Below, piece after piece: positions 1 to 64,000 of a stretch of 64,000 bases of DNA. The stretch lies in contig NZ_JAEKJZ010000001.1 in assembly GCF_017309185.1 (NCBI RefSeq), forward strand, positions 558,001 to 622,000, read 5' to 3'. Position 1 is the stretch's first letter. The number at the start of each line of letters is the position of its first letter. The notes below the pieces were generated by a model, which was not told where the DNA came from, searched no databases, and saw nothing but the letters and a program-made list of their open reading frames with translations. A program made the position numbers and the translations under genes. This stretch comes from Roseibium aggregatum (GTDB taxonomy: Bacteria; Pseudomonadota; Alphaproteobacteria; Rhizobiales; Stappiaceae).

Positions 1-965
1 TCGACCCCCTTGGCATCGAGGAACATCTGTCTGGAATTGCCTTCGAATTCTTCCTTGATCCACTGGGCTGAAACGGTGTTTTCCTGGTTCTCCGAAAGCT
101 TGAGCTGTTCCGGGCGAATGAAGAGGTAGCACTGATCGCCAGACTTGTAGCTGCGCCCGCCCGCGGCCCGTCCCGTCAGACGGCCGATTTGCGTGTCCAG
201 CGCGACAACGCCTTCCGTCTGGGACGCAACCTTGCCTTCGATGGCGTTGGTTTCGCCGACGAAAGACGCGACGAAGGAGGTCTTGGGCCGGTTATAGATC
301 GTCTCGGGCGGATCGACCTGTTCGATCACGCCTTTGTTCATGACAGCGACCCGGTCCGACATCGTCAGTGCTTCGCCCTGGTCGTGCGTGATGTAAATGA
401 ACGTCAGGCCGACGCGCTGCTGGATGGCGCGCAATTCGGTGCGCATGTGGTGGCGCAGCTTGAGGTCAAGCGCGGACAGAGGCTCGTCAAGGAGCAGAAT
501 GTCGGGTTCCACCGCGAGGGCGCGGGCGATCGCGACGCGTTGGCGCTGTCCGCCGGACAGCTCGTGCACCTTCTTGCCGCCGACGCCTGGCAGCGCGATC
601 ATCTCCAGAAGTTCGTCTGCGCGCTTCAGACGATCCTTCTTGCCGACGCCGCGCACTTCCAGCGGAAACGCGATGTTTTCCGCAACCGACATCAGGGGGA
701 ACAGGGCCAGGTTCTGGAAGATCAACGCGGTCGGCCGCTTGTTCGGGCCGATGCCCTTCATGTCCTGCGTGCCGATCAGGACACGCCCCTCGGTCGGGTC
801 GTTGAAACCGGAGATACAGCGCAGCAGGGTCGTCTTGCCGCAGCCGGAAGGCCCCAGAAACGAAAAGAATTCGCCGCCCTTGATCTTCAGATGCGCGTTA
901 TCGACCGCTGTGTAATGGCCGAAACGGATCGAAACATGATCCAGAACAATATCTTTGGAGGTCAT
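1..965 (-). CDS. ABC transporter ATP-binding protein, polyamine/PotA type (3' end outside window)
   Basis: ATPase of a PotA-like importer that powers uptake of polyamines or related amines at the inner membrane. Reading from the ATG at 965, the protein shows a Walker A motif (GPSGCGKTT, about residues 38-46), a Q-loop, the ABC signature LSGGQ, Walker B (ILLLDEPLSALD) and the H-loop (YITHDQ). The C-terminal TOBE region is entered before the window edge cuts the gene. A GAGAG ribosome site lies five bases before the ATG. It follows the binding-protein gene on the same strand with 101 bases between them, and the permease genes are presumably beyond base 1. Substrate is inferred from the neighbouring PotD-like protein and the aminotransferase; other amine or opine substrates are possible. 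Confidence 0.9.
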   Translation of the reverse strand, partial: MTSKDIVLDHVSIRFGHYTAVDNAHLKIKGGEFFSFLGPSGCGKTTLLRCISGFNDPTEGRVLIGTQDMKGIGPNKRPTALIFQNLALFPLMSVAENIAFPLEVRGVGKKDRLKRADELLEMIALPGVGGKKVHELSGGQRQRVAIARALAVEPDILLLDEPLSALDLKLRHHMRTELRAIQQRVGLTFIYITHDQGEALTMSDRVAVMNKGVIEQVDPPETIYNRPKTSFVASFVGETNAIEGKVASQTEGVVALDTQIGRLTGRAAGGRSYKSGDQCYLFIRPEQLKLSENQENTVSAQWIKEEFEGNSRQMFLDAKGV

Positions 966-1016
966 GGCGCTCTCTGGACGACGGCTTTAAAGGCGGGAAA
1001 AACAACGGAAGAGGGA

Positions 1017-1040
1017 CGCCGGACGGTTTTCCGTCCGGCG
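1017..1040 (-). terminator. Strong hairpin between binding-protein and ATPase genes
   Basis: A perfect 10-bp stem (CGCCGGACGG at 1017-1026 with CCGTCCGGCG at 1031-1040) has a four-base loop. There is no long U tract after it on the minus strand. It is therefore more likely an RNA-stabilising or partial-termination hairpin that keeps the binding protein in excess over the ATPase than a full terminator. Confidence 0.55.
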
Positions 1041-1066
1041 AACCTTCATCCCGACTGCCGGTGGGA

Positions 1067-2206
1067 TCAGGCAGACAGGAACTTGTTGGTGTATTCAGTC
1101 CGTTTTTCCGAATACCACGGCGCTTCCGCCGGCCATGCGTTCAGGTTTGCAAGAGCGTCGCCCGGATAGGCATCGGCGAAGTTCTTTGCATAGATCTCGC
1201 CACCGAAGTCCGACGCGCCGATCACCGGCGAGTTGTAGCCATGCGACTGGATCGCTTCGCCGGCGAGCTTGGCGTCGTAAGCCGCTTCGATGAAGGCATA
1301 GATCTGATCGATGTTCTTGGCGCCTGTCGGCATCGCCATGCCGTCGACCCAGGCCATGGCGCCTTCCTTCGGAGCGCGGTACATCACCGGTTCGCCTGCC
1401 GTCTTGAGCGCGATCGGAGGACCGTCCCAGGTCTGGCCGACGATGACACCTTCGTTCAGAAGACCGTTCTTCTGCGTATCGGCGTCGTTCCAGATCAGCT
1501 TGATGTTCGGTTTCTTGGCGATGGCGATCTCGACAAGCTTGGTCCAGACCTCGTCCATCTTTTCCGGAGTTTCATAGGCGGCCCACATGGAACCGGGGTC
1601 CATCTCTCCGCGGCCTTCGAGACCGAGGCCGAGACCAAGCAGCATGGAGTGCCCGCGGCCCATGGTCTTGCCGGCGTTGGCGTCGTCCCAGACATCATAG
1701 TAGCTCGGGAACTCGCCGTCCGGCGTAAAGGCGTCGGTGCGCCACGCGATGCCTTCCGTGCCCCAGATATGCGGCAGCCAGAAAACGCCCTTGCCGCCGA
1801 AGTTCCAGTGGGTCTCGCCGAGCGCCATGGACGGGTTGACCTTGTCGAGCGGCACCTTGGCCATGTCGAACGGCTGCAACAGGCCGAGGTCGGCCCACAG
1901 AAGGTTCCGGTTCACGGTCGGGGAAACGATGTCGAAGCCTTCGCCGTTGGTGGCTTTCAGCTTGTTGATGATTTCCTCGTTGGAGCCGATGCCGGTGAAG
2001 TTGATCGTGATCCCGGTCTTGTCCTTGAAGCCGTTTACAAAGCTCTCGGGCAGATAGTCGGACCACATCATGATGTTGATTTCGCCCGAAGATGCCAGAA
2101 CGCTGGAACTGACGATTGCGGGCATCGCGAGGCCGGCGCCGGCCGCGGCTGTGCCCTTCAGAAAATCGCGCCGGGTCTTACGCCCGAAAAACTTAGAATC
2201 AACCAT
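1067..2206 (-). CDS. Extracellular polyamine-type solute-binding protein (PotD/PotF family), Tat-exported
   Basis: Periplasmic binding protein of the PotD/PotF family (379 aa) that delivers substrate to the ABC importer encoded just downstream. The start at 2206 is chosen because GAGG lies upstream and a twin-arginine signal follows (KTRRDFLKG, about residues 10-18, then a hydrophobic stretch ending near VLA). The mature part begins with INIMMWSDYLPES, typical of the family, and keeps the two-lobe pattern throughout. An upstream in-frame start at 2332 would add 42 residues before the signal and is rejected. The gene is divergent from the MocR regulator at 2475. Spermidine or putrescine is the best guess for ligand; other cationic amines cannot be excluded. 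Confidence 0.88.
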   Translation of the reverse strand: MVDSKFFGRKTRRDFLKGTAAAGAGLAMPAIVSSSVLASSGEINIMMWSDYLPESFVNGFKDKTGITINFTGIGSNEEIINKLKATNGEGFDIVSPTVNRNLLWADLGLLQPFDMAKVPLDKVNPSMALGETHWNFGGKGVFWLPHIWGTEGIAWRTDAFTPDGEFPSYYDVWDDANAGKTMGRGHSMLLGLGLGLEGRGEMDPGSMWAAYETPEKMDEVWTKLVEIAIAKKPNIKLIWNDADTQKNGLLNEGVIVGQTWDGPPIALKTAGEPVMYRAPKEGAMAWVDGMAMPTGAKNIDQIYAFIEAAYDAKLAGEAIQSHGYNSPVIGASDFGGEIYAKNFADAYPGDALANLNAWPAEAPWYSEKRTEYTNKFLSA

Positions 2207-2341
2207 TAAAATCCTCGCTGTTGGAACCTGAAACCGTTCACCGCTCTGTCGCGGATCGGGCCGGATTTTGTAATCGGGTCTTTGCCACTTTCCGGTCCCG
2301 TCCACAGTCTCCCAAAGACTATTGCGCTGCAAAATGACCCC

Positions 2342-2373
2342 TTAGAGCCAGAAGGCGAAATCTATGGTGCCAG
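2342..2373. promoter_or_regulatory. Candidate MocR operator: two direct repeats, copy 1
   Basis: TTAGAGCCAG at 2342-2351 and GTGCCAG at 2367-2373 form a direct repeat with a 15-base spacer, in the divergent region between the binding protein (start 2206) and the MocR gene (start 2475). The same arrangement, with an identical first half-site and the same spacer length, occurs at 5501-5532. MocR/GntR-aminotransferase regulators characteristically bind spaced direct repeats. Confidence 0.6.
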
Positions 2374-2474
2374 AGAGGGTAAAGGGTCTTGCGGAAAAGG
2401 TCCAGAGCCGGGCAACATCCGCCCGGGCCGTTCAAAGGCCATGCGCCCTATGAGCCCGCAGACGCAGGTAAAAG

Positions 2475-3956
2475 ATGCTGACCACCTATTTCAACGTCCC
2501 ATTCGATCCCGGCCGGCGGCTTCAGCACCAGATACAGGAACGCCTGATCGAGGCGATACTCGCCGGTGTCTGGCCGCTGCATGAACCGCTGCCGTCAACG
2601 CGGGTGTTTTCAAAGCAGATCAATGTATCGCGGAACACGGTCGCCATCGTCTACGAGCGGCTGACGGAAGACGGTTATCTCAAGTCGGTCAGCCGGCGCG
2701 GCTACTTCATCAACGAACGCCACATCCGCGAGCAGCTCAATGTCCGCATAGACGAGCGCGCGAAGGATATCCTGCCGGCGGCCCGCCATCCCTTCAAACT
2801 GGAAAGCCTGCTGACCCACCGCTTCTCCGGGCAGGAGAACATCGAAAAGCCGGCAAACTGGCAGGACTTCGAATATCCCCTCATCTATGGCCAGTTGGCG
2901 CCGGACAAGATTTCGGTCACGCGCTGGCGCGATTGCGTGCGGATGGCGGGAACCGCACAGCATGCGCCGACCTGGATCGGGGACCTGGTGGACCGGGACG
3001 ATCCGATGCTGGTGGATCAGATTATCAGGCGCATGCTGCCGCAGCGGGGGTTCCGGGCCGCTCCGGACGAGATCCTGGTCACCATCGGCGCGCAGAATGC
3101 CCTGTTCATGGCGGCTCAATTGTTCTGCCGTCCGGGGATCCGGGTCGATCTGGAGGAGCCGGGTTATGTGGACGCGCGCAATATCTTTCAAGCGCTTGGC
3201 GCCGAGGTGAAGTCTCACCAGGTGGATTCGAACGGCATGCGGGTCGGTGACGACCTGATCGGAACCAGCCTCGTCTACGTCACGCCGGGCCATCAGTCGC
3301 CGACAAATGTCACCATGTCCATGGAGCGGCGTTTGAGCCTCCTGGCGCATGCGGAGATCCATGATTTTATCGTGCTGGAGGACGATTACGAACACGAACT
3401 CAATTTTGTCGGCGCCCAGAAACCTTCCTTGCGCAGTTTCGACCGGACCGGCCGGGTCCTCCACCTGGCAAGCCTTTCCAAGGCGCTGTTTCCGGGCCTG
3501 CGCCTCGGTTTCATTGCAGCCGACAGGAGAATTGTCCGGGAACTGAGAGCCCTGCGCCGGTTGATGTACAGGCACCCATCCGCGCTCGATCAGCGGGCCA
3601 TGGCGATATTCCTGTCGGAAGGCCACTACGATTCCCATATCCGCAGACAGAGAAATGTGCTGTCCCGGAAGTGGAACAAGGTGTTCAAACTGATCGAGAC
3701 CTACCTGCCGGAGGCGAACGCGACGGTAACCACCGGCGGGTCGGGGGTCTGGATAAGGCTTCCCGAACGCGTCAGGGCCGCGGAACTTCAGGAAAGAGCG
3801 GCGGCCGAAGGCATACTCATCGAGGCCGGAGACGTTCGTTACCTTTCCCCCGACAAGCCGCTCAACCGCATCCGCCTCGGCTTCGGAGCCATCGAGGAAG
3901 AGAAACTGGAGCCGGGCATAAGGCTGCTCGGTCAGGTCCTGGCGAAATGCGCCTGA
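2475..3956 (+). CDS. MocR-type transcriptional regulator (GntR HTH fused to class I aminotransferase fold)
   Basis: PLP-binding transcription factor of the MocR/GabR/PdxR class, 493 aa. The winged HTH occupies about residues 10-82 (LPSTRVFSKQINVSRNTV helix region). The aminotransferase-fold domain runs from about 130 to the end, with LEDDYEHE near 301-308 and the probable PLP lysine K336 in ASLSKALFPGLRLG. AGG lies before the ATG. It is divergent from the binding-protein gene and upstream of an aminotransferase, the usual setting for a regulator that senses an amine or its PLP adduct. Repeats matching at 2342-2373 and 5501-5532 suggest it controls both divergent promoters. Not PdxR by context, as no pdxS/T is present. 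Confidence 0.92.
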   Translation: MLTTYFNVPFDPGRRLQHQIQERLIEAILAGVWPLHEPLPSTRVFSKQINVSRNTVAIVYERLTEDGYLKSVSRRGYFINERHIREQLNVRIDERAKDILPAARHPFKLESLLTHRFSGQENIEKPANWQDFEYPLIYGQLAPDKISVTRWRDCVRMAGTAQHAPTWIGDLVDRDDPMLVDQIIRRMLPQRGFRAAPDEILVTIGAQNALFMAAQLFCRPGIRVDLEEPGYVDARNIFQALGAEVKSHQVDSNGMRVGDDLIGTSLVYVTPGHQSPTNVTMSMERRLSLLAHAEIHDFIVLEDDYEHELNFVGAQKPSLRSFDRTGRVLHLASLSKALFPGLRLGFIAADRRIVRELRALRRLMYRHPSALDQRAMAIFLSEGHYDSHIRRQRNVLSRKWNKVFKLIETYLPEANATVTTGGSGVWIRLPERVRAAELQERAAAEGILIEAGDVRYLSPDKPLNRIRLGFGAIEEEKLEPGIRLLGQVLAKCA

Positions 3957-3961
3957 GGCAA

Positions 3962-3992
3962 AACGTGGCAGGAGTTCACTCCCGCCACGTTA
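3962..3992. terminator. Hairpin between convergent MocR and aminotransferase genes
   Basis: AACGTGGC at 3962-3969 pairs with GCCACGTT at 3985-3992, and the inner GGAGT/ACTCC arms extend the stem across one mismatch. It sits just after the MocR stop codon and before the convergent aminotransferase end at 4124. No real U run follows, so function as a terminator is probable but not certain. Confidence 0.5.
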
Positions 3993-4123
3993 ACCGAGCG
4001 AATTTTGAAAAAACTGCCTTGCCGGAAAGACGGGCGACAGGTCCCGGCTCTCGCTTTCCTGGCCGGGATGTCACCGAATTTAAGGGCAGGCCCCAGGTTT
4101 TGGGTCGAAAAGACCTCCGGGGT

Positions 4124-5440
4124 CTAAAGATCGGCCTGACCCAGCACCTTGCGGAGAATATCGACCATGGCGGACAAGTCGTCTTCGCCGACGGTAAGGG
4201 GAGGGGCGAAGATCAGGGAATCTCCTGTCGCCTTGACGTGAAGGCCGGCGTCGAAGAGACGCCTTTGAACGAGGGAGCCTTTCGCCCCCGGGGCGTCTCC
4301 GGGTGTCAGCTGAATGCCGGACATCATGCCGTAACCGCGCAGATCGTAAACATGAGGCAGGTTGCGCAGGCTGAAGACGCCGTCAAGAAACGCGGAGGAC
4401 AGCGTTGCGGCCCGGTCAAAGAGGCCTTCGGTCTTGTAGATGCCGAGGGTCGCGAGGGCGGCGGCGCAGGCAACCGGGTGGGCCGAATAGGTGTAGCCGT
4501 GCATGAGTTCCGGCCGGTCTGCGGTCACGGAGTCGATCACGGTCTTGTGGACTTCCGTCTTGACCGCCACCGCGCTCATGGGAACGGCGCCATTGGTCAA
4601 GGCCTTGGCCATCGTCATGACATCGGGCGTGACACCGAATTCCTGGGACGCGAAGGCCGATCCGGTGCGGCCGAACCCGGTGATGACTTCGTCGAAAACC
4701 AGCAGAATGCCGTATTTGTCCGCGATCTCCCGCAGGCGCTGCAGGTAGCCGACCGGCGGCACGATCGTGCCGATGGAGCCCGCGATCGGTTCAACGAAGA
4801 CGGCTGCTATCGTTTCGCCGCCGTAGGTCTTGCAGATTTCATCCAGATCGTCCGCGAGGTTGGCGCCGTCTTCCGGCTGTCCCCTCGTGAAGCGCTGGTC
4901 TTCGTTCCAGGTGTGGCGCATATGGACGACGTCGCAGGTGACGCCGGAAAAGTCGCGGCGGTTGTTGACCATGCCCGCCAGCGATGTACCGCCGAGATTG
5001 ACCCCGTGATAGGCCCACGACCGGGAGACGAAGCGCGTCCGCTGCGGCTCGCCCTTGGCCTTGTGATAGGCCATGCAGATCTTGATTGCCGAATCCACGG
5101 CTTCGGAACCGGATGAGCCGAAAAACACCCGGTCGATGCCGTCGGGCAGGATCTCGCTCAGACTTTCCGCCAACTGAAACGAAATCGGCGCCGCCCTTTG
5201 AAAATGCGGCGAATAGTCGAGTTCCAGAAGCTGCTTGTAGACGGCGTCGGCGATTTCCTTGCGTCCGTGACCGGCCGCGCAGGTGAACAGGCCCGAAGAG
5301 CCGTCGAGGATTTCCCTGCCCTCCGGTGTCCAGTAGCGCACACCTTCCGCTTTCTGAAACATCTGCGGTTCCTGATGAAACAGCTTGTTGTTCGTGAAAG
5401 GCAGCCAGTGGTGATCCATGTTGATCGGCATTTGGGTCAT
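4124..5440 (-). CDS. Omega-amino acid:pyruvate aminotransferase (class III, beta-alanine/polyamine type)
   Basis: PLP-dependent class III aminotransferase of 438 aa, cytoplasmic, transferring the terminal amino group of a diamine, beta-alanine or similar omega-amino acid to pyruvate. Visible landmarks: HWLPFTNN at the N terminus (aromatic/substrate pocket of the omega-APT subgroup), SGSEAVDSAIK at about 110-120, the PLP-ring aspartate D250 in LLVFDEVITGFGRTG, and the Schiff-base lysine K279 in MAKALTNGAVPM. It is divergent from a YdfG-like reductase that could remove the semialdehyde product. The promoter region carries the MocR-type direct repeat 61 bases before the start. Beta-alanine:pyruvate is the best family fit; taurine or putrescine use is possible. 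Confidence 0.88.
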   Translation of the reverse strand: MTQMPINMDHHWLPFTNNKLFHQEPQMFQKAEGVRYWTPEGREILDGSSGLFTCAAGHGRKEIADAVYKQLLELDYSPHFQRAAPISFQLAESLSEILPDGIDRVFFGSSGSEAVDSAIKICMAYHKAKGEPQRTRFVSRSWAYHGVNLGGTSLAGMVNNRRDFSGVTCDVVHMRHTWNEDQRFTRGQPEDGANLADDLDEICKTYGGETIAAVFVEPIAGSIGTIVPPVGYLQRLREIADKYGILLVFDEVITGFGRTGSAFASQEFGVTPDVMTMAKALTNGAVPMSAVAVKTEVHKTVIDSVTADRPELMHGYTYSAHPVACAAALATLGIYKTEGLFDRAATLSSAFLDGVFSLRNLPHVYDLRGYGMMSGIQLTPGDAPGAKGSLVQRRLFDAGLHVKATGDSLIFAPPLTVGEDDLSAMVDILRKVLGQADL

Positions 5441-5500
5441 GGCACATCGGTCCTGTCGTGAAAACGCATTCTACACTTAAATCCAGTCGGCAGGTCTGCC

Positions 5501-5532
5501 TTAGAGCCAGCACTCAGATTCGTAGGAGCCAG
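5501..5532. promoter_or_regulatory. Candidate MocR operator: two direct repeats, copy 2
   Basis: TTAGAGCCAG at 5501-5510 is followed after 15 bases by GAGCCAG at 5526-5532. The first half-site is identical to that at 2342-2351 and the spacing is equal. It lies between the aminotransferase start (5440) and the SDR start (5626), so it can serve both. Confidence 0.6.
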
Positions 5533-5625
5533 CCCGGCGAAACACGAAAAATGCCGTTGTGATTGACCATCCGCTGCGTATCTTCGGGCCGATTTGACAA
5601 CTCCAGGCTTATGGAAAGGACATCG

Positions 5626-6375
5626 ATGTCGGGCACGATACTGGTCACTGGCGCCACCTCAGGATTCGGACGCGCGACGGCTCGGCATTTCGTTGAGAAC
5701 GGCTGGAAGGTCATCGGTACCGGGCGCCGCGCGGACCGGCTGCGTGCGCTCAGGGACGAGCTCGGAGCGTCGGTTCACATCGCCGCGTTCGATATCGTCG
5801 ACGAAGCGGCCATGCGCGCGGCGCTTGAAGACGTGCCCGCGGAGTTTCAGGAGATTGACGTTCTGGTGAACAACGCCGGCCTGGCGCTTGGAACCGCGTC
5901 GGCCCCTGAAACGAAACTCAGCGACTGGAAGACGATGATCGACACCAATGTGACCGGTCTGGTGTCGATCACCCACCACCTTCTGCCCAAGCTGATCGAG
6001 CGCAAGGGAATGATCGTCAATCTGTCCTCCATCGCGTCGACATGGCCTTACCCGGGCGGCAATGTCTATGGCGGAACAAAAGCCTTCCTGCGCCAGTTCT
6101 CCCTCGGCCTGCGCTCCGATCTGCACGGAAAAGGCGTGCGGGTGACGTCGATAGAGCCGGGCCTGTGCGAGAGCGAGTTCACACTTGTCCGCACGGGTGG
6201 CAACCGGGAAGCCCATGACGCGCTTTACGGCGGCGCCAACCCGATCCAGCCGGAAGACATCGCCAGCACGATCTATTGGATCGCCACCCAGCCGATGCAC
6301 CTCAACATCAATTCGCTTGAAGTCATGCCGGTCAGTCAGTCCTGGGCCGGCTGGCAGATCGCGCGCGAAGGGTAG
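5626..6375 (+). CDS. SDR oxidoreductase, YdfG-like 3-hydroxy acid / malonic semialdehyde dehydrogenase
   Basis: Classical short-chain dehydrogenase of 249 aa. The start at 5626 is preceded by AAGGA; an upstream in-frame ATG at 5563 would prepend a non-conserved tail. The cofactor motif TGATSGFG is at residues 8-15, NNAG at 82-85, catalytic Ser near 134, Tyr148 and Lys152 (YGGTK). GTGRR after strand 2 suggests NADP preference. PYPGGNVYG and IEPGL match the YdfG subgroup, which reduces malonic semialdehyde to 3-hydroxypropionate and oxidises L-allo-threonine or serine. Next to a beta-alanine-type aminotransferase, semialdehyde reduction is a natural role; this pairing is inferred. Confidence 0.85.
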   Translation: MSGTILVTGATSGFGRATARHFVENGWKVIGTGRRADRLRALRDELGASVHIAAFDIVDEAAMRAALEDVPAEFQEIDVLVNNAGLALGTASAPETKLSDWKTMIDTNVTGLVSITHHLLPKLIERKGMIVNLSSIASTWPYPGGNVYGGTKAFLRQFSLGLRSDLHGKGVRVTSIEPGLCESEFTLVRTGGNREAHDALYGGANPIQPEDIASTIYWIATQPMHLNINSLEVMPVSQSWAGWQIAREG

Positions 6376-6445
6376 GGCCCAGCCTGGGTCTGGTCCCAGA
6401 GCTCGCGGGACTTGCCTCCCTCGAGACATATCCCTTTGCCGGCCG

Positions 6446-6552
6446 GGCTTGGCGCCTGGCGATAAGGCCGGGACAAAATACGCCCTGGAAGGAAAAGCGC
6501 GCGCAAGCGCCTGCGTTTACCGGGGCCCTGCCTTCGCTGGGACGGCAACCGG
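6446..6552 (+). repeat. Dispersed intergenic palindromic repeat, copy A
   Basis: A GC-rich intergenic element related to 38838-38933 in the same orientation. The best-conserved part is GCGTTTACcGGGgCCCTGCC from 6513, followed by a hairpin and a GGGAcggCAA end; the left part shares a GCGCctgGC...CCGGGA block and CTGGAA. It lies between the SDR stop (6375) and the end of the convergent gene at 6604. This looks like a non-coding repeat family rather than a gene. Confidence 0.6.
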
Positions 6553-6603
6553 GGTTCCCTGAGGTATCGAAGATACGCAGGTCCCCATTCCGGTTATGCG
6601 ATC

Positions 6604-7248
6604 TCAATCCCCGGCGACGAAATAATGCAGGGTTCCATCCGGACCGATACCTACCCGGTAGAACGACCAGGCGCCGAAGTCTTTCATTTCCGCATAGTCT
6701 CCAGCCGTCACGATGCGGTAGAGTTCGACCTTCTGGTCCGGGGTCAGGCTGTCGAGCGGGTAATGGGCGAAATAGGGCCAGATATACATTTCCTGCGGCG
6801 TTCCGGCGTCCACATGGACAAAGCCCGCATCGAGCACATCCGCGAGGATGGCAAGAATTTCGAAGCCTTCGCCATCGCCCGAACTCTCCTTCAGAAACTC
6901 GATCGGGTCGCCGATCTTGCCGAAGGACAAGGTGGGCGGCAATTCGTTGCTTTCCAGCACCATGCGTAACCGGCTCATGTCGCCCATGAGCGCCGCTTCC
7001 TTCAGTTGCGCATGCATCCGTGCCACGGGTTTGGGCAGCATCTCGGTGCTGTAATAGACCTGCGGCGCATCCTGGTCCTGCGCGACCTGACCGGTCTCGG
7101 GCTGCGCGGCTTCCCCGTCCGGTTCAGCCGCCGTCCCCGGCGCTTCCTGCGGCAGTATCGGAATTGTCTCCGTTTGAACGGTCTTGGCCTGACCGGCGCC
7201 GGAGGCAAGGCAGGCGATCAGGAACACCGTTTTGAATACCCGGCCCAT
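6604..7248 (-). CDS. Exported protein of unknown function (alphaproteobacterial)
   Basis: 214-residue protein with a Sec signal peptide (MGRVFKTVFLIACLASGAGQA, cleavage probably after QAKT region), followed by a Pro/Glu/Gln-rich linker and a folded domain from about residue 60. The start at 7248 has GGAG six bases upstream, better than the ATG at 7260. The C-terminal half contains aromatic-rich segments (EMYIWPYFAHYPL and WSFYRVGIGPDG) that look like a compact periplasmic domain. I do not recognise the family with certainty. It is convergent with the SDR gene and divergent from the LysE exporter, so no operon partner is evident. Confidence 0.7.
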   Translation of the reverse strand: MGRVFKTVFLIACLASGAGQAKTVQTETIPILPQEAPGTAAEPDGEAAQPETGQVAQDQDAPQVYYSTEMLPKPVARMHAQLKEAALMGDMSRLRMVLESNELPPTLSFGKIGDPIEFLKESSGDGEGFEILAILADVLDAGFVHVDAGTPQEMYIWPYFAHYPLDSLTPDQKVELYRIVTAGDYAEMKDFGAWSFYRVGIGPDGTLHYFVAGD

Positions 7249-7467
7249 GACGTTCTCCATTCGATTTCGGTCCGTCGTTTCGCCCTGTCAGCCCCAAGTC
7301 TTTTCCTTAAACAATTCGTGTCAGGGTGAAAACGGCTTTGATCGGAATTTCCCATTCTTGTCATATGGCCAAGGGGCGGGTATCGAGGGGGAAGCGCTTT
7401 TTTGTGCGGAACCAGAGGTCAGGGCCTTCCTGCAAATCCTTATACGGCCTGAGACAAAGGACCGGCT

Positions 7468-8106
7468 GTGACTTTTTTTGAATATGCGCTGATCGGATAT
7501 TTTGTCGGCATACTCACTACAGCTCCCGTCGGTCCGGTCAATGTCATGGCCATTCAGCATGCGGTGCACAGCGGCTTTCGACAGGGAGTCTATGTCGGTC
7601 TCGGAGCCGTTGTCGCAGATACGATCTTTGCCGCGGTCGCAATATTCGGCGTCTCCGCCGTCACAAATTTCATCGACAACCGGGCGGGAATGATCGAAGT
7701 CGTGGGCGGTGCCCTGCTTTTTGTGTTCGGCCTCAAGATCTGGAACACCCACCCCCATCTTCACAGGAACGGTGATGACGCGAAACACGGGTTCTGGGGC
7801 GAGGCGACGGCGGCTTTTTTCATGGCCATCACAAATCCCGGCGCGATTTTCGCCTTCCTGACGATCTTCGGCAGTCTGGGCGATCTTCGCCCCGCGCATG
7901 GCGATCATGTCGGCGCGCTGGTGATGGTTTCAGGCGTCGCCGGCGGCGCGGTCTCCTGGTGGATGTTCGTCTCTTTCGTCGTGTCCCACTACAAGGCGCG
8001 GATAGACGACAAATGGCTGGACCGGGTCAACCACATCGCGGGGAGCGTACTGATTCTGTTCGGGGGTCTGATTTTCCTGGATCTCGCGTTCGATCTGGTC
8101 GGATAG
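7468..8106 (+). CDS. LysE/RhtB family amino-acid exporter
   Basis: Inner-membrane exporter of 212 aa from the LysE/RhtB superfamily. It starts at a GTG preceded by AAAGG. The N terminus shows the family hallmark GILTTAPVGPVNVMAIQHA with the conserved Pro/Gly turn, followed by the GVYVGLGAVVADTIFA helix; about six membrane segments can be traced. A polar loop near residues 95-110 (THPHLHRNG) is followed by the second three-helix block. The gene stands alone. Substrate is unknown; basic or hydrophobic amino acids and homoserine lactone-like compounds are typical for the family. Confidence 0.88.
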   Translation: MTFFEYALIGYFVGILTTAPVGPVNVMAIQHAVHSGFRQGVYVGLGAVVADTIFAAVAIFGVSAVTNFIDNRAGMIEVVGGALLFVFGLKIWNTHPHLHRNGDDAKHGFWGEATAAFFMAITNPGAIFAFLTIFGSLGDLRPAHGDHVGALVMVSGVAGGAVSWWMFVSFVVSHYKARIDDKWLDRVNHIAGSVLILFGGLIFLDLAFDLVG

Positions 8107-8202
8107 AGCCCGGAAATCCGACGACCTGATGGCGTCGGGACAGGCCCGGAATCGCAAGGGCCGGACAAGCCGGCCCTTTCCAGGATGCTGCGCAACAGAG
8201 GT

Positions 8203-8475
8203 CTACTGGAGAACCCGGTTCACCGTGTAATCGCCCTGCAGAATTCTGTCCGGCAACCCTTCCGCCAGTTTTGCCACGGCATCTTCCCCGTAGGCTGCGA
8301 CAAGATCGGCAAGAGCGGTGAACATCGCGGCGTGGGCAACAGCATCCGCGTCGACACCGTTTGCGATCGCTTCCGCCCAGGCGTCGGAAATAAATCCGAG
8401 AGCGGCGCGCCTGATGTCCTCGTCCTCGGCGAATTCTGCTTCCATTGCCGCGTCGGCATAATCATCGTTTATCAT
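8203..8475 (-). CDS. Small acidic alpha-helical protein, unknown function
   Basis: 90-residue protein starting MINDDYADAAMEAEF, with AAGGA placed well before the ATG at 8475. It is acidic, Ala-rich and predicted helical throughout, with no signal peptide or membrane segment. The final segment (LPDRILQGDYTVNRVLQ) is more conserved in style than the N terminus. A longer reading from 8559 is possible but would add a Cys-containing basic stretch without a ribosome site. It is the last of a run of minus-strand genes (NUDIX, TIGR02301 protein) but is separated from them by 189 bases. I do not recognise it. Confidence 0.6.
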   Translation of the reverse strand: MINDDYADAAMEAEFAEDEDIRRAALGFISDAWAEAIANGVDADAVAHAAMFTALADLVAAYGEDAVAKLAEGLPDRILQGDYTVNRVLQ

Positions 8476-8664
8476 TCGCTTCCTTACCGGTATTCCATAC
8501 ACGCAGAGAAACAACTCTTGCGTGCTCCTACCCCGAATCTGATGATTTGATCCTAGCACGGCGAACCGCGCTGATAAGTAACCGTGAACGCAAACTTAAC
8601 GGCCACCCACAAATTTGATTGAAAAGGTTAACCAACTCGTAACGATTGGGGGAAATCCGCAAGT

Positions 8665-9075
8665 TTATCTGCCGTAACGGCTTGTCACGTCGTCAATTAT
8701 GGTCTCGCCCTCGGCGAGATACTGTCCCATTGCGATACGGGCAGCGTCCGTGCACTCTCTGTAAGCGACTGAAAAGCCGCGATATCCCTGATTAAACCGT
8801 TCGATGAACCGGCGCCGCCTGTTCTCGTCCAGGGTTTCTGCGTCCAGGAAATCCTCCATTCGGTCGCGCCAGCTCGGGAAATCCTGCTCACCGCACAAGG
8901 GACGCAGAAAATGAAGCGCGCCGAAGATCTCCGACAGGCGCATGAGCTGTTGCTCGAACGGCGGTTCGTCCGGCGACGTTTCCTGGGCCCATACAACCTG
9001 CCCCTGAAAGGACAGCCCGAAGACCAGGAGGACCGCCGCGCGGCGGAGGAAGAAATGCAGGCCCAGACGACTCAT
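8665..9075 (-). CDS. TIGR02301 family exported protein
   Basis: 136-residue protein matching the alphaproteobacterial family TIGR02301: a signal peptide (MSRLGLHFFLRRAAVLLVFG..., cleavage after VWA), then LSEIFGALHFLRPLCG, WRDRMEDFL, FNQGYRGFSVAYREC and a terminal RYGR. Two cysteines (LRPLCG and YRECT) may form a disulfide. The start at 9075 is chosen from the signal peptide; an ATG at 9240 would bury it behind 55 residues. Its ribosome site is weak. It lies downstream of the NUDIX gene, a pairing I recall from rhizobia. Function is not known; a periplasmic helical protein is all that can be stated. Confidence 0.78.
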   Translation of the reverse strand: MSRLGLHFFLRRAAVLLVFGLSFQGQVVWAQETSPDEPPFEQQLMRLSEIFGALHFLRPLCGEQDFPSWRDRMEDFLDAETLDENRRRRFIERFNQGYRGFSVAYRECTDAARIAMGQYLAEGETIIDDVTSRYGR

Positions 9076-9279
9076 GAGCGGATCATGCGCAAGCGCCGGT
9101 CCGCCTGCAAGGGTTATGGCCGGCTGTTCCCAGAAATAGGCTGTCGGCAACGTTGCTTCACTCGATCTGCCGTCCCGGTCGTGGCTGACCTCACGCTGGG
9201 CCGGAAACCGCGCTTGTGGCTCACACCCGAATTTTTTCACTTCACGGCAGTCCGCACACCGGTGTGGCGCAGCATCGTT

Positions 9280-9702
9280 TCACCGCGGCAGCAGCCGCCT
9301 GATGCGCGCCGCCGTGCCGGGCGTGGTCAACAGGTCGTCGAGATCCTCAAGCGGTACCCAGTCGAGCGCGGCCGCGTCGTCGCCGGCCTTGGGGTCGCCA
9401 TGCACATGGCGGCCGCAGAAAACAGTGAGCACGAAATGGGTGACAACCTTGCCGGCCGCGTCGCGCTGGATGGAATCGAATGTTTCCATCGGGGTGCCGA
9501 TATCGGCCGTGACGCCGGTTTCCTCGAGAAGCTCCCGTGCCGCCGCTTCGGCGAGGGTCTCGCCGAGTTCGACCAGACCTCCGGGAAGGCTCCAGTGACC
9601 TTTGAACGGTTCCCTGCCGCGCCGGACCAGCAGCGCCTTGCCGTCCCTGTAACACAAAACACTGACGCCGACCCGTGGCGCATCGGGATAGAACCTGGAC
9701 AT
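9280..9702 (-). CDS. NUDIX hydrolase
   Basis: 140-residue NUDIX hydrolase. The Nudix box is complete: [21 protein letters not shown] followed by TGV, with all glutamates for Mg2+ binding (G-x5-E-x7-REU-x-EE-x-GU). The N terminus begins [23 protein letters not shown] precedes the ATG at 9702; a GTG two codons earlier is also in frame. Such short proteins hydrolyse nucleoside diphosphate derivatives (ADP-ribose, oxidised dNTPs or dinucleotides); the sequence does not decide among these. The gene is probably co-transcribed with the TIGR02301 gene downstream. Confidence 0.9.
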
Positions 9703-9747
9703 GGACACCTCGAAGACAGGACCGGCGCTTTCCGGTGATCGCCCGGT

Positions 9748-10260
9748 TTACGCGAACATGGCGTCGATTTCCGCCTGAGCGGCGTCGCCTTCGTGTTGGG
9801 TCGCTTCCGGTTCGACATGGCCATGGATCACGGCCCCCGCACCCGAAATCAGCGGCTTGATCTCATGGGTCGCCTTGTCGGCGATCTCCGCGGCCACCAG
9901 TCCCGGGTCAGGGGCGGATCGAAGCTGGGTCTGGATCTGGCCGACAAGTCCGTTGATCTTGGCAACGTGATGTTCCAGATGTTCTCTCAAGGCAACCGGT
10001 GCCGCTTGATAGGCCATGATGGCCAGTTGCTTGTCCTTGAAGGTGGAGTTCTCGAAGTGGCCTTCGTAGTCCAGGGGTTCCCAGTCAAGGACGTCCTCGG
10101 CGCAGTCCGGCATGGCCGGAAGCATTTCGAGAAGCATCATTACTTCATTGAAATGATTGAGATAATCAGTAGCCAGGCCGGTGTGGGGATTGATGTTTGC
10201 CTGCTCCAGCCGGTCGGCTGCCAGTTCTCCGGCGCCCAAAACTGGATCCAAACATTCCAT
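9748..10260 (-). CDS. Conserved hypothetical alpha-helical protein
   Basis: 170-residue cytoplasmic protein with no signal or membrane segment. The central part (TGLATDYLNHFNEVMMLLEML through DVLDWEP) is strongly helical with conserved aromatic and acidic positions; the second half (ALREHLEHHVAKINGLV) is also helical, ending in an acidic tail. GGGGG lies before the ATG at 10260. The opening ATDYLNHFNE motif recurs in alphaproteobacterial hypothetical proteins, but I know no function. It is divergent from the universal stress protein gene, and lies 45 bases upstream of the NUDIX gene on the same strand, so an operon with NUDIX and TIGR02301 is possible. Confidence 0.65.
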   Translation of the reverse strand: MECLDPVLGAGELAADRLEQANINPHTGLATDYLNHFNEVMMLLEMLPAMPDCAEDVLDWEPLDYEGHFENSTFKDKQLAIMAYQAAPVALREHLEHHVAKINGLVGQIQTQLRSAPDPGLVAAEIADKATHEIKPLISGAGAVIHGHVEPEATQHEGDAAQAEIDAMFA

Positions 10261-10465
10261 ATCTACCCCCGTTATTGACTTAACGACACACTACTTCCTT
10301 TTTGTTTCCAATTGCCTAACTCGAAGTCAGCTTGAAAAAGTCCCGCTTCTGCATTTCCATCTTGCCTGCCAGAAGTATTCTCCTGCAGCTTGTTGTCGTG
10401 TCGCATTCGGGGGGATATTGATCGCGTTAACAAAAACAAGCCGCGAGCTGAAGGGAGATGTCCGG

Positions 10466-11308
10466 ATGTCCATCAAGTCAATTCTAGCGATCACGGAGCT
10501 GCAGGGCGCTCTCGAGAATGTGGAAAAGGCCATCTCCATCGCCCGGACCTGCGATGCGCATCTGACCCTGCTGATCATGGGCGAAGTTCCGGATCTTCCG
10601 TTCTACGGTTACGGTGGTCAGGGCTATCTGGAAATCTGGACGCGGGAATGCGACGAGCGCAAGACGGAACTGGCAGCGATGACGACAAGGGTGGAGGAAA
10701 GGCTGCAGCGGGAAGGAATTGCCTTCGACGTGCGGTCCGGCCTTGCGTCCGGCACCCGTGAGGATGATCTGGTTGCACGACATGCGATCTATTGCGATCT
10801 TGCGCTTGTTCTGCGGACTCTGGATCTGGAACTGACGGCGCTTGAGAAGAACATGATTGATGGGGCCCTGTTCGATTCCGGCAGGCCCATCCTCTACGTT
10901 CCAAGAGACGTCAAGCCCGGCGGTTTCGGCGAAAACGTCGCGATTGCCTGGAACGCCCGGCGCGAGGCAGCCCGAGCGATTTCGGACGCGCTGCCATTTC
11001 TGGCCATGGCGCGGAACACCACCATCCTGGTGGTCGATCCGGTGGTCGGCGACAACGACCATGGCGAGGATCCGGGCAGCGACATTGCGACCGTCCTGGC
11101 CCGTCACGATCTCGAGGTCACGGTTCAGGATGTCGCCTCCGCCGGCCGGCCCGTGTCCGAAGCCCTTGCTGACACCGTTCGCGAACTTGGTGCCGGCCTT
11201 CTCGTGATGGGGGCCTATGGCCATTCCAGACTTAGGCAGAATATTCTCGGAGGCACGACGCGGGAAATGCTTGAGCGAAGCACCGTGCCGCTGCTGCTTT
11301 CGCACTGA
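10466..11308 (+). CDS. Universal stress protein, tandem-domain
   Basis: 280-residue cytoplasmic protein with two UspA-like halves. The first (about 1-140) begins MSIKSILAITELQGALENVEKAISIA and lacks the nucleotide-binding loop; the second ends in LLVMGAYGHSRLRQNILGGTTREML, the G-2x-G-9x-G-(S/T) ATP-binding signature. GGGAG precedes the ATG at 10466; a longer in-frame reading to 10181 overlaps the divergent gene and is rejected. Role: general stress or energy-starvation response; the ligand is presumably ATP bound by the second half only. Confidence 0.87.
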   Translation: MSIKSILAITELQGALENVEKAISIARTCDAHLTLLIMGEVPDLPFYGYGGQGYLEIWTRECDERKTELAAMTTRVEERLQREGIAFDVRSGLASGTREDDLVARHAIYCDLALVLRTLDLELTALEKNMIDGALFDSGRPILYVPRDVKPGGFGENVAIAWNARREAARAISDALPFLAMARNTTILVVDPVVGDNDHGEDPGSDIATVLARHDLEVTVQDVASAGRPVSEALADTVRELGAGLLVMGAYGHSRLRQNILGGTTREMLERSTVPLLLSH

Positions 11309-11361
11309 CGGTACGGACCTCCGCATCAGCCGATGCCGGAGCGAGTGAAGGAGAAAAGCGC

Positions 11362-12117
11362 ATGTGCGGACGCCTGGCCCTCACCACACCGCCGGACGCG
11401 GTTCGGACATTTTTCGGCTATATCGACCGGCCGAATTTTCCACCCCGCTTCAACATCGCGCCGACCCAGCCTCTCGCAATCGTGCGGCGGGACCACGGCC
11501 AGCGGCGGTTCCACCTTGTCCGCTGGGGTCTCATTCCCTCATGGGTCAAGGACCCCTCGAGCTTCACGCTCCTGATCAATGCGAGGGCGGAGACCGCGGC
11601 CGAAAAGCCTTCGTTTCGGGCAGCGGTACGCCATCACCGGTGTCTTGTCCCGGCCTCCGGCTTTTATGAATGGCGGCGGACACCGGACGGCAAGCAGCCT
11701 TTCTGGATACATCCAGCCGATGGCGACATCCTGGCCTTTGCCGGCCTGTGGGACACCTGGTGCGACCCGGATGGCGGCGATATCGACACCGGCGCCATCT
11801 TGACCATGCAGTCCAACCGGATGATGTCGGAGATCCACCACCGGATGCCGGTCATTCTGAAACCCGACGCTTTCGACGACTGGCTCGACACGGCAAATGT
11901 CGACAGACGCGAAGCCATGAAGCTGCTTCAGCCGGTGGAAGACGATTTCCTGGTGGCGACGCCGGTGTCCACACGCGTGAACAAGGTCGTCAACGACGAC
12001 CCGGATGTACAGCGGCCGGCCGACCCGGACGAACTCGTTCTCCGGCATGACGGCCGCGCCACGCCGAAGGAAACCGGGAGAGACCGGGAGGACACCAGCC
12101 AGCTTGACCTGTTTTGA
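11362..12117 (+). CDS. SRAP domain protein (YedK/HMCES-type abasic-site DNA-protein crosslinker)
   Basis: SOS-response-associated peptidase of 251 aa. Members cap abasic sites in single-stranded DNA through a thiazolidine link to Cys2. Key residues are all visible: Cys2 (MCGR), Asn31 (FNIAPTQ), Glu103 (SGFYEWRR) and His160 (IHHRMPV). The length matches bacterial members, with a polar C-terminal tail (about 225-251) that is poorly conserved. GAAGGAG lies before the ATG. It stands alone, downstream of the universal stress protein gene by 53 bases in the same direction, so the two may be co-transcribed. No LexA-type site (GAAC-N4-GTTC or GTTC-N7-GTTC) was noticed before it. Confidence 0.93.
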   Translation: MCGRLALTTPPDAVRTFFGYIDRPNFPPRFNIAPTQPLAIVRRDHGQRRFHLVRWGLIPSWVKDPSSFTLLINARAETAAEKPSFRAAVRHHRCLVPASGFYEWRRTPDGKQPFWIHPADGDILAFAGLWDTWCDPDGGDIDTGAILTMQSNRMMSEIHHRMPVILKPDAFDDWLDTANVDRREAMKLLQPVEDDFLVATPVSTRVNKVVNDDPDVQRPADPDELVLRHDGRATPKETGRDREDTSQLDLF

Positions 12118-12210
12118 GCCAGGTCCTTTGCACAGGGGCGCGAGTGCTCTGACGCAGGCGCTCGACCCATGTCCCTCCGGCGAAGCCGGGATGCCGCGTG
12201 CCGGAGAGCA

Positions 12211-13689
12211 TCACATCAGGGTTTGCGACGCCTCTTTCACATTCTGCGTCGCAGCGTTGATTTGAGCCGTTGCGGAGGAGATCGACTGCATGTTCGTGGT
12301 GATCAGATCTACTCCTTCTGCTGCAGATTGCATGTTGGAGGAAATATCGTTGGTAACCGCTGTCTGTTCCTCGACGGCCGATGCGATACTGGAGGCGATG
12401 TCGCCGATGTTGGTGATCACGGCCATGATGGCTTCGATTGCCGCCACGGCCTGTCCTGTTGTCTCTTGCATCGTACCGATCTGACTGGAGATTTCTTCTG
12501 TCGCCTTGCTGGTTTGTGATGCCAGGTTCTTCACCTCGGAGGCAACCACGGCAAAACCCTTGCCTGCTTCTCCTGCCCGCGCCGCCTCGATCGTTGCGTT
12601 AAGGGCCAAGAGATTGGTTTGATCTGCAATACCATTGATTAGCTCAATAACAGAGCCGATTGTCTTTGCATCCTCCGAGAGCCCTGTCATTATTTTGCCG
12701 GACCGTTCCGCTTCACCCGCTGCTTCCTGGGAAACGCTGAGCGCCGTTTGGACCTGACGGCTGATTTCCTGAATGGACGCCACCAATTCCTCGGTCGCGG
12801 CGGCTACCGTCTGGACACTCGAGGACGTTTGTTCCGACGCGGAAGCGGAACTGGTCGCCTGCTCGGTCGTCTCTGAAATCGCGTTGGCTATCTCTGTCAG
12901 GTCCGTGTCAATTCTCTTCTGCACCTCTGCTCTGCGATGGCGCTCCATGACCTGCGCAGTCCTGTCGGTCGCGAACTTCACGACCTTGAACGGACGCCCG
13001 GTGGCATCCATGATTGGATTGTATGTCGCCTGAATCCAGACTTCCTTCCCGCCTTTTCCTATGCGCTTGAACTCGTCGGACTGAAACTTGCCGGCGGCAA
13101 GCTCGTCCCAAAAGCGGCGGTATTCCTGGCTGGACTTAACCTCAGGCTCCACAAACATGCTGTGATGCTTGCCCACGACTTCCTCTGATGTGTAGCCCAT
13201 TGCGGAAAGAAAGTTCTCATTTGCCTCGAGGATATTTCCATCGAGATCAAAATGAATGACGGCCTGTGACTTGTTGATCGCGGCGAGCTGACCTTCCAGA
13301 TCGGAAATGCGCGTTTTCTGTTCCGTGATGTCAGTGGCAATCTTGACCACCTTCGTCATCTGTCCGGCGGAATTGAATACCGGGTTGTAAGAAGCCTGAA
13401 TCCAGACTTCCTTGCCACCTTTGCCGAAGCGCAGGAATTCCGCGGATTGGAATTTTCCAGCATTGAGATTGCGCCAGAACTGTTTGTATTCTTCGCTTCT
13501 TGCGTGCTCCGGATCCACGAACATCCTGTGGTGCTCGCCTTGAATTTCATCGAGTTGATATCCCATCGCATCAAGGAAGTTCCGGTTCGCCGTGAGGATT
13601 GTTCCATCAGGTTTAAACTCGATCATTGCCTGTGACTGGCTGAACGCATCCAACGTCGCCTGACTGGCGTTGTTCAAAATCCGAAACAT
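12211..13689 (-). CDS. Soluble methyl-accepting chemotaxis protein with two PAS domains (BdlA-like layout)
   Basis: 492-residue cytoplasmic chemoreceptor. Two PAS-PAC units (about residues 10-125 and 132-247) are near repeats of each other, each ending EVWIQA.YNP and KVVK.ATD; the signalling domain (about 265-480) contains the conserved hairpin tip with [19 protein letters not shown]. No membrane segment is present. Start at 13689 is supported by AAGGAG; a TTG at 13704 is also open. PAS-PAS-MCP is the layout of BdlA and Aer-2-like energy or redox sensors that control motility or biofilm dispersal. No heme- or FAD-ligating residue can be assigned by eye. The upstream region is strikingly AT-rich. 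Confidence 0.9.
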
Positions 13690-14002
13690 TCCCTGCTCCT
13701 TCAAAGCACCTCTGCGCGGAAATTACGTGGGGTGAGTTAAAGGAGAATTACTTTAGGAGACCGAAATAAGTAAATTATACGAGATAATCTGTGATATGAT
13801 TCTTGTGTGCGAGTTAAGAGCGTTTTCTCGTAATTATAATTCAGTAAAAATATGAGTTTTAAGAGCAGAAATACCACTGTAAGTATATTTTACGCGTTAT
13901 TACTTACGACCTTGCGCGCTGGCATTCTGGACGTTTTTTGCATCTTTCCGCCGATGCCTATAAGTGGACAGGCAGTGTCGCCAGCCGGAACGGAATCATG
14001 AA
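13690..14002. promoter_or_regulatory. AT-rich intergenic region upstream of the chemoreceptor gene
   Basis: About 310 bases, unusually AT-rich for this chromosome, between divergent genes. It holds a near-consensus CtrA site (TTAA at 13737-13740, seven bases, TTAC at 13748-13751) and an inverted repeat GTAAGTA (13879-13885) / TACTTAC (13901-13907). No reading frame of note was seen. Confidence 0.5.
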
Positions 14003-14863
14003 ATGAACGACGAGGACGGCAACCCCTCCGACGTTGAAGAGACGGAAGAAAACGAAGCTCTTGCGGAAGCCTATAATCGCGGTCTTCAGTTGCAGAAGGC
14101 GGGCGATTTCACGGGTGCCGAAGCCGCGTTTCGCGAAGCGCTCACGCTCGATCCGGACGACACCGGCGGTGTCAGCATCCGGCTCGCAGCCATAGGCGCG
14201 GACCGGGCGCCGCCGAAAATGCCGGATGCCTATGTGGCCACGCTTTTCGATCAGCACGCGGATGTCTTCGATGAAATCCTGGTTGACGAACTCGGGTATT
14301 GCGTGCCGCTGCTGGTCCGCGATCTGATTGGCCGCCTTGGCCTCGGCCCCTTCGAACGGCTGCTGGATCTCGGCTGCGGGACGGGGCTGACCGGTGCGGC
14401 GCTTGCCGATTGCACCGCGCAGCGCACGGGTGTCGACCTGTCGGAACGCATCGTCGAACTCGCCTTCGACCGGGAGGTCTATGACGCGCTTTACGTCGGC
14501 GAGGCGGTGGAGTTTCTGCAGGAATTTGAAGAGGACGACGGCAGCCGCCCGGTTTGGGACCTCATCGCGGCGACCGACGTCTTTCCCTATCTCGGAGCGG
14601 TCGAGCCGTTCCTGAGCGGAGCGGCGGACCGCTTGACGCCCGGCGGTTGTCTGGCGTTTTCGACCGAAACCCTGGGCGAAGATTTGCTCCGGGGCAGGCC
14701 CTACATGGTCGGCCCGCACAACCGCTATGGCCAGAGCGAGGCCTATATCCTTTCTTCGCTGGAAGCGGCCGGATTCGATGTTCTTGCCATGGATCCGATT
14801 ACCGTGCGCCTTGAAGAGGGGGAGCCGGTTCCGGGGCATCTGGTGATGGCCCGCTTGCGCTGA
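14003..14863 (+). CDS. TPR-containing class I SAM methyltransferase (COG4976 type)
   Basis: 286-residue predicted methyltransferase. An N-terminal acidic stretch and one or two TPR units (about 15-60: AYNRGLQLQKAGDFTGAEAAFREAL) precede a Rossmann domain with SAM motif I LLDLGCGTGLTG near 120-131 and later motifs (DLIAATDVFPYLG, LTPGGCLAFSTE). This is the COG4976 layout. An ATG at 13998 meets an immediate stop, so 14003 is the start. Substrate is unknown. It is followed by the convergent caspase-like gene after only ten bases. Confidence 0.83.
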   Translation: MNDEDGNPSDVEETEENEALAEAYNRGLQLQKAGDFTGAEAAFREALTLDPDDTGGVSIRLAAIGADRAPPKMPDAYVATLFDQHADVFDEILVDELGYCVPLLVRDLIGRLGLGPFERLLDLGCGTGLTGAALADCTAQRTGVDLSERIVELAFDREVYDALYVGEAVEFLQEFEEDDGSRPVWDLIAATDVFPYLGAVEPFLSGAADRLTPGGCLAFSTETLGEDLLRGRPYMVGPHNRYGQSEAYILSSLEAAGFDVLAMDPITVRLEEGEPVPGHLVMARLR

Positions 14864-14873
14864 GCGGCAGCCG

Positions 14874-16682
14874 TCAGGACCCTTTCTTGAGAAAATAGAA
14901 TTCGCGGCGCAGCGCGGAATTATGCCACGGGGACTGCGAGCCTCGGGTCGTGGAGTAAACATCCGCCTTGACCCGTTTCATCATGATTTCGATTTCGAGA
15001 TCGGGCGTTTCGATATGCTTGAGCAGCGCCTCCGTGAACGGGCTGTTGTCGCCCTCGCCGTCGAGAGCGACTTCTCCCGGCGCCGTCGCGTATCCGATCA
15101 GGATATTGCCGTCACCTGCCTGGGGGGCGGCGAGCCCGCGTCCCGCGGAACTGCGGGTGAAATTTCGGAACCGGCGGGAAAGCGGATTGTCGCGGCAGGC
15201 GTCCAGCAGGGCGATGGAGAGCCGGCCGGGCGCATTCATGTAGTTGAGTATGGTCGCAAGTTCGATGGTCTCGAAATCGACGGCGGTTGCGTCTTCCAGC
15301 CTGGCATCTGTCGGGATCAGGAAATTCCGTCCGTCGAGCTGCATGGCGTGTCCGGCATAAAAGAACAGCGCCACATCGGCGTCCTGAATGTTGCGGACAA
15401 AGGAGCGGACGGTGCTTTCCATGGCCGCCTTGCTCTGGTCGAGCCCCAGAACAACGGTAAAGCCGAGACGTTTCAGGGACTCCATCAGTCTGGTGGCGTC
15501 GTTTTTCGGATTGGGCAGCGGCGTGGTGTTTTCATAGGCGGAGTTGCCGATCACCAGGGCAACACGCTTGCCCTGGGGCAGCGCCGTCAAGTCCGGCAGA
15601 TTGGGCGATGTCTGGGGCGGGGTGGCCGCCTGGTCTTTTCCGACAGACTGGCCCCCCGGCGAAACCGCTTTTGCCGCCTCCAGATACCGTCCATAGGCCC
15701 ATCCGCGCATGCCGTTGGAAAGTTCGATCTCGAACCAGGCGCCTTGCTGCGCCAGCATCGTGACATCCGTGCCTTCCAGGAGCCTGGCGATCTCGCCATG
15801 GTTTGTACCGGCGCCGGACCGCAGAGCCAGGAAATCATCGCCGCTGCCGCTGAGATCGCCGACCACACCAGCTCTTGGCGGAGTGATCGACCGTTTGGCG
15901 GATGTCGGCGCAGTCGCGGGAGGCTGGCTCGTGACGGGGGGCGAGGGCGAAAAAACTGGCGGTGGCGTGACGGAAGGCGGCGCTGGGGAGGCGAAGTCCG
16001 GGAGCGTCGCGACGTATCGGCTGTGCGCCCAGCCGGACCGCCCGTCGCTCAGCGCGACATTGAGCCAGGAACCGTTGCGCCCGAGAATGGTCAGCCGCGT
16101 GTTTGGTCCCATGCGCGCGATCTCCCGGTACCGGGAACTGGGGCCGGTGCGGAGCGAAAGGTAGTTGTCGCCGCGAGGATCGAGGTTCGTCACATAGCCT
16201 TGCGACGCACTTTGCCGTGTATCTGGAAGGCGTGGTGCGGACCCTGCCGTGTCGGAGATCGCGGTCACGGCGAAAAGAGATTGGGAGGCGCCGCCCGTCG
16301 CGCCGGTGGCCGACCAGATCGCGGTTTGGAAACGTTCGCCGTTATGGAAGTAGCTGTCGCCGGGAATGGCTCCGGACGAAAGCAGCCTGCTTTTGTAGGC
16401 ATTGCCCGCAGGCTGGGGCATCCAGCCAAGGGTCACCGCGTACCAGCCGTTGTTCGACTGAAAGACCGTGGTTTGCGGAAAGCGATTGGCGAAATTGCGC
16501 GCCACCGTGATTGCCGCGTTCGGGTCCGGGCGGCTCGCGACCACCAGCCAGCCGCTGTTGCCGCCGGGCATGACCGCCGCGCGCGCCTCGACAAGCGCCA
16601 TGCTTGCAAGCGTCACCAGGAGAAGCGCGCAAAAGACGCTTACCCTCAGATAATGAGTGGAACAGGCTCCGCGTTGGTTCAT
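14874..16682 (-). CDS. Caspase-like (peptidase C14) protein with two SH3 domains
   Basis: 602-residue exported or membrane-anchored protein. A hydrophobic N-terminal helix (about 11-33) acts as signal or anchor. It is followed by a SPOR-like segment (about 43-90), two bacterial SH3 domains (about 172-226 and 282-336) separated by a Pro-rich linker, and a caspase p20-like domain (about 372-600). The catalytic dyad is present: His445 in FFYAGHA and Cys496 in LLDACRDNP. GGGGGCTGAG before the ATG at 16682 fixes the start; 16751 is an upstream alternative. SH3 domains suggest binding to peptidoglycan or envelope proteins, so the protease probably acts in the periplasm. Related proteins are described as bacterial metacaspase-like or orthocaspases, of largely unknown targets. 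Confidence 0.88.
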   Translation of the reverse strand: MNQRGACSTHYLRVSVFCALLLVTLASMALVEARAAVMPGGNSGWLVVASRPDPNAAITVARNFANRFPQTTVFQSNNGWYAVTLGWMPQPAGNAYKSRLLSSGAIPGDSYFHNGERFQTAIWSATGATGGASQSLFAVTAISDTAGSAPRLPDTRQSASQGYVTNLDPRGDNYLSLRTGPSSRYREIARMGPNTRLTILGRNGSWLNVALSDGRSGWAHSRYVATLPDFASPAPPSVTPPPVFSPSPPVTSQPPATAPTSAKRSITPPRAGVVGDLSGSGDDFLALRSGAGTNHGEIARLLEGTDVTMLAQQGAWFEIELSNGMRGWAYGRYLEAAKAVSPGGQSVGKDQAATPPQTSPNLPDLTALPQGKRVALVIGNSAYENTTPLPNPKNDATRLMESLKRLGFTVVLGLDQSKAAMESTVRSFVRNIQDADVALFFYAGHAMQLDGRNFLIPTDARLEDATAVDFETIELATILNYMNAPGRLSIALLDACRDNPLSRRFRNFTRSSAGRGLAAPQAGDGNILIGYATAPGEVALDGEGDNSPFTEALLKHIETPDLEIEIMMKRVKADVYSTTRGSQSPWHNSALRREFYFLKKGS

Positions 16683-16829
16683 CTCAGCCCCCGTGGCCGG
16701 ACCCTCTGCGGGCATCGCCCCGTTCGGGCGCCCGACAGCCGGTCCCGGCAAGTCCTGAACACTCTAGAACACGTCTTGCCGGGATTGAACCGATCGATGC
16801 CGAATTTCAGGCGGAGCGGTTTTCAGCCG

Positions 16830-17261
16830 CTATTTTCCCTCAGGCCTCAGTCTCAGATGCGGTTCGCCGTCCGAGGTTTTGGCGGGCGAAAGGCCGTCCG
16901 GCCCGATGACGCAGGTGACCCTGCTTCGAAATGAGGAAAAACTGTCGTGGGTGACCACATCGACGGGCTCATCGAAGGCAAGGGTCACGCGAAGCTGCCC
17001 GGACTGACCGTGACTGGAAACGCCATGGACCCGCCCGGAAAACGGTTGCTTCAGATAAGTCCCGGTCACCCGGTCATCGAGTGCAAGGACAAGGGCGTTT
17101 GCGGGAGCCGCCGCCGCGCAGGCGGTGTTCCAGTCCCTGAAACCGTGCTGTCGGGCAAGTAGCTCAAGGGACTGGGCGTGAGTGAGGGAATGTCCGTCAG
17201 CCGCGAGCGTCGAGCGCAGACGCTTCGCTTGGGCTTTGAGATCGGCAACGCTTGGAAGCAT
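16830..17261 (-). CDS. Glyoxalase superfamily (Glyoxalase_8-like) small protein
   Basis: 143-residue cytoplasmic protein. The N terminus (LKAQAKRLRSTLAADGHSLTHAQSLELLARQHGFRDWN split over residues 6-45) is the helical region often seen with the PF20066-type glyoxalase-related family; the C-terminal half is beta-rich. The start at 17261 is taken from the family-like N terminus MLPSVADLKAQAK. No metal-binding glyoxalase residues can be assigned, and no enzyme role is claimed. It lies downstream of dnaA beyond an intrinsic terminator and has its own transcription unit. Confidence 0.65.
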   Translation of the reverse strand: MLPSVADLKAQAKRLRSTLAADGHSLTHAQSLELLARQHGFRDWNTACAAAAPANALVLALDDRVTGTYLKQPFSGRVHGVSSHGQSGQLRVTLAFDEPVDVVTHDSFSSFRSRVTCVIGPDGLSPAKTSDGEPHLRLRPEGK

Positions 17262-17602
17262 CGTCGGAACACCTTTCCAGGAAAGGCAGGCAATGTGAAT
17301 GGGGCCCGCATTGCCATCAGCCTGCACAACCTTGTGAAGGGCGATCCTGAACCGCGAGCCTGTGTCGCGGGAGGGTATTCACCAAGGCTCGCGCCGCGGG
17401 CGGCCGGTTCCCTCAAACCGGACACGTGCATAGGCGGGGGAACGGGCCCTGTCAACCGGCGAAAAAAAAGCCGCTTGCGCGGCTTTAAGGTGAGGGAGGT
17501 TAGATGTGACACCGGCAGACTGCACCGCCGGCGGTGGTGCGGTTGCGGGCGTACCCGAAACCGCTCTTCGTTCAGTCTCCTGAAATCAGGAGACAGGGGG
17601 GA
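17262..17602. other. Intergenic stretch between dnaA and the glyoxalase-like gene
   Basis: This 341-base stretch holds the dnaA terminator (17462-17488) and presumably the promoter of the gene at 17261. No reading frame with coding character or structured RNA beyond the terminator was seen. Confidence 0.4.
17462..17488 (-). terminator. Intrinsic terminator of dnaA
   Basis: AAAGCCGC (17467-17474) pairs with GCGGCTTT (17479-17486) around a four-base loop. On the minus strand the stem is followed by a run of eight T residues (17462-17469 as A on plus). It lies about 115 bases after the dnaA stop. Confidence 0.85.
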
Positions 17603-19066
17603 TCAGGTGTGGATCAGGCGTTTCAGGAGTTCGATCTCCTGAGCCAATGCCTTGTCCTTGTTGGCCATGTCTTCGATCTTGCGCACCGCGTGCAGAACCG
17701 TCGTGTGATCGCGGTTGCCGAACCGGCGGCCGATTTCCGGCAGGGACCGTCCGGTCACCACCTTGGCGATATACATCGCGATCTGGCGCGGACGTACGAG
17801 TGTGCGGGCCCGGCAGGAGGACAGCAGATCCGCCTTGGTGACGCTGAAGTGCTTGCACACGACCTGCTGGATTTCCTCCACCTTGATGGAACGGGGTTCG
17901 CCGATGCGCACGAGATCGTGCAGCGTCTTTTCCGCAAGATCCATGGTCACAGGCTGCTTCGTGAGCTGATTGTGCGCGAACAGCCGGTTCAGGGCGCCTT
18001 CGAGATCGCGGGCCGAGGCGACAACGTAGCGCGCGATGTAATCCGTAACGTCGTCGGGTACGGAAAAGCCGGGATGGGTCCTGCGCGCCGAAGCGATGCG
18101 TTTCCTCAGGATGTCGTGGCGCAGGGCATAGTCCGTGGCCTGTATCGCGACAACCTGACCGGTTTCGATCCGCTGCTGGATGCGGGGGCTGAGCGTTCCA
18201 AGTTCGCCGGGTGTCCGGTCGGCCGCCATGATGATCTGAGACGGCGCTTCCATCAGCATCTCAAGCGTCTTGCCGAATTCGTCCTGAGCCTGTTTTCCGT
18301 GCAGGAACTGAAGATCGTCCACCAGAAGCAGGTCGATCGACTTCATGGCCTGGCGCAGAACCGGAAAGGCCGGGGTGCGCAACGCGGGAACAAGGTGGTA
18401 CATGAAGAACTCGGCCGAAAGATACGCCACCTGGCGGCCTGTTTTGCGGGCTTCGGACGCGGCCGCCTGCAAGAGATGCGTTTTTCCGATCCCGGTGGTG
18501 GAATGGATGAACAGCATGTCCAGCGTGCCTTCGTGGCCGACCGCCATCTGCCGGACCGCGGCGCAGGCGAGGCTGTTCGAGGCGCCTTCGGCAAAGGTGT
18601 CGAAGGTGAGTTTCGGATTGAGGCCGGCGCCGTTCAGAAAGTCCGCGGCAGCATGTTCGCCCATATCCGCCAGGCAGGGAATGGCCGTGGTGTTGGCCGT
18701 TGAGCCGAATTGCGAAGGACTGCCAAATGGGGCCGGGCGCCCACTGATCCGGCGCGCGGCGATGGCCTTGGGAGGTTGCGTCGTGCTGATCTGACGAGGT
18801 CTCAGCGCGCCGCGGACGGTCAGTTCGATACGGTTGATCTCACCCTGTTCACGCTTCCAGAGCCCGACGAGCTGTTTCTCGTAATTGCTCTGAATCCAGT
18901 TTTTCAGGAAGCGCGTCGGTACAGACAGGCGTACCGCGTCTCCGGTGGTCTCTTCGTGGTTTACTCTTCCGAACCAATTGGAAAAAACATCATCACCGAG
19001 TTCGTTTCTCAGTTCTTTTTTTACACGATTCCATTGCTCCGAACATGCCAAGTCTTGAACTTGCAT
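17603..19066 (-). CDS. dnaA: DnaA-type chromosomal replication initiator, divergent P-loop
   Basis: 487-residue DnaA family protein. Domain I is about residues 1-85 (WNRVKKELRNELGDDVFSNWFG), the AAA+ domain about 152-370 and domain IV the last 100 residues, with the DnaA-box-binding signature GNRDHTTVLHAVRKIE. Walker B is LLLVDD (246-251). Walker A reads STTGIGKTH (189-197): the glycine usual before the core GxGKT is replaced by threonine. GGAGG lies five bases before the ATG at 19066. Neither rpsT nor mutM, the usual rhizobial neighbours, is beside it. It may be the main initiator of this lineage or a paralogue; the sequence alone does not decide. Confidence 0.88.
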   Translation of the reverse strand: MQVQDLACSEQWNRVKKELRNELGDDVFSNWFGRVNHEETTGDAVRLSVPTRFLKNWIQSNYEKQLVGLWKREQGEINRIELTVRGALRPRQISTTQPPKAIAARRISGRPAPFGSPSQFGSTANTTAIPCLADMGEHAAADFLNGAGLNPKLTFDTFAEGASNSLACAAVRQMAVGHEGTLDMLFIHSTTGIGKTHLLQAAASEARKTGRQVAYLSAEFFMYHLVPALRTPAFPVLRQAMKSIDLLLVDDLQFLHGKQAQDEFGKTLEMLMEAPSQIIMAADRTPGELGTLSPRIQQRIETGQVVAIQATDYALRHDILRKRIASARRTHPGFSVPDDVTDYIARYVVASARDLEGALNRLFAHNQLTKQPVTMDLAEKTLHDLVRIGEPRSIKVEEIQQVVCKHFSVTKADLLSSCRARTLVRPRQIAMYIAKVVTGRSLPEIGRRFGNRDHTTVLHAVRKIEDMANKDKALAQEIELLKRLIHT

Positions 19067-19994
19067 AGTGGCCTCCATGTGAGGGAACGCTTGGACCCGT
19101 TCCCCCCGTGCACTGTCTTAGGGCCGCGATTTTTCCGCCTTCGCCACCCGTTGCTTTTTTCCGGTCTTGAATTCCTTGATGGGGCTGTGACCGGAAGGCT
19201 TATTGGCGCCTATGTTTATCATTAACCTTTTACTTACCATACTTTCAAATAGCTTATTTTTATGAGGTCATAGATGAAACATATAGTAATTTTTGTAGAT
19301 AAATGGCGCATTTAGTGACTAAATTACCTATGCATTCTTACAGTCCCCCCGTTGCCGGACCCACTCGTCAAGTCCTTGCTCTGTAGTCCGTTCGATAGCC
19401 TTTCACCAATGCCATCCGGCATGAAAGCAAATTTAATAAAATATTAACTTGTGAGGAAAGTTTCTGTCGGTTTTCAAAAGATCGATCAGAATATTGCGGA
19501 ATCCCGAAAGGAAGTTTCGCTCAATCCCTTGAAATTCAGGTCATTTTTTACAAGGTGGGTGCTTTGCCGGTTGTCCGGCCGGACGTTTCCGCCAGCCCGA
19601 GAGTATCCGGACAGAGTAGACTTCAGCAGGAGAGGAATCGCTCCGGAAGGTCGAAAGGCAAATAGGCAGGAGTTTGATACCGCGCCGGGAAACGCTTTTG
19701 GATCAATAGTGTATCATTTTCGGACAGATGCTTCGGCCGGCCGCTTCTCCAGAAAGATCCGTAGACGCGGGCAACTCTGGAAGGGGCCTTGAACAGAGGG
19801 CAGCGGCGTTGCGGCCGTCTGAGTTAAAAGACCTTCCAAGCATATGTCAGTATTAACGTGGGAATACTTCTCATCCACATGCGTTTGTCCCAAACCGCAC
19901 CCGGCGGAGTAACCGCCGGGCCGGGCTGCGCAAGGGCTTCATACCAATCGCGAAGACCCACCGGAGGCCGGGTTTTCGTGAATTGCTTTTGGCA
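19067..19994. promoter_or_regulatory. Long dnaA upstream region with AT-rich segment and CtrA site
   Basis: A 928-base gap. The part at about 19200-19460 is AT-rich. It contains a perfect CtrA motif (TTAA at 19433-19436, seven bases, TTAA at 19444-19447), a GANTC methylation site at 19499-19503 and one near-match to a DnaA box (TCATCCACA at 19871-19879, one mismatch). A reading frame at 19451-19792 was judged non-coding. A regulated dnaA promoter is likely; an origin is not supported. Confidence 0.5.
19433..19447. promoter_or_regulatory. Perfect CtrA-type site TTAA-N7-TTAA
   Basis: TTAA at 19433-19436 and TTAA at 19444-19447 with exactly seven bases between. It lies about 370 bases before the dnaA start codon. 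CtrA is the alphaproteobacterial cell-cycle regulator, so this could couple dnaA to the cell cycle. Confidence 0.5.
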
Positions 19995-21407
19995 TTAAAG
20001 CACGCGCCCCGGGTTCAAAAGTCCCTTGGGGTCCAGAACGGTCTTGATCCGCTTCATAAGGTCAAGCTCCAGTGGAGGCTTCACTTCCTTCAACAGGTCG
20101 CGCTTCAACCGGCCGATGCCGTGTTCGGCCGAAATGCTGCCGCCGAAGTCGTGAACGATGCCGTGCACGATGGCGTTCATCTCGTCCCATTTCTCCAGAT
20201 AGGCTTCCTTGTCCGCGCCGATCGGCTGGCTGACGTTGAAATGAATGTTGCCGTCGCCGATATGGCCGAAGGGAACCGGGCGGCACCCCGGCACAAAGGC
20301 GCCGACGGCGGCGATCGCCTTGTCCAGGAAGTCCGGAATGGAGGCGACCGGAACGGAAACGTCGTGCTTGATGGAACCGCCTTCCTCTCTTTGTACTTCC
20401 GACATGCTGTGGCGGATGTGCCAGAAGTCGTGGACCTGGCTCAGGTTCTGGGCAAAGGCGGCGTCCTCGACGAGCCCCTCTTCGAAGGCTTCTCCGAGAA
20501 CGCTCTCCATCAGATCGCGGACCGGAAAGGCTTCCGACCCGCTCGACAGTTCCATAAGCACATACCAGGGATGTTCCGCTTCAAGCGGGTCGCGCACGCC
20601 GTCGAGGTGCCTGATGCAGAATTCGACACCGACCCGGGGCATGATCTCGAACCCGGTCAGGACAGGACCGGCCTGCGCCTTGGCGAGTGTGAACAGCTTG
20701 AGAGCCGCATGCGGATCCGGCAGACCGATGAACGCGGCTTCGAGTTTTTTCGGCTTGGGGAAAAGTTTGAGCGCGGCGGCGGTGACGATGCCCAAAGTGC
20801 CCTCCGCGCCGATAAATAATTGTTTCAAATCATAACCGGTGTTGTCCTTGCGAAGGGTTCTGAGACCGTTCCAGATCTCTCCTGTCGGCAGCACCACTTC
20901 AAGGCCCAGAACCAGATCGCGCGTGTTGCCATAGGCCAGTACGGCAGTGCCGCCGGCATTGGTGGAGATGTTGCCGCCGATCTGGCACGAGCCCTGCGCG
21001 CCGAGCGACAGGGGGAACAGCCTGTCGGCTTTTTCGGCCTCTTCATGAAGCGTCTCGAGGATCGTACCGGCCTCCACGACCATGGTGAAACCGGCCGGGT
21101 CGACGGAGCGGACCTTGTTCATGCGCGACAGGGACAGGACGATCTCATCCCCGGTTTCCTGCGGAATTTGCCCGCCGACAAGGCCGGTGTTGCCGCCTTG
21201 GGGCACGATCTTGAGGTCGTGTTCATAGGCATAAGTCACGAGGGCGCTGACTTCTTCCGTACTGCCCGGGCGCAGCACCATCGGAGTGACGCCCGTATAA
21301 AGATCTCGCCACTCGGTCAGATACGGAGCCTGGTCTTCCGGGCTGGTTAAAACATTCGCTGCACCGATCATTTCAGCAAAGCGGTCGGCGTGGGGCGTGC
21401 GCGCCAT
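19995..21407 (-). CDS. FAD-binding 2-hydroxyacid dehydrogenase (D-2-hydroxyglutarate/D-lactate type)
   Basis: 470-residue flavoprotein of the FAD_binding_4 / FAD-oxidase C-terminal family (VAO fold). The FAD-binding half includes IVPQGGNTGLVGGQIP (about 65-80), GGNISTNAGGT and QLFIGAEGTLGIVT; the C-terminal half includes FGHIGDGNIHFN and SAEHGIGRLKR, carrying histidines that bind metal and substrate. This combination fits D-2-hydroxyglutarate dehydrogenase and D-lactate dehydrogenase (cytochrome-type), passing electrons to the respiratory chain. The sequence does not distinguish the substrate. It stands alone and is divergent from fabI. Confidence 0.9.
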   Translation of the reverse strand: MARTPHADRFAEMIGAANVLTSPEDQAPYLTEWRDLYTGVTPMVLRPGSTEEVSALVTYAYEHDLKIVPQGGNTGLVGGQIPQETGDEIVLSLSRMNKVRSVDPAGFTMVVEAGTILETLHEEAEKADRLFPLSLGAQGSCQIGGNISTNAGGTAVLAYGNTRDLVLGLEVVLPTGEIWNGLRTLRKDNTGYDLKQLFIGAEGTLGIVTAAALKLFPKPKKLEAAFIGLPDPHAALKLFTLAKAQAGPVLTGFEIMPRVGVEFCIRHLDGVRDPLEAEHPWYVLMELSSGSEAFPVRDLMESVLGEAFEEGLVEDAAFAQNLSQVHDFWHIRHSMSEVQREEGGSIKHDVSVPVASIPDFLDKAIAAVGAFVPGCRPVPFGHIGDGNIHFNVSQPIGADKEAYLEKWDEMNAIVHGIVHDFGGSISAEHGIGRLKRDLLKEVKPPLELDLMKRIKTVLDPKGLLNPGRVL

Positions 21408-21577
21408 GAGCGAGGTCCTCGTGAGGTTTGACTGGGAAAATCGGGCGTCAACATAGTCTCAGATTTCGCTGACGTCGACGTTTCATTCCAACGCTGTGTC
21501 ACTTGAAGGAATACCCCCCTTATGCCATAGGAAGCCAGCCCGCTCGGGTGGTAGTGGAATCCTTATCGGAGAAGACG

Positions 21578-22396
21578 ATGGCGGAAACGCGCGGATTGAT
21601 GAACGGCAAACGCGGCCTGATCATGGGCGTGGCAAACAACAAATCGATTGCCTGGGGCATTGCCAAAGCGCTGGCCGACGCCGGAGCCGAACTGGCTCTC
21701 ACCTACCAGGGCGACGCCTTGAAAAAGCGTGTCGAACCGCTTGCCGAACAACTGGGCGCCCTTGTTGCCGGACATTGCGACGTGACCGACGGTGCGTCGA
21801 TCGACGCGGTCTTCAAGGCCCTTGAAGAAAAGTGGGGCAAGATCGATTTTCTGGTTCATGCCGTTGCCTTTTCCGACAAGTCGGAACTGACCGGCCGCTT
21901 CGTCGACACCTCGTCGGACAACTTCGCCCGTACCATGGATATCTCCTGCTATTCGCTGACGGCGGTGACACAGCGCGCCGAAAAGCTGATGACCGACGGC
22001 GGTTCCATTCTGACCCTGACGTATTACGGCGCTGAAAAGGTCATGCCGCACTATAATGTCATGGGTGTCGCCAAGGCCGCGCTGGAAACCAGCGTGAAGT
22101 ATCTCGCCATGGACCTGGGTCCGCAGAACATTCGCGTGAACGCGATTTCGGCCGGCCCGATCAAGACGCTGGCGGCTTCCGGCATCGGTGACTTCCGCTA
22201 CATCCTGAAATGGAACGAGCACAACGCTCCCTTGCGCCGCTCCGTGACGATCGAGGAAGTCGGCGACAGCGCCCTGTTTCTTCTCTCCGACCTCGGCCGC
22301 GGCGTGACCGGTGAAATCCAGCATGTCGACTGCGGCTACAACATCGTCGGCATGAAGGCCGTCGATGCGCCGGATATCTCCGTCGTCAAGGACTAA
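21578..22396 (+). CDS. fabI: Enoyl-[acyl-carrier-protein] reductase (NADH)
   Basis: FabI, 272 aa, reduces trans-2-enoyl-ACP in the last step of each fatty acid elongation cycle. The divergent SDR motifs are typical: MGVANNKSIAWGIA (cofactor loop), and the Tyr-x6-Lys-like active site in YYGAEKVMPHYNVMGVAKAA. GGAGAA before the ATG at 21578 fixes the start. A strong intrinsic terminator follows at 22446-22478. In rhizobia as I recall, fabI, a histidine phosphatase and aroC lie in this order, which is preserved here with an insertion before aroC. Confidence 0.97.
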   Translation: MAETRGLMNGKRGLIMGVANNKSIAWGIAKALADAGAELALTYQGDALKKRVEPLAEQLGALVAGHCDVTDGASIDAVFKALEEKWGKIDFLVHAVAFSDKSELTGRFVDTSSDNFARTMDISCYSLTAVTQRAEKLMTDGGSILTLTYYGAEKVMPHYNVMGVAKAALETSVKYLAMDLGPQNIRVNAISAGPIKTLAASGIGDFRYILKWNEHNAPLRRSVTIEEVGDSALFLLSDLGRGVTGEIQHVDCGYNIVGMKAVDAPDISVVKD

Positions 22397-22445
22397 TCGG
22401 TTCAGTGGCCGCCGTTCGGCCGCTGGCACTTCGCATCAGAAACGC

Positions 22446-22478
22446 GCTCCGGCTGTTAAGGCCGGAGCTTTGTTTTTT
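22446..22478 (+). terminator. Strong intrinsic terminator between fabI and the histidine phosphatase gene
   Basis: GCTCCGGC (22446-22453) pairs with GCCGGAGC (22461-22468) around a seven-base loop, followed by TTTGTTTTTT (22469-22478). It ends only 12 bases before the ATG at 22491, leaving just a short ribosome site between. Confidence 0.9.
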
Positions 22479-22490
22479 CAGGACAACCGC

Positions 22491-23135
22491 ATGACGCCCC
22501 TTCAACCTGCCCCGGACACTCCCTCCAAACCGGGAGCACCGGATCCGGACTTGCTGATCTTCATTCGCCACGGTCAGACGGACTGGAATGCCGAAGGCCG
22601 GATGCAGGGGCAGCGCGACATTCCGCTCAATTCGGTCGGCGAGGGCCAGGCCTCCGGAAACGGGGAGCGGTTGAAGGCCTTCTTCGATAGGGAAGGGCTC
22701 GACCCGGAAAGCTTTGATTTCGTTTCTTCTCCGCTGACGCGGACCCGCAAGACCATGGAGTTGCTCCGCAATACAATGAAGTTGGACCCGGCAGCGTATC
22801 GTCTCGACGGCCAATTGAAGGAAATCACCTTCGGTGCCTGGGAAGGCTTCACGCTGGAGGAACTGGCGGAAGTGCACGCGGAGCTGGTCCGCCAGCGGCG
22901 CGCCGACAAATGGCGGTTTCTTTATCCGCAAGGAGAAAGCTACGAGCGGCTTTCGGTCCGGATCGGCGGTTGGCTCCAGACTGTCGCTCGGCCAACCGTC
23001 GTCGTCTCTCACGGCGGTGTGTTCCGTGTATTGCGCGGGCTGCTTGAGGAGCTGGAAACGGAGAACATACCCAAACTGGCCGTGCCCCAGGACAGGGTCT
23101 TCGTCTGGAGAAACCGCCGGTTCGAGGAAGTCTGA
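22491..23135 (+). CDS. Histidine phosphatase family protein (phosphoglycerate mutase-like)
   Basis: 214-residue member of the histidine phosphatase (PGM-like) superfamily. The catalytic motif LIFIRHGQTDWN (about 21-32) supplies the phosphohistidine, the SSPLTRTRKT arginine site is present, and the second histidine is in VVSHGGVFRVLRG. The start at 22491 has AGGA eight bases upstream. The N-terminal 20 residues are Pro-rich and probably disordered. The substrate is unknown; similar rhizobial genes are called gpmB without proof of mutase activity. An intrinsic terminator sits directly before the gene, so its expression depends on read-through or on a promoter inside fabI. Confidence 0.88.
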   Translation: MTPLQPAPDTPSKPGAPDPDLLIFIRHGQTDWNAEGRMQGQRDIPLNSVGEGQASGNGERLKAFFDREGLDPESFDFVSSPLTRTRKTMELLRNTMKLDPAAYRLDGQLKEITFGAWEGFTLEELAEVHAELVRQRRADKWRFLYPQGESYERLSVRIGGWLQTVARPTVVVSHGGVFRVLRGLLEELETENIPKLAVPQDRVFVWRNRRFEEV

Positions 23136-23284
23136 TCTTGGGGGGCGCTGCCTGAACCTCCGATGACTGCCGTCGGGTCTGTCACAGAAACTAGGTTTAG
23201 AGCGCCGCCCGTGATCGGATCGGGTCTGCGCCGCGTATCTGTCCCCGGGGAGCACAATGTTTGTCCGGTTCTCATCGTGCAGCG

Positions 23285-23312
23285 CCTGAGGACAGCGGCC
23301 TGAGGACAGCGG
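23285..23312 (+). repeat. 14-bp perfect tandem duplication
   Basis: CCTGAGGACAGCGG occurs twice in immediate succession (23285-23298 and 23299-23312), just before the DUF3095 start at 23329. It could alter the leader of that gene. Confidence 0.8.
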
Positions 23313-23328
23313 ATTGGGGACGCGGATC

Positions 23329-24501
23329 ATGCGGTCAGACAATTTTTACAGCGATTTGCCCAGTTTCTCGGATTTCAGCGACGTTGGGGACCTTGAGGAT
23401 TACAGACCCGTTCCGGACGACTGGTTCGTTCTCGCGGCGGACATTGTCCGTTCGCATGAGGCGGTTGCTGCCGGGCGGTACAAGGACGTCAACCTGGTGG
23501 GGGCGGCCGTCATCGCGGCCGTCGTCAATCGGCTGGGCAGGGACCGCGTCCCTTTCGTTTTCGGCGGCGACGGTGCCATGCTCGTGGTATCGGCGCAGGA
23601 TGTCGACGCCGGACGTGAGGCGTTGGCGGGCGTCGCCGGACTGGCGCGGCAGGTGACGGAGCTTGAGCTCAGGGTTGCAGCCATCCCGGTGACCCGCCTG
23701 CGGGAATTGGGCGGAGACGTCAGGTTGCGCAAATACCGGCTCAGCCCCGGAAATCATCTGGCGATGATCCTGGGAAACGGGCTCGCCATCGCGGACCGGA
23801 TCCTGAAAGACCCGGATCTGTCGGGACCGTTTCGCATCGAGGAAGACGACAGCTCGCTGCCGCCTCTGGAAGGGTTGTCCTGCCGGTGGGAACCTCTGCC
23901 GGCCGTGAACGGACATATTGTTTCCCTTATCGTCGCGCCCGCCGGCCGGAGATCCCTGCCGGCGATCATGACGCAGATTGCGCAGGAAGTGGGCTTCGAT
24001 CCGTTGTCGGAAGACAGCAGGACCGAATTGGCGGACCGCCGGCGCCTGCGGTTCCGGTTTCCCCCTTCCGGACTTGGCCGGGAGGTCCGGCTGGTCTTCG
24101 CGCGCGACCGGCTGCGCGGCTGGCGCAAAGGTCTGATCGAAGCGCTCTTCTTTTTATATGGCTATGCGACCGGCCGGCGCGTCGGACCGTTCGATCCGAA
24201 ACATTACTTCAAGGAGCTCAGCGCCAACACCGATCACCGGAAGGTCGGAGACAGCCTGCAACTTGTGCTGGACCTGACGACCGAACAGCTTTCGGCCCTG
24301 GAAGGCATTCTCTCGTCGGCCTTTGCCGAGGGGGATGCGGTCTACGGGATGCACGTTTCGAACCAGGCGCTCATGACCTGCTTTGTCGAGGACATCGGCA
24401 AGGGGCACCATATTCATTTCGTCGACGGCGCGGACGGCGGTTTTTCGGTTGCGGCTGCCGATTTCAAGAAACGGCTGGCGGCTTCGCGGGAGACGGTCTG
24501 A
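23329..24501 (+). CDS. DUF3095 family protein (class III cyclase-like)
   Basis: 390-residue protein matching DUF3095. The N-terminal segment has FYSDLP, LAADIVRSHEAVAAGRYKDVNLVGAA (split about residues 31-57) and PFVFGGDGAMLVV, in the style of class III nucleotidyl cyclases where the first acidic residue (ADI) and the later GGDG would carry metal. The C-terminal half holds HHIHFVDGADGGFSVAA. Start at 23329 is the ATG; a TTG at 23314 is also open. No cyclase activity has been shown to my knowledge for the family. It is convergent with the EAL gene, with 49 bases between. Confidence 0.8.
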   Translation: MRSDNFYSDLPSFSDFSDVGDLEDYRPVPDDWFVLAADIVRSHEAVAAGRYKDVNLVGAAVIAAVVNRLGRDRVPFVFGGDGAMLVVSAQDVDAGREALAGVAGLARQVTELELRVAAIPVTRLRELGGDVRLRKYRLSPGNHLAMILGNGLAIADRILKDPDLSGPFRIEEDDSSLPPLEGLSCRWEPLPAVNGHIVSLIVAPAGRRSLPAIMTQIAQEVGFDPLSEDSRTELADRRRLRFRFPPSGLGREVRLVFARDRLRGWRKGLIEALFFLYGYATGRRVGPFDPKHYFKELSANTDHRKVGDSLQLVLDLTTEQLSALEGILSSAFAEGDAVYGMHVSNQALMTCFVEDIGKGHHIHFVDGADGGFSVAAADFKKRLAASRETV

Positions 24502-24550
24502 AAACGGGGCCGCAGCGCTCAAGCCCCGAAACGGGACGTCGTGAAGCCGC

Positions 24551-26824
24551 TCAAGACCCGGTCGTCAGCAATTTGAGTGGCGTGGAAACTCTTGCCCGCG
24601 GACTGAAATTGCGCTGAAGGATCATGGCCGCCAGTTGCTCTTCCGGAACCGCTTTTGAAATCAGAAACCCCTGGATCACGTCGCAGCCGTTCTGTTTCAG
24701 CCATTCCAGTTCGCCCTCGGTTTCAACGCCTTCGGCGAGAACATGAATATCCAGGCTCTTGGCGAGGCGAATCAGCGCGCTGGTGAATTTCTGCAGGCCC
24801 GGATCGGTGTCGACGCCGGAAATGAAGCTGCGGTCGATTTTCACCCTGTGCACCTGCAGGTCCCGGAGGCTGGAGATGCTCGAGTGACCGGTGCCGAAAT
24901 CGTCGAGTTCGATATAAAAGCCCAGCTCGGCCAGGCGAACGATGTTTCTCTTGATCGGTTCCGCGGCGGTCTCGTCGATCATGACCGCTTCCAGGATTTC
25001 AAGACTGATATCCGAAGGCTTCAGACCCGCTGCCTTGACCTCCAGGTGCAGGGCATCCACCGCCGCGTCGTTCGCCAGGAACCCGGTGGACATATTGAGG
25101 GCCAGATGCACCCGCCGGCGGGTCTTGCCGTTGAGCTCCGCTGCGAGTTTGAGCGTTTTGGCGCGGACGACCTTTTCGATCAGTTCCATGTAGCCCGCTT
25201 CGTCGGCGGCGGGCAGGAAGGAGCCGGGGTAGCGGATGCCGTTGTGATCGATCCATCGGGCCAACGCCTCTGCCCCGACAACCTCTCCGGTATGAATGTC
25301 GATCTGGGGCTGGAACCAGGGTTTGATGTCCCCCTCCGAGAGCGCCTTGAGCAGCTCCTTGGTTAGGGCGCCGTTCTTTTCGAACGTCTCGCGCATGTCA
25401 TTTGTGAAGACATCGCATTTCATCGGCCCTTTTTGCTTCGAGGAGCGCAAGGCCAGGGCGGCGTCGACCAGGATCTGATCGCTTACCGGGTCGCCCGGCT
25501 GGCTTATGAACAGTCCGGCATTCGCCTCAAGAGCGGTTTTCTGACCTTCCAGAACACGCTCCTTGCCGAGCCCGTGGATGATCCTGTTGGCCAGCGTTTC
25601 GAATGCGCCGCCATTGACCAGCTTCGGTCGCAGAAGCATGAACTCCGTGCCTCCCGTCCGGCTCAGAAAATCCTCGGGCTCCGCGAACTGGCTCAAGTTC
25701 GATGCCACGTCCCTCAGGATCGAATCGCCGTTGTGATCGCCGAACCGGTCGTTGATCTTCTTGAACTGGCGCAAGTCGATCACAAGGAGGCCTGTTCTCA
25801 GGGGGCCATCGGCTTTGGGCAGGGCCCTGATGGTTTTCAGGAGCGCACGCCGGTTGGGCAAGCCGGTCAGGGGGTCGTGAAAACCGAGGCTCTCGAATTC
25901 TTTTTGGGTTCGGTCGGCCAGGGCGCGGCTCAAGTAGATTGCGATGGCGAACGCGGCGACGATGATCAGGCCTCCGACGAGCCCGGCAAGCGCCACCGTG
26001 AACAGCGTTTGCGCGCGCTGGTGCTGCAGATCCTGATCGAAATAGTCCAAGGCGGTCTGCCACAGGGCGAATGTCGCGCGAACCAGCTCCGGCTGAGTTT
26101 CAATGACGGGTTTGGCGACAATGTCCGCTCCCGTATCGGCAGCCAGCGTCGATGTGAGCAGCTTCGCCCCTTCTTTCTGGTAGGCCTGGTTGGTGTCCCT
26201 GTATACCAGGGCTTTCCGCCTCAAGGCGTCGGCACCAGCACCGGCGAGCTGCCTGAAACTTTCGGTCGTTCCCCTGGCGGCGCCATCGGCGGCGAACTTG
26301 AACTGGCCTCCCTGGACGGTGATCAGCATCTTGTCCCAGGTGTTGATCGCTTTTCGGTCCATCAGCATTTCGGCGCTGCTGGCCATGAAGGAAGATTCAA
26401 TGACTACGGACAGCAACACCTTGTTGATCAGGTGCGAAAACATCGACGTTTCGAAAGAGGCCGAGGTGTCCAGTTTTGCAAGCTGCGAGATCGAAGTGGC
26501 CAGTGTCTGGGCTTTCCGGAGGGCGTCCGGAATGTTTCCTTCCTGCAAAAAAGCATCGAGACCTGCGGTCAGCTCGGCGGATCTTTGAGGGCCGCCGAAT
26601 TCCTTGAGGTTCTCGCGAAGAAAATTCGAACTGCTTCGAACGTCGCCGGTGAGGGCTTTTTCCTGCATCAGCGGTCCCAGCGACTGAACCAGATGCAGGC
26701 CAGCGAGGCTCCGGTCGATGGCACGCACGTTTTCAAACTTGCTGGTGAACCATAGCGAGGCGAAAAGCAGGCTTGGTGCCAGCAAGAAAACGATCAGACC
26801 CCTTAACCAGCCTCTGATGTGCAA
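24551..26824 (-). CDS. Membrane GGDEF-EAL protein with degenerate GGDEF (probable c-di-GMP phosphodiesterase)
   Basis: 757-residue inner-membrane sensor. Membrane helices at about 8-26 and 274-300 enclose a periplasmic region of some 240 residues. A GGDEF domain (about 310-470) carries GGTEF at 391-395, with threonine replacing the metal-binding acid, so cyclase activity is unlikely. The EAL domain (about 495-745) is intact: EAL at 519-521, ALNMS asparagine, LEILE glutamate, ELDDFGTGHSS, VKIDRSF lysine, AEGVE glutamate and the final GFLISKA. The protein should hydrolyse c-di-GMP, possibly gated by the GGDEF part. The signal sensed by the periplasmic part is unknown. Confidence 0.93.
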   Translation of the reverse strand: MHIRGWLRGLIVFLLAPSLLFASLWFTSKFENVRAIDRSLAGLHLVQSLGPLMQEKALTGDVRSSSNFLRENLKEFGGPQRSAELTAGLDAFLQEGNIPDALRKAQTLATSISQLAKLDTSASFETSMFSHLINKVLLSVVIESSFMASSAEMLMDRKAINTWDKMLITVQGGQFKFAADGAARGTTESFRQLAGAGADALRRKALVYRDTNQAYQKEGAKLLTSTLAADTGADIVAKPVIETQPELVRATFALWQTALDYFDQDLQHQRAQTLFTVALAGLVGGLIIVAAFAIAIYLSRALADRTQKEFESLGFHDPLTGLPNRRALLKTIRALPKADGPLRTGLLVIDLRQFKKINDRFGDHNGDSILRDVASNLSQFAEPEDFLSRTGGTEFMLLRPKLVNGGAFETLANRIIHGLGKERVLEGQKTALEANAGLFISQPGDPVSDQILVDAALALRSSKQKGPMKCDVFTNDMRETFEKNGALTKELLKALSEGDIKPWFQPQIDIHTGEVVGAEALARWIDHNGIRYPGSFLPAADEAGYMELIEKVVRAKTLKLAAELNGKTRRRVHLALNMSTGFLANDAAVDALHLEVKAAGLKPSDISLEILEAVMIDETAAEPIKRNIVRLAELGFYIELDDFGTGHSSISSLRDLQVHRVKIDRSFISGVDTDPGLQKFTSALIRLAKSLDIHVLAEGVETEGELEWLKQNGCDVIQGFLISKAVPEEQLAAMILQRNFSPRARVSTPLKLLTTGS

Positions 26825-27128
26825 AATTTGCCTCGTGAATATTCGCCCACTACAACGTTGGATAGCGACAGAGGTTTAAAGATTGGCAAACTCTGGCTGT
26901 AAATTACTGAAATATAGTCATTTTTTACATGGAAAATTCCCACCTTGAAACAGGTCGATGGTTAGGAAACCGTTATTCGCGGGTCTCCACCGGGCATTCG
27001 GCTTGGTGGGATGGGGGCCATAGTGGTATGGCCGGGGTCGGCCGCGGGCCGCAGGGCTTGAGCTTGCCGCCTTTCTGGCGTATCGCTCGGCGCCTGACAC
27101 TGAGAAAATTTGGGTTCGGAAGCCGTTC
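26825..27128. promoter_or_regulatory. Divergent promoter region between the EAL gene and aroC
   Basis: 304 bases, AT-rich in the half next to the EAL gene and GC-rich near aroC. I see no clear operator, structured RNA or small gene in it. Confidence 0.35.
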
Positions 27129-28214
27129 ATGTCGCACAACAGTTTCGGTCACTTGTTTCGGGTTACGACCTGGGGGGAAAGTCACGGTCCGGCAATCGGA
27201 TGTGTCGTCGATGGCTGCCCGCCGCTGATACCGCTGACCGAAGCCGACATTCAGGGCTTCATGGAAAAGCGCAAGCCCGGACAGTCCCGTTTCACGACCC
27301 AGCGCAGGGAAGCGGACGAAGTGAAGATCCTGTCCGGCGTCATGGAAGACGACGACGGGGTTCAGAAAACGACCGGCACGCCGATTTCGCTGCTGGTGGA
27401 AAACACCGATCAGCGTTCAAAGGACTATTCGCAGATCAAGGACCGGTTCCGTCCCGGCCACGCCGATTTCACCTATGATGCCAAATACGGTATCCGCGAC
27501 TATCGCGGCGGCGGCCGGTCCTCGGCACGGGAAACCGCGATGCGTGTCGCGGCCGGAGCTGTCGCCCGCAAAGTGCTTCAGGGTGTGACCATCCGCGGTG
27601 CGCTCGTCCAGGTCGGCCCTCACGGGATCGACCGGGGCAACTGGGATTGGGCGGAAGTCGACAACAATGCCTTCTTTTGCCCCGATGCCAAGGCTGCGGA
27701 ATTCTGGGCGGAGTATCTCGACGGGGTCCGCAAGGCCGGTTCCTCGGTCGGCGCCGTCATCGAAGTGGTCGCGGAAGGGGTTCCTGCGGGATGGGGAGCT
27801 CCCATTTACGGTAAGCTGGATACCGATCTTGCCGCGGCGATGATGTCGATCAACGCGGTCAAGGGGGTCGAGATCGGCAACGGATTCGAGGCGGCCGCCC
27901 TGACGGGTGAGGACAACGCGGATGAAATCCGCATCGGCGAGGACGGCCGGCCTCTCTTCCTGAGCAACAACGCCGGCGGCATTCTGGGCGGAATTTCGAA
28001 CGGCGATCCCCTGGTCGTCCGCTTCGCGGTCAAACCGACCTCCTCGATCCTGACCGAACGCAGGTCGATCACCCGCCAGGGCGAGGAAGTCGACGTAATG
28101 ACGAAAGGCCGTCACGATCCTTGTGTCGGCATTCGGGCGGTTCCGGTAGGCGAAGCCATGATGGCCTGCGTGCTGGCCGACCATTTCCTGCGTCACCGGG
28201 GGCAGATCGGATAG
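27129..28214 (+). CDS. aroC: Chorismate synthase
   Basis: AroC, 361 aa, converts 5-enolpyruvylshikimate-3-phosphate to chorismate using reduced FMN, the last common step of aromatic amino acid synthesis. Signatures present: [17 protein letters not shown] (N-terminal, with the active-site His), [21 protein letters not shown], and [17 protein letters not shown] near the end. Length is normal. Start at 27129 ([18 protein letters not shown]) fits the family. The reduced FMN it needs links it loosely to the riboflavin gene further along. Confidence 0.97.
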
Positions 28215-28375
28215 GATCGCAAGCCGTTCCGGCGCAACCGTCCGGCAGCCTTCCCTGGCTGCTACTGTGGGTTACAACTCGTTACACTTTTCTCGTTCGC
28301 GGATCATGGAATTGGGCCGGTAACAGACTAGTTTTCCGACAGTAATGATGTCTGGACTTTTCTGGGAGCGTGGAT

Positions 28376-29281
28376 ATGAACGAAATGACACCGGTGCGCC
28401 GGATGACTGCCAAGGACTTTCCGCAGGAATTACTCGACCTTTATGACTTTTACGCCCATGGCAAGATCACCAAGCGCGAGTTTTTGAACGGGGCGGCGAA
28501 ATTTGCGGTTGCGGGCGTGTCCGCGGCAATGCTGCTCGATCAGTTGTCGCCCAATTACGCCCTGGCTCAGCAGGTCGCTCCCGATGACGCGGCGATTGAA
28601 ACGCAGCGGATCACCTATCCGTCGCCGAACGGTCACGGAAAGGTCAACGGATATCTGGTCAAGCCTGCCGGAGCGGCCGGAAAGCTGCCTGCCGTTCTGG
28701 TCGTGCACGAAAACCGCGGTTTGAATCCGTACATCGAGGACGTCGCTCGCCGTCTCGGCAAGGCCGGCTTCCTGGTGCTGGCGCCGGACGGATTGACCGT
28801 TGTGGGCGGCTATCCGGGAAACGATGACAAGGGCCGCGAACTGCAGCGTACGGTGGACAGCACCAAGCTGATGAACGATTTCTTCGCCGCCTTCGAATTT
28901 CTGCTCAAACATGAGGACTCGACCGGAAAGGTCGGTGCGGTCGGCTTCTGCTACGGCGGTGGCGTTGTCAATGCGATAGCTGTTGCCTATCCGGAACTTG
29001 CCGCGGGCGTGCCCTTTTACGGCCGCCAGCCAAGTCCCGAGGACGTCTCGAAAATCGAGGCAAAGCTGATGGTCCAAAATGCGGAACTGGACGAACGCAT
29101 CAACGCGGGGTGGCCAGCCTATGAGAAGGCCCTGAAGGAAAACAACATTGACTACGTGATGCACATGTATCCGGGTGTGAACCATGGTTTCCACAACGAC
29201 ACCACACCGCGTTTCGACGAGGAAGCGGCGAAGCTCGCCGAGGAGCGCACGATCGAATTCTTCAAGGAAAACCTGAAGTAG
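28376..29281 (+). CDS. Dienelactone hydrolase family protein (YghX-like)
   Basis: 301-residue alpha/beta hydrolase of the dienelactone hydrolase family. A YghX-style N-terminal extension ([19 protein letters not shown], about 19-37) precedes a hydrophobic, signal-like stretch ([15 protein letters not shown]), then the hydrolase fold from about residue 75. The nucleophile is Cys in GFCYGGG, and the partner histidine is in NHGFHND. GGAG lies eight bases before the ATG at 28376; a GTG at 28370 is too close. The [15 protein letters not shown] segment resembles a Tat-type region but lacks a twin arginine, so export is uncertain. Natural substrate unknown. Confidence 0.88.
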
Positions 29282-29319
29282 GCGCCGCGAAAGTCCCGGC
29301 CGAAGAGGATCGGACTTAC

Positions 29320-29347
29320 CGTCCCGGCCTTTGAGCCGGGACGTTTT
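29320..29347 (+). terminator. Intrinsic terminator of the dienelactone hydrolase gene
   Basis: CGTCCCGGC (29320-29328) pairs with GCCGGGACG (29335-29343) around six bases, followed by TTTT. It lies 39 bases after the stop codon, before the convergent hydrolase gene. Confidence 0.75.
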
Positions 29348-29432
29348 CATGTCTCTGGACAGTGCCGCGTGGTTCGGGCGCCCGCAGCGCCGACCTACGC
29401 AATCCGCCATGCCGGGCAACCGGAATGAACCG

Positions 29433-30350
29433 TCAGGTGGGTTGCTTTGAACCTTGGAGAGCAGGAAGGCTTTCCATGAAGTCGCCGATGGCTTTCTGCG
29501 AAGCCGGTTCGTTCAGGAGCGGGCAATGGCCGCGATCCTCGATCTCCACCGCCTGCATCTTTGGTGCCATCTTTCGCATGACTTCGATCGTGGCCCTTGC
29601 GGTCACGTCGGAAAGAACGCCGCGGATGGACAGGATCGGCAGATTCATGTCGGCGGCTTTCTGATGGGCCGCCCAGAGGTCGCGCGGCGCTTCCCGGTTT
29701 TCCATAAGAGCCCTGGCGAGATTGTCGTCATAGCGATGATGCCACTTGCCGTCCTTCAGGCCGTACATGGAAACCGCCATGCGCTCGTAGTCTGCGTCGC
29801 CCAGACCGGGATACTGGGACCCGACATGATCTTTCAGGGTTGCGATGATCCGTGACAGGTCGGGCTCGTCCGGCAGCTTGCCGGCATAGCCGAAAATTCG
29901 GGCAAGGCCCTCGGCCTCGATGGTCGCGCCCAGATCGTTGAGCACAATACCGGCCAGCATGTCCGGATGGTCCTCGGCCATGAGCATGGCGAGCAGCGCG
30001 CCGAGCGAGGTCCCGAGCAGGACGACCGGGCCTTCGCCAACATGGTTCCAGAACTCGTAAATGTCGCGGATATAGACCGTGGTGTTGTAGTTGGAATAGT
30101 CCGGGTCGTGGGCCGAGGTGTCGCGGCCGCGCAGGTTGAGCGTATAGATCCGGTAGGTGTCGGCAAGCATTGCGGCCGCCGGGTCGAGATCGCGAACATT
30201 TCGCGTCAGGCCCGGCAGGGCCAGAATGACCGGTTTGCCGGGAACCTTTCTCCCGTAGACCCGATAGGTCAGCAGCAGTCCGTCGGACGTTTCAAAAGCC
30301 TCGGGCCTGTACTTCCCGGAATCGTATTTGATTTCGACTGCAACATTCAT
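29433..30350 (-). CDS. Alpha/beta hydrolase fold protein
   Basis: 305-residue alpha/beta hydrolase. LALPGLTRNVRDLDPAA gives the oxyanion region, LLGTSLGALLAM carries the nucleophile Ser in G-T-S-L-G, and the C-terminal His is in DRGHCPLLNEP. The start at 30350 (MNVAVEIKYDSGK) is chosen over 30536, which would overlap the patatin gene by 150 bases. The gene begins 34 bases after the end of the patatin gene on the same strand, so the two probably form an operon acting on lipids or esters. It is convergent with the dienelactone hydrolase gene. Confidence 0.87.
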   Translation of the reverse strand: MNVAVEIKYDSGKYRPEAFETSDGLLLTYRVYGRKVPGKPVILALPGLTRNVRDLDPAAAMLADTYRIYTLNLRGRDTSAHDPDYSNYNTTVYIRDIYEFWNHVGEGPVVLLGTSLGALLAMLMAEDHPDMLAGIVLNDLGATIEAEGLARIFGYAGKLPDEPDLSRIIATLKDHVGSQYPGLGDADYERMAVSMYGLKDGKWHHRYDDNLARALMENREAPRDLWAAHQKAADMNLPILSIRGVLSDVTARATIEVMRKMAPKMQAVEIEDRGHCPLLNEPASQKAIGDFMESLPALQGSKQPT

Positions 30351-30384
30351 GGCGTCAGGCTTTCCGAAAACGTTGACTGCTCGA

Positions 30385-31515
30385 TCAAGAGGCTTTTCTG
30401 CGGGCCGGCGCCGTGTGGTCCGTGCCGCGTGCCGGAAAGTTTTTGACGTTTGTCTCCCGCCCCTCGGGACAGATCTCCTCCGGCTGGCGGTTGTCGATAA
30501 TGTGATTGATCTGAAACTCGTCGGCGTCCAGCGCATCGCCTGCTGCGCTGTAACCGGCGTCGAAACGTTTGCTGATCGTGCCGGGACTGAAGTCTATCAC
30601 GCTTCGCAGCGCCGCACGCTTGGCCGGAATCGTGAAAATGTTCGAAATCGCGCGCAGGCGCATGAGGCGGTGAAAAGCCGGACGTTGCCGCACGGGCGAG
30701 TCTTCGGGAAGGTCCTGATAGAGATCCCAGAGCATGTTGGCGAATTCGCAGGCCTCGTCCTGACCTTCGAAGGTCTTCCAGAACTTGTTTTCGTAAACAA
30801 GTTCCGTCATCCGGTCGACGGACTGGTTGAGATCCTTGGGGAGATCGCCGAGCGCACTGAAGAGTTCGATCACGAAGATCGGCAGGTGCTCGGTTTCGTG
30901 GTCATTCAGAATGCGTACAAGCGACTGAATCGGGGTGTTGTCGTAGATCCCGCCGTCCCAATAGTGCTCGCCGTCGATTTCTATCGGCGGAAAGCTCGGC
31001 GGCAATGCGCCTGAGGCCATGATGTGTTCGGGCCGGAGCGTATGGGTGCGGTTGGAAAACCGTTCGATGTCGCCGGTCGCGACATTGGTCGCGGTGACAA
31101 CCAGCGTCGGCGTTTCCGGCGCGTTCAGCCGATCGAAGTCGATGAAGAGTTGCATCGTTTCGAGCGCGGGCGAGATGTTGTAGATGCTCGGTTTGGGGAG
31201 CATACCGAAAAACGTGTCGTTTAGCTTGAAAAAGCGCGGATGCCCCAGGCTTGTGTAGGCCGTGTTGTACTGCTGAAACAGCGGGAAGGGGTGCTCGTGT
31301 CCGAGATAGTCCCACATGTCCTGTAACGTTTCATGCGCTTCACCGTATTTCGGGGCTGCTAGAACCGCGGCATTGAACGCGCCGATTGAAGTCCCCGTGA
31401 GAATTTCCGGGCGGTACCCCTTTTCATAGATCTTCTTGATCGCGCCGGCTTCGTAAGCGCCGAGTGCTCCGCCCCCTTGCAGGACCAGGCCGACTGGTTT
31501 CGTGTTGCCTTGCAT
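30385..31515 (-). CDS. Patatin-like phospholipase
   Basis: 376-residue patatin-family lipid acyl hydrolase with a C-terminal DUF3734-type region. The N terminus has the oxyanion hole GGGALGAYEAG, the nucleophile in GTSIGAFNA, and the dyad aspartate in YWDGGIYDN. GGGG lies five bases before the ATG at 31515; upstream ATGs at 31545 and 31578 are possible. No signal peptide, so it acts in the cytoplasm or at the inner leaflet. Homologues in rhizobia are associated with membrane lipid turnover or polyhydroxybutyrate metabolism (the latter by distant analogy). Probable operon with the alpha/beta hydrolase that follows. Confidence 0.9.
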   Translation of the reverse strand: MQGNTKPVGLVLQGGGALGAYEAGAIKKIYEKGYRPEILTGTSIGAFNAAVLAAPKYGEAHETLQDMWDYLGHEHPFPLFQQYNTAYTSLGHPRFFKLNDTFFGMLPKPSIYNISPALETMQLFIDFDRLNAPETPTLVVTATNVATGDIERFSNRTHTLRPEHIMASGALPPSFPPIEIDGEHYWDGGIYDNTPIQSLVRILNDHETEHLPIFVIELFSALGDLPKDLNQSVDRMTELVYENKFWKTFEGQDEACEFANMLWDLYQDLPEDSPVRQRPAFHRLMRLRAISNIFTIPAKRAALRSVIDFSPGTISKRFDAGYSAAGDALDADEFQINHIIDNRQPEEICPEGRETNVKNFPARGTDHTAPARRKAS

Positions 31516-31901
31516 TGTCGCCCCATTTTGTTGGTCGCACCGCATTTGGTTTTTCCGGCGCATTTTCTGGCTGAACAATGACGTACTTTGATGGAGGTCC
31601 TCTTAAGAGGCAGGGTAAATATCGGGTAATGCGTTCTGCCGGCAGAGTTGGTGGCAGTATCTTGCAATTTTTATTTCGATATCTTCCGAGAGATCTTGGC
31701 AACAATTTCAGGCAAAGCCGGCGGGCACTCTGGTCTTCCGTCTCGAGTGCCGAAAGGGACCTTGCAAAGCTCCGCATGATGGGAACCGAAGGCGTATCCG
31801 GTTTGTTGTCTAAAGGTCCGCGGAAGTTCCAAACGATGTGTTCATCACTTGTTCAGCAACCGCGTCATACGAGGGGAGGCAACAGCAAATGGAGCAGAAA
31901 C
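31516..31901. promoter_or_regulatory. Divergent region between patatin and RcnB-like genes
   Basis: 386 bases. It holds a perfect 12-bp palindrome CCTCTTAAGAGG at 31599-31610, about 85 bases before the patatin start. No small gene or structured RNA was seen. Confidence 0.4.
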
Positions 31902-32294
31902 ATGCAGAAAAACAATCTGTTACGAACCGTCGTCGCATCCTCGTTGATCTTCGCGGCAGCCTTGTCTCCAGCCCTGGCCCAGGGAGCGGGACAGCCTCCG
32001 AAACAGGCGGAGCTGCAACACATGTCCCAGCCGCAGAAGGTCCAGCAGAAGACCCAGCCGCAGAAGCCTCAAAAGAAAAAGCAGCACAAGGTTTCGAAGA
32101 AGGCCAAGAAACCGGCCTGGATGAAGAAAGGCGGCAAGATGCCCAAAAATGAGATGGGCTCGAAGGTCGGCTATCAGAAGCACAACTTGAAAAAGCCCCC
32201 GCAGGGATACCAGTGGGTCAGGAAAGACGACAACTACCTGCTGGTGCAAATCGCGACTGGCGTCATCGCGTCGATTATTGCGGGGACGCGATAA
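31902..32294 (+). CDS. RcnB-domain periplasmic protein, Gln/Lys-rich
   Basis: 130-residue exported protein. Sec signal peptide at residues 1-26 (cleavage after ALA), then a Gln/Pro/Lys-rich low-complexity stretch (about 30-75) and a C-terminal RcnB-type module with LKKPPQGYQWVRKDDNYLL and a closing ATGVIASIIAG segment. RcnB of E. coli is a periplasmic protein linked to Ni/Co efflux homeostasis; many alphaproteobacterial relatives carry only this module and have no known role. No metal-binding His cluster is visible, so a metal role is not claimed. GGAG is placed seven bases before the ATG. Confidence 0.82.
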   Translation: MQKNNLLRTVVASSLIFAAALSPALAQGAGQPPKQAELQHMSQPQKVQQKTQPQKPQKKKQHKVSKKAKKPAWMKKGGKMPKNEMGSKVGYQKHNLKKPPQGYQWVRKDDNYLLVQIATGVIASIIAGTR

Positions 32295-32305
32295 CCGCGA
32301 CTTGC

Positions 32306-32331
32306 AGGTGGCCGGATCGTTTCGGCCACCT
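32306..32331. terminator. Hairpin between convergent RcnB-like and membrane-protein genes
   Basis: AGGTGGCCG (32306-32314) pairs perfectly with CGGCCACCT (32323-32331) around eight bases, 11 bases after the RcnB stop codon. No U run follows on either strand. Confidence 0.5.
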
Positions 32332-32337
32332 CAAGCA

Positions 32338-32910
32338 TCAGACAGGCTTGAACGCGCGGATGCGGCTTAGAATTTCATCCGGATTGGCCGAAAGCGTATG
32401 CAGATCGATTTCGATCAGTTCCCTGCCATGTTCCCGTTTGATCCGCTTCCAGTTGCGCATCATGAATTTTTTCCAGAAAGGAAACGTCTGGGCCTTGGCG
32501 GTTGCGGCATCGAGCGGCCGGGTCAGAAGCACGTCGAGCCGCACCAGCTCGATATTGCGCACCGAGGTGCGCTTCACGTCCGTCATGCGGATAGCGGCCC
32601 AGTCGATGAAGCCGATGCGTTCGACGTAAAGACCTTCCTCGTTGGCGCCGAGCTGGGGTTTTCCTTTTTCAATCATCGGAAAATGCCAATAGGCGAAGGC
32701 GAAAGGCGCCAGGGAAGCAAATGCGAGAAGCGGCAGCCCGCCTGCCACGCCGACGGCGGCAAAACAGGCGCCGAGCACGAGGCATCCGTAAAAGATGCTC
32801 TCGCTCTGCTGTCGGTTGTAGCTGACGGTAAACGGCACGGGCGTCGGCTTCTCGTTTTCCTCAGCGATGTTTTTTTCTGTCGTGGCGGTTGTTTCCTTGG
32901 CTGCTGCCAT
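32338..32910 (-). CDS. Small membrane protein with two TM segments, unknown function
   Basis: 190-residue protein. An acidic N-terminal tail (1-35) is followed by two closely spaced membrane helices (about 40-57 and 60-77), then a soluble C-terminal domain (about 85-190) with alternating strands (GLYVERIGFIDWAAI, VRNIELVRLDVLLT) that looks like a small PH-like or STM3941-type domain. I am not certain of the family. It follows ribB on the same strand by 23 bases, so it is probably translated from the same transcript. Confidence 0.6.
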   Translation of the reverse strand: MAAAKETTATTEKNIAEENEKPTPVPFTVSYNRQQSESIFYGCLVLGACFAAVGVAGGLPLLAFASLAPFAFAYWHFPMIEKGKPQLGANEEGLYVERIGFIDWAAIRMTDVKRTSVRNIELVRLDVLLTRPLDAATAKAQTFPFWKKFMMRNWKRIKREHGRELIEIDLHTLSANPDEILSRIRAFKPV

Positions 32911-32933
32911 AGAGGACTACCTTTCGAAATGCC

Positions 32934-34253
32934 TCATGTGTCGAGGATTTCCGTATCGTCGATTTTGATGTCGAAACCTTCCAGCCCGACGTAACGCCGC
33001 TCACGGGAGGCCAACAGGCGGATCGAGCTGACGCCGAGGTCCTTGAGGATCTGCGCGCCGAGACCAACCTCTCGCCATTGTTCCTGTCTAGCTTGCGCGG
33101 AGCTGTGCTCCTCGGTGTCCGCCGCCTCGAAATCCGACCGGGCGCGCTTGGACTGGATGGCGACACCCACCGAACCTTCCCGCAGATAGACGATGACACC
33201 CCGGCCGCGATCCGCGAAATGCCGCATGATATTGTCGAGCGACTGCGCTTCGCCGAACACGTCGTCGAGAACGGATTCCAGTTGCAGCCGTACCGGGACG
33301 CTGCGCCCGTCGAGAATATCGCCATAGACGATCGCGACATGGTGCATCGGGTCGTAGGGCGTGGAATAGGTCATGGCATAGGCAGGGCCGGCGATGGTAT
33401 CGACCGGTTGCTCGTTGACCCGTTCCACCATGCGCTCCGTGCGCTGGCGCCAGGCGATCAGGTCGGAGACAGAGACCATCTTCAGCTCGTATTCGGCAGC
33501 GAACTCGGCGACCTGCTGGCCCCGCTTGACCGTGCCGTCGTCATTGACCAGCTCGCTGATCACGCCGACTTCCTCGAGCCCGGACAGGCGGCAGAGGTCG
33601 ACAGCGGCTTCCGTGTGGCCGGAGCGGATCATCACGCCGCCTTCCTTGGCCACCAGGGGGAAGATATGGCCCGGACGGACGAAATCGTCCGCGCCGACGT
33701 TCGGATTGGCAAGCGCGCGGACCGTGGAGCAGCGCTCCTCGGCGGAAATGCCCGTGGTCAGGCCCTGGCGGTAATCGACGGAAATGGTGAAGGCGGTCGC
33801 CAGCGGCGCATCGTTTTCAGCGACCATCGGATCGAGCCTGAGCCGTCGCGCATGTGCAACCGTCATCGGCGCGCAGATGATCCCGGAGGTGTGGCGGACC
33901 ATGAAGGCCATCTGTTCCGGCGTGATTTTTGAAGCAGCGACAATCAGGTCGCCTTCATTCTCGCGGTCGTCATCGTCGGTCACGACCACCATTTCACCGC
34001 GCTCGAACGCGCGGATTGCTTCTGCGACACGGGCCTGGGACACAGGATGCTCCTTGGTTGTGGAAAGTCCGAGAAAGTCGTTTGGGGTGACGACCCCACC
34101 GGTGGCAATGGCAATCTTGCGGGCCATGTCCCGCGAGATCCATGCATTCGGGTCATTGCACAGGGCGGTCACCGAGGCAGGCGACAGATCGGCGCGGCGC
34201 GCGAAGGCGCTGCGGCTTTCTCCTGCCTGTAAAAGCCATTGATCGAGTCTCAT
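32934..34253 (-). CDS. ribB: RibBX-type riboflavin protein: Xre-like HTH + DHBP synthase + degenerate GTP cyclohydrolase II
   Basis: 439-residue three-part protein. Residues 1-64 form a Cro/CI-type helix-turn-helix (GESRSAFARRADLSPASVTA). Residues about 70-275 are 3,4-dihydroxy-2-butanone-4-phosphate synthase, with DDDDRENEGD (93-102), HTSGIICAPMT and RSGHTEAAVDL intact. Residues about 290-439 resemble GTP cyclohydrolase II but contain no cysteine, so the three zinc ligands (E. coli SECLTGD..RCDCG) are lost; the region reads LQLESVLDDVFGEAQ. This is the RibBX architecture described for proteobacteria, where the second domain is not a cyclohydrolase. The HTH is an extra. An in-frame TTG at 34289 is an alternative start. 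No FMN riboswitch fits in the 72-base gap upstream. Confidence 0.9.
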   Translation of the reverse strand: MRLDQWLLQAGESRSAFARRADLSPASVTALCNDPNAWISRDMARKIAIATGGVVTPNDFLGLSTTKEHPVSQARVAEAIRAFERGEMVVVTDDDDRENEGDLIVAASKITPEQMAFMVRHTSGIICAPMTVAHARRLRLDPMVAENDAPLATAFTISVDYRQGLTTGISAEERCSTVRALANPNVGADDFVRPGHIFPLVAKEGGVMIRSGHTEAAVDLCRLSGLEEVGVISELVNDDGTVKRGQQVAEFAAEYELKMVSVSDLIAWRQRTERMVERVNEQPVDTIAGPAYAMTYSTPYDPMHHVAIVYGDILDGRSVPVRLQLESVLDDVFGEAQSLDNIMRHFADRGRGVIVYLREGSVGVAIQSKRARSDFEAADTEEHSSAQARQEQWREVGLGAQILKDLGVSSIRLLASRERRYVGLEGFDIKIDDTEILDT

Positions 34254-34325
34254 GGACCCGCATATACGCCTCTTCTCTTTCAGTCTCAATAGAAAGAGGA
34301 AAAAAATTCAGTGATACTGAAAGTG

Positions 34326-35435
34326 TCAGGCAGGCTTTACAAACTCCACGGCACGGGAAACGAAGGCCGGTGTCATCCAGCGTTCCTGAAGCCCATGCGC
34401 GGCGCACAGGCCGGTAAGATCCTCACGCAGGTAAGATGTATAATAAGGCTCGTGAAAAAGCTGCGGAAAAACCGACAGAAGCCCGTCGTAATCCGGTACG
34501 TCGCCGGTTTGCAGACTGTCCACGAACAGGAAGGATCCGCCCGGTTTCAGGACACGGGCCACTTCCTTGATCACCGCTTTTCGGACTTTCGGTGGCAGCT
34601 CGTGAAACAGAAACACGCAGGAGACCACGTCGAGAGAGCTGTTCGCGAAGGGGAGCGCTTCGGCCATGCCGGTAACGAAGCCGGCACGCGGCGACCGGAT
34701 CCGGTCGCGGGCCACATTGAGATAGGGTTCGGAAAGGTCCAGCCCGGTTCCCTTGAGCCGCGGAAAGGCGGCGAGCGCCGGGCCCAGCAATCCGCCGGTG
34801 CCGCAGGCCAGGTCGGCATAGGCGACCCTGCGCTGATCCTTCCGTTTCAGGATCTCGGCAAAGGGCACGAGCGCGCGCCGGCGCATGGCGGCCGTCGCGC
34901 CGGAAAACAGCACGTCCACCTGAAAGTCGTAAAGCTTGGCGCTTTCTTCCGACAGCCAGCCGTCGGTCTGGAAATGAAAATTCTGGCGGTAGTAGCGGGG
35001 AAGCGCGACCGCGAAGGTCTCGGCCGTGTCGTTGACTTCCTGATGCGCGCCTGTCGCCCGGCGGCGCGCGACTTCCGGTACATCCTTGAAAAAGGCCCGA
35101 CTGGTGGCGAGCAGCTGGCGCGGGCTCATGGTGCCGTCGGAAGGCAGCGGATAAAGACCTGCCTCCACGGCCTGCAGATCGTCGGCAAACAGCTTGACGA
35201 TATCGGCGAGCATGCGCCGCTGGCTCGGGACGGGTCCTTCCGGGGTAACCTTGGGGGTCTCGGGAAGCTCCTTTTGCAGACGCCGGTTCATCCGGCGCAT
35301 GGCTTCGGAGTGCAGCGTATAGAGCGCGACCCGGCTGCCTTGATGGAGTGCATAGCGGGTTTTTCTGAAAATCCCGGGAAGCGGATGCTTCCGCAAACCC
35401 GCCGCAGCACCGGTATCGCCTTCCACCGTCGTCAT
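34326..35435 (-). CDS. Class I SAM-dependent methyltransferase
   Basis: 369-residue methyltransferase. The N-terminal 165 residues are helical and not recognised; the SAM domain starts at about 195 with VAYADLACGTGGLLGP (motif I), followed by GTGLDLSEPYLNVARD, SLDVVSCVFLFHELP and LKPGGSFLFVDSL. It begins four bases after rumA ends, an obvious operon link, and is followed by ribB. The FHELPPKVRKAV pattern is seen in small-molecule and quinone methyltransferases; the substrate cannot be told. Confidence 0.82.
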   Translation of the reverse strand: MTTVEGDTGAAAGLRKHPLPGIFRKTRYALHQGSRVALYTLHSEAMRRMNRRLQKELPETPKVTPEGPVPSQRRMLADIVKLFADDLQAVEAGLYPLPSDGTMSPRQLLATSRAFFKDVPEVARRRATGAHQEVNDTAETFAVALPRYYRQNFHFQTDGWLSEESAKLYDFQVDVLFSGATAAMRRRALVPFAEILKRKDQRRVAYADLACGTGGLLGPALAAFPRLKGTGLDLSEPYLNVARDRIRSPRAGFVTGMAEALPFANSSLDVVSCVFLFHELPPKVRKAVIKEVARVLKPGGSFLFVDSLQTGDVPDYDGLLSVFPQLFHEPYYTSYLREDLTGLCAAHGLQERWMTPAFVSRAVEFVKPA

Positions 35436-35438
35436 GGC

Positions 35439-36671
35439 TCACTCCCGTTTTAAGACCGCCACAACCTCAATATGGGGCGAAAACTGGAACTGGTCCACGG
35501 GTGTGACGCTTTGCAGCGCATAGCCACCGTCGAGCAGGATCCTGAGGTCGCGCGCGAGGGTCGCCGGATTGCAGGAGACCGCGACGATCGTTTCCACCCT
35601 GGAAAGGGCCAGTTGCTCCGCTTGCGCCTGCGCGCCGGCTCTTGGCGGGTCGAAGACGACCGCGTCGAAGGCCTCCAGTTCGTCGCGCACCAGCGGGCGG
35701 CGGGAGAGGTCGCGCCTTTCGAAAGTGACCCTCTTCAGCCCCTGGGCCCTGCGCAGCGCCGTGTCGAAGGCCGCGATCGCCGCCTTGTCGCCCTCGACCG
35801 CGTGCACATTGGCCGTGCGGGCCAGACGCAGGGCGAAGGTGCCGGCGCCGGAAAACAGGTCGGCCACCTCTTTCGCCTTGCCGACCCCGTTCAGGACGAG
35901 GCGGGACAAGACGTCTTCCGCCGCGAGCGTTGCCTGGGTAAAGCCGCCGGGCGCGGCGACAAGGCCGATGCCGCCCATGTCGAGCATCGGCGGCCGGATT
36001 TCCAGGAGGACTTCGCCGTTCACCGAAAGACGGGCCAGATCCATTTCGACCGTTTTCTGGGAAAGGCCGGGGATCTTGCGCTCGTAAGCCTTGTCGGCGT
36101 TATCGATGGCGACGTCCAGTCCCGCTGTCGTCGCAAGAACGGTGAGGCGCAACTCACCCTTTTTCGGCAGCACCTCGGACGCCAGGGTTTTCAGGCCGGG
36201 CAGGGCCTTGACGATCGCCGGGTCGAGAACCGGGCATTCGCGAATGTCGACCAGGCGGTGGCTTGCCTTTTCGTGATAGCCGAGCAGGGTGTGGCGTCCG
36301 GCGCGGGTCGCCGTCAGAACGGCCCGGCGGCGGCCGCCGGCCGTGGCCGCCAAGGTGTTGGCCGCAGGCGTTTCGATGCCGCGTCCGGCCAGCGCCTTTT
36401 CGACAAGGCCGCGTTTCCAGGCAAGATAGGGCTTTTCGGCAAGATGCTGCAGGGAACAGCCGCCGCAGCGTTCATAGTGCGCACAGACAGGTTCTATCCG
36501 GTCCGGCGAGGGGGCCGCGATCTCCGGGTTCAGGGCGCGTCCGCCCTTGACGTCCGCACGGACGGTCTCGCCCGGCAGGGCACCCGCCACGAAGACCGGC
36601 CCGTCTTCCGTCTGCGCGATGCCGTCGCCACGGTGACCGAGGTCGGTGATCAAAAGGTCTCTCTCTCTCAT
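35439..36671 (-). CDS. Class I RNA (uracil-5-)methyltransferase, RumA/RlmD family
   Basis: 410-residue tRNA/rRNA m5U methyltransferase. An N-terminal TRAM-type segment is followed by an iron-sulfur cluster site CX5CX2C (Cys63, Cys69, Cys72; VCAHYERCGGCS) with a fourth Cys further on, then the SAM domain (VADLFSGAGTFAL) and the catalytic loop VSCNPATLARDL, where the cysteine attacks uracil C6. Target is probably 23S rRNA, but tRNA cannot be excluded. It heads a minus-strand operon with the methyltransferase and ribB. In rhizobia, as I recall, the homologue is next to tlyA; here the two are separated by a sugar dehydrogenase cassette. Confidence 0.9.
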   Translation of the reverse strand: MRERDLLITDLGHRGDGIAQTEDGPVFVAGALPGETVRADVKGGRALNPEIAAPSPDRIEPVCAHYERCGGCSLQHLAEKPYLAWKRGLVEKALAGRGIETPAANTLAATAGGRRRAVLTATRAGRHTLLGYHEKASHRLVDIRECPVLDPAIVKALPGLKTLASEVLPKKGELRLTVLATTAGLDVAIDNADKAYERKIPGLSQKTVEMDLARLSVNGEVLLEIRPPMLDMGGIGLVAAPGGFTQATLAAEDVLSRLVLNGVGKAKEVADLFSGAGTFALRLARTANVHAVEGDKAAIAAFDTALRRAQGLKRVTFERRDLSRRPLVRDELEAFDAVVFDPPRAGAQAQAEQLALSRVETIVAVSCNPATLARDLRILLDGGYALQSVTPVDQFQFSPHIEVVAVLKRE

Positions 36672-36916
36672 GGGGGAGCGATAGCGCCAAGAGGAGCGGG
36701 GGGCAAGGCGTTTGCGCTTTCATGCCGGGCCTCGCGAGCTGTTTTGCTTTCGCGAAACCGGGCGTCCAGCCGTGCCGGAAGGGAAAAGCAGTTATTCCCG
36801 TTGCGGGTATTGTCAGGATAAATTGAAAGTTGAACTGCGCGTCGGAAGAAACTAGCCTCAAGAATGCCGGAAAATGAAAACACAAAATATTCATTCCGGC
36901 TACTTGGGAGGAAGGA

Positions 36917-38170
36917 ATGAAGACCTTTTTGACGACAGTGGCCGCAGCCTCGCTGCTGGCCAGCAGCGCACTTGCGCAAACCGCCGGACTGCCGGACAAC
37001 CTGGCCAAGCTCGGCGCCTTCAAGACAACCGGTGTAACGGACTTTACCGTTGTCGAGCAGACCGGGCCTTTCGCCGACGGCATCAGGAAAAACCTCGAGC
37101 GGATCACGCTGCCGGACGGCTTCAAGATCGAACTCTACGCGGTCGTGCCCGACGCGCGCCACATGGCGGTCGGCCCTCAGGGCATCGTGACCTTCGTCGG
37201 CACCCGCAAGACCGAGGTCTGGGCGGTTACCGACCGCAACAAGGATCGGGTTGCGGACGAGGTGAAGAACTTCGCTCCGTCGCTCACCAAGGCGATCCCG
37301 AACGGGCCCTGCTTCACCAAGGACGGGTTTCTGATCATAGCGGAACAGAACCGCGTTCTGCTCTATCCGGCGGCCGAGTTCTTCTATGAAAGCCCGGACG
37401 TGGTGGCCGTGCCGATTGTTCCGGGTGGCGAACTGGTCCCGCCGGAAGAAGAGAGCTACAACCACACCGCGCGGGTCTGCAAGATCGGCCCGGACGGCAA
37501 GGTCTATATCTCGCTCGGCCAGCCGTTCAACGTGTTTGCGCCGGAGAAGATGGATCTTTACAACGAGGTCGGCATCGGCGGCATGATCCGGATGAACATG
37601 GACGGATCGGAACGCGAGGTCTACACCCGCGGCATTCGCAACTCGGTCGGTCACGATTTCCATCCGGTGACCGGCGAGCTCTGGTTCACCGACAACCAGG
37701 TCGACGGCATGGGGGACGACATCCCGCCGGGCGAGTTGAACCGCCAGACCGCAATGGGCCAGCATTTCGGCTTCCCCTGGTACGGTGGCGGACATGTGCG
37801 CACCAACGAATACGCGGAAAGCGATCCGCCGGCGGATGTCGTGTTCCCGGCTGTCGAGATGACGGCTCATGCCGCCGATCTCGGCATGACCTTCTACACC
37901 GGCAAGATGTTCCCGGATAAGTACAAGAACGCGATCTTCTCCGCCCAGCACGGCTCCTGGAACCGGACCACGCCGGTCGGCGCGCGCGTCATGGTCACCT
38001 TCATCGATGAAGACGGCAATGCCACCAGCGAACCCTTCGCCGAAGGCTGGATCGACGAGAACGACGAGTATCTCGGCCGTCCGGTCGACGTCGCGCAGTT
38101 GCGTGACGGCTCCATCCTGGTCTCCGACGACCTCGCCGGCGCGATCTACCGGATCAGCTACGGCGAATGA
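36917..38170 (+). CDS. PQQ-dependent sugar dehydrogenase-like protein (sorbosone dehydrogenase family)
   Basis: 417-residue periplasmic beta-propeller protein of the sGDH/sorbosone dehydrogenase family. Sec signal peptide at 1-20 (cleaved after ALA). The propeller shows the family pattern: LPDGFKIELYA, ADVVFPAVEM, the active-site-like region GIRNSVGHDFHPVTGELWFTDNQ (split over about 235-257) and HGSWNRTTPVGARV near the C terminus. It overlaps the following dihaem cytochrome c gene by four bases (ATGA), so the cytochrome is its likely electron acceptor. Substrate unknown (aldose or polyol). PQQ biosynthesis genes are not in the window. Confidence 0.87.
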   Translation: MKTFLTTVAAASLLASSALAQTAGLPDNLAKLGAFKTTGVTDFTVVEQTGPFADGIRKNLERITLPDGFKIELYAVVPDARHMAVGPQGIVTFVGTRKTEVWAVTDRNKDRVADEVKNFAPSLTKAIPNGPCFTKDGFLIIAEQNRVLLYPAAEFFYESPDVVAVPIVPGGELVPPEEESYNHTARVCKIGPDGKVYISLGQPFNVFAPEKMDLYNEVGIGGMIRMNMDGSEREVYTRGIRNSVGHDFHPVTGELWFTDNQVDGMGDDIPPGELNRQTAMGQHFGFPWYGGGHVRTNEYAESDPPADVVFPAVEMTAHAADLGMTFYTGKMFPDKYKNAIFSAQHGSWNRTTPVGARVMVTFIDEDGNATSEPFAEGWIDENDEYLGRPVDVAQLRDGSILVSDDLAGAIYRISYGE

Positions 38171-38751
38171 TGCGGGCAGCCCTCCTGAGCCTCGGCGTGG
38201 TTCTCCACGCCGGGGCGCTTCCGGCCGCCGAATTGCCTGAAGGCGATCCGCAGGCCGGCCGAAAACAGGCAGGCTCCTGCCGGACCTGCCACGGGATCGA
38301 CGGTTTCGCGACCATCCCGATCGCTCCTCATATCGGCGGCGAACCGGCATCCTATATCGAGCATCAGCTCACCGCGTTTCGCGAGGGGACGCGTGAGCAC
38401 GAAATGATGAGCGTGGTGGCCAAGAGCCTCGACGACCAGAAGATCGCCAATCTGGCGGCCTGGTTCGCCAATCACGACGTGACCACGACGCTCACCCGCG
38501 ACGAAGCCCAGGCTCCGGAAGCCTGCGTCGCCTGTCATGGCGTCGACGGTATTTCGCAACTGGAAGACGCGCCGAACCTTGCCGGGGAAACCACGATCTA
38601 CATCGACACCCAGCTCAAGGCCTTCCGAAACGGCAAGCGGACACACGAGATCATGAGCGAGATCGCCGCCGACATGAGCGACGACGAAATCCGCGCCGCG
38701 GCGGAATGGTACGCTTCGGTGAAGATCGCGATTTCCGCGAAGGGGGGGTAG
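38167..38751 (+). CDS. Dihaem c-type cytochrome
   Basis: 194-residue periplasmic cytochrome of the cytochrome c4/c553 type with two haem motifs: CRTCH (about residues 38-42) and CVACH (about 120-124), each followed by GIDG or GVDG. Two homologous halves are evident (YIEHQLTAFREGTREHEMMS against YIDTQLKAFRNGKRTHEIMS), giving Met ligands EMM and EIM. Signal peptide at about 1-20. Start overlaps the dehydrogenase stop by four bases, indicating translational coupling. It should carry electrons from the dehydrogenase to the respiratory chain. Confidence 0.93.
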   Translation: MMRAALLSLGVVLHAGALPAAELPEGDPQAGRKQAGSCRTCHGIDGFATIPIAPHIGGEPASYIEHQLTAFREGTREHEMMSVVAKSLDDQKIANLAAWFANHDVTTTLTRDEAQAPEACVACHGVDGISQLEDAPNLAGETTIYIDTQLKAFRNGKRTHEIMSEIAADMSDDEIRAAAEWYASVKIAISAKGG

Positions 38752-38837
38752 GGGCGGCAAAGGGCGCGGCCGCTGAAAACTGAGTCAGCGGCTCTCTGTT
38801 CCGATTACGCTCAGGAGAAACACTGGTTGTCGTCCCG

Positions 38838-38933
38838 GTTTTGCGCAGCAATGACCGGGATCCAGTACTCCGCGAGTCTGCTGGAACCGCATCGCTTGCG
38901 TTTACTGGGTCCCTGCCTGCGCAGGGATGACAA
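38838..38933 (+). repeat. Dispersed intergenic palindromic repeat, copy B
   Basis: An element related to 6446-6552. Its core GCGTTTACTGGGTCCCTGCC begins at 38898 and continues into a hairpin CCCTGC/GCAGGG, ending GGATGACAA. The left part carries GTCGTCCCGG and CCGGGATCC arms. It lies between the cytochrome c gene and the convergent tlyA gene. Confidence 0.65.
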
Positions 38934-38959
38934 GGAGAGGCTCCCACGCTTCAGTGGAC

Positions 38960-39700
38960 CTACCCGCTTTTCTTCCCGCAAAGAAGCCACTCCGCGTTGC
39001 CGTCGCCGCCTTTGACGGGCGAGGGCACAAGATCGCCGGCCTGCCAGTCGGGAACGGTGCCGAGCCAGATTTGCAAGTCTTTCGCGGTGTCCGCCGCGAT
39101 CTGCGGGTCGACCAGACCTCCCTTGCCGATGTTGTCCCTGCCGGCCTCGAACTGGGGCTTGACCAGAAACACCCCTTCCGCGCCTGGCGCGGCAAGGGCA
39201 AGCGCCGGAGGCAGCGCGAGTTTCAAGGATATGAAGCTGACGTCGGAGACCACGAGGTCCGGACGGTCGCCGCCAAGATGCGCCGCCTCAAGATCGCGGG
39301 CATTGAGGCCTTCCCGGACGGCGATCTTGGGATGGTTGCGCAGAGTTTCGTGCAATTGCCCGTGGCCGACATCTATGGCGTGCACCCGGGCTGCGCCCCG
39401 CTCCAGAAGCACCTGGGTGAATCCGCCCGTCGAGGCGCCGATATCGAGACAGATCCTGTCTTCCGGATCGACACCGAAGCGCGCGAGACCTTCAATCAGT
39501 TTCAGCGCGGCGCGGGACACGTAGTGCGCCGCAGGGTCCGCGACCTCGACCCGAGCGTCCGGACCGGTCTTTTGAGAGGGTTTCGTCGCCGGCGTGCCGT
39601 CCACCGTCACGGTGCCGCGCAGGATCGCGTCGCGGGCCCGGGCCCGGCTCGGAAACAGGCCAAGGTCCACGAGATGCTGGTCGAGGCGTTGGTTGGACAT
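38960..39700 (-). CDS. tlyA: TlyA family rRNA (cytidine-2'-O)-methyltransferase / hemolysin-like
   Basis: 246-residue TlyA homologue. An N-terminal S4 RNA-binding domain (QRLDQHLVDLGLFPSRARARD, split 3-24) is followed by a SAM-binding RrmJ/FtsJ-type domain: ICLDIGASTGGFTQVLL (motif I), VHAIDVGHGQL and DLVVSDVSFISL, with lysine in FLVKPQFEAGR. TlyA of mycobacteria 2'-O-methylates cytidines in 16S and 23S rRNA. It is the last gene of a minus-strand run with the copper cassette, 43 bases after a small membrane protein. In rhizobia, as I recall, it is next to dxs. Confidence 0.9.
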   Translation of the reverse strand: MSNQRLDQHLVDLGLFPSRARARDAILRGTVTVDGTPATKPSQKTGPDARVEVADPAAHYVSRAALKLIEGLARFGVDPEDRICLDIGASTGGFTQVLLERGAARVHAIDVGHGQLHETLRNHPKIAVREGLNARDLEAAHLGGDRPDLVVSDVSFISLKLALPPALALAAPGAEGVFLVKPQFEAGRDNIGKGGLVDPQIAADTAKDLQIWLGTVPDWQAGDLVPSPVKGGDGNAEWLLCGKKSG

Positions 39701-39743
39701 TCGGACACTCGAAAAGCAGTCAGCGGGGAGAAGCGTTTCAGTC

Positions 39744-39881
39744 TTAGCCGAAACAGCTTGCGATGGCGGAAATCAGCCGGTCCGCGTAGATACGCTCACC
39801 TGCATAGAGCCACAACATGACCGACAGCGCGACAAGAACCGTCGCGCCGGCGGTGAGGCCAATATAAAGCGGCATTCGCAT
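39744..39881 (-). CDS. Small single-pass membrane protein (45 aa) in the copper cassette
   Basis: A 45-residue frame starting MRMPLYIGLTAGATVLVAL with one membrane helix (about 4-27) and a short C-terminal tail (ERIYADRLISAIASCFG) with one Cys. It begins 24 bases after the SCO gene stop and ends 43 bases before tlyA on the same strand. An alternative start is the Met at codon 3 (39875). The ribosome site is weak (GAAG). The length, hydrophobic pattern and position make it a credible small gene; no family is recognised. Confidence 0.55.
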   Translation of the reverse strand: MRMPLYIGLTAGATVLVALSVMLWLYAGERIYADRLISAIASCFG

Positions 39882-39905
39882 ATCTTCAGGCTCGCCAGCA
39901 CCGGT

Positions 39906-40532
39906 TCACGAAGAAGCGGCCGCGTTGTCGATCAGCCGGCGCAGCTTCTTCAGGGCAGTTTCCTCCGCTTCCCCGTAAGCGATGGTGCCGACGAACTTGT
40001 GGTCGGCATTCATCAGGTAGACGGCGGCGGAATGGTCCATCGTGTAGTCGCCGTCGTCAAGGGGAACCTTGCGCGCATAGACACGGTAGGCCTTCAGGAT
40101 GACATCGATCTGCTCCCGGGTTCCCGTCAGCGGCTGGATGCGTTTGTCGAAGGCCCAGACATAGTCGCGCATCACGTCGGGGGTGTCGCGTTCCGGATCG
40201 ACGGTGACATAGGCATAGTTCAGTTTGTCGGCATCCTCCCCGAGGGCCTCCATCCAGCCCTGCATTTCGGCAAGTGTGGTGGGACAGACGTCGGGGCAGT
40301 AGGTAAAGCCGAAAAACATCAGCGTCGGCTTACCGGCAAAGGTCTTTTCCGTAACGGTTTCGCCCGAGCCGTTGACAAGCTCGAACGGTCCGCCGATGGC
40401 GGCCAGAGGCTCGATCAGGCCACCGGACTTGTCGCTTCCCGCCGTTTGCAGGAAGACAAGATATCCGGACACGACGGCGAGAGCGGCGACCGCCGCCCAG
40501 GCTCCGTACCGGAAGAGTTTCAGACCGGACAT
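39906..40532 (-). CDS. SCO1/SenC family copper chaperone for cytochrome oxidase
   Basis: 208-residue membrane-anchored thioredoxin-fold protein. An N-terminal helix (about 8-29) anchors it in the inner membrane. Copper ligands are present: Cys79 and Cys83 in FTYCPDVCPTT and His167 in YTMDHSAAVY. SCO proteins insert copper into, or reduce, the CuA site of cytochrome c oxidase. AGAGGAAAA precedes the ATG at 40532. It follows the PCu(A)C gene by 59 bases; PCu(A)C and SCO cooperate in CuA assembly, and this pairing is well established. Confidence 0.93.
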   Translation of the reverse strand: MSGLKLFRYGAWAAVAALAVVSGYLVFLQTAGSDKSGGLIEPLAAIGGPFELVNGSGETVTEKTFAGKPTLMFFGFTYCPDVCPTTLAEMQGWMEALGEDADKLNYAYVTVDPERDTPDVMRDYVWAFDKRIQPLTGTREQIDVILKAYRVYARKVPLDDGDYTMDHSAAVYLMNADHKFVGTIAYGEAEETALKKLRRLIDNAAASS

Positions 40533-40591
40533 GGGTTTTCCTCTTCTTGAAGATGGCGGATCGGCCGTTGTTTCGGCCGATCCGGACCGCG

Positions 40592-41098
40592 TCAATTCTT
40601 GCTGTGATCCATCTTGCTGTGATCCATCGCCCCGTGGCCCATTTCCTTGGCGCCCATTTTCGCGACGGGAAGCTCAATGGACACGTCGCCGGCTTTCTCG
40701 AAAGTCAGCACGACCGGTACCGTCGAGCCTTCCTCGAACGGCTGGCTCAGCCCCATGAACATGATGTGCAGGCCACCGGGTTGAAGGGTCACGGTCTCGC
40801 CGGCCGGGATCTCGATGCCGCCTTTCATTTCGCGCATTTTCATGATGTCGTCGATCACCGCCATTTCGTGCAGCTCCACCTTGCCGGAAACGTCGGATTT
40901 TGCCGCGACCAGGCGGTCGGCTTCGGAGCCGTTGTTGACGATTTCGATGAAACCGCCACCCGCCTTTGCCTTGGGCGGAGTAGCCCGGGTCCAGGCCTTG
41001 CTGATCGTCAGGTCACCGACAGTGTAATCCATTGCCGACACTGAGAATGAAACGAGAGTGAGGGCAGCCGCCGCCGCCAGGGTTTTCATGAAGTTCAT
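40592..41098 (-). CDS. PCu(A)C-type periplasmic copper chaperone
   Basis: 168-residue periplasmic Cu(I) chaperone. Sec signal at about 1-22 (cleaved after VSA). The copper motif is complete: His77 and Met79 in ELHEMA, then the His111 and Met113 of GGLHIMFMG, with Met residues between. The C-terminal tail is His/Met-rich (GHGAMDHSKMDHSK), which could bind extra copper. AAGGA lies seven bases before the ATG at 41098. It sits with SCO and a Cys-rich DUF2946-like protein in a copper cassette. Confidence 0.94.
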   Translation of the reverse strand: MNFMKTLAAAAALTLVSFSVSAMDYTVGDLTISKAWTRATPPKAKAGGGFIEIVNNGSEADRLVAAKSDVSGKVELHEMAVIDDIMKMREMKGGIEIPAGETVTLQPGGLHIMFMGLSQPFEEGSTVPVVLTFEKAGDVSIELPVAKMGAKEMGHGAMDHSKMDHSKN

Positions 41099-41135
41099 GA
41101 TGAAGTCCTTGATATCTGAGTTGATTTGGTTTCGG

Positions 41136-41507
41136 TCAGATCAAGGTACTGGGAGGCGCGCGGATGGTGAGCGACCCGGGCGAAAGCGTGTGGTGAACTT
41201 CCGTGCCGCTCGCGCGGGTCTTTGGACCGCAGGCCACCAAGGCGGGTTCGGGTGCCGGTGTGGCGCCGCATAGGCCGGGCGCCAGGCCGCACCCATGGGC
41301 GCAGGTTGTTCCACACTGACAGGCAAGCGTGTTGTGTGATTGCGGAACGTCTTGCTGACTGGAGGGCTGGCAGAGGCTCGCCCATCCGGTGGCTGCCCCG
41401 CCGTCCGGCAGCAGCGCGGTCGCAAGAATGACGAGGCAAAGACGCACGCAAAAGGCGACCGCGGCAAGTGCCACCAGGGGGTGACGCTCCCGTCTCAACG
41501 CCTCCAT
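41136..41507 (-). CDS. Cys-rich DUF2946-like membrane-associated protein
   Basis: 123-residue protein that heads the copper cassette. An N-terminal hydrophobic helix (about 10-32) is followed by a Cys-rich stretch (ACQCGTTCAHGCGLAPGLCG) and a C-terminal LSPGSLTIRAPP, the type of ending I associate with DUF2946 proteins of copper operons. GGAGGAG fixes the ATG at 41507. Metal binding by the five or six clustered cysteines is an inference. It ends 37 bases before the PCu(A)C gene. Confidence 0.68.
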   Translation of the reverse strand: MEALRRERHPLVALAAVAFCVRLCLVILATALLPDGGAATGWASLCQPSSQQDVPQSHNTLACQCGTTCAHGCGLAPGLCGATPAPEPALVACGPKTRASGTEVHHTLSPGSLTIRAPPSTLI

Positions 41508-41604
41508 ATGGCTCCTCCGCACGTTCATACGATGGCTATAGGCTCAATATCGCGCGCTGTCGAGTTGCGAATTTGCCCCCGGGTTTGTCATCCAAACCGC
41601 TGCC

Positions 41605-43026
41605 TTACATGCCCGGGCCGTCCGGTGCGCGCTTCGTCCGCGACGCTTCGGCGGCCGACACGCTGTCCGTGGGCGCCGGGGTCTTCTCCGGCCCGGTAGG
41701 ATCCGATCCGTCCTCCGGATCCTCTTCCGTTGTTTCGAAGTTGTAGATGTCGTCCTCGTAAGCCGGAAATTCTTCCGGAGGGATGACATATTCTTCGTCC
41801 TCGGCATTGAGGGGTTCCGCCGAAATGACCGTACCGACCTGCGCGGTCGACGCATATTCGAAGTCTGTCTTCTCGTCGGCGGTAAGCGCTTCGCGGGTGA
41901 AGACACGCGTCAGGATGAAGGCGACCATGACCACATTGGCCACGACGACCATGACGAAAAGTCCGGAGGGGCCCATCTGGCTCATGATCATCGAGGCGGC
42001 GAGCGGCCCGACGATCGATCCGATTCCGAAGGACAGCAGCATGCCGGAGGAGGTCGCGACAAAGTCTTCCGAGGAGGCGTGGTCGAAGGCATGCGCCACG
42101 GCAATCGCGTAGAGCGGCTGACAGAACATGCCCACAAGGAAGGCGCTCAAAATGGCGATTGGAAACTCGACCGGCTCGAAGACGACGATACCGAAAGACG
42201 CCGCGGCGGTCGCCGCACCCAGGCCGGCGATGACAAGGCGCCGGTCGAGCTTGTCCGACAATCGCCCGGCGGGCCACTGGGCGACGAGGCCTCCGGCGAC
42301 GATGGCGGCGGCGTAGAGCGCCGCCTGCTTGCTCGACAGGCCGATCTGCGATCCGTAGAGAGCGGCAAGGGTCAAAAGCGCGCCTTGCGAACAGCCGACA
42401 AACAAGACGCCGACGACGGCGGCCGGCGAGTTTTTGTAGAGCTTGATCGGCTGGAAACGCACAAGCGTGATCGGCGCGGGCTGTGTGGATGTCGTCAGCG
42501 AAACCGGCATCACCGCAAGGCTGACCATGACGGACGCGATCGCGAAGGGCACGAAGTCGGAAATGTTCATCGTCGCGATCGACACCTGGCCTGCCATCAG
42601 CGCGGCAAACAGAATGACGATGTAGAAGGACATGATCGTTCCGCGATTTTCGTTGGTCGCGCTTTCATTGAGCCAGCTTTCAACGATCATGTAGAAGCCG
42701 GCCAGGCTGAAGCCTGAAATGACGCGGATGAGCATCCAGGCATAGGGATCGATGATGACCGGGTGCAGAATGGCGGCCGCCGACATCAGCGACACGAGGG
42801 CCGCGAACGCGCGGATATGCCCGGCGCGCATGATCACGAGCGGCGCGCCCAGGCAGCCGAGGACCATGCCGAAGAAATAGGCCGAGGAGATGGCGCCGAT
42901 CTCGAAGTCCGTGAAATAGAACCGGTCCGCGGCAAGCGGCAGAAGCGTTGTCTGGAGGCCGTGCCCGAAAATGAGCAGGGCGACAGACAGCATGAGGGCG
43001 GACACGGAAAGCAGCGTCTGTGCCAA
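41605..43026 (-). CDS. MFS transporter (YcaD-like), acidic C-terminal tail
   Basis: 473-residue major facilitator superfamily carrier with 12 membrane helices. The TTG at 43026 is chosen as start because GGAG lies before it and the first helix begins directly after; an upstream ATG at 43101 has no ribosome site. Motif-A-like residues AGRLSDKLDRR lie between helices 8 and 9. The last 80 residues are an acidic cytoplasmic tail (EDEEYVIPPEEFPAYEDD), unusual for the family. Substrate unknown. It lies between the copper cassette (98 bases downstream) and dxs. Confidence 0.82.
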   Translation of the reverse strand: MAQTLLSVSALMLSVALLIFGHGLQTTLLPLAADRFYFTDFEIGAISSAYFFGMVLGCLGAPLVIMRAGHIRAFAALVSLMSAAAILHPVIIDPYAWMLIRVISGFSLAGFYMIVESWLNESATNENRGTIMSFYIVILFAALMAGQVSIATMNISDFVPFAIASVMVSLAVMPVSLTTSTQPAPITLVRFQPIKLYKNSPAAVVGVLFVGCSQGALLTLAALYGSQIGLSSKQAALYAAAIVAGGLVAQWPAGRLSDKLDRRLVIAGLGAATAAASFGIVVFEPVEFPIAILSAFLVGMFCQPLYAIAVAHAFDHASSEDFVATSSGMLLSFGIGSIVGPLAASMIMSQMGPSGLFVMVVVANVVMVAFILTRVFTREALTADEKTDFEYASTAQVGTVISAEPLNAEDEEYVIPPEEFPAYEDDIYNFETTEEDPEDGSDPTGPEKTPAPTDSVSAAEASRTKRAPDGPGM

Positions 43027-43191
43027 GGATGTCTCCAAAACCGAAGCGAAAAAACAAAAGCGCCGGATGGAACCGACGCATTTTGGTCTGCAAGAAAGCA
43101 TTTTCAGGTCATGCGGTGCCTGTCAATCACGTTTGAGAAACTTCCTCGCGCGGCGTCGCCGAGCCGCCGGTCAAGTTCGCAATTGAGACAG

Positions 43192-45111
43192 TCAGGCGCG
43201 CTGGGGGGCGGGAACGGACCCAGTGCCAAGCGCGGTGAAAACCGCCTTCAGAATACCGTCGCAATTCAGGCCGGCCCGGGCATACATCGCATCCGGCTTG
43301 TCCTGGCCGAGGAAAGCGTCGGGCAACGCCAGTGTCCGGATTTTCAGCCCGTTTTCCAGAAGGCCCTCTTCGGCAAGTCTCGTCAGCACATGGCTGCCGA
43401 AACCGCCGGCAGAGCCTTCCTCGATCGTAACCAGGACCTCGTGCGACTTCACCAGGCGCCGGATCAGATCCATGTCCAGAGGCTTGGCAAATCGCGCGTC
43501 GGCGACTGTCGTCGACAGACCGGCCGCATCCAGTTCATCCGCCGCTTTCAGGCATTCCGCCATCCGTCCGCCGAAATTCAGGAGGGCGACCTTGGTTCCC
43601 TCCCGTCGGACAACGCCCTTGCCGATTTCCAGAACGCTGCCCCGTTCGGGAAGGTTGAGGCCGACGCCTTCGCCACGCGGGTAGCGGAAGGAGATCGGAC
43701 CTTCGTCATAGGCGACGGCGGTCGCCACCATATGGCGGAGTTCAACTTCGTCGGCCGCCGCCATGACGACGAAACCGGGAAGGCAGGAGAGGAATACGGT
43801 GTCGAAGGCGCCGGCATGGGTTGGGCCGTCGGCGCCGACCAGACCGGCCCGGTCGATGGGAAAACGCACCGGAAGCCCCTGAATTGCAACATCGTGGACC
43901 ACCTGATCGTAGGCGCGCTGCAGGAAGGTGGAGTAGATCGCGGCGAACGGTTTGAAGCCTTCCGTCGCAAGACCGGCGGCGAAGGTTACGGCATGCTGTT
44001 CGGCGATACCGACGTCGAAGGTGCGTTCCGGAAACGCTTCTCCGAAGAGATCGAGTCCGGTGCCATCGGGCATTGCGGCCGTGATTGCGACGACTTTCCC
44101 GTCCCTCCTGGCTTCCTCGATCAGGGACGCCGCGAATACGCTCGTGTAAGTCGGCGCATTCGCCTTCGGTTTGGACTGTTTTCCGGTGACGACGTCGAAT
44201 TTGGCGACGCCGTGGTATTTGTCCCGGGCGCCTTCCGCTGGCGTGTAACCCTTGCCCTTCTGGGTCACGGCGTGGATCAGCACCGGTCCTTGAGGATTGT
44301 CGCGGACCCCCCTCAGGATCGGCAGCAGGTCTTCCAGGTTGTGCCCGTCCACCGAGCCGACATAATGAAACCCGAGCTCTTCGAACAAGGTTCCGCCGGT
44401 TTGGAAACCGTGAGGCGTTTCTTCGGCCCGGGCGGTTTTTTCGAAGTCCGGCTTCGGCGGGGACTGTGCGATGTCTTTTGCGGCGTTTCCGGTCGATTGA
44501 TGCGCCGGTCCGGAAACGAGCTTGGCGAGATAGGCCGAGATCGCCCCCACCGGCGGGGCGATGGACATGCCGTTGTCGTTCAGGATCACGATAAGCCGCG
44601 AGCCGAGATGACCGGCATTGTTGATCGCCTCATAGGCCATGCCCGCCGACATGGCGCCGTCGCCGATGACGGCGACGACGTTGTTGTTTCCGCCTTTAAG
44701 GTCCCGGCCGGCCGCCATGCCCAGGCCGGCGGAGATCGATGTGGAGGAATGCGCCGCCCCGAACGGGTCGTAGGGGCTCTCAGCCCGCCTGGTGAATCCC
44801 GACAGTCCATCCCCCTGGCGCAGGGTGCGGATGCGCTCTCGCCGTTCGGTGAGAATTTTGTGCGGATAGCATTGGTGTCCGACATCCCAAATCAGCTTGT
44901 CTTCGGGGGTGTCAAAGACATAGTGAATCGCGACGGTGAGTTCCACGACGCCGAGCCCGGCACCCAGGTGTCCTCCGGTGATGGAAACGGCGCTGATCGT
45001 TTCCTTCCGCAATTCGTCAGCCAGCTGCACCAGATCCGTTTCGTCGAGTTTTCGCAAATCCGCTGGTGAATTGACCCGATCGAGCAGAGGCGTGTGGGGC
45101 TTGGAAGTCAC
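43192..45111 (-). CDS. dxs: 1-deoxy-D-xylulose-5-phosphate synthase
   Basis: DXS, 639 aa, makes DXP from pyruvate and glyceraldehyde 3-phosphate with thiamine diphosphate, the first step of the MEP isoprenoid pathway. Seen: [15 protein letters not shown] (catalytic His), the ThDP-binding [13 protein letters not shown] and the transketolase pyrimidine-binding region from about 330. The GTG at 45111 is chosen because family members start close to TPLLDRV; an ATG at 45153 with a weak GAGG would add 14 residues. In rhizobia, as I recall, dxs lies between xseB and tlyA; here it is flanked by an MFS gene and a LuxR gene. Confidence 0.96.
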
Positions 45112-45268
45112 GCTTTCGAAGACTCCGGCAAAGATAACTTGGCAGGCAGGCATACATCATGCCTCTGGAGGGCGCAAATGTGCCTGTTGGGAGCGTCAGT
45201 GCGGCGTGTTCGGCTTTTTCCGGGAGCCACTTTGAGAAGCGCCTGATGAATACGAAGTAATACTTAGA

Positions 45269-45414
45269 TGAGCGCAACTTATTGCAGTTTTTACGCTCAG
45301 TCACCCGTTTGGGTGATGCATCTTTTCAGGAACTATCTTAATTGATTCCGCGTGGTCGATGGGGCCACGTGCACAGTGATCGACTCGGGGCCGTCATTTG
45401 ACGGCCCCTTTTTT
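45269..45414 (+). ncRNA. Candidate small RNA ending in an intrinsic terminator
   Basis: Four stem-loops in a row on the plus strand: TGAGCG (45269-45274) with CGCTCA (45294-45299); TCACCC (45301-45306) with GGGTGA (45311-45316); CGTGG (45351-45355) with CCACG (45365-45369); and GGGGCCGTC (45387-45395) with GACGGCCCC (45400-45408) followed by TTTTTT. No plus-strand gene ends nearby, so the terminator needs an owner. A TAATAC box at 45258-45263 is a possible -10, but the matching -35 (TTGAGA at 45232) has a long spacer. Confidence 0.42.
45387..45414 (+). terminator. Orphan intrinsic terminator, plus strand
   Basis: A perfect 9-bp GC-rich stem, four-base loop and six T residues. The nearest upstream plus-strand gene ends at 38751, so this does not terminate an annotated gene. 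Confidence 0.8.
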
Positions 45415-45485
45415 CTGCCGGTCTCTTTTTTGCCGGCCCTTTTTTGCAGGATTGGCGTCCTTAAGCCGAATTCTATGTGGCCGCC

Positions 45486-46712
45486 CTAAAACAGGCCCGA
45501 GATCTTGTGGACGAGTCTGGCAAGCTGCAGCTGTGTGTGCATGCCGGTCTTCTCGTAGATTCTGCGCAAGTGTGTCTTGGCGGTATTGCGCGTGATGCCG
45601 AGCTGGGCGACCGTATCGTTCATCGACCCGCTCATCGTCAGGTTGCGTGCCAGACGGGCCTCCGACTGCGACAGGTCGTACTGATCCTGAAGAACCTGCT
45701 CGATGTTTTCCGGCAGGTAGGCCATTTCCCGCACGCGGATGAGCAGCCGATGCCCGGGACCGGTGGCCCTCGTCTGGTCGGGCATGGATACGGGCTGGAT
45801 AACGATGCGCTTCAACGCTCCGTCCAGCCCGCGAAGGCAGGTCGAAAAATAGGGCTCTTCGGTCGCACCGGTGGGCGGCGCGGAGCTCGGGAGGGCTGTG
45901 TCCTGCGCAGGTGAGCGGGACGCCGGATCGAAGCTTTGGAGATAGGATTCCGCCTGCTTGTTTTTGAAGACGAGCTTGCTTTCGCGCAGCACGGCGAAAT
46001 CCAGGTATTTTAATGCCTCGATACCCGTTTCGGATTGGGCAAGTACGTGGCCAGCCCCGTCTATGAGAACGACCGAGCCCTCCACGGCAGTGAGCATCGT
46101 TTGATGAATGCCGCTTTCGTGCCGTTCCTTCTCGATTTCGTAAAACGTGCTGAGTCCAGGCGTCATGGCCTGGGTAATCGTGCGGAAGATCTCCGTCGCG
46201 GCAGAGGCATCTATCGTTTCCGGCGTGTGCTCCGTGAAAATGCATGCGAACAGGACCGTCACGGTTTCGCTTCGCCAGACCGGCGAGATCAATCCGGGCG
46301 CGTTGCGGAGCGTTTTGAAATCGCCGCAGGCGTCGTTCCGACCCGTTTCTCCGCCCTCTGGGGATTCAGGAAGGGCGGGAGGCAAGGTGCTGATCTTCTC
46401 CGACAGGCCCCGGTCCAGACAAATCTTGCAATAGGGATAGAATAGGGCCGCCTCGGTCAGCAGAAACTCAAAGACGTTCCTGCCGCCGTCGGTCTCGATT
46501 TGCCGAAAGAGCCGCCTCAGATCGCTCGCCGGGCCCTGTCCGCCGAACTGCGCCGTTGGCTGGCCCGTCGTATCGTACTCGGCCAGGAAGGTGCGGCAGC
46601 CGAGCTTTGAATCGATAAGGTCCAGAGCGCTCAGCCAGACATCAGGTTGTGTTGTTTGGCTGACAACAATTTTTAGTAGTTTGTTTTCGTCTGTTGTGCT
46701 GAAACGCATCAT
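45486..46712 (-). CDS. LuxR-type HTH transcriptional regulator, orphan
   Basis: 408-residue regulator. The last 70 residues are a LuxR-type HTH (LSQSEARLARNLTMSGSM, then ITRNTAKTHLRRIYEKTGMHTQ). The N-terminal 330 residues are not recognised; a PAS/GAF-like sensory fold at about 170-300 is possible (VLIDGAGHVLAQSETGIEALKYLDF). The autoinducer-binding domain motif is not seen. The start at 46712 (two consecutive Met) has no clear ribosome site; a longer frame to 46793 is possible. It is inserted between xseB and dxs, which are neighbours in rhizobia. An inverted repeat at 46815-46835 is a candidate self-regulation site. Confidence 0.78.
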   Translation of the reverse strand: MMRFSTTDENKLLKIVVSQTTQPDVWLSALDLIDSKLGCRTFLAEYDTTGQPTAQFGGQGPASDLRRLFRQIETDGGRNVFEFLLTEAALFYPYCKICLDRGLSEKISTLPPALPESPEGGETGRNDACGDFKTLRNAPGLISPVWRSETVTVLFACIFTEHTPETIDASAATEIFRTITQAMTPGLSTFYEIEKERHESGIHQTMLTAVEGSVVLIDGAGHVLAQSETGIEALKYLDFAVLRESKLVFKNKQAESYLQSFDPASRSPAQDTALPSSAPPTGATEEPYFSTCLRGLDGALKRIVIQPVSMPDQTRATGPGHRLLIRVREMAYLPENIEQVLQDQYDLSQSEARLARNLTMSGSMNDTVAQLGITRNTAKTHLRRIYEKTGMHTQLQLARLVHKISGLF

Positions 46713-47325
46713 AATGTTTTGTGGTGGTGGACTTTTACATTGCCATCTTGCGGACTTGTAAGTTTTACTAGCAATTCGACGAGGGAAAATCAATCGAAGG
46801 TCGGTAATACAAACGACAAGCCAGCGGAGCTTGTCTACGGTACGGACACATAACGTTGTACGTTCAGGTCGCTCGGGAAACCCGGCGGGTTTTCAAGCTT
46901 TCACAACGCAGGAGACAGTCGTTTCCTGAGCGATCCGGAGAACACCAATCGGGCGTCGAAATGCCGCGTCAAAGTCTTTGACCTATGCGAAAGCATAGCT
47001 CTGAAGCTTTTCCTTGCTTTTCTGTGCCCGATTGACGCCTGAAAGCACAATTTTACGAGGCCGTACCCTGGCCACATTTGGAACCTCTTCGATCAGGAGA
47101 GCGACGGCGGCCGATCTGGTCTGTCACCGCGCATCTTCGTTGGCCTGAGCGGAAGCAGAGCGAACCCGCCCTTTATCAACCGCCTGCCGGAGCAGAAGGC
47201 AAAGAATAGGGGATACGCTTGCGATTGGCCTATGATCTGAATCACACCCCGAAAAGGGGGAAAGGCCGCCTGATAATGCGGTTCACCGGACAGGCGGTGC
47301 GGGGCGCGATCGAAAGTCTACGGTA
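46713..47325. promoter_or_regulatory. Long gap upstream of the LuxR-type gene
   Basis: 613 bases without a credible gene. GACAAGC (46815-46821) and GCTTGTC (46829-46835) form a perfect inverted repeat about 100 bases before the regulator start. The remainder holds nothing I recognise. Confidence 0.35.
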
Positions 47326-47574
47326 TTACTGGGGATCAAGTTCGGCGGTTCCGCCGGGAGCGCCGTTCTGGTCGAGCTGGATCTTTTCCACTTTCGCCTC
47401 GGCGGATTTCAGAAGGGCGTCGCAATGTTTGCGCAGGGCGTCGCCGCGCTCATACATGTCGATGCTGCGCTCAAGCGGCACATTGCCCTGTTCCAGTTCG
47501 CGCACGATCGTTTCAAGCTGCTTGAGAGCCTCTTCGAACGAAAGGCTTTTGATGTCGCTTGCGGCGTCGGTCAT
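47326..47574 (-). CDS. xseB: Exodeoxyribonuclease VII small subunit
   Basis: XseB, 82 aa, the small subunit that assembles on XseA to degrade single-stranded DNA. The conserved core [20 protein letters not shown] and [20 protein letters not shown] is complete, and the C-terminal tail is typical. The start at 47574 (MTDAASDIK) follows AAGGGA at some distance; a longer frame to 47688 is not family-like. Confidence 0.95.
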
Positions 47575-47780
47575 CGATGAAGTCCCTTGTCCTGGAACGG
47601 TGGCGCCCGGTTGGGCCATTCGCTCGGTAATGTCTGGCACCGGTCCAGCCGGTTGGAGCCCGTCTCCCGTTCTGCGGCACCAGGTCACTGAGGGAAACTT
47701 GCGGGACGCGCCGCTGAGGTCAAGGCTTCAATCGGCCATAAAGCCATTGATCCCCGGCGTTTTGTTTTCCCGACCGCGTT

Positions 47781-48710
47781 TCAGCCGGTCATCAGCGTCA
47801 AGACATGGGCGGCAACGGAACGGGCCAGGCCCTCAAGATCGTATCCGCCTTCCAGAATGGAGACCACGGCGCCGTTGCTGTGTTTGTCGGCGACGTCCAT
47901 CAGGGCGCGGGTCGCCCAGGCGAAATCGGCTTCCACCAGATTGAGGCCGCCCAGCGGATCGCGGGCATGGGCGTCGAAACCCGCCGAGATGATGACCAGT
48001 TCCGGAGCGAAGTCCTCGAGCCTCGGCAAGATGGCGATGTCAAAGGCTTCCCGGAAAGCCGCGCCGCCTTCGCCAGGAGCAAGCGGAGCATTGACGATCG
48101 TGTTCGCTTCGCCGGTTTCCGAAGCGGCTCCCGAGCCGGGATAAAGCGGCATCTGATGCGTGGAACAGTACATAACGGTCGCATCGTCCCAGAAGATGTC
48201 CTGGGTGCCGTTGCCGTGATGCACGTCGAAATCGATGATTGCTACCCGGCCAAGCCCGTGCACGGCCTGTGCGTATCGGGCGGCGACGGCGGCATTGTTG
48301 AAAAAACAGAAGCCCATCGACCGTTCTTTCTCCGCGTGGTGCCCCGGCGGGCGGGAGGCGGAAAAAGCGTTGTTCACCTTTTTCGTCAGCACCTCGTCCA
48401 CGGCCCGGCAGGCACCGCCGGCACCCCGCAAGGCCGCTTCCCAGGTCCCCGGAGACATGGTCGTGTCCGCATCAACCCTGGCGGTTCCCTCCTCGGGGGC
48501 CAACCGGTGCAAGTGGTCGACATAGGACATGGGATGGGCGCGGGCGATGTCTTCCAGCGTGCCGACGGGAGCAAGGTCGCGTTCGATCGGCTGAAACTTT
48601 TCATGCTCCAGAATCCGGTCGATGGCGCGGATGCGGTCCGGACGCTCGGGATGTCCGACGGGGGTAAGGTGGTCGAGATAAGAAGAGTGGTGCAGAAGCA
48701 GAGTGGACAC
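47781..48710 (-). CDS. Histone deacetylase family amidohydrolase (acetoin utilisation/polyamine deacetylase-like)
   Basis: 309-residue zinc amidohydrolase of the HDAC superfamily (class II-like). Seen: RPPGHHAEKERSMGFCFFNNAA, the zinc-binding DFDVHHGNGTQD (Asp and His) and the second Asp in ISAGFDAHARDPLGGL, with a catalytic Tyr in LEGGYDLEGLA. Bacterial members deacetylate acetylpolyamines or protein lysines, or belong to AcuC-like groups. Start is the GTG at 48710, with GGAAA upstream. It lies upstream of xseB, the usual rhizobial neighbour, with 206 bases between them. Confidence 0.9.
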   Translation of the reverse strand: MSTLLLHHSSYLDHLTPVGHPERPDRIRAIDRILEHEKFQPIERDLAPVGTLEDIARAHPMSYVDHLHRLAPEEGTARVDADTTMSPGTWEAALRGAGGACRAVDEVLTKKVNNAFSASRPPGHHAEKERSMGFCFFNNAAVAARYAQAVHGLGRVAIIDFDVHHGNGTQDIFWDDATVMYCSTHQMPLYPGSGAASETGEANTIVNAPLAPGEGGAAFREAFDIAILPRLEDFAPELVIISAGFDAHARDPLGGLNLVEADFAWATRALMDVADKHSNGAVVSILEGGYDLEGLARSVAAHVLTLMTG

Positions 48711-48892
48711 GAGGCGTTTCCGGAAAATTGTGATTATTTATTGATCTGAAGCCATCTGAGCGGCCCCCGGCAAATCTGTCAATTACAGATAGGTCTAATC
48801 CGGATGTGCGCGGAAACCGCAGATTTCGGCTCCGATGGTCCCGGTTGAAATCGGTTGTTGCGAAGGGGGGGCAGTTTGGAGCGCCGGGCCAC

Positions 48893-48925
48893 ACAAAAAA
48901 GGGGGCCGGCTGGCTTGCCGGCCCA
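48893..48925 (-). terminator. Intrinsic terminator, minus strand
   Basis: On the minus strand GGGCCGGC pairs with GCCGGCCC around a short loop and is followed by C residues and TTTTTT. It may end the Sua5 transcript nearly 400 bases downstream of its stop, or a separate small RNA. Confidence 0.75.
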
Positions 48926-49000
48926 TTTGAAGGTGCGAGCACCGCAATGCCCGAGGGGAGGTCCGCTGCATCTCAATTACGAAGAATAAACTACGCGATT
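48893..49000 (-). ncRNA. Weak candidate small RNA upstream of the terminator
   Basis: The minus-strand sequence before the terminator has a GGTGC/GCACC palindrome and a CCTCCCC element of the sort that can pair with ribosome binding sites in alphaproteobacterial sRNAs. The 5' end and promoter are not clear. Read-through from the Sua5 gene explains the terminator equally well. Confidence 0.25.
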
Positions 49001-49322
49001 CTTTGCCGGGAAAGCGAGCTGTTTACCGTAATCGGCTTGCGGGGCTGTGTTGATAAGAGAGATTCCAGACAGGAAGGCGCTGCGCCTACTGTGTAAAATG
49101 CTTAGGTGCATTTTAGGTCATGTCTGGCGCGCTGCTTGACTGCGAGCGGCGAATATTGAAGCTGCTGCGACTAGACTTCAATTCATGAGCGTTCAAGCTG
49201 GAACATAAGTCCTTTTGCAGAGTTGCTGATTTTTCTGGCTTTTTGTTGGTCTGATGAAATTCACGCCAATTTGGCGACGGCGCTGCGCAAGCCGAGGCGA
49301 TGCGAAGGCGGCTGTCCGGCGG

Positions 49323-50318
49323 TCAGGGCCGTGGCGCTGCCGCGCGCCGTAAACGGTCGTTGATTGCTTCACCGAGGCCAAAGCTGGGGATAACCTGGAC
49401 CCGGATTGTCCCGGAACCGCTGGAATCAAGCGTTCTCATGGCCAGAAACAGGTTTGCGGCCGCTTCGGTCAAGTCTCCGCGAGGGCTGAGGTTGAACTCG
49501 GCGAGCGCATTTGCGGCGCCCGGAAGCCGGTCCGGCCCGAAAGAGAGAAGGGCGTCGCCCGGCTCCGCCTCTTGGGCATTGAGGACAAGCGCGGCTCGCG
49601 GCGCGTAGTGAGATGTCAGCATGCCGGGGGCCTCCGGTGCTTCCGGATCGGCGCCGGTGTCCGCTTCCTGAAGCTTTGCCCCCAGAATGCCTTCGATGTC
49701 CTCCCGAGCAAGACCGCCCGGACGCAGCAGCCGGGCGCCGTCGCCCGTCAGGCCGACAATGGTGGATTCAATGCCGACCGTGCAGGGGCCTGTATCGATC
49801 GCGACGCTCAACGACGGACCGAGATCGGCAATCACGTCCTCCACGCGGGTCGGGCTTACCTTGCCGGACAGATTGGCGCTCGGCGCCGCCAGCGGCCGGC
49901 CGGTCCTCTCGGAGAGAAAGCGCATGACCGGTCCGGCGGGCACACGAAGTGCGACGCTTTGAAGGCCGGACGTTGCCAGATCGCAGATCGGGGATGCCGC
50001 TTTCTTCGGAACCACCAGGGTCAACGGCCCGGGCCAGAAGGCTTCCGCGAGCCGGCGGGCCATGGCGTCGAAGTCGCCGTGCGCTTCCGCCGCCGCTAGG
50101 GAAGGCACATGAGAAATCAGCGGATTGAACTGGGGCCGGCCCTTGGCTTCAAAGATCCTGGCGCAGGCCGTCGCGTTGGTCGCATCCGCCGCGAGGCCGT
50201 AGACCGTCTCCGTGGGGACGGCGACCAGTTCGCCGCGCAACAGGGCTGCGCAGGCGGCATCGGCTTCTGGCGATGTCCGCCAGTCCGGCTTTTCCACGTC
50301 GAGCGTCCAGCGCTGCAT
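49323..50318 (-). CDS. L-threonylcarbamoyladenylate synthase (Sua5 type)
   Basis: 331-residue Sua5/YrdC protein that makes threonylcarbamoyl-AMP for the t6A37 modification of ANN-decoding tRNAs. The YrdC domain (about 15-200) has VAVPTETVYGLAADA, KGRPQFNPLISHV and RVPAGPVMRFLSE; the C-terminal Sua5 domain (about 225-331) has GMLTSHYAPRAAL, the linker motif of long-form Sua5 proteins. It is divergent from the acyl-CoA operon, sharing a promoter region with the palindrome at 50390-50405. Confidence 0.95.
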   Translation of the reverse strand: MQRWTLDVEKPDWRTSPEADAACAALLRGELVAVPTETVYGLAADATNATACARIFEAKGRPQFNPLISHVPSLAAAEAHGDFDAMARRLAEAFWPGPLTLVVPKKAASPICDLATSGLQSVALRVPAGPVMRFLSERTGRPLAAPSANLSGKVSPTRVEDVIADLGPSLSVAIDTGPCTVGIESTIVGLTGDGARLLRPGGLAREDIEGILGAKLQEADTGADPEAPEAPGMLTSHYAPRAALVLNAQEAEPGDALLSFGPDRLPGAANALAEFNLSPRGDLTEAAANLFLAMRTLDSSGSGTIRVQVIPSFGLGEAINDRLRRAAAPRP

Positions 50319-50389
50319 GTCCGCTACTTCTTCCCCTCTACGGCCGGCTCATTGACCAAAAAGATAACCACCTGCCGCGGCGATATGGA

Positions 50390-50405
50390 TTGACGTTAAC
50401 GTCAA
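50390..50405. promoter_or_regulatory. Perfect 16-bp palindrome, candidate MerR-family (LiuR-like) operator
   Basis: TTGACGTTAACGTCAA reads the same on both strands. It overlaps a TTGACG -35 (50390-50395) with a TATTGT -10 at 50412-50417 (16-base spacer), 134 bases before the acyl-CoA dehydrogenase start. Its form resembles the ACGT-centred palindromes of LiuR, the MerR-family repressor of branched-chain amino acid and fatty acid catabolism in proteobacteria. Confidence 0.6.
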
Positions 50406-50538
50406 CAAGGCTATTGTCCTGTCTCAACGCCGTCTTATGTGCCTTTTGCGGATTAGCATTGCTGTCGTCAAGGCATGAAAAAAGCAACAAGCGCTGTTGA
50501 ACCGGGCCGCCAGTGGCCGGTTTCTGGGAGGATTATGG

Positions 50539-52320
50539 ATGTACCGTGCACCTGTCGACGAAATTGCCTTTACCCTGAAGCATATCTGCGGTCTGAGCGA
50601 CCTGCAGGCCAAGGCGCGGCACGCGGAGTTGAGCGACGATCTGGTGGATGCCATCCTGACCGAGGCCGGCCGCTTCGCTTCCGAGGAGATCGCGCCGCTC
50701 AATGCGGTTGCCGACAAGCACGGAACACCGCTTGCGAACGGCGCTGTGTCCACGCCTCCGGGGTGGCGCGAGCTCTATCATGCGTGGATCGAGGGGGGCT
50801 GGAACGGGCTTTCCGCGGCGCCGGAGGCTGGTGGCCAGGGCCTGCCCCACATGCTGTCGGCGGCGACCATGGAAATGTGGAACTCCGGCTCCATGGCGTT
50901 TGCCATCGGACCGACGCTGACCATCGGCGCGATTGAAGCTCTCGAGAAACATGCGTCCGACGACCTGAAGTCCAAATACCTGGAGAAACTTGTGTCCGGG
51001 GAATGGATGGGCACCATGAACCTGACGGAGCCCCAGGCGGGCTCCGATCTCAATGCCCTGAAAGCCAGGGCGGAGCGCAACGGCGACGGCACCTACAGGA
51101 TATTCGGCCAGAAGATCTTCATCACCTATGGCGATCACGATCTGACGGACAACATCGTCCATCTGGTTCTGGCGCGCCTGCCTGACGCGCCCGCCGGCAC
51201 CAGGGGCATCTCGCTTTTTCTGGTTCCAAAATTCTTCGTCGGCGACGACGGGGCGATCGGCGCGCGCAACGATGTGCGCGTGGCCGGTGTCGAACACAAG
51301 ATGGGCATTCACGGCTCGCCGACCTGCACCATGATCTACGGAGACGATGGCGGAGCGACAGGCTGGCTGATCGGCGAGGAGAACCGGGGGCTCGCCTGCA
51401 TGTTCACAATGATGAACAATGCCCGTCTGGCCGTCGGCATCCAGGGGCTTGGCGTGGCCGAACGGGCCTATCAGCATGCCTTGACCTACGCGATCGAACG
51501 CAAGCAGGGCAGGGCGCCGGGAGAGACCGGCGACGGCATGAGCCCGATTGCGCGCCATCCGGATATCAAGCGTATGCTGCTCGCCATGAAGTCCCGGACC
51601 CAGGTTGCCCGCGCGATCTGTTATGCCTGCGCCCATGCCATAGACATGAGCCATGCCGCGGAGGATCCCGCGGACAAGACGTTCTGGGTCGATCGGGCCA
51701 GCTTTCTGACGCCGATTGCCAAGGCGCTGTCGACGGACTTCGGTGTCGAGGTGGCTTCCCTCGGTGTCCAGATCCACGGTGGCATGGGCTTCATCGAGGA
51801 AACGGGCGCCGCCCAGCATCTGCGCGACGCCCGCATCGCCCCGATCTACGAAGGCACCAACGGCATTCAGTCCATCGACCTGGTGATGCGCAAGCTCCCC
51901 CTGTCCGGCGGCGATCACGTAAAGGGCTTTATCGGTGAACTGAAAGCGGTGGCCGAAGAGGTGGCCGCTTCCAACAGGCCGGAGTTCGGCGCGACGGCGG
52001 AACGGCTCGCCGCAAGCATTCAGGACCTTGAGGCCGCAACGGACTATATGCTCTGCGCACAATCGGACGGCAGGGTCGCGGACGCCCTGTCCGGCGCGAC
52101 GCCTTACCTGCGGCTCGCCGGGTTGGCCCTGGGCGGCGCCTTGCTGGCCAAAGGCGCCCTGCGCTCGGCCGGTGAACCGGCGGCGCGGCTCGCGGAGCGC
52201 ACGTTGCTGGCGCGGAATTTCTGCGAGACGATCCTGGGCGAAACGGCGGGTCTGAAATCGGACATTCTTCTGTCCGCCCAGTCCATCCAGGCCTTCGACG
52301 CAGAAGCACTTGCGTCCTGA
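50539..52320 (+). CDS. Acyl-CoA dehydrogenase, long form with C-terminal extension
   Basis: 593-residue FAD-dependent acyl-CoA dehydrogenase. The N-terminal helical domain is followed by FAD-binding motifs (MNLTEPQAGSDLNALKARA and GQKIFITYGDHD), then the C-terminal domain with the catalytic base in PIYEGTNGIQSIDLVMRKL. A C-terminal extension of about 130 residues matches the long-form subgroup that includes DmdC-like enzymes, but no DMSP genes are beside it, so methylmercaptopropionyl-CoA use is not claimed. GGGAGG precedes the ATG. It leads an operon with a crotonase and an SDR, under the palindrome at 50390. Confidence 0.9.
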   Translation: MYRAPVDEIAFTLKHICGLSDLQAKARHAELSDDLVDAILTEAGRFASEEIAPLNAVADKHGTPLANGAVSTPPGWRELYHAWIEGGWNGLSAAPEAGGQGLPHMLSAATMEMWNSGSMAFAIGPTLTIGAIEALEKHASDDLKSKYLEKLVSGEWMGTMNLTEPQAGSDLNALKARAERNGDGTYRIFGQKIFITYGDHDLTDNIVHLVLARLPDAPAGTRGISLFLVPKFFVGDDGAIGARNDVRVAGVEHKMGIHGSPTCTMIYGDDGGATGWLIGEENRGLACMFTMMNNARLAVGIQGLGVAERAYQHALTYAIERKQGRAPGETGDGMSPIARHPDIKRMLLAMKSRTQVARAICYACAHAIDMSHAAEDPADKTFWVDRASFLTPIAKALSTDFGVEVASLGVQIHGGMGFIEETGAAQHLRDARIAPIYEGTNGIQSIDLVMRKLPLSGGDHVKGFIGELKAVAEEVAASNRPEFGATAERLAASIQDLEAATDYMLCAQSDGRVADALSGATPYLRLAGLALGGALLAKGALRSAGEPAARLAERTLLARNFCETILGETAGLKSDILLSAQSIQAFDAEALAS

Positions 52321-52344
52321 CCCCTCCGGCAAGAGAGACCGCTC

Positions 52345-53088
52345 ATGATCCGTATCAGCCTTGAAGACGGCGTCCAGACCCTGCGTCTGGACCGGCCGGA
52401 GAAAAAGAACGCCCTCACCGGGGCCATGTATACCGAACTCGCCGAGGCGCTGGAAAGCGGCAACGGCGACGAAAGCATCCGCTGTCACCTCATTTGCGGT
52501 CAGCCGGAAGTCTTCACCGCCGGCAACGATATCGGTGATTTCCTGAGCTATGCCGGTAAAACGGGTTTGTTGGGAACGCCAGTGGCGCGCTTCCTGCGTG
52601 CGCTCGTGCGAAACGAAAAGCCGCTTGTGGCCGCGGTGGATGGGCTCGCCATCGGCATCGGTACCACCATGCTGATGCATTGCGACATGGTGTTTGCAAG
52701 CCCGCGCACACTGATCCGGTCGCCCTTTGTGGATCTGGGACTGGTGCCGGAAGCCGGGTCGAGTCTGCTCGGGCCGCAGCTCATGGGCCATGCCCGCGCC
52801 TTTGAACTGCTCTGTCTCGGCAGGGCGTTTTCCGCCGAAAAAGCGCTCCAGACCGGACTGGTGAACGAAATTGTCGAGGACGATGTCGACGCTGTCGCCC
52901 TTTCCTGCGCCCGGGAAATCGCGGCGAAACCGCCCGAAGCCATGGCGCTTTCCAGAAAGCTGTTGCGCGGCGACACGTCGGTCCTGTCGGAACGGGTGGA
53001 AGAGGAAATCAGGATCTTCGCCGAACGTTTGAGCGCGCCGGAAACAATTGCCGCCTTCGAGGCCTTCATGACGAAGAAAAAGACCTGA
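52345..53088 (+). CDS. Crotonase family protein, probably enoyl-CoA isomerase-like
   Basis: 247-residue crotonase-fold enzyme. The oxyanion-hole regions FTAGNDIGDFL and DGLAIGIGTTMLMHCD are present. Aligned to rat enoyl-CoA hydratase, the positions of both catalytic glutamates (144 and 164) are Thr and Phe, while a glutamate occurs in LGLVPEAGSS, the position used by PaaG/ECI2-type delta3,delta2-enoyl-CoA isomerases. It should therefore isomerise rather than hydrate. It starts 24 bases after the acyl-CoA dehydrogenase and leads into the SDR gene, a beta-oxidation-like set. Confidence 0.83.
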   Translation: MIRISLEDGVQTLRLDRPEKKNALTGAMYTELAEALESGNGDESIRCHLICGQPEVFTAGNDIGDFLSYAGKTGLLGTPVARFLRALVRNEKPLVAAVDGLAIGIGTTMLMHCDMVFASPRTLIRSPFVDLGLVPEAGSSLLGPQLMGHARAFELLCLGRAFSAEKALQTGLVNEIVEDDVDAVALSCAREIAAKPPEAMALSRKLLRGDTSVLSERVEEEIRIFAERLSAPETIAAFEAFMTKKKT

Positions 53089-53138
53089 ACGCCTGAGAAA
53101 ACAATGTCGCCTTGCGGCGATACCCTGGAGGAAATATC

Positions 53139-54002
53139 ATGTCCCTGAAGGGCAAGACCCTGTTCATCACCGGAGCTTCGCGCGGCATCGGCAAAGCCAT
53201 TGCGCTCAAGGCTGCAAAGGACGGCGCGAATGTCGCCGTCGCCGCGAAAACCGCGGAACCGCATCCGAAGCTGGAGGGCACGATCTTTACCGCCGCCGAA
53301 GAGATCGAGGCCGCCGGCGGCAAGGCTCTGCCGGTCGTGCTCGACGTGCGTGACGACGAGGCGGTGAAGGAGGCCATGGACCGGACGGCGGACCATTTCG
53401 GCGGGCTGGATATCGTCGTCAACAACGCCAGCGCTATCCAGCTGACACCGCTGGCCCAGACCGACATGAAGCGCTTCGATCTGATGCACCAGATCAACAC
53501 GCGCGGCACGCTGGCCTGCTCCAAGCATGCGATCGAGCATCTGAAGGCATCGGACAACCCGCATATCCTGATGCTGTCGCCGCCGCTCGACATGAAGGAA
53601 AAGTGGTTCGCACCCTACACCCCCTACGCGATCGCCAAATACGGCATGAGCCTGGTGGTTCTGGGCCTTGCCGGTGAACTGCGCTCCAAGGGGATCGCCG
53701 TCAACGCGTTGTGGCCGCGAACGACGATCGCGACGGCTGCGATCAAGAATATTATCGGCGGCGACAAGATGATGCGGCAGAGCCGCACGCCCGACATTCT
53801 GGCCGACGCCGCCTACGAGATATTCACCTCGCCATCTAAGGACCTCACGGGCCGGTTCCTCATCGACGACACCTTCCTGGCAAGCCGGGGTGTCACGGAT
53901 TTCGACAAGTACCGCGTCGATCCGACCCTTGCCCTGGCCCCCGACTTCTTCGTGCCGGACGACAGCGAGGCGCCCTGCGATCTGGGGCCGGTCAAGGGCT
54001 GA
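53139..54002 (+). CDS. SDR family oxidoreductase, HSDL2-like
   Basis: 287-residue short-chain dehydrogenase similar to the hydroxysteroid dehydrogenase-like 2 group. Cofactor motif TGASRGIG (about 11-18), NNAS in place of NNAG, and the active-site YAIAKYGMS (Tyr and Lys). The SLYN-type serine is in MLSPPLDM. The C-terminal 40 residues (LASRGVTDFDKYRVDP) are characteristic of the group. GGAGG lies before the ATG at 53139. Last gene of the acyl-CoA operon; substrate is presumably an acyl-CoA-derived alcohol or ketone. Confidence 0.85.
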   Translation: MSLKGKTLFITGASRGIGKAIALKAAKDGANVAVAAKTAEPHPKLEGTIFTAAEEIEAAGGKALPVVLDVRDDEAVKEAMDRTADHFGGLDIVVNNASAIQLTPLAQTDMKRFDLMHQINTRGTLACSKHAIEHLKASDNPHILMLSPPLDMKEKWFAPYTPYAIAKYGMSLVVLGLAGELRSKGIAVNALWPRTTIATAAIKNIIGGDKMMRQSRTPDILADAAYEIFTSPSKDLTGRFLIDDTFLASRGVTDFDKYRVDPTLALAPDFFVPDDSEAPCDLGPVKG

Positions 54003-54029
54003 AGCTCGATCTTGAGAACTCTGAACGAC

Positions 54030-54056
54030 GAACCGCCGGCCGTTGGCTGGCGGTTC
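54030..54056. terminator. Hairpin at the convergent end of the SDR and flavin reductase genes
   Basis: GAACCGCC (54030-54037) pairs with GGCGGTTC (54049-54056), with inner GCC/GGC pairs extending the stem to about 12 bp. It lies between the SDR stop (54002) and the end of the convergent gene at 54069. Little U tract follows, so it may serve both directions weakly. Confidence 0.6.
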
Positions 54057-54068
54057 TTCGGGTCATGA

Positions 54069-54632
54069 TCAGCGCATGGTCTTGAGCGCGGTGGCCCACT
54101 TGGCGAGCTCGCCGAGCATGAGGGAGGCGCCTTCCTTCATCTTGTCGTTTGGCGTGAACTCGCCGTCACCGCCGATATGCTGGGTGAAGAAGGGGATCGG
54201 AACGACCTGCGGCAGGGCGACCATCTGCAGATTGGCCATGAGTTCGCGCAGGGGCTGGGCCGCTCTCAGGCCTCCGGAGACATGGGCGTAGCTGACGATG
54301 CCGGCCGGCTTGTAGTTCCATTCCTTGGCAAGCACCTGGATGGCGTTGACCAGGGAGGCGGGCGGAAAATAGTCGTATTCGGGCGTGACGAAAACATAGG
54401 CGTCTCCGTCCGCGATGATGCTGGCCCACTTCTTGGTGTGATCCTTGGTGTATTGCTGCATGGCCGGGTGGTTCGGCTCGTCAAGCAGCGGCAGACCGAT
54501 GTCGGCCAGATCGACGGCCTCCACCTCGAATGCGCCCTGGGCCTTCGCTTCCTCGACCGCCCAACCGGCAATTTTCGGTCCGACGCGGCCCGGGCGCGTG
54601 GACCCGGTGATGACTTTCAACTTGAGTGACAT
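54069..54632 (-). CDS. NADPH-dependent FMN reductase / quinone reductase family protein
   Basis: 187-residue flavodoxin-fold reductase. The N-terminal phosphate-binding loop GSTRPGRVG (about 10-18), the PEYDYFPPASLVNAI segment (a variant of PEYN) and YAHVSGGLRAAQPLREL are typical of the NADPH-dependent FMN/quinone reductase family. It reduces flavin, quinones or azo compounds. It is divergent from an HxlR-type regulator across a nested palindrome, a layout seen for redox- or quinone-responsive detoxification pairs. Confidence 0.9.
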   Translation of the reverse strand: MSLKLKVITGSTRPGRVGPKIAGWAVEEAKAQGAFEVEAVDLADIGLPLLDEPNHPAMQQYTKDHTKKWASIIADGDAYVFVTPEYDYFPPASLVNAIQVLAKEWNYKPAGIVSYAHVSGGLRAAQPLRELMANLQMVALPQVVPIPFFTQHIGGDGEFTPNDKMKEGASLMLGELAKWATALKTMR

Positions 54633-54667
54633 GGTAGTTTCCTGAGGGAAATGAATTCTGGGAGGAC

Positions 54668-54703
54668 AGTTTCCAAAAGATACCTGGGTATCGACTGGAA
54701 ACT
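54668..54703. promoter_or_regulatory. 36-bp nested palindrome, candidate HxlR operator
   Basis: Outer arms AGTTTCCA (54668-54675) and TGGAAACT (54696-54703), inner arms GATACC (54679-54684) and GGTATC (54687-54692), all centred on the same point (54685.5). The parts TGGAAAC and GGTATC recur at 54750-54756 and 54760-54765, just before the HxlR start at 54770. It lies between the divergent reductase and regulator genes. Confidence 0.65.
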
Positions 54704-54769
54704 GGCGATAAAGTATGCGAGACTTTCAAAAAGGCAAGACGGCACTTTTTGGAAACCGAGGTATCCCCG

Positions 54770-55144
54770 ATGAAACCGCTTCCCCGCCACCAGGATCCCC
54801 GATGCGTACCCGTCCGCAGGCTCTTGCAGACAATCGGCAGCAAATGGTCGACACTGGTGGTCCTTCATCTCGAGGCGGACTCGAAACGGTTTTCCGAGCT
54901 GAAAAGAGCAATCGGCGGCGTCACACAAAAGTCGCTCACATCGACGTTGCGGGAGCTGGAGAGGGACGGTCTGGTGGAGCGGGTGGTGACACCCACGATC
55001 CCGCCGCGCGTGGATTACGCCCTTACCCCCCTGGGTCGGACGCTTCTCGACCCCATCAAGGCCTTGACGAGCTGGGCGATTGAGAACAACGACGCGGTTC
55101 TTGCGGCACGGGCACGATACGAGCGGCTGAACGAGGCCGCTTGA
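54770..55144 (+). CDS. HxlR-family winged-helix transcriptional regulator
   Basis: 124-residue regulator. The winged helix spans about 20-110: VLHLEADSKRFSELKRAI, VTQKSLTSTLRELERDGLV and the wing TIPPRVDYALTPLG. A conserved cysteine near the N terminus (DPRCVPVRRLLQTIG, Cys12) is in the position used for redox or quinone sensing by YodB/HypR-type members. The ATG at 54770 follows GAGG; the TTG at 54749 is also open. It is divergent from the flavin/quinone reductase, which it probably represses along with itself. Sensing by Cys12 is an inference. Confidence 0.87.
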   Translation: MKPLPRHQDPRCVPVRRLLQTIGSKWSTLVVLHLEADSKRFSELKRAIGGVTQKSLTSTLRELERDGLVERVVTPTIPPRVDYALTPLGRTLLDPIKALTSWAIENNDAVLAARARYERLNEAA

Positions 55145-55312
55145 GAGAAGAGTTGAAAACAGGATCTGGATGATGCAGGCTTCGCGGGCCGATGAGGGCG
55201 GCAGCCGGATCCGCGGAAAGCGAAAGCACCCTGACTTCCAATCATATTGCCGGTTTTTCACCTGCGCCCGAGACCAGCGGATCGCCCGGGCATTCGAACC
55301 AGGAGAAAAGCC

Positions 55313-56827
55313 ATGTCTGACGGCAAGTCATCCACTCTTGAGCGTTTCAAGCGATCTGCCCGTGTGCTGAAAAAGGCCTACGCGGAAGGTGAGGCGCAGG
55401 CACTGGCGCGCGTCGCCGCGCACACGCTGCCCGACAAGTCTCTGAAGCATGCGGATTTTCTGCATGTCATTGCTTGCGAGGCCGGTCAGGATAGCTGGCC
55501 GAAACTGAAATTCGCCCTGGAAACCACTGCTATGAACCGGCGTGAGCGGGCGGAGCGCCTCAAGATCGCGCTTTTTCACGGTCAGCACTGGGTTACGGAA
55601 AAGCTCCTGGCCGGAGAGCCGGACCTGAAGGATGACGATTTCGGTCTGCAGATCGCTCTCCTGGACCTGTCGGCTGTGCATGCGGTTCTTGCGGCGGACC
55701 CGTCCGCGGCGGTGCGGACGATTGGTGTCCGGTCTCCGATTCTGCATCTCGCGTATTCAAGGGAGGTCCATCGAAGCCCGGAAAAGGCCGAAGACATGAT
55801 GGCGATAGCCGCGCTTCTGGTCGCAAATGGAGCCGATGTCGACGACGGATACGCTCAGCGCCCCGGAGAAGGCAAACTGTCCGCCCTTTACGGAGCGTTG
55901 TGCCATGCCGACAATTACGAACTGGGCCGCTGGCTGCTGGAGCGGGGCGCCAACCCCAACGACAATGAAAGTCTCTATCACAGCACGGAACTCGAACACT
56001 CCCGGGCTCTGAGGCTTCTGCTTGACTTCGGGGCGATACCGGATGGCACCAATGCCCTGCCGCGCGCGCTCGATTTCGAGAGTGAGGAGAAAGTCCGGCT
56101 GCTGCTCTCAGCGGGCGCCAGTCCCAATGTCACGGAGCCGGACCTTCCCGGTGGGATGCCCATGAACTCGATCCCGTCGCTTCATCACGCCATCCGGAGG
56201 GGCAGGTCGGCCCGGATTGTCGACCTGCTTCTGGAATTCGGTGCCGAGGCCAAGGCCGTTTGGTGCGGGCACACAGCCTATGCGACCGCGCTGATCTACG
56301 GCAACGGACCGGCCGCCAGGTTCCTCGGGGAGCGCGGGTACGCAAGCCCGCTGTCGGACACCGAGAGCGTGCTGGCCGGATGCGCCGAAAGCCCGGCCCA
56401 GACCGGACGACTCGATCCAGCGCATCTAACAAAAGCGGACAGATGCCTTCTCACCGAACTTGCCGCAACTCCGGGGCGGCTGGAGCATCTCGAGGCGCTG
56501 GTGCGGTCCGGGTTCGATCCCGACATGACGGACCACATGGGATTGTCGCCGCTGCAGATCGCCGGGTGGAACGGCCTGGTGCCGGAGATGGCCTATTTCC
56601 TGTCGCTCGGGCCGGACCTGACGCGCAAGAACGGCTATGGCGGAGACGCTCTGGACACGGTCGTCCATGGGGCCGAGTTCGCCCCGAAACGGCCGGAGGC
56701 CGATCACATCGCCTGCGCCCGGCTACTGCTTGAAGCAGGCAGTGTTCTATACCCGGCGTATATCGCCGGGTGTGGCAACGAAGACATGGCGGCGTTCCTT
56801 GAGGACTGGCGCGACACTCGACGCTAG
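55313..56827 (+). CDS. Ankyrin-repeat protein
   Basis: 504-residue cytoplasmic protein without signal or membrane segments. An N-terminal helical part (about 1-110) begins SSTLERFKRSARVLKKAYAEG. From about 165 it carries some eight ankyrin-like units, for example LLVANGADVDDG, WLLERGANPNDN, LLLDFGAIPDG, LLLSAGASPNV, LVRSGFDPDMTDHMGLSPLQIA and LLLEAGSVLYP. Ankyrin stacks bind other proteins; the partner is unknown. AGGAG lies before the ATG. It is followed by an MscS gene after 64 bases on the same strand, which may share its transcript. Confidence 0.85.
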   Translation: MSDGKSSTLERFKRSARVLKKAYAEGEAQALARVAAHTLPDKSLKHADFLHVIACEAGQDSWPKLKFALETTAMNRRERAERLKIALFHGQHWVTEKLLAGEPDLKDDDFGLQIALLDLSAVHAVLAADPSAAVRTIGVRSPILHLAYSREVHRSPEKAEDMMAIAALLVANGADVDDGYAQRPGEGKLSALYGALCHADNYELGRWLLERGANPNDNESLYHSTELEHSRALRLLLDFGAIPDGTNALPRALDFESEEKVRLLLSAGASPNVTEPDLPGGMPMNSIPSLHHAIRRGRSARIVDLLLEFGAEAKAVWCGHTAYATALIYGNGPAARFLGERGYASPLSDTESVLAGCAESPAQTGRLDPAHLTKADRCLLTELAATPGRLEHLEALVRSGFDPDMTDHMGLSPLQIAGWNGLVPEMAYFLSLGPDLTRKNGYGGDALDTVVHGAEFAPKRPEADHIACARLLLEAGSVLYPAYIAGCGNEDMAAFLEDWRDTRR

Positions 56828-56891
56828 CAAGTGCATTCCGGCGCTGTTAAGACTCCCGCAGGGGAAATTTTGTTTGGACGGAGGCGATTTC

Positions 56892-57698
56892 ATGGAAGAA
56901 GCGATGGGTGAGTTCAGCGCGTATACGCCGTTGATCATTAACGCGGCGAAAGCCGTTATTGTCCTGATAGTCGGCTGGATTCTGGCCGGTTTCCTGTCCG
57001 GGATGGTCAGAAGAAGGATCGTCAGTCATCCGCGGATCGACGACACGATCGGTGGCTTCGCCGCGTCGATCGTGCGCTGGCTGGTGCTTCTGGTCACGCT
57101 GATCGCCGTCCTTCAGCTCTTCGGCATTCAGGCGACCAGCCTCGTGGCTGTCCTTGGCGCCGGCACATTGGCGATCGGGCTGGCTTTGCAGGGCACATTG
57201 AGCGACATCGCCGCCGGCGTCATGCTGATCATTTTCCGGCCCTACAAGCTCGGCCAGTTCGTCGACATCGGCGGAACCTCGGGCACGGTGAAGGATCTCA
57301 ACATCTTCGTCACCGAACTCGTGACGCCCGACAATGTCCAGATCATTCTGCCGAACGGCAAGGCCTGGGGAACGGTGATCACCAATTTCTCCGCCCATTC
57401 CACCCGGCGCCTCGATCTGAGCTTCGGCATCGACTACGGCGACGATGCCGACAAGGCCATCCAGATCGTGCTGGACGTGGCCGGCGCGGACGAACGCGTC
57501 CACAAGGATCCCGAACCCTGGGTGCGCGTGACCAATCTCGGCGACAGTTCGGTCGATCTCGGCGTGAGGCTCTGGTGTGACGCCGGAGATTACTGGGAGC
57601 TCAAGTTCCACATGCTCAAGACGGTCAAGGAAGCTTTCGACGCCGGCGGCATTTCCATTCCGTATCCGCACTCGGTGGAAATCCAGAAGGCCGGGTGA
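56892..57698 (+). CDS. Small-conductance mechanosensitive channel (MscS family)
   Basis: 268-residue inner-membrane channel. Three membrane helices occupy about 10-115; the pore-lining third helix has the Gly/Ala-rich pattern GAGTLAIGLALQGTLSDIAAG. The beta domain follows (FRPYKLGQFVDIGGTSGTV, IILPNGKAWGTVITNFS), then the C-terminal domain ending ISIPYPHSVEI. It relieves osmotic downshock or passes small solutes. GGAGG lies before the ATG at 56892. It ends in an intrinsic terminator overlapping the convergent antiporter gene. Confidence 0.93.
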   Translation: MEEAMGEFSAYTPLIINAAKAVIVLIVGWILAGFLSGMVRRRIVSHPRIDDTIGGFAASIVRWLVLLVTLIAVLQLFGIQATSLVAVLGAGTLAIGLALQGTLSDIAAGVMLIIFRPYKLGQFVDIGGTSGTVKDLNIFVTELVTPDNVQIILPNGKAWGTVITNFSAHSTRRLDLSFGIDYGDDADKAIQIVLDVAGADERVHKDPEPWVRVTNLGDSSVDLGVRLWCDAGDYWELKFHMLKTVKEAFDAGGISIPYPHSVEIQKAG

Positions 57699-57724
57699 GG
57701 GCGCCGGCCCGGGACAGAGGAGGG

Positions 57725-57756
57725 GACCGCGTTAGCCTGACGCGGTCTCTTTTTTT
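57725..57756 (+). terminator. Intrinsic terminator of the MscS gene, overlapping the antiporter stop
   Basis: GACCGCGT (57725-57732) pairs with ACGCGGTC (57740-57747) around seven bases, followed by TCTTTTTTT. The hairpin overlaps the antiporter stop codon and last few codons on the other strand. Confidence 0.85.
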
Positions 57757-60458
57757 GCCTGCCCTTCGGCGTTTTCGATAGCATCCCCGTCCGGCCCCGC
57801 TTCGCCGCCGGCGGGGTCCGGGCTCGAAGTGGCGCCGTTTTCAACGGCCGTGCTTTGTGTATCCGCGACATCGCCGGGTTCTGGTGCCTCGTTCGGCGCA
57901 GGCTTGCCTGCTGTTTCTTCGCCGCCCTTTTCGGTCCGGAACTGCGGCACGACCGGGTCCTCGATTTCCTGGCCCGGGTCGGCATTCATCAACTGGCGCT
58001 CCGCTGCGAGCTTGATCACATGTTCGCGCAGTTCCGGATGGACTTCCATCAGCGTCTTGAAGTCCTGCGCACTCAGGCACAGAAGCTGGCAGTAGCCAAG
58101 CGCGACCACATCGGCGTTGCGCCGGCCACCGGTCATCAGCGCGATCTCGCCGAATACGTCGCCCCGCCCCAGCCGGACATTGTGGGACGGCGTACGGACT
58201 TCGACGGCGCCCGAAGCGATGAAATAGGCGGCGTCGCCCCTGTCGCCCCGACGGATCAGCTTTTCATGCGGTATGGCGAATTGCGGCCGCATTTTCTTGC
58301 CGATGGCCTTTTGCTGTTTGGCGGGCAGGTCGGCAAACAGCGGATGGCTGCGGATCAGGTCGAGCGTTTTCAGGCCGAGATCCAGCTTCGGTCTCTTGTG
58401 GCTGGCCCGCCGGGAGCGCTCCACATCCCTGAGCAGGTTCTGATGAAGTTCCGTACCGATCAGCATCTGGTCCCTGGCTTCGTCGTAAGCGGTTTCCTCG
58501 AGCCTGACGCCCGCCTTGCGCAGGAACTGGCTTTCCAGCGTATCGGCGTAGTCCGGATATTGCAGGCGAAGCGCCTCGATTGCCTGGACGGTTTCGTCCT
58601 GCCGGTTGCACAGCGTATCGTCCAGGATTCCGGCGACACGGTCGCCGAGCAGCGGACGGATGCGGTGTCTGTTGTACTCGATCAGCTCGTCGGCAAGGAT
58701 GCGGTAGACCAGCAGGAACTCGAACCGGTCGGCCAGCCGGATCGCCAGAGGCCGGGCGATGCCGAGCCGCCGTTGAAGAGACTGCGCCAGCCGGAAGCCG
58801 GGCCCGAATTTCAGTGGCTGGCGGGTGGCCCTGTTATAGCCGGAGCGGCCTTCGGCGCGCGTCAGATCCCCGATCCGTCCGGTCAGTGTGAGAAACCGCG
58901 AGACCGCCCGGCCCGAAATGGTCTTGCTGTGAAAATGCTCCAGCACGAGTTGCTGTTCGCGGTCGGCAAGCGCTATCAGTCCGATCAGGACACGGTCCTT
59001 GTCTTTCAGTTCCTCCAGGCGGTTGGTCTCGGACGCCGCCGTGGCGACCCGGTCGCGGTAGTCCTTCACGACTTCGTAGGAAACATGCGGGTCGATGTGA
59101 TATGCGGTTGCGACGGTTTCGATTTCCTGGCGGACATCTGCGAGCGCCAGCGACAGGTACTGTGTCCTGAGCGCCTCGTCGCGCGCGTTCAGCCGGTCCA
59201 GTCCCAAAAGTCTGATCAGCGGTTTCAGGCTGGTTCCGTAAACGAGCAGGGTGAACAGAACGAACCCGGTCGCCAGCTTGGTGATGAAACCGGAAACTTC
59301 ATCGGAAAGCATGGCGTGCTCGGACACGCTGAGAGCCAGCGTCAGGGTCACGGCGCCACGCATGCCGCCCCACAGGATCACGGTCTTGAACTTGGTGTTG
59401 ACCGTCTGGGCGGCTCCGAGGGTTTTCAGCACCGGCAGCAGGCCGAAAACCACGACGGCCCTTGCGGCGAGCGCGGCGACGATCACCACGAAAAGCAACA
59501 GAATGTCGAGCGGGGCGAAGCCTTCCACGAAGCGGGGGATCAGGATCGCGGACAACAGGAAGATCAGCGATGCGGCCCAGTAGGACAACTGTTCCCAGAC
59601 GGAGTGGAGAAAGTGCCAGTTGGCAGGTTGGATGCGCGCTGGGCCATAGAGATTGAAGACGACGCCGGCACTCACGACGGCCACGACGCCGGAAACGTCC
59701 ACGAACTGGTCGCTTAGCACGTAAATACCGTAAGGCAGCGCCAGGCTCAGCGTCACCTGGGCAAGCGGCAGATCGCGCATGACCGGCAGAAGAAGCACGG
59801 CGATCCGGGAGAGAAACGCACCGACGAGGATTCCGCCGACGAAGGATCTGGCAAGGGCGATCAACGCCTCGCCGCCGGTCATGGTGTGCTCGCCGGTGAT
59901 AAGCCCCAGCAGTATGACGAAGAGAACGATGGCGGCGGCATCGTTCAATAGGCTTTCGCCCTCGACGATCCGGCCCAGCCGGGGCGGCGCGCCGATATCC
60001 CGGAAGATGGCGACGACGGCAACGGGGTCGGTGGTCGCGACGATGGCTCCGAGCAGGAGACAGGCGACCAGGGTCATGCCGGACAGCGGATAAAGGGCGA
60101 AGCCGATAAAGGCGGTGGCAACAAAGACGGCCACCACCGCCATGACGAGCACCGGCCAGATATCTTCGAAAAGCCGCCGGACATCCAGCGTCAGGCTGGT
60201 TTGAAACAACAGGAGCGGCAGGAAGATATAAAGGATCATCTCCGAATTGAACGGCGGATGCACGAACAGATAGGCAATTTCATTGAAGGCGTTGGTCCGG
60301 GGCGTGTAGAGCAGGTAGGTCGCCAGGATACCGATCAGCGTGCCGACCATGGCCAGCAGCACGCTGGGCGCCAGGCCAAGCCGGCGCGCAAGCGGCTGCA
60401 ACAATGCGATCGTAAACAGTAACAGCGCGAAAGCGCCTGTTATCAAAGGAGTTTCCAT
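57732..60458 (-). CDS. CPA1-type Na+/H+ antiporter fused to a cyclic-nucleotide-binding domain
   Basis: 908-residue membrane protein. The NhaP/NHE transporter part (about 1-415) has some 12 helices with the ATTDPVAVVAIF and EGESLLNDAAAIVL motifs carrying the transport aspartates. A cytoplasmic helical region (about 420-690) leads to a cyclic-nucleotide-binding domain (about 700-830): GDRGDAAYFIASGAVEV, GRGDVFGEIALMTGGRRNADVVA, with the Glu and Arg that bind the nucleotide phosphate. The final 75 residues are acidic and low in complexity. The layout recalls sperm NHE (SLC9C1) without its voltage sensor. Ligand control by cAMP or cGMP is inferred from the domain alone. No partner cyclase is beside it. 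Confidence 0.9.
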   Translation of the reverse strand: METPLITGAFALLLFTIALLQPLARRLGLAPSVLLAMVGTLIGILATYLLYTPRTNAFNEIAYLFVHPPFNSEMILYIFLPLLLFQTSLTLDVRRLFEDIWPVLVMAVVAVFVATAFIGFALYPLSGMTLVACLLLGAIVATTDPVAVVAIFRDIGAPPRLGRIVEGESLLNDAAAIVLFVILLGLITGEHTMTGGEALIALARSFVGGILVGAFLSRIAVLLLPVMRDLPLAQVTLSLALPYGIYVLSDQFVDVSGVVAVVSAGVVFNLYGPARIQPANWHFLHSVWEQLSYWAASLIFLLSAILIPRFVEGFAPLDILLLFVVIVAALAARAVVVFGLLPVLKTLGAAQTVNTKFKTVILWGGMRGAVTLTLALSVSEHAMLSDEVSGFITKLATGFVLFTLLVYGTSLKPLIRLLGLDRLNARDEALRTQYLSLALADVRQEIETVATAYHIDPHVSYEVVKDYRDRVATAASETNRLEELKDKDRVLIGLIALADREQQLVLEHFHSKTISGRAVSRFLTLTGRIGDLTRAEGRSGYNRATRQPLKFGPGFRLAQSLQRRLGIARPLAIRLADRFEFLLVYRILADELIEYNRHRIRPLLGDRVAGILDDTLCNRQDETVQAIEALRLQYPDYADTLESQFLRKAGVRLEETAYDEARDQMLIGTELHQNLLRDVERSRRASHKRPKLDLGLKTLDLIRSHPLFADLPAKQQKAIGKKMRPQFAIPHEKLIRRGDRGDAAYFIASGAVEVRTPSHNVRLGRGDVFGEIALMTGGRRNADVVALGYCQLLCLSAQDFKTLMEVHPELREHVIKLAAERQLMNADPGQEIEDPVVPQFRTEKGGEETAGKPAPNEAPEPGDVADTQSTAVENGATSSPDPAGGEAGPDGDAIENAEGQAKKETASG

Positions 60459-60663
60459 CTGGCCAGTGTGCCTTGCCGGTGTCGCGAATTCAAATGAGTG
60501 ATCGGATCAACCCCACCTGTCGGGGGGTGATGCGAGGCGGGCATTCCGCTGCGGATAATGAGGCCAAAATCTCTTTCATGCCGTTAAGGCCGAAGAATAT
60601 TTGAGGAAATTACGGCAATGTAAGGGAAGGAGCGCGCTGCCCACTCAAGGGAGCGCTCGAAAC

Positions 60664-61578
60664 CTAGCGGGATGCCCGCCGCTCGGATAGCCAGATACCG
60701 CCGAGGACAAGGAAAAGCGCCGTCCCGTGGTGCCATTCGAACGGTTCGCCGAGGATCGCGACCGCGAGACCCGAGGCGAAGACCGGCACGAGGTTGACGA
60801 AGACACCGGCGCGGGCCGGGCCGATCAGTTCCACTCCCCGAATAAAGAAGATCTGGGCGATGCAGGAGGGGAACAGCGCGATATAGAGCACGACGAGCCA
60901 GCCTTCGAGAGTTGGCCATTGCACAGCGCCGATCGACGCTTCCAGCGCGAGCCCGGGCAGGGAGGCAACCACGGAGATCGCCGACAGGAGCGCAAAAAAG
61001 CTCAACCCGGAGACCTGCGGCCGGTTGCGCAGCGCCAGGGTATAGCCGGAATAAAGTACGCAGGCGGTCAGCATGATGCCGTCGCCCGGATTGACGGCGA
61101 GCGCCCTGAGCGCTTCCAGGCTGCCCTGGGAGGCGATCAGGGTCACCCCGGCAAGGGTCAGCAAAATGCCCAAAGCCTGAAGGGCGCGCACCTTCGTGCC
61201 GAATACGATCATCGAGCCGATCAGGACCAGGATCGGTATCGATCCCTGGATGATCCCGATATTCACCGCCATCGTGTGGGTGGCCGCGACATAGAACAGC
61301 GAGTTGAAACCGATGAAGCCGAAGGTCGCCATCAGGATCATGCGCAGGAGATAGGGCCTCATCAGCGGCCATTCCTCCCGCAGGCGCACCCAGGTCAGGG
61401 GGAGCAGGATCGCCGCGACGATCACCCAGCGCAGGAACACCACCATCATGGGCGAGACTTCGCCGACCGCGAGCCGTCCGGCGACGGTATTCCCGCCCCA
61501 GAACAGCGTTGTGAGGCAGAGCAGGACGATTGCGTTGCCGTAAGACGGACCGCCGAGCCGTTTTGCGATGGTGAGCAT
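60664..61578 (-). CDS. EamA/DMT family transporter (10 TM)
   Basis: 304-residue inner-membrane drug/metabolite transporter with two EamA repeats (about 15-148 and 160-298), each with five helices. Signature-like positions: LFWGGNTVAGRLAVG, GFIGFNSLFYVAATHT, and in the second half CIAQIFFIRGVELIGPARAGVFVNLVPVFA. Start at 61578 is conventional. Substrate unknown; amino acid or cofactor export is typical. It is divergent from glcB. Confidence 0.9.
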   Translation of the reverse strand: MLTIAKRLGGPSYGNAIVLLCLTTLFWGGNTVAGRLAVGEVSPMMVVFLRWVIVAAILLPLTWVRLREEWPLMRPYLLRMILMATFGFIGFNSLFYVAATHTMAVNIGIIQGSIPILVLIGSMIVFGTKVRALQALGILLTLAGVTLIASQGSLEALRALAVNPGDGIMLTACVLYSGYTLALRNRPQVSGLSFFALLSAISVVASLPGLALEASIGAVQWPTLEGWLVVLYIALFPSCIAQIFFIRGVELIGPARAGVFVNLVPVFASGLAVAILGEPFEWHHGTALFLVLGGIWLSERRASR

Positions 61579-61826
61579 GAAACCCTTTGCCGAGATTTGG
61601 GTGGGAGCGTACCGCTAACCGATTACGACCGGAACGGAAAGAGCGGATTTTTCGCCAGACGCCCCTCTCCGATGGCGATAATTCGCGACATTTTTTCCAT
61701 TTTAGAAAAAGTCATGCTTGGCACGGACCAATTGACGCTTGCCCGCTTAGACCCCAAAACAGCACCTGAATGTCCGGGCTGCGTGCCTCCGGACGACAAA
61801 TCATAAGCTCAACGTGGAGACAAACC

Positions 61827-63986
61827 ATGACCGGCCGGATCGAAGCTCACGGATTGCAAGTCGCCAGGGATCTTTACGACTTCATCAACGAAAAGGCATT
61901 GCCGGAGACCGGGGTCGAGCAGGACGGTTTCTGGAAAAGCCTTTCCGCCCTGATTCACGATCTGGCGCCGAAAAACCGGGCACTTCTGGAAAAGCGCGAT
62001 AGCCTCCAGGCCACGATAGATGCCTGGCACAAGTCCAATCCCGGAACGCCGGACATGGGGACTTACAAGGCGTTCCTCTCCGAAATAGGCTATCTGGTGC
62101 CGGAAGGCGGCGACTTTCAGGTCGGCACGCAAAATGTCGATCCGGAAATCGGCCAGGTGGCCGGACCGCAGCTTGTCGTCCCGGTGATGAACGCGCGCTA
62201 CGCTTTGAACGCCGCCAACGCGCGCTGGGGCTCGCTCTACGACGCGCTCTACGGTACCGATGCCATGGGCACCTCGCCGAAGCCCGGTGGCTTCGATCCG
62301 GCGCGCGGTGCGGAGGTGATCGCCTACGCCCGCAAGGTGCTCGACGAAGCCGCTCCGCTTGCGTCCGAAAGCTGGTCGGCAGTGACCGGTTTCTCCATCG
62401 AAGGCGAACATCTTCGGATTTCGACGGAAACCGGGACAACCTCCCTTTCGGATCCGTCCCAGTTCGCCGGCTTTTCCGGCGACACGGCAGCACCTTACAA
62501 GGTGCTTCTGGTCAGGAACGGACTGCATCTGGAAATCAACGTCGACAGCCGGCATCCGATCGGCAAGACCGACAAGGCGCATATCTCCGACGTCGTTCTG
62601 GAATCCGCCATGTCCACAATCATGGACTGCGAAGATTCCGTCGCCGCCGTCGACGCGGAGGACAAGGTCGTCGTCTATTCCAACTGGCTCGGCCTGATGA
62701 AGGGCGATCTGGAGGAAACATTCGAGAAGGGCGGCGAGACGGTGACCCGGCGCATGCATGCCGACCGGCAGTATACGGCTCCTGACGGCGGCGCCCTGAC
62801 CCTGCACGGCCGCTCGCTGCTGCTGGTGCGCAACGTCGGTCACCTGATGACCATCGATGCGGTGCTCGACAGGGACGGCAACGAAGTGCCGGAAGGCCTG
62901 CTCGACGCCATGATCACCTCGCTGATCGCGCTGCACGACATCGGACCGAACGGCCGGGAGACCAACAGCCGGGCCGGTTCGGTCTATATCGTCAAGCCGA
63001 AGATGCATGGACCCGAGGAAGTCGCCTTCGCCTGCGAGATCTTCGACCGCGTCGAGGACGCGCTCGGCCTTGCGCGCAACACGCTGAAGATGGGCATCAT
63101 GGACGAGGAGCGCCGCACCACGGTGAACCTCAAGGAATGCATCCGCCAGGCGAAGGACCGGGTGTTCTTCATCAATACCGGCTTCCTCGACCGCACCGGC
63201 GACGAGATGCACACCTCCATGGAGGCCGGCCCGATGATCCGCAAGGGCGACATGAAGGCCGCCACATGGATCGCGGCCTATGAGAACAACAACGTCGATG
63301 TCGGTCTCGCCTGCGGCCTGCCGGGTCACGCCCAGATCGGCAAGGGCATGTGGGCCATGCCCGATCTGATGCACGACATGCTGGAGCAGAAGATCGGTCA
63401 CCCTATGGCCGGTGCCAACACCGCCTGGGTACCGTCGCCCACGGCTGCGACATTGCATGCGCTCCACTACCACAAGGTTTCGGTGAAGGACCGGCAGGCG
63501 GAACTGACATCCCGCGAACCGGCGAAACTGGAAGACATCCTGTCGATCCCCGTCGCCGAGCGGCCCAACTGGACACCGGAGGATATCCAGGCCGAACTCG
63601 ACAACAACGCTCAAGGCATTCTCGGTTATGTGGTGCGCTGGGTCGAACAGGGGGTCGGCTGCTCCAAGGTTCCGGACATCAACAATGTCGGCCTGATGGA
63701 AGACCGCGCCACCTTGCGCATTTCCTCGCAGCACATCGCGAACTGGCTGCATCACGGCGTCGCCGGCGAGGACCAGGTGGTGGCCACCTTGAAGAAGATG
63801 GCCGCTGTCGTCGACGAGCAGAACGCAGGCGACCCGAACTACCGTCCGATGGCCGCCGATTTCGACAAGTCCGTCGCTTTCCAGGCCGCCTGCGACCTCG
63901 TGCTGGAAGGCACGAAGCAGCCGAGCGGCTACACGGAACCGGTGCTGCACCGCCGGCGGATCGAGTTCAAGGCGAAGACGGCCTGA
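61827..63986 (+). CDS. glcB: Malate synthase G
   Basis: Malate synthase isoform G, 719 aa (normal length), condenses glyoxylate with acetyl-CoA to malate. Seen: [15 protein letters not shown] (metal-binding region), the glyoxylate-binding [42 protein letters not shown] and [11 protein letters not shown]. The ATG at 61827 is preceded by GGAGA. Together with isocitrate lyase or glycolate oxidase, not in the window, it serves growth on C2 compounds. The window ends 14 bases after its stop. Confidence 0.97.
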
Positions 63987-64000
63987 GACCCCTGCAAAAT

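Follow-up and report, generated by a model that had tools for sequence, protein, structure and literature searches.

A TauR-type direct repeat in two divergent gene gaps of Roseibium aggregatum as the predicted operator of a MocR regulator

Genes and operators of the locus

The window analyzed here is a 64,000-nt stretch of the Roseibium aggregatum genome (contig NZ_JAEKJZ010000001.1, positions 558,001 to 622,000). It contains two divergent gene pairs (Table 1), in which genes of an ABC importer are transcribed away from a mocR gene, and an aminotransferase gene (aptA) away from a gene encoding a short-chain dehydrogenase/reductase (SDR). At least one PotC-type permease is encoded beyond the window, next to the gene of the ATP-binding protein.

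Table 1. Genes and sequence elements around the two intergenic gaps (positions in the window)
Feature	Position	Strand	Remarks
Polyamine-type ABC transporter ATP-binding protein	3..965	-	runs off the window
Solute-binding protein, PotD/PotF family	1067..2206	-	TAT signal
TATTGCG block	2320..2326	.	beside operator A; within the genus about as conserved as the boxes
Operator A	2342..2373	+	TTAGAGCCAG (2342-2351) and CTATGGTGCCAG (2362-2373), a direct repeat with a CCAG period of 22 bp
MocR-type regulator, TauR-like clade	2475..3956	+	GntR wHTH and fold-type I PLP domain
Class III omega-aminotransferase AptA	4124..5440	-	model NF052567, 566 bits (cut-off 500)
Possible third, weaker half-site	5477..5486	+	TTAAATCCAG; precedes box 1 of operator B by 24 bp; weak
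Operator B	5501..5532	+	TTAGAGCCAG (5501-5510) and CGTAGGAGCCAG (5521-5532); spacing as in operator A
SDR, YdfG/IsfD kind	5626..6375	+

The initial annotation had described an equally spaced direct repeat with an identical first half-site in both gaps, whose lengths it put at about 270 and 185 bases. The coordinates and the spacing were confirmed, and the gaps measured 268 nt (importer-MocR) and 185 nt (AptA-SDR). The pattern common to both operators is TTAGAGCCAG-N15-GWGCCAG, with a register between the boxes (22 bp) of approximately two helical turns. Box 2 proved to be longer than originally described, with the consensus CTATGGnGCCAG across 18 importer-MocR gaps. The longest word common to both gaps is the identical 12-mer CCTTAGAGCCAG (at 2340 and 5499), which has no further copy on either strand of the window. 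Its chance expectation is about 0.003 per strand and 200 mononucleotide shuffles gave common words of at most 11 nt, in agreement with the earlier view that a chance match is improbable.

A search of the window with GAGCCAG-N15-GWGCCAG, allowing up to three mismatches, gave 18 matches, a background-level number (14.2 +/- 3.4 expected; 15 of 100 shuffles reached 18), and matches without mismatch were found only at operators A and B. In the 6.1-Mb genome, TTAGAGCCAG-N15-GWGCCAG gave 17 matches with up to three mismatches versus 31 for the reversed-pattern control, and the two operators were again the sole exact copies. The exact pair is thus well above chance, while the weak matches represent noise. 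The next-best genomic match (C4:315581, two mismatches) is located inside an ORF and was dismissed as chance.

Several orthologues carry a TAGGACCAG-like word at the position of the weak third half-site, and the TATTGCG block is possibly part of the importer promoter. A scan of both gaps revealed no sigma-70 consensus promoter pair.

Conservation of the operators and co-occurrence with MocR

An operator site was found in all 18 importer-MocR gaps examined (that of R. aggregatum included), with at most one mismatch in 17 of them, and in all 14 AptA-SDR gaps, with at most two mismatches in 13. The comparison of orthologous gaps therefore did not refute the initial annotation. The weakest orthologue (G143) has three and four mismatches, the latter number by itself not being above background. 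In four of the 18 loci, mocR is not adjoined by a B gap: one (L064) is devoid of aptA, and in three (L066, L067 and L068) this gene is located elsewhere. Two loci with long gaps (L065 and L071) were omitted from the B alignment as displayed, but kept in the gap counts and in the calculation of bits per position. The boxes of operator A contain 1.89 and 1.85 bits per position (0.36-0.98 in the flanks), and those of operator B 1.67 and 1.57 (0.50-0.57 in the flanks; 14 orthologous gaps). The sole point in favor of coincidence or a recent duplication is the occurrence of two copies in one window; this explanation is refuted by the conservation of both operators amid diverging flanks, as well as by the shuffles for the longest common word, and we consider its probability to be close to nil.

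The relaxed form KTAGAKCCA-N16-GNGCCAG was matched exactly in 18 of 151 related genomes (the reversed control gave 4 matches in all 151): in 16 of the 18 genomes with a close MocR orthologue, versus 2 of the 133 others, in counts that, like all others here, are uncorrected for kinship. All 30 sites in the 16 orthologue-bearing genomes precede either mocR or aptA. In the two remaining genomes with the orthologue, G038 and G143, all sites are degenerate and were missed by the exact pattern. The sites of G079 and G081, genomes without a MocR orthologue, consist of one identical hairpin-like sequence and were read as chance.

In three genomes (G015, G016 and G030) the AptA and SDR genes are unlinked from mocR, and the site is retained 61-68 nt before aptA (1-2 mismatches), which argues that the repeat tracks membership of the regulon. 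In G038, the SDR gene is present, and both aptA and the second site are absent.

Across the wider clade, 34 of 35 loci have a site with at most three mismatches preceding mocR; the sole miss (L163 of Jiella mangrovi) lacks a corresponding importer gene at that place. Operator B is weaker beyond the 151 genomes, since among the AptA loci L149, L151, L155, L163 and L174 only the last has the site (up to three mismatches). The named loci L142-L148, L150 and L169 are the same records as loci already counted and were omitted from later comparisons.

In a search of 45 genomes with a wider pattern, operator A alone was recovered in the R. aggregatum genome, and additional matches (G022:C6, G023:C13 and G033:C5) were within the level of its reversed control (14 matches). 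The matches of G023 and G033 are followed, approximately 20 bp on, by other MocR genes (36-38% identity).

In the gaps between the aldehyde dehydrogenase and aminotransferase genes of Celeribacter, pairs at exactly 22 bp were present in nine of nine cases, in both orientations in five; shuffles gave a mean of 0.13 and a maximum of 2. This count excludes L154, a locus without an aminotransferase match.

Relationship of the MocR protein and its operators to TauR

The MocR protein matches PF00392 and PF00155 above the cut-off, and its PLP lysine, K336, aligns with GabR Lys312; K336, D303, Y305 and R343 are retained in 34-35 of 35 clade members. In the phylogenetic tree, from which L174 (split gene) was excluded, it belongs to a 34-row clade (support 100/99) with no xsc-linked member. 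Sixteen xsc-neighbour rows are located across a weak branch (64/82), and the unlabelled L170 (47% Xsc match) lies on the same side of that branch as the MocR clade, yet outside it. The protein belongs to a clade of its own, with kinship to xsc-linked TauR, and is not TauR itself.

The TauR operator of Rhodobacter capsulatus is CTGGACYTAA, and box 1 in reversed form, CTGGCTCTAA, fits it at 8 of 10 positions (hand count). A tauR-tauA gap of Sinorhizobium meliloti contains TTATATCCAG and ATGAGTCCAG 22 bp apart, the same period as in our operators. The likeness extends to the arrangement: as in both TauR systems, a MocR regulator is transcribed away from an ABC importer, and direct repeats of CTGG...TAA boxes are present, which, like those of the S. 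meliloti gap, point toward the importer gene. The comparison supports the earlier proposal that these direct repeats are MocR-type sites: they are of the known type of operator used by the MocR protein TauR, placed here on a new gene set.

There are also differences. The MocR protein is 36% identical to S. meliloti TauR, its boxes end in GCCAG instead of TCCAG, and xsc, tauABC and tauXY are not found beside its operators. Within the loci of its clade, no Xsc or TauA match of at least 38% was detected, except for a 41% TauA match in L163. Furthermore, the pocket column at GabR Arg430 is H/R in this clade and F/Y in xsc-linked TauR; with such differences in the effector pocket, the ligand need not be taurine. 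The column at GabR Arg207, considered as a test of ligand charge, was non-discriminating (Asp in 35/35 clade members and in 15/16 xsc-linked TauR proteins).

Of the 35 loci of the clade, 27 have CCAG pairs 21-23 bp apart ahead of mocR, as do 19 of 42 other MocR loci (300 shuffles: 0.66 and 0.60, respectively, with maxima of 4), a plus-strand pair being missing upstream in 23 of these 42. Repeats of this kind also precede xsc-linked mocR genes.

The genome encodes 11 further matches to the MocR protein (E 0.001), so that one of these paralogues, or some unrelated protein, might bind the repeats instead. We consider this very unlikely, since the site co-occurs with this particular MocR orthologue, adjoins mocR at all 18 orthologous loci and has the motif of the TauR-like relatives of the protein.

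Proposed mode of regulation

Taken together, it is very probable that both repeats serve as operators for the product of the intervening mocR gene, which would activate the importer and the aminotransferase in response to an imported amine. Most likely, the protein would act in the manner of TauR, a reported activator in S. meliloti (PMC4254191). A MocR dimer would bind both CCAG half-sites from the same side of the helix, and its PLP domain would sense an amine or omega-amino acid that has been imported, in the way that TauR detects taurine. The activated promoters would be those toward which the CTGG-reading strand points, i.e. that of the ABC importer (operator A) and that of the aminotransferase (operator B); this polarity was deduced by comparison with TauR and with loci that have a single operator for each direction.

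The single regulon of the initial annotation is thereby favored as regards the importer and the aminotransferase, for which polarity, co-occurrence and the unlinked AptA/SDR pairs speak. The mocR and SDR genes, on the opposite side of the operators, are probably co-regulated. Their control is less certain because of the operator polarity and of G038; in the case of the SDR gene, the single orientation of operator B adds to the uncertainty.

The aminotransferase would yield an aldehyde, which the SDR would reduce to an alcohol. The amino nitrogen would then be kept and the alcohol discarded, following the scheme of the isf taurine-nitrogen pathway, whose cluster comprises the TauABC importer, the Toa aminotransferase, the IsfD reductase and the IsfE exporter (PMC6616044). 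The aminotransferase and SDR of R. aggregatum are of the same superfamilies as in that cluster, but the importer is of another type.

Candidate substrates

One reading is that the locus is an alphaproteobacterial counterpart of isf, converting taurine or a close amino sulfonate via sulfoacetaldehyde to isethionate for its nitrogen; we hold it to be a real possibility, though short of probable. The TauR-type operator and TauR-like regulator are in line with it, and the SDR matches a crystallised sulfoacetaldehyde reductase (6ixj) with 276 bits. However, the SDR scores equally well to 3asu (273 bits), which we take to be E. coli YdfG, and higher to 2nwq (323 bits), and its C-terminus (SQSWAGW) is unlike that of IsfD (RQAWQPF). 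The importer, moreover, is of the polyamine type rather than TauABC.

A Klebsiella variicola plasmid (NZ_CP114358) has the same two divergent pairs, importer-MocR and aminotransferase-SDR, with a ATAGAGCCAG box in both gaps. Its SDR is approximately 92% identical to 6ixj (21 differences in 254), which suggests that this locus makes isethionate. The identity to the R. aggregatum proteins is 54% for the SDR, 41% for MocR and just 29% for the aminotransferase; in contrast to our locus, the importer is of the amino-acid type and the second box is degenerate. The 10-mer common to the Klebsiella gaps is not above chance by its length, and an unrelated 10-mer is common on the opposite strand.

Aminotransferases 54-58% identical to AptA occur in six Xsc-holding loci (L077, L078, L079, L081, L082 and L086); the same applies, in three loci (L166, L167 and L181), to proteins related at 70-74% to the Celeribacter aminotransferase. 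Among the 18 clade loci with both AptA and SDR, four (L071, L155, L163 and L174) have a TauE/SafE-family gene between the two, but TauE/SafE is a broad family, and no such gene was found in the other 14 (tblastn 1e-8) or in the window. Finally, the MocR orthologue and Xsc rarely occur together among 45 genus genomes (both in 2, MocR only in 13, Xsc only in 19, neither in 11; Fisher p 0.0018, uncorrected for kinship; G043, which holds Xsc in two pieces, was scored as lacking it). The two genomes with both, against this reading, are that of R. aggregatum itself and G021.

The substrate may instead be a small primary amine, such as a putrescine-like diamine, taken up by a PotD-type importer and handled by an exchangeable deaminating enzyme; this we regard as possible, if somewhat doubtful. 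Of all partners the importer varies least, its solute-binding protein having matches (69-94% identity) in 34 of the 35 loci of the clade, whereas the deaminating enzyme varies by locus: AptA, a different aminotransferase of class III accompanied by an aldehyde dehydrogenase (Celeribacter) or an annotated tyramine oxidase (Paroceanicella). The solute-binding protein retains the WSDY and AWxD motifs in alignment with PotF, where they presumably bind polyamine, but the PotF match is weak, and PotD-type binding proteins also accept other ligands. The original designation as a polyamine-binding protein is appropriate at the family level only (PotD/PotF), and not as the name of a substrate. Furthermore, the solved structures nearest to AptA are beta-alanine:pyruvate transaminases (402 bits), compared with 276 bits for a polyamine:pyruvate transaminase.

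Beta-alanine or GABA, with 3-hydroxypropionate or 4-hydroxybutyrate as the SDR product, appears an unlikely substrate. AptA exceeds the cut-off of its model, and the best SDR model is 3-hydroxy acid dehydrogenase, though below its cut-off (318 vs 411 bits). There is also a precedent in Cupriavidus necator: the MocR protein OapR is responsive to beta-alanine and targets oapTD (PMC7057948), where oapT encodes an omega-amino acid:pyruvate aminotransferase (PMC5320631). Both systems thus pair a MocR regulator with an omega-aminotransferase. However, the gene pairs flanking our operators include no aldehyde dehydrogenase comparable to oapD, and the OapR motifs are described in PMC5320631 as mixed or inverted repeats, in contrast to the plain direct repeats found here. 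A second AptA homologue (C1:2274889) is also much closer to the beta-alanine:pyruvate transaminase 4b98 (507 vs 402 bits), and 43 of 45 genus genomes have an AptA homologue (E 1e-120), mostly one of 45-52% identity, taken to be the counterpart of C1:2274889.

PMC5320631 also describes TauR2, a close TauR homologue with a TauR-like motif, whose regulon includes tauE, oppABCDF, TRAP, aldehyde dehydrogenase and hydrolase genes. TRAP, opp, COG1012, COG596 and tauE are all absent beside our operators in the window, and the R. pomeroyi protein that we take as TauR2 from its fitting gene content (L180) belongs to a different clade. We found no literature on the present locus among open PMC titles and abstract beginnings; the supplementary tables of PMC5320631 or RegPrecise may already list the group.

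Significance

It is conceivable, though rather doubtful, that this MocR lineage of marine Alphaproteobacteria kept the TauR-type operator while its job changed to a polyamine-type importer combined with interchangeable AptA/SDR, aminotransferase/aldehyde dehydrogenase or amine oxidase modules, and that in many members of the genus it replaces the Xsc route by a nitrogen-only, alcohol-excreting one.

The analysis assigns a predicted, testable regulon to a so far uncharacterised clade of MocR proteins from a marine genus and links TauR-type operators to a new gene set. The AptA/SDR module that was relocated from mocR, yet retains its operator, offers a clean case in which to study the reading of direct repeats by MocR dimers and the joint evolution of regulator, operator and enzymes.

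Two predicted operators in the genome

Predicted operators and the surrounding genes, in left-to-right gene order
Feature	Position	Sequence or assignment	Remarks
ABC ATP-binding protein	leftmost, extending beyond the window edge		at least one PotC-type permease next, outside the window
SBP (solute-binding protein)	right of the ATP-binding protein	PotD/PotF family	TAT signal
Operator A	2342-2373	TTAGAGCCAG-N15-GTGCCAG	predicted from sequence
MocR	between SBP and aminotransferase
Class III aminotransferase (AptA)	between MocR and SDR	score exceeds the AptA cut-off
Operator B	5501-5532	TTAGAGCCAG-N15-GAGCCAG	predicted from sequence
SDR	rightmost of the set		nearest structures 2nwq, 6ixj (sulfoacetaldehyde reductase), 3asu

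The initial annotation had described a spaced repeat, with an identical 12-mer, in the two divergent gaps flanking the MocR gene. The coordinates, the equal spacing and the 12-mer (CCTTAGAGCCAG, starting at 2340 and 5499) were all confirmed, and no further copy of the 12-mer is present on either strand of the window. It is the longest word common to the SBP-mocR (268 nt) and aptA-SDR (185 nt) gaps, and 200 shuffles of both never exceeded 11, which bears out the claim that a chance match is improbable. The proposed genome-wide search (6.12 Mb) returned exact copies of the pattern only as operators A and B. At up to three mismatches there were 17 matches versus 31 for the reversed pattern used as a control; weak matches therefore carry no meaning.

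Conservation and control in trans

Among 151 genomes, 62 contained a MocR match at E 1e-80 or better, and 18 of these (our strain included) form a close set, 51-100% identical and sharing the SBP neighbour. Conservation in orthologous gaps, named at the outset as the test of the repeats, was found throughout this set: operator A is present in all 18 SBP-mocR gaps (no mismatch in 11, one in six, three in G143), and operator B in all 14 AptA-SDR gaps that adjoin mocR (no mismatch in two, one in six, two in five, four in one). The four-mismatch site, again from G143, is alone not above background; its distance to aptA is unchanged. Conservation per position reaches 1.57-1.89 bits in the boxes versus 0.36-0.98 in the flanks. 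A TATTGCG block located 16-22 bp before operator A (2320-2326) is nearly invariant in the genus and mostly exchanged for CCTAGG-like words in Celeribacter loci; it perhaps belongs to the importer promoter or forms an additional half-site.

With named loci and one plasmid added, the importer-type clade comprises 35 MocR loci, of which 34 carry a site upstream of mocR at up to three mismatches; only L163 lacks one, a locus in which no SBP match is present. Operator B is kept less consistently outside the 151 genomes: of the AptA-holding loci L149, L151, L155, L163 and L174, only the last has it at up to three mismatches (L151 and L155, four each).

The relaxed pattern KTAGAKCCA-N16-GNGCCAG, without mismatches, occurred in 18 of the 151 genomes, i.e. 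in 16 of the 18 with a close MocR orthologue versus 2 of the 133 others (reversed control: four matches in all genomes together). All 30 sites in these 16 genomes precede mocR or aptA. G038 and G143, where the sites are degenerate, were unmatched despite their close orthologues. The matches in the two other genomes, which lack the MocR orthologue, are one identical hairpin-like sequence (G079:C12:32138 and G081:C20:33107).

The strongest evidence for putative control in trans comes from genomes in which aptA and the SDR gene lie apart from mocR (by approx. 265 kb in G030 and 135 kb in G016, and on another contig in G015). The unlinked aptA keeps its site (one, two and two mismatches, respectively), 61-68 nt upstream. 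In G038 (an assembly of 200 contigs) the SDR gene directly follows mocR and operator A is present; no aptA was found at E 1e-120, nor a second site in the locus at up to four mismatches. This pattern links operator B with aptA, not with the SDR gene.

Operator type and polarity

R. capsulatus TauR reportedly binds CTGGACYTAA direct repeats (PMC5320631). The opposite strand of our box 1 reads CTGGCTCTAA, and an S. meliloti tauR-tauA gap contains TTATATCCAG and ATGAGTCCAG spaced by exactly 22 bp. CCAG pairs at 21-23 bp were found upstream of mocR in 27 of the 35 clade loci (300 shuffles: mean 0.66, max 4) and upstream of other MocR genes in 19 of 42 (mean 0.60, max 4). Together, these similarities identify the repeats as probable TauR-type operators.

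In Celeribacter, a MocR of the same clade has an aldehyde dehydrogenase and an aminotransferase other than AptA as neighbours. The gaps between the latter two genes (L153, L156-L162 and L172) contain CCAG pairs at exactly 22 bp in 9/9 cases (shuffles: mean 0.13, max 2), oriented both ways in five, towards the dehydrogenase only in three and towards the aminotransferase only in one. Judging from the five gaps with one operator per direction and from S. meliloti, the strand that reads CTGG appears to point towards the activated gene. By this polarity, the importer and aptA would be the genes singled out in the window.

In L161, an ethanolamine ammonia-lyase light chain is encoded nearby. In L163, the aptA-SDR gap, which holds a TauE/SafE-family gene, contains two CCAG pairs at 22 bp, one facing each way. 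TAGGTCCAG-N13-TAGGGCCAG-like repeats occur just upstream of another MocR gene in G023:C13 and G033:C5 (L216, L217), neighboured by xsc and proteins of approx. 815 and 520 aa.

Candidate substrates

Three readings of the substrate remain: taurine, an amine or beta-alanine. Taurine is favored by the TauR-like operator and regulator types and by L191 (NZ_CP114358, Klebsiella variicola, filed as a plasmid). This locus resembles the isf pathway described in PMC6616044, with importer, TauR-like MocR, aminotransferase and an SDR approx. 92% identical to the crystallised sulfoacetaldehyde reductase 6ixj. Like our locus, it has two divergent gaps, each with a repeat box; both contain ATAGAGCCAG, a 10-mer by length alone not above chance, and the second boxes are degenerate. 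AptA-related aminotransferases (54-58%) in six Xsc-holding loci, relatives of the Celeribacter aminotransferase (70-74%) in three, and a TauE/SafE-family gene that separates AptA from SDR in four loci out of 18 (L071, L155, L163 and L174) point the same way.

The PotD-type importer argues for an amine, as does the annotated tyramine oxidase following the MocR homologue on a Paroceanicella profunda plasmid (L178), a stretch in which no AptA match was found. Beta-alanine is suggested by the AptA model match; this is weakened by another AptA homologue in the genome, with a much higher similarity to beta-alanine:pyruvate transaminase.

In a MocR tree of 76 rows, the importer-type clade (34 rows) is supported at 100/99 and joined, with weak support (85/75), by the plasmid proteins of Klebsiella and Sodalis as sisters; the 16 rows labelled xsc-neighbour lie across a weak branch (64/82). 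L170 (47% Xsc match, not so labelled) falls on the clade's side of this branch, yet outside the clade. With GabR ligand-site roles taken from PMC6917764, 34-35 of the 35 clade proteins retain Tyr205, Asp279, Tyr281, Lys312 and Arg319; Arg207 is replaced by Asp, as it is in 15 of the 16 xsc-neighbours. At the position of Arg430, 33/35 have His/Arg versus Phe/Tyr in 16/16 xsc-neighbours, and by this difference the clade's ligand may not be taurine.

Across 45 genomes of the genus, 21 have Xsc above the cut-off, 15 the MocR orthologue and two both (G043, with Xsc split in two pieces, was entered as Xsc-less). This rarity of coexistence fits alternative taurine routes; it may also be mere relatedness of genomes.

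The repeats are thus predicted to be a real operator pair of the already known TauR kind, and what is new here is the orthologous group and the gene set placed under such predicted operators.
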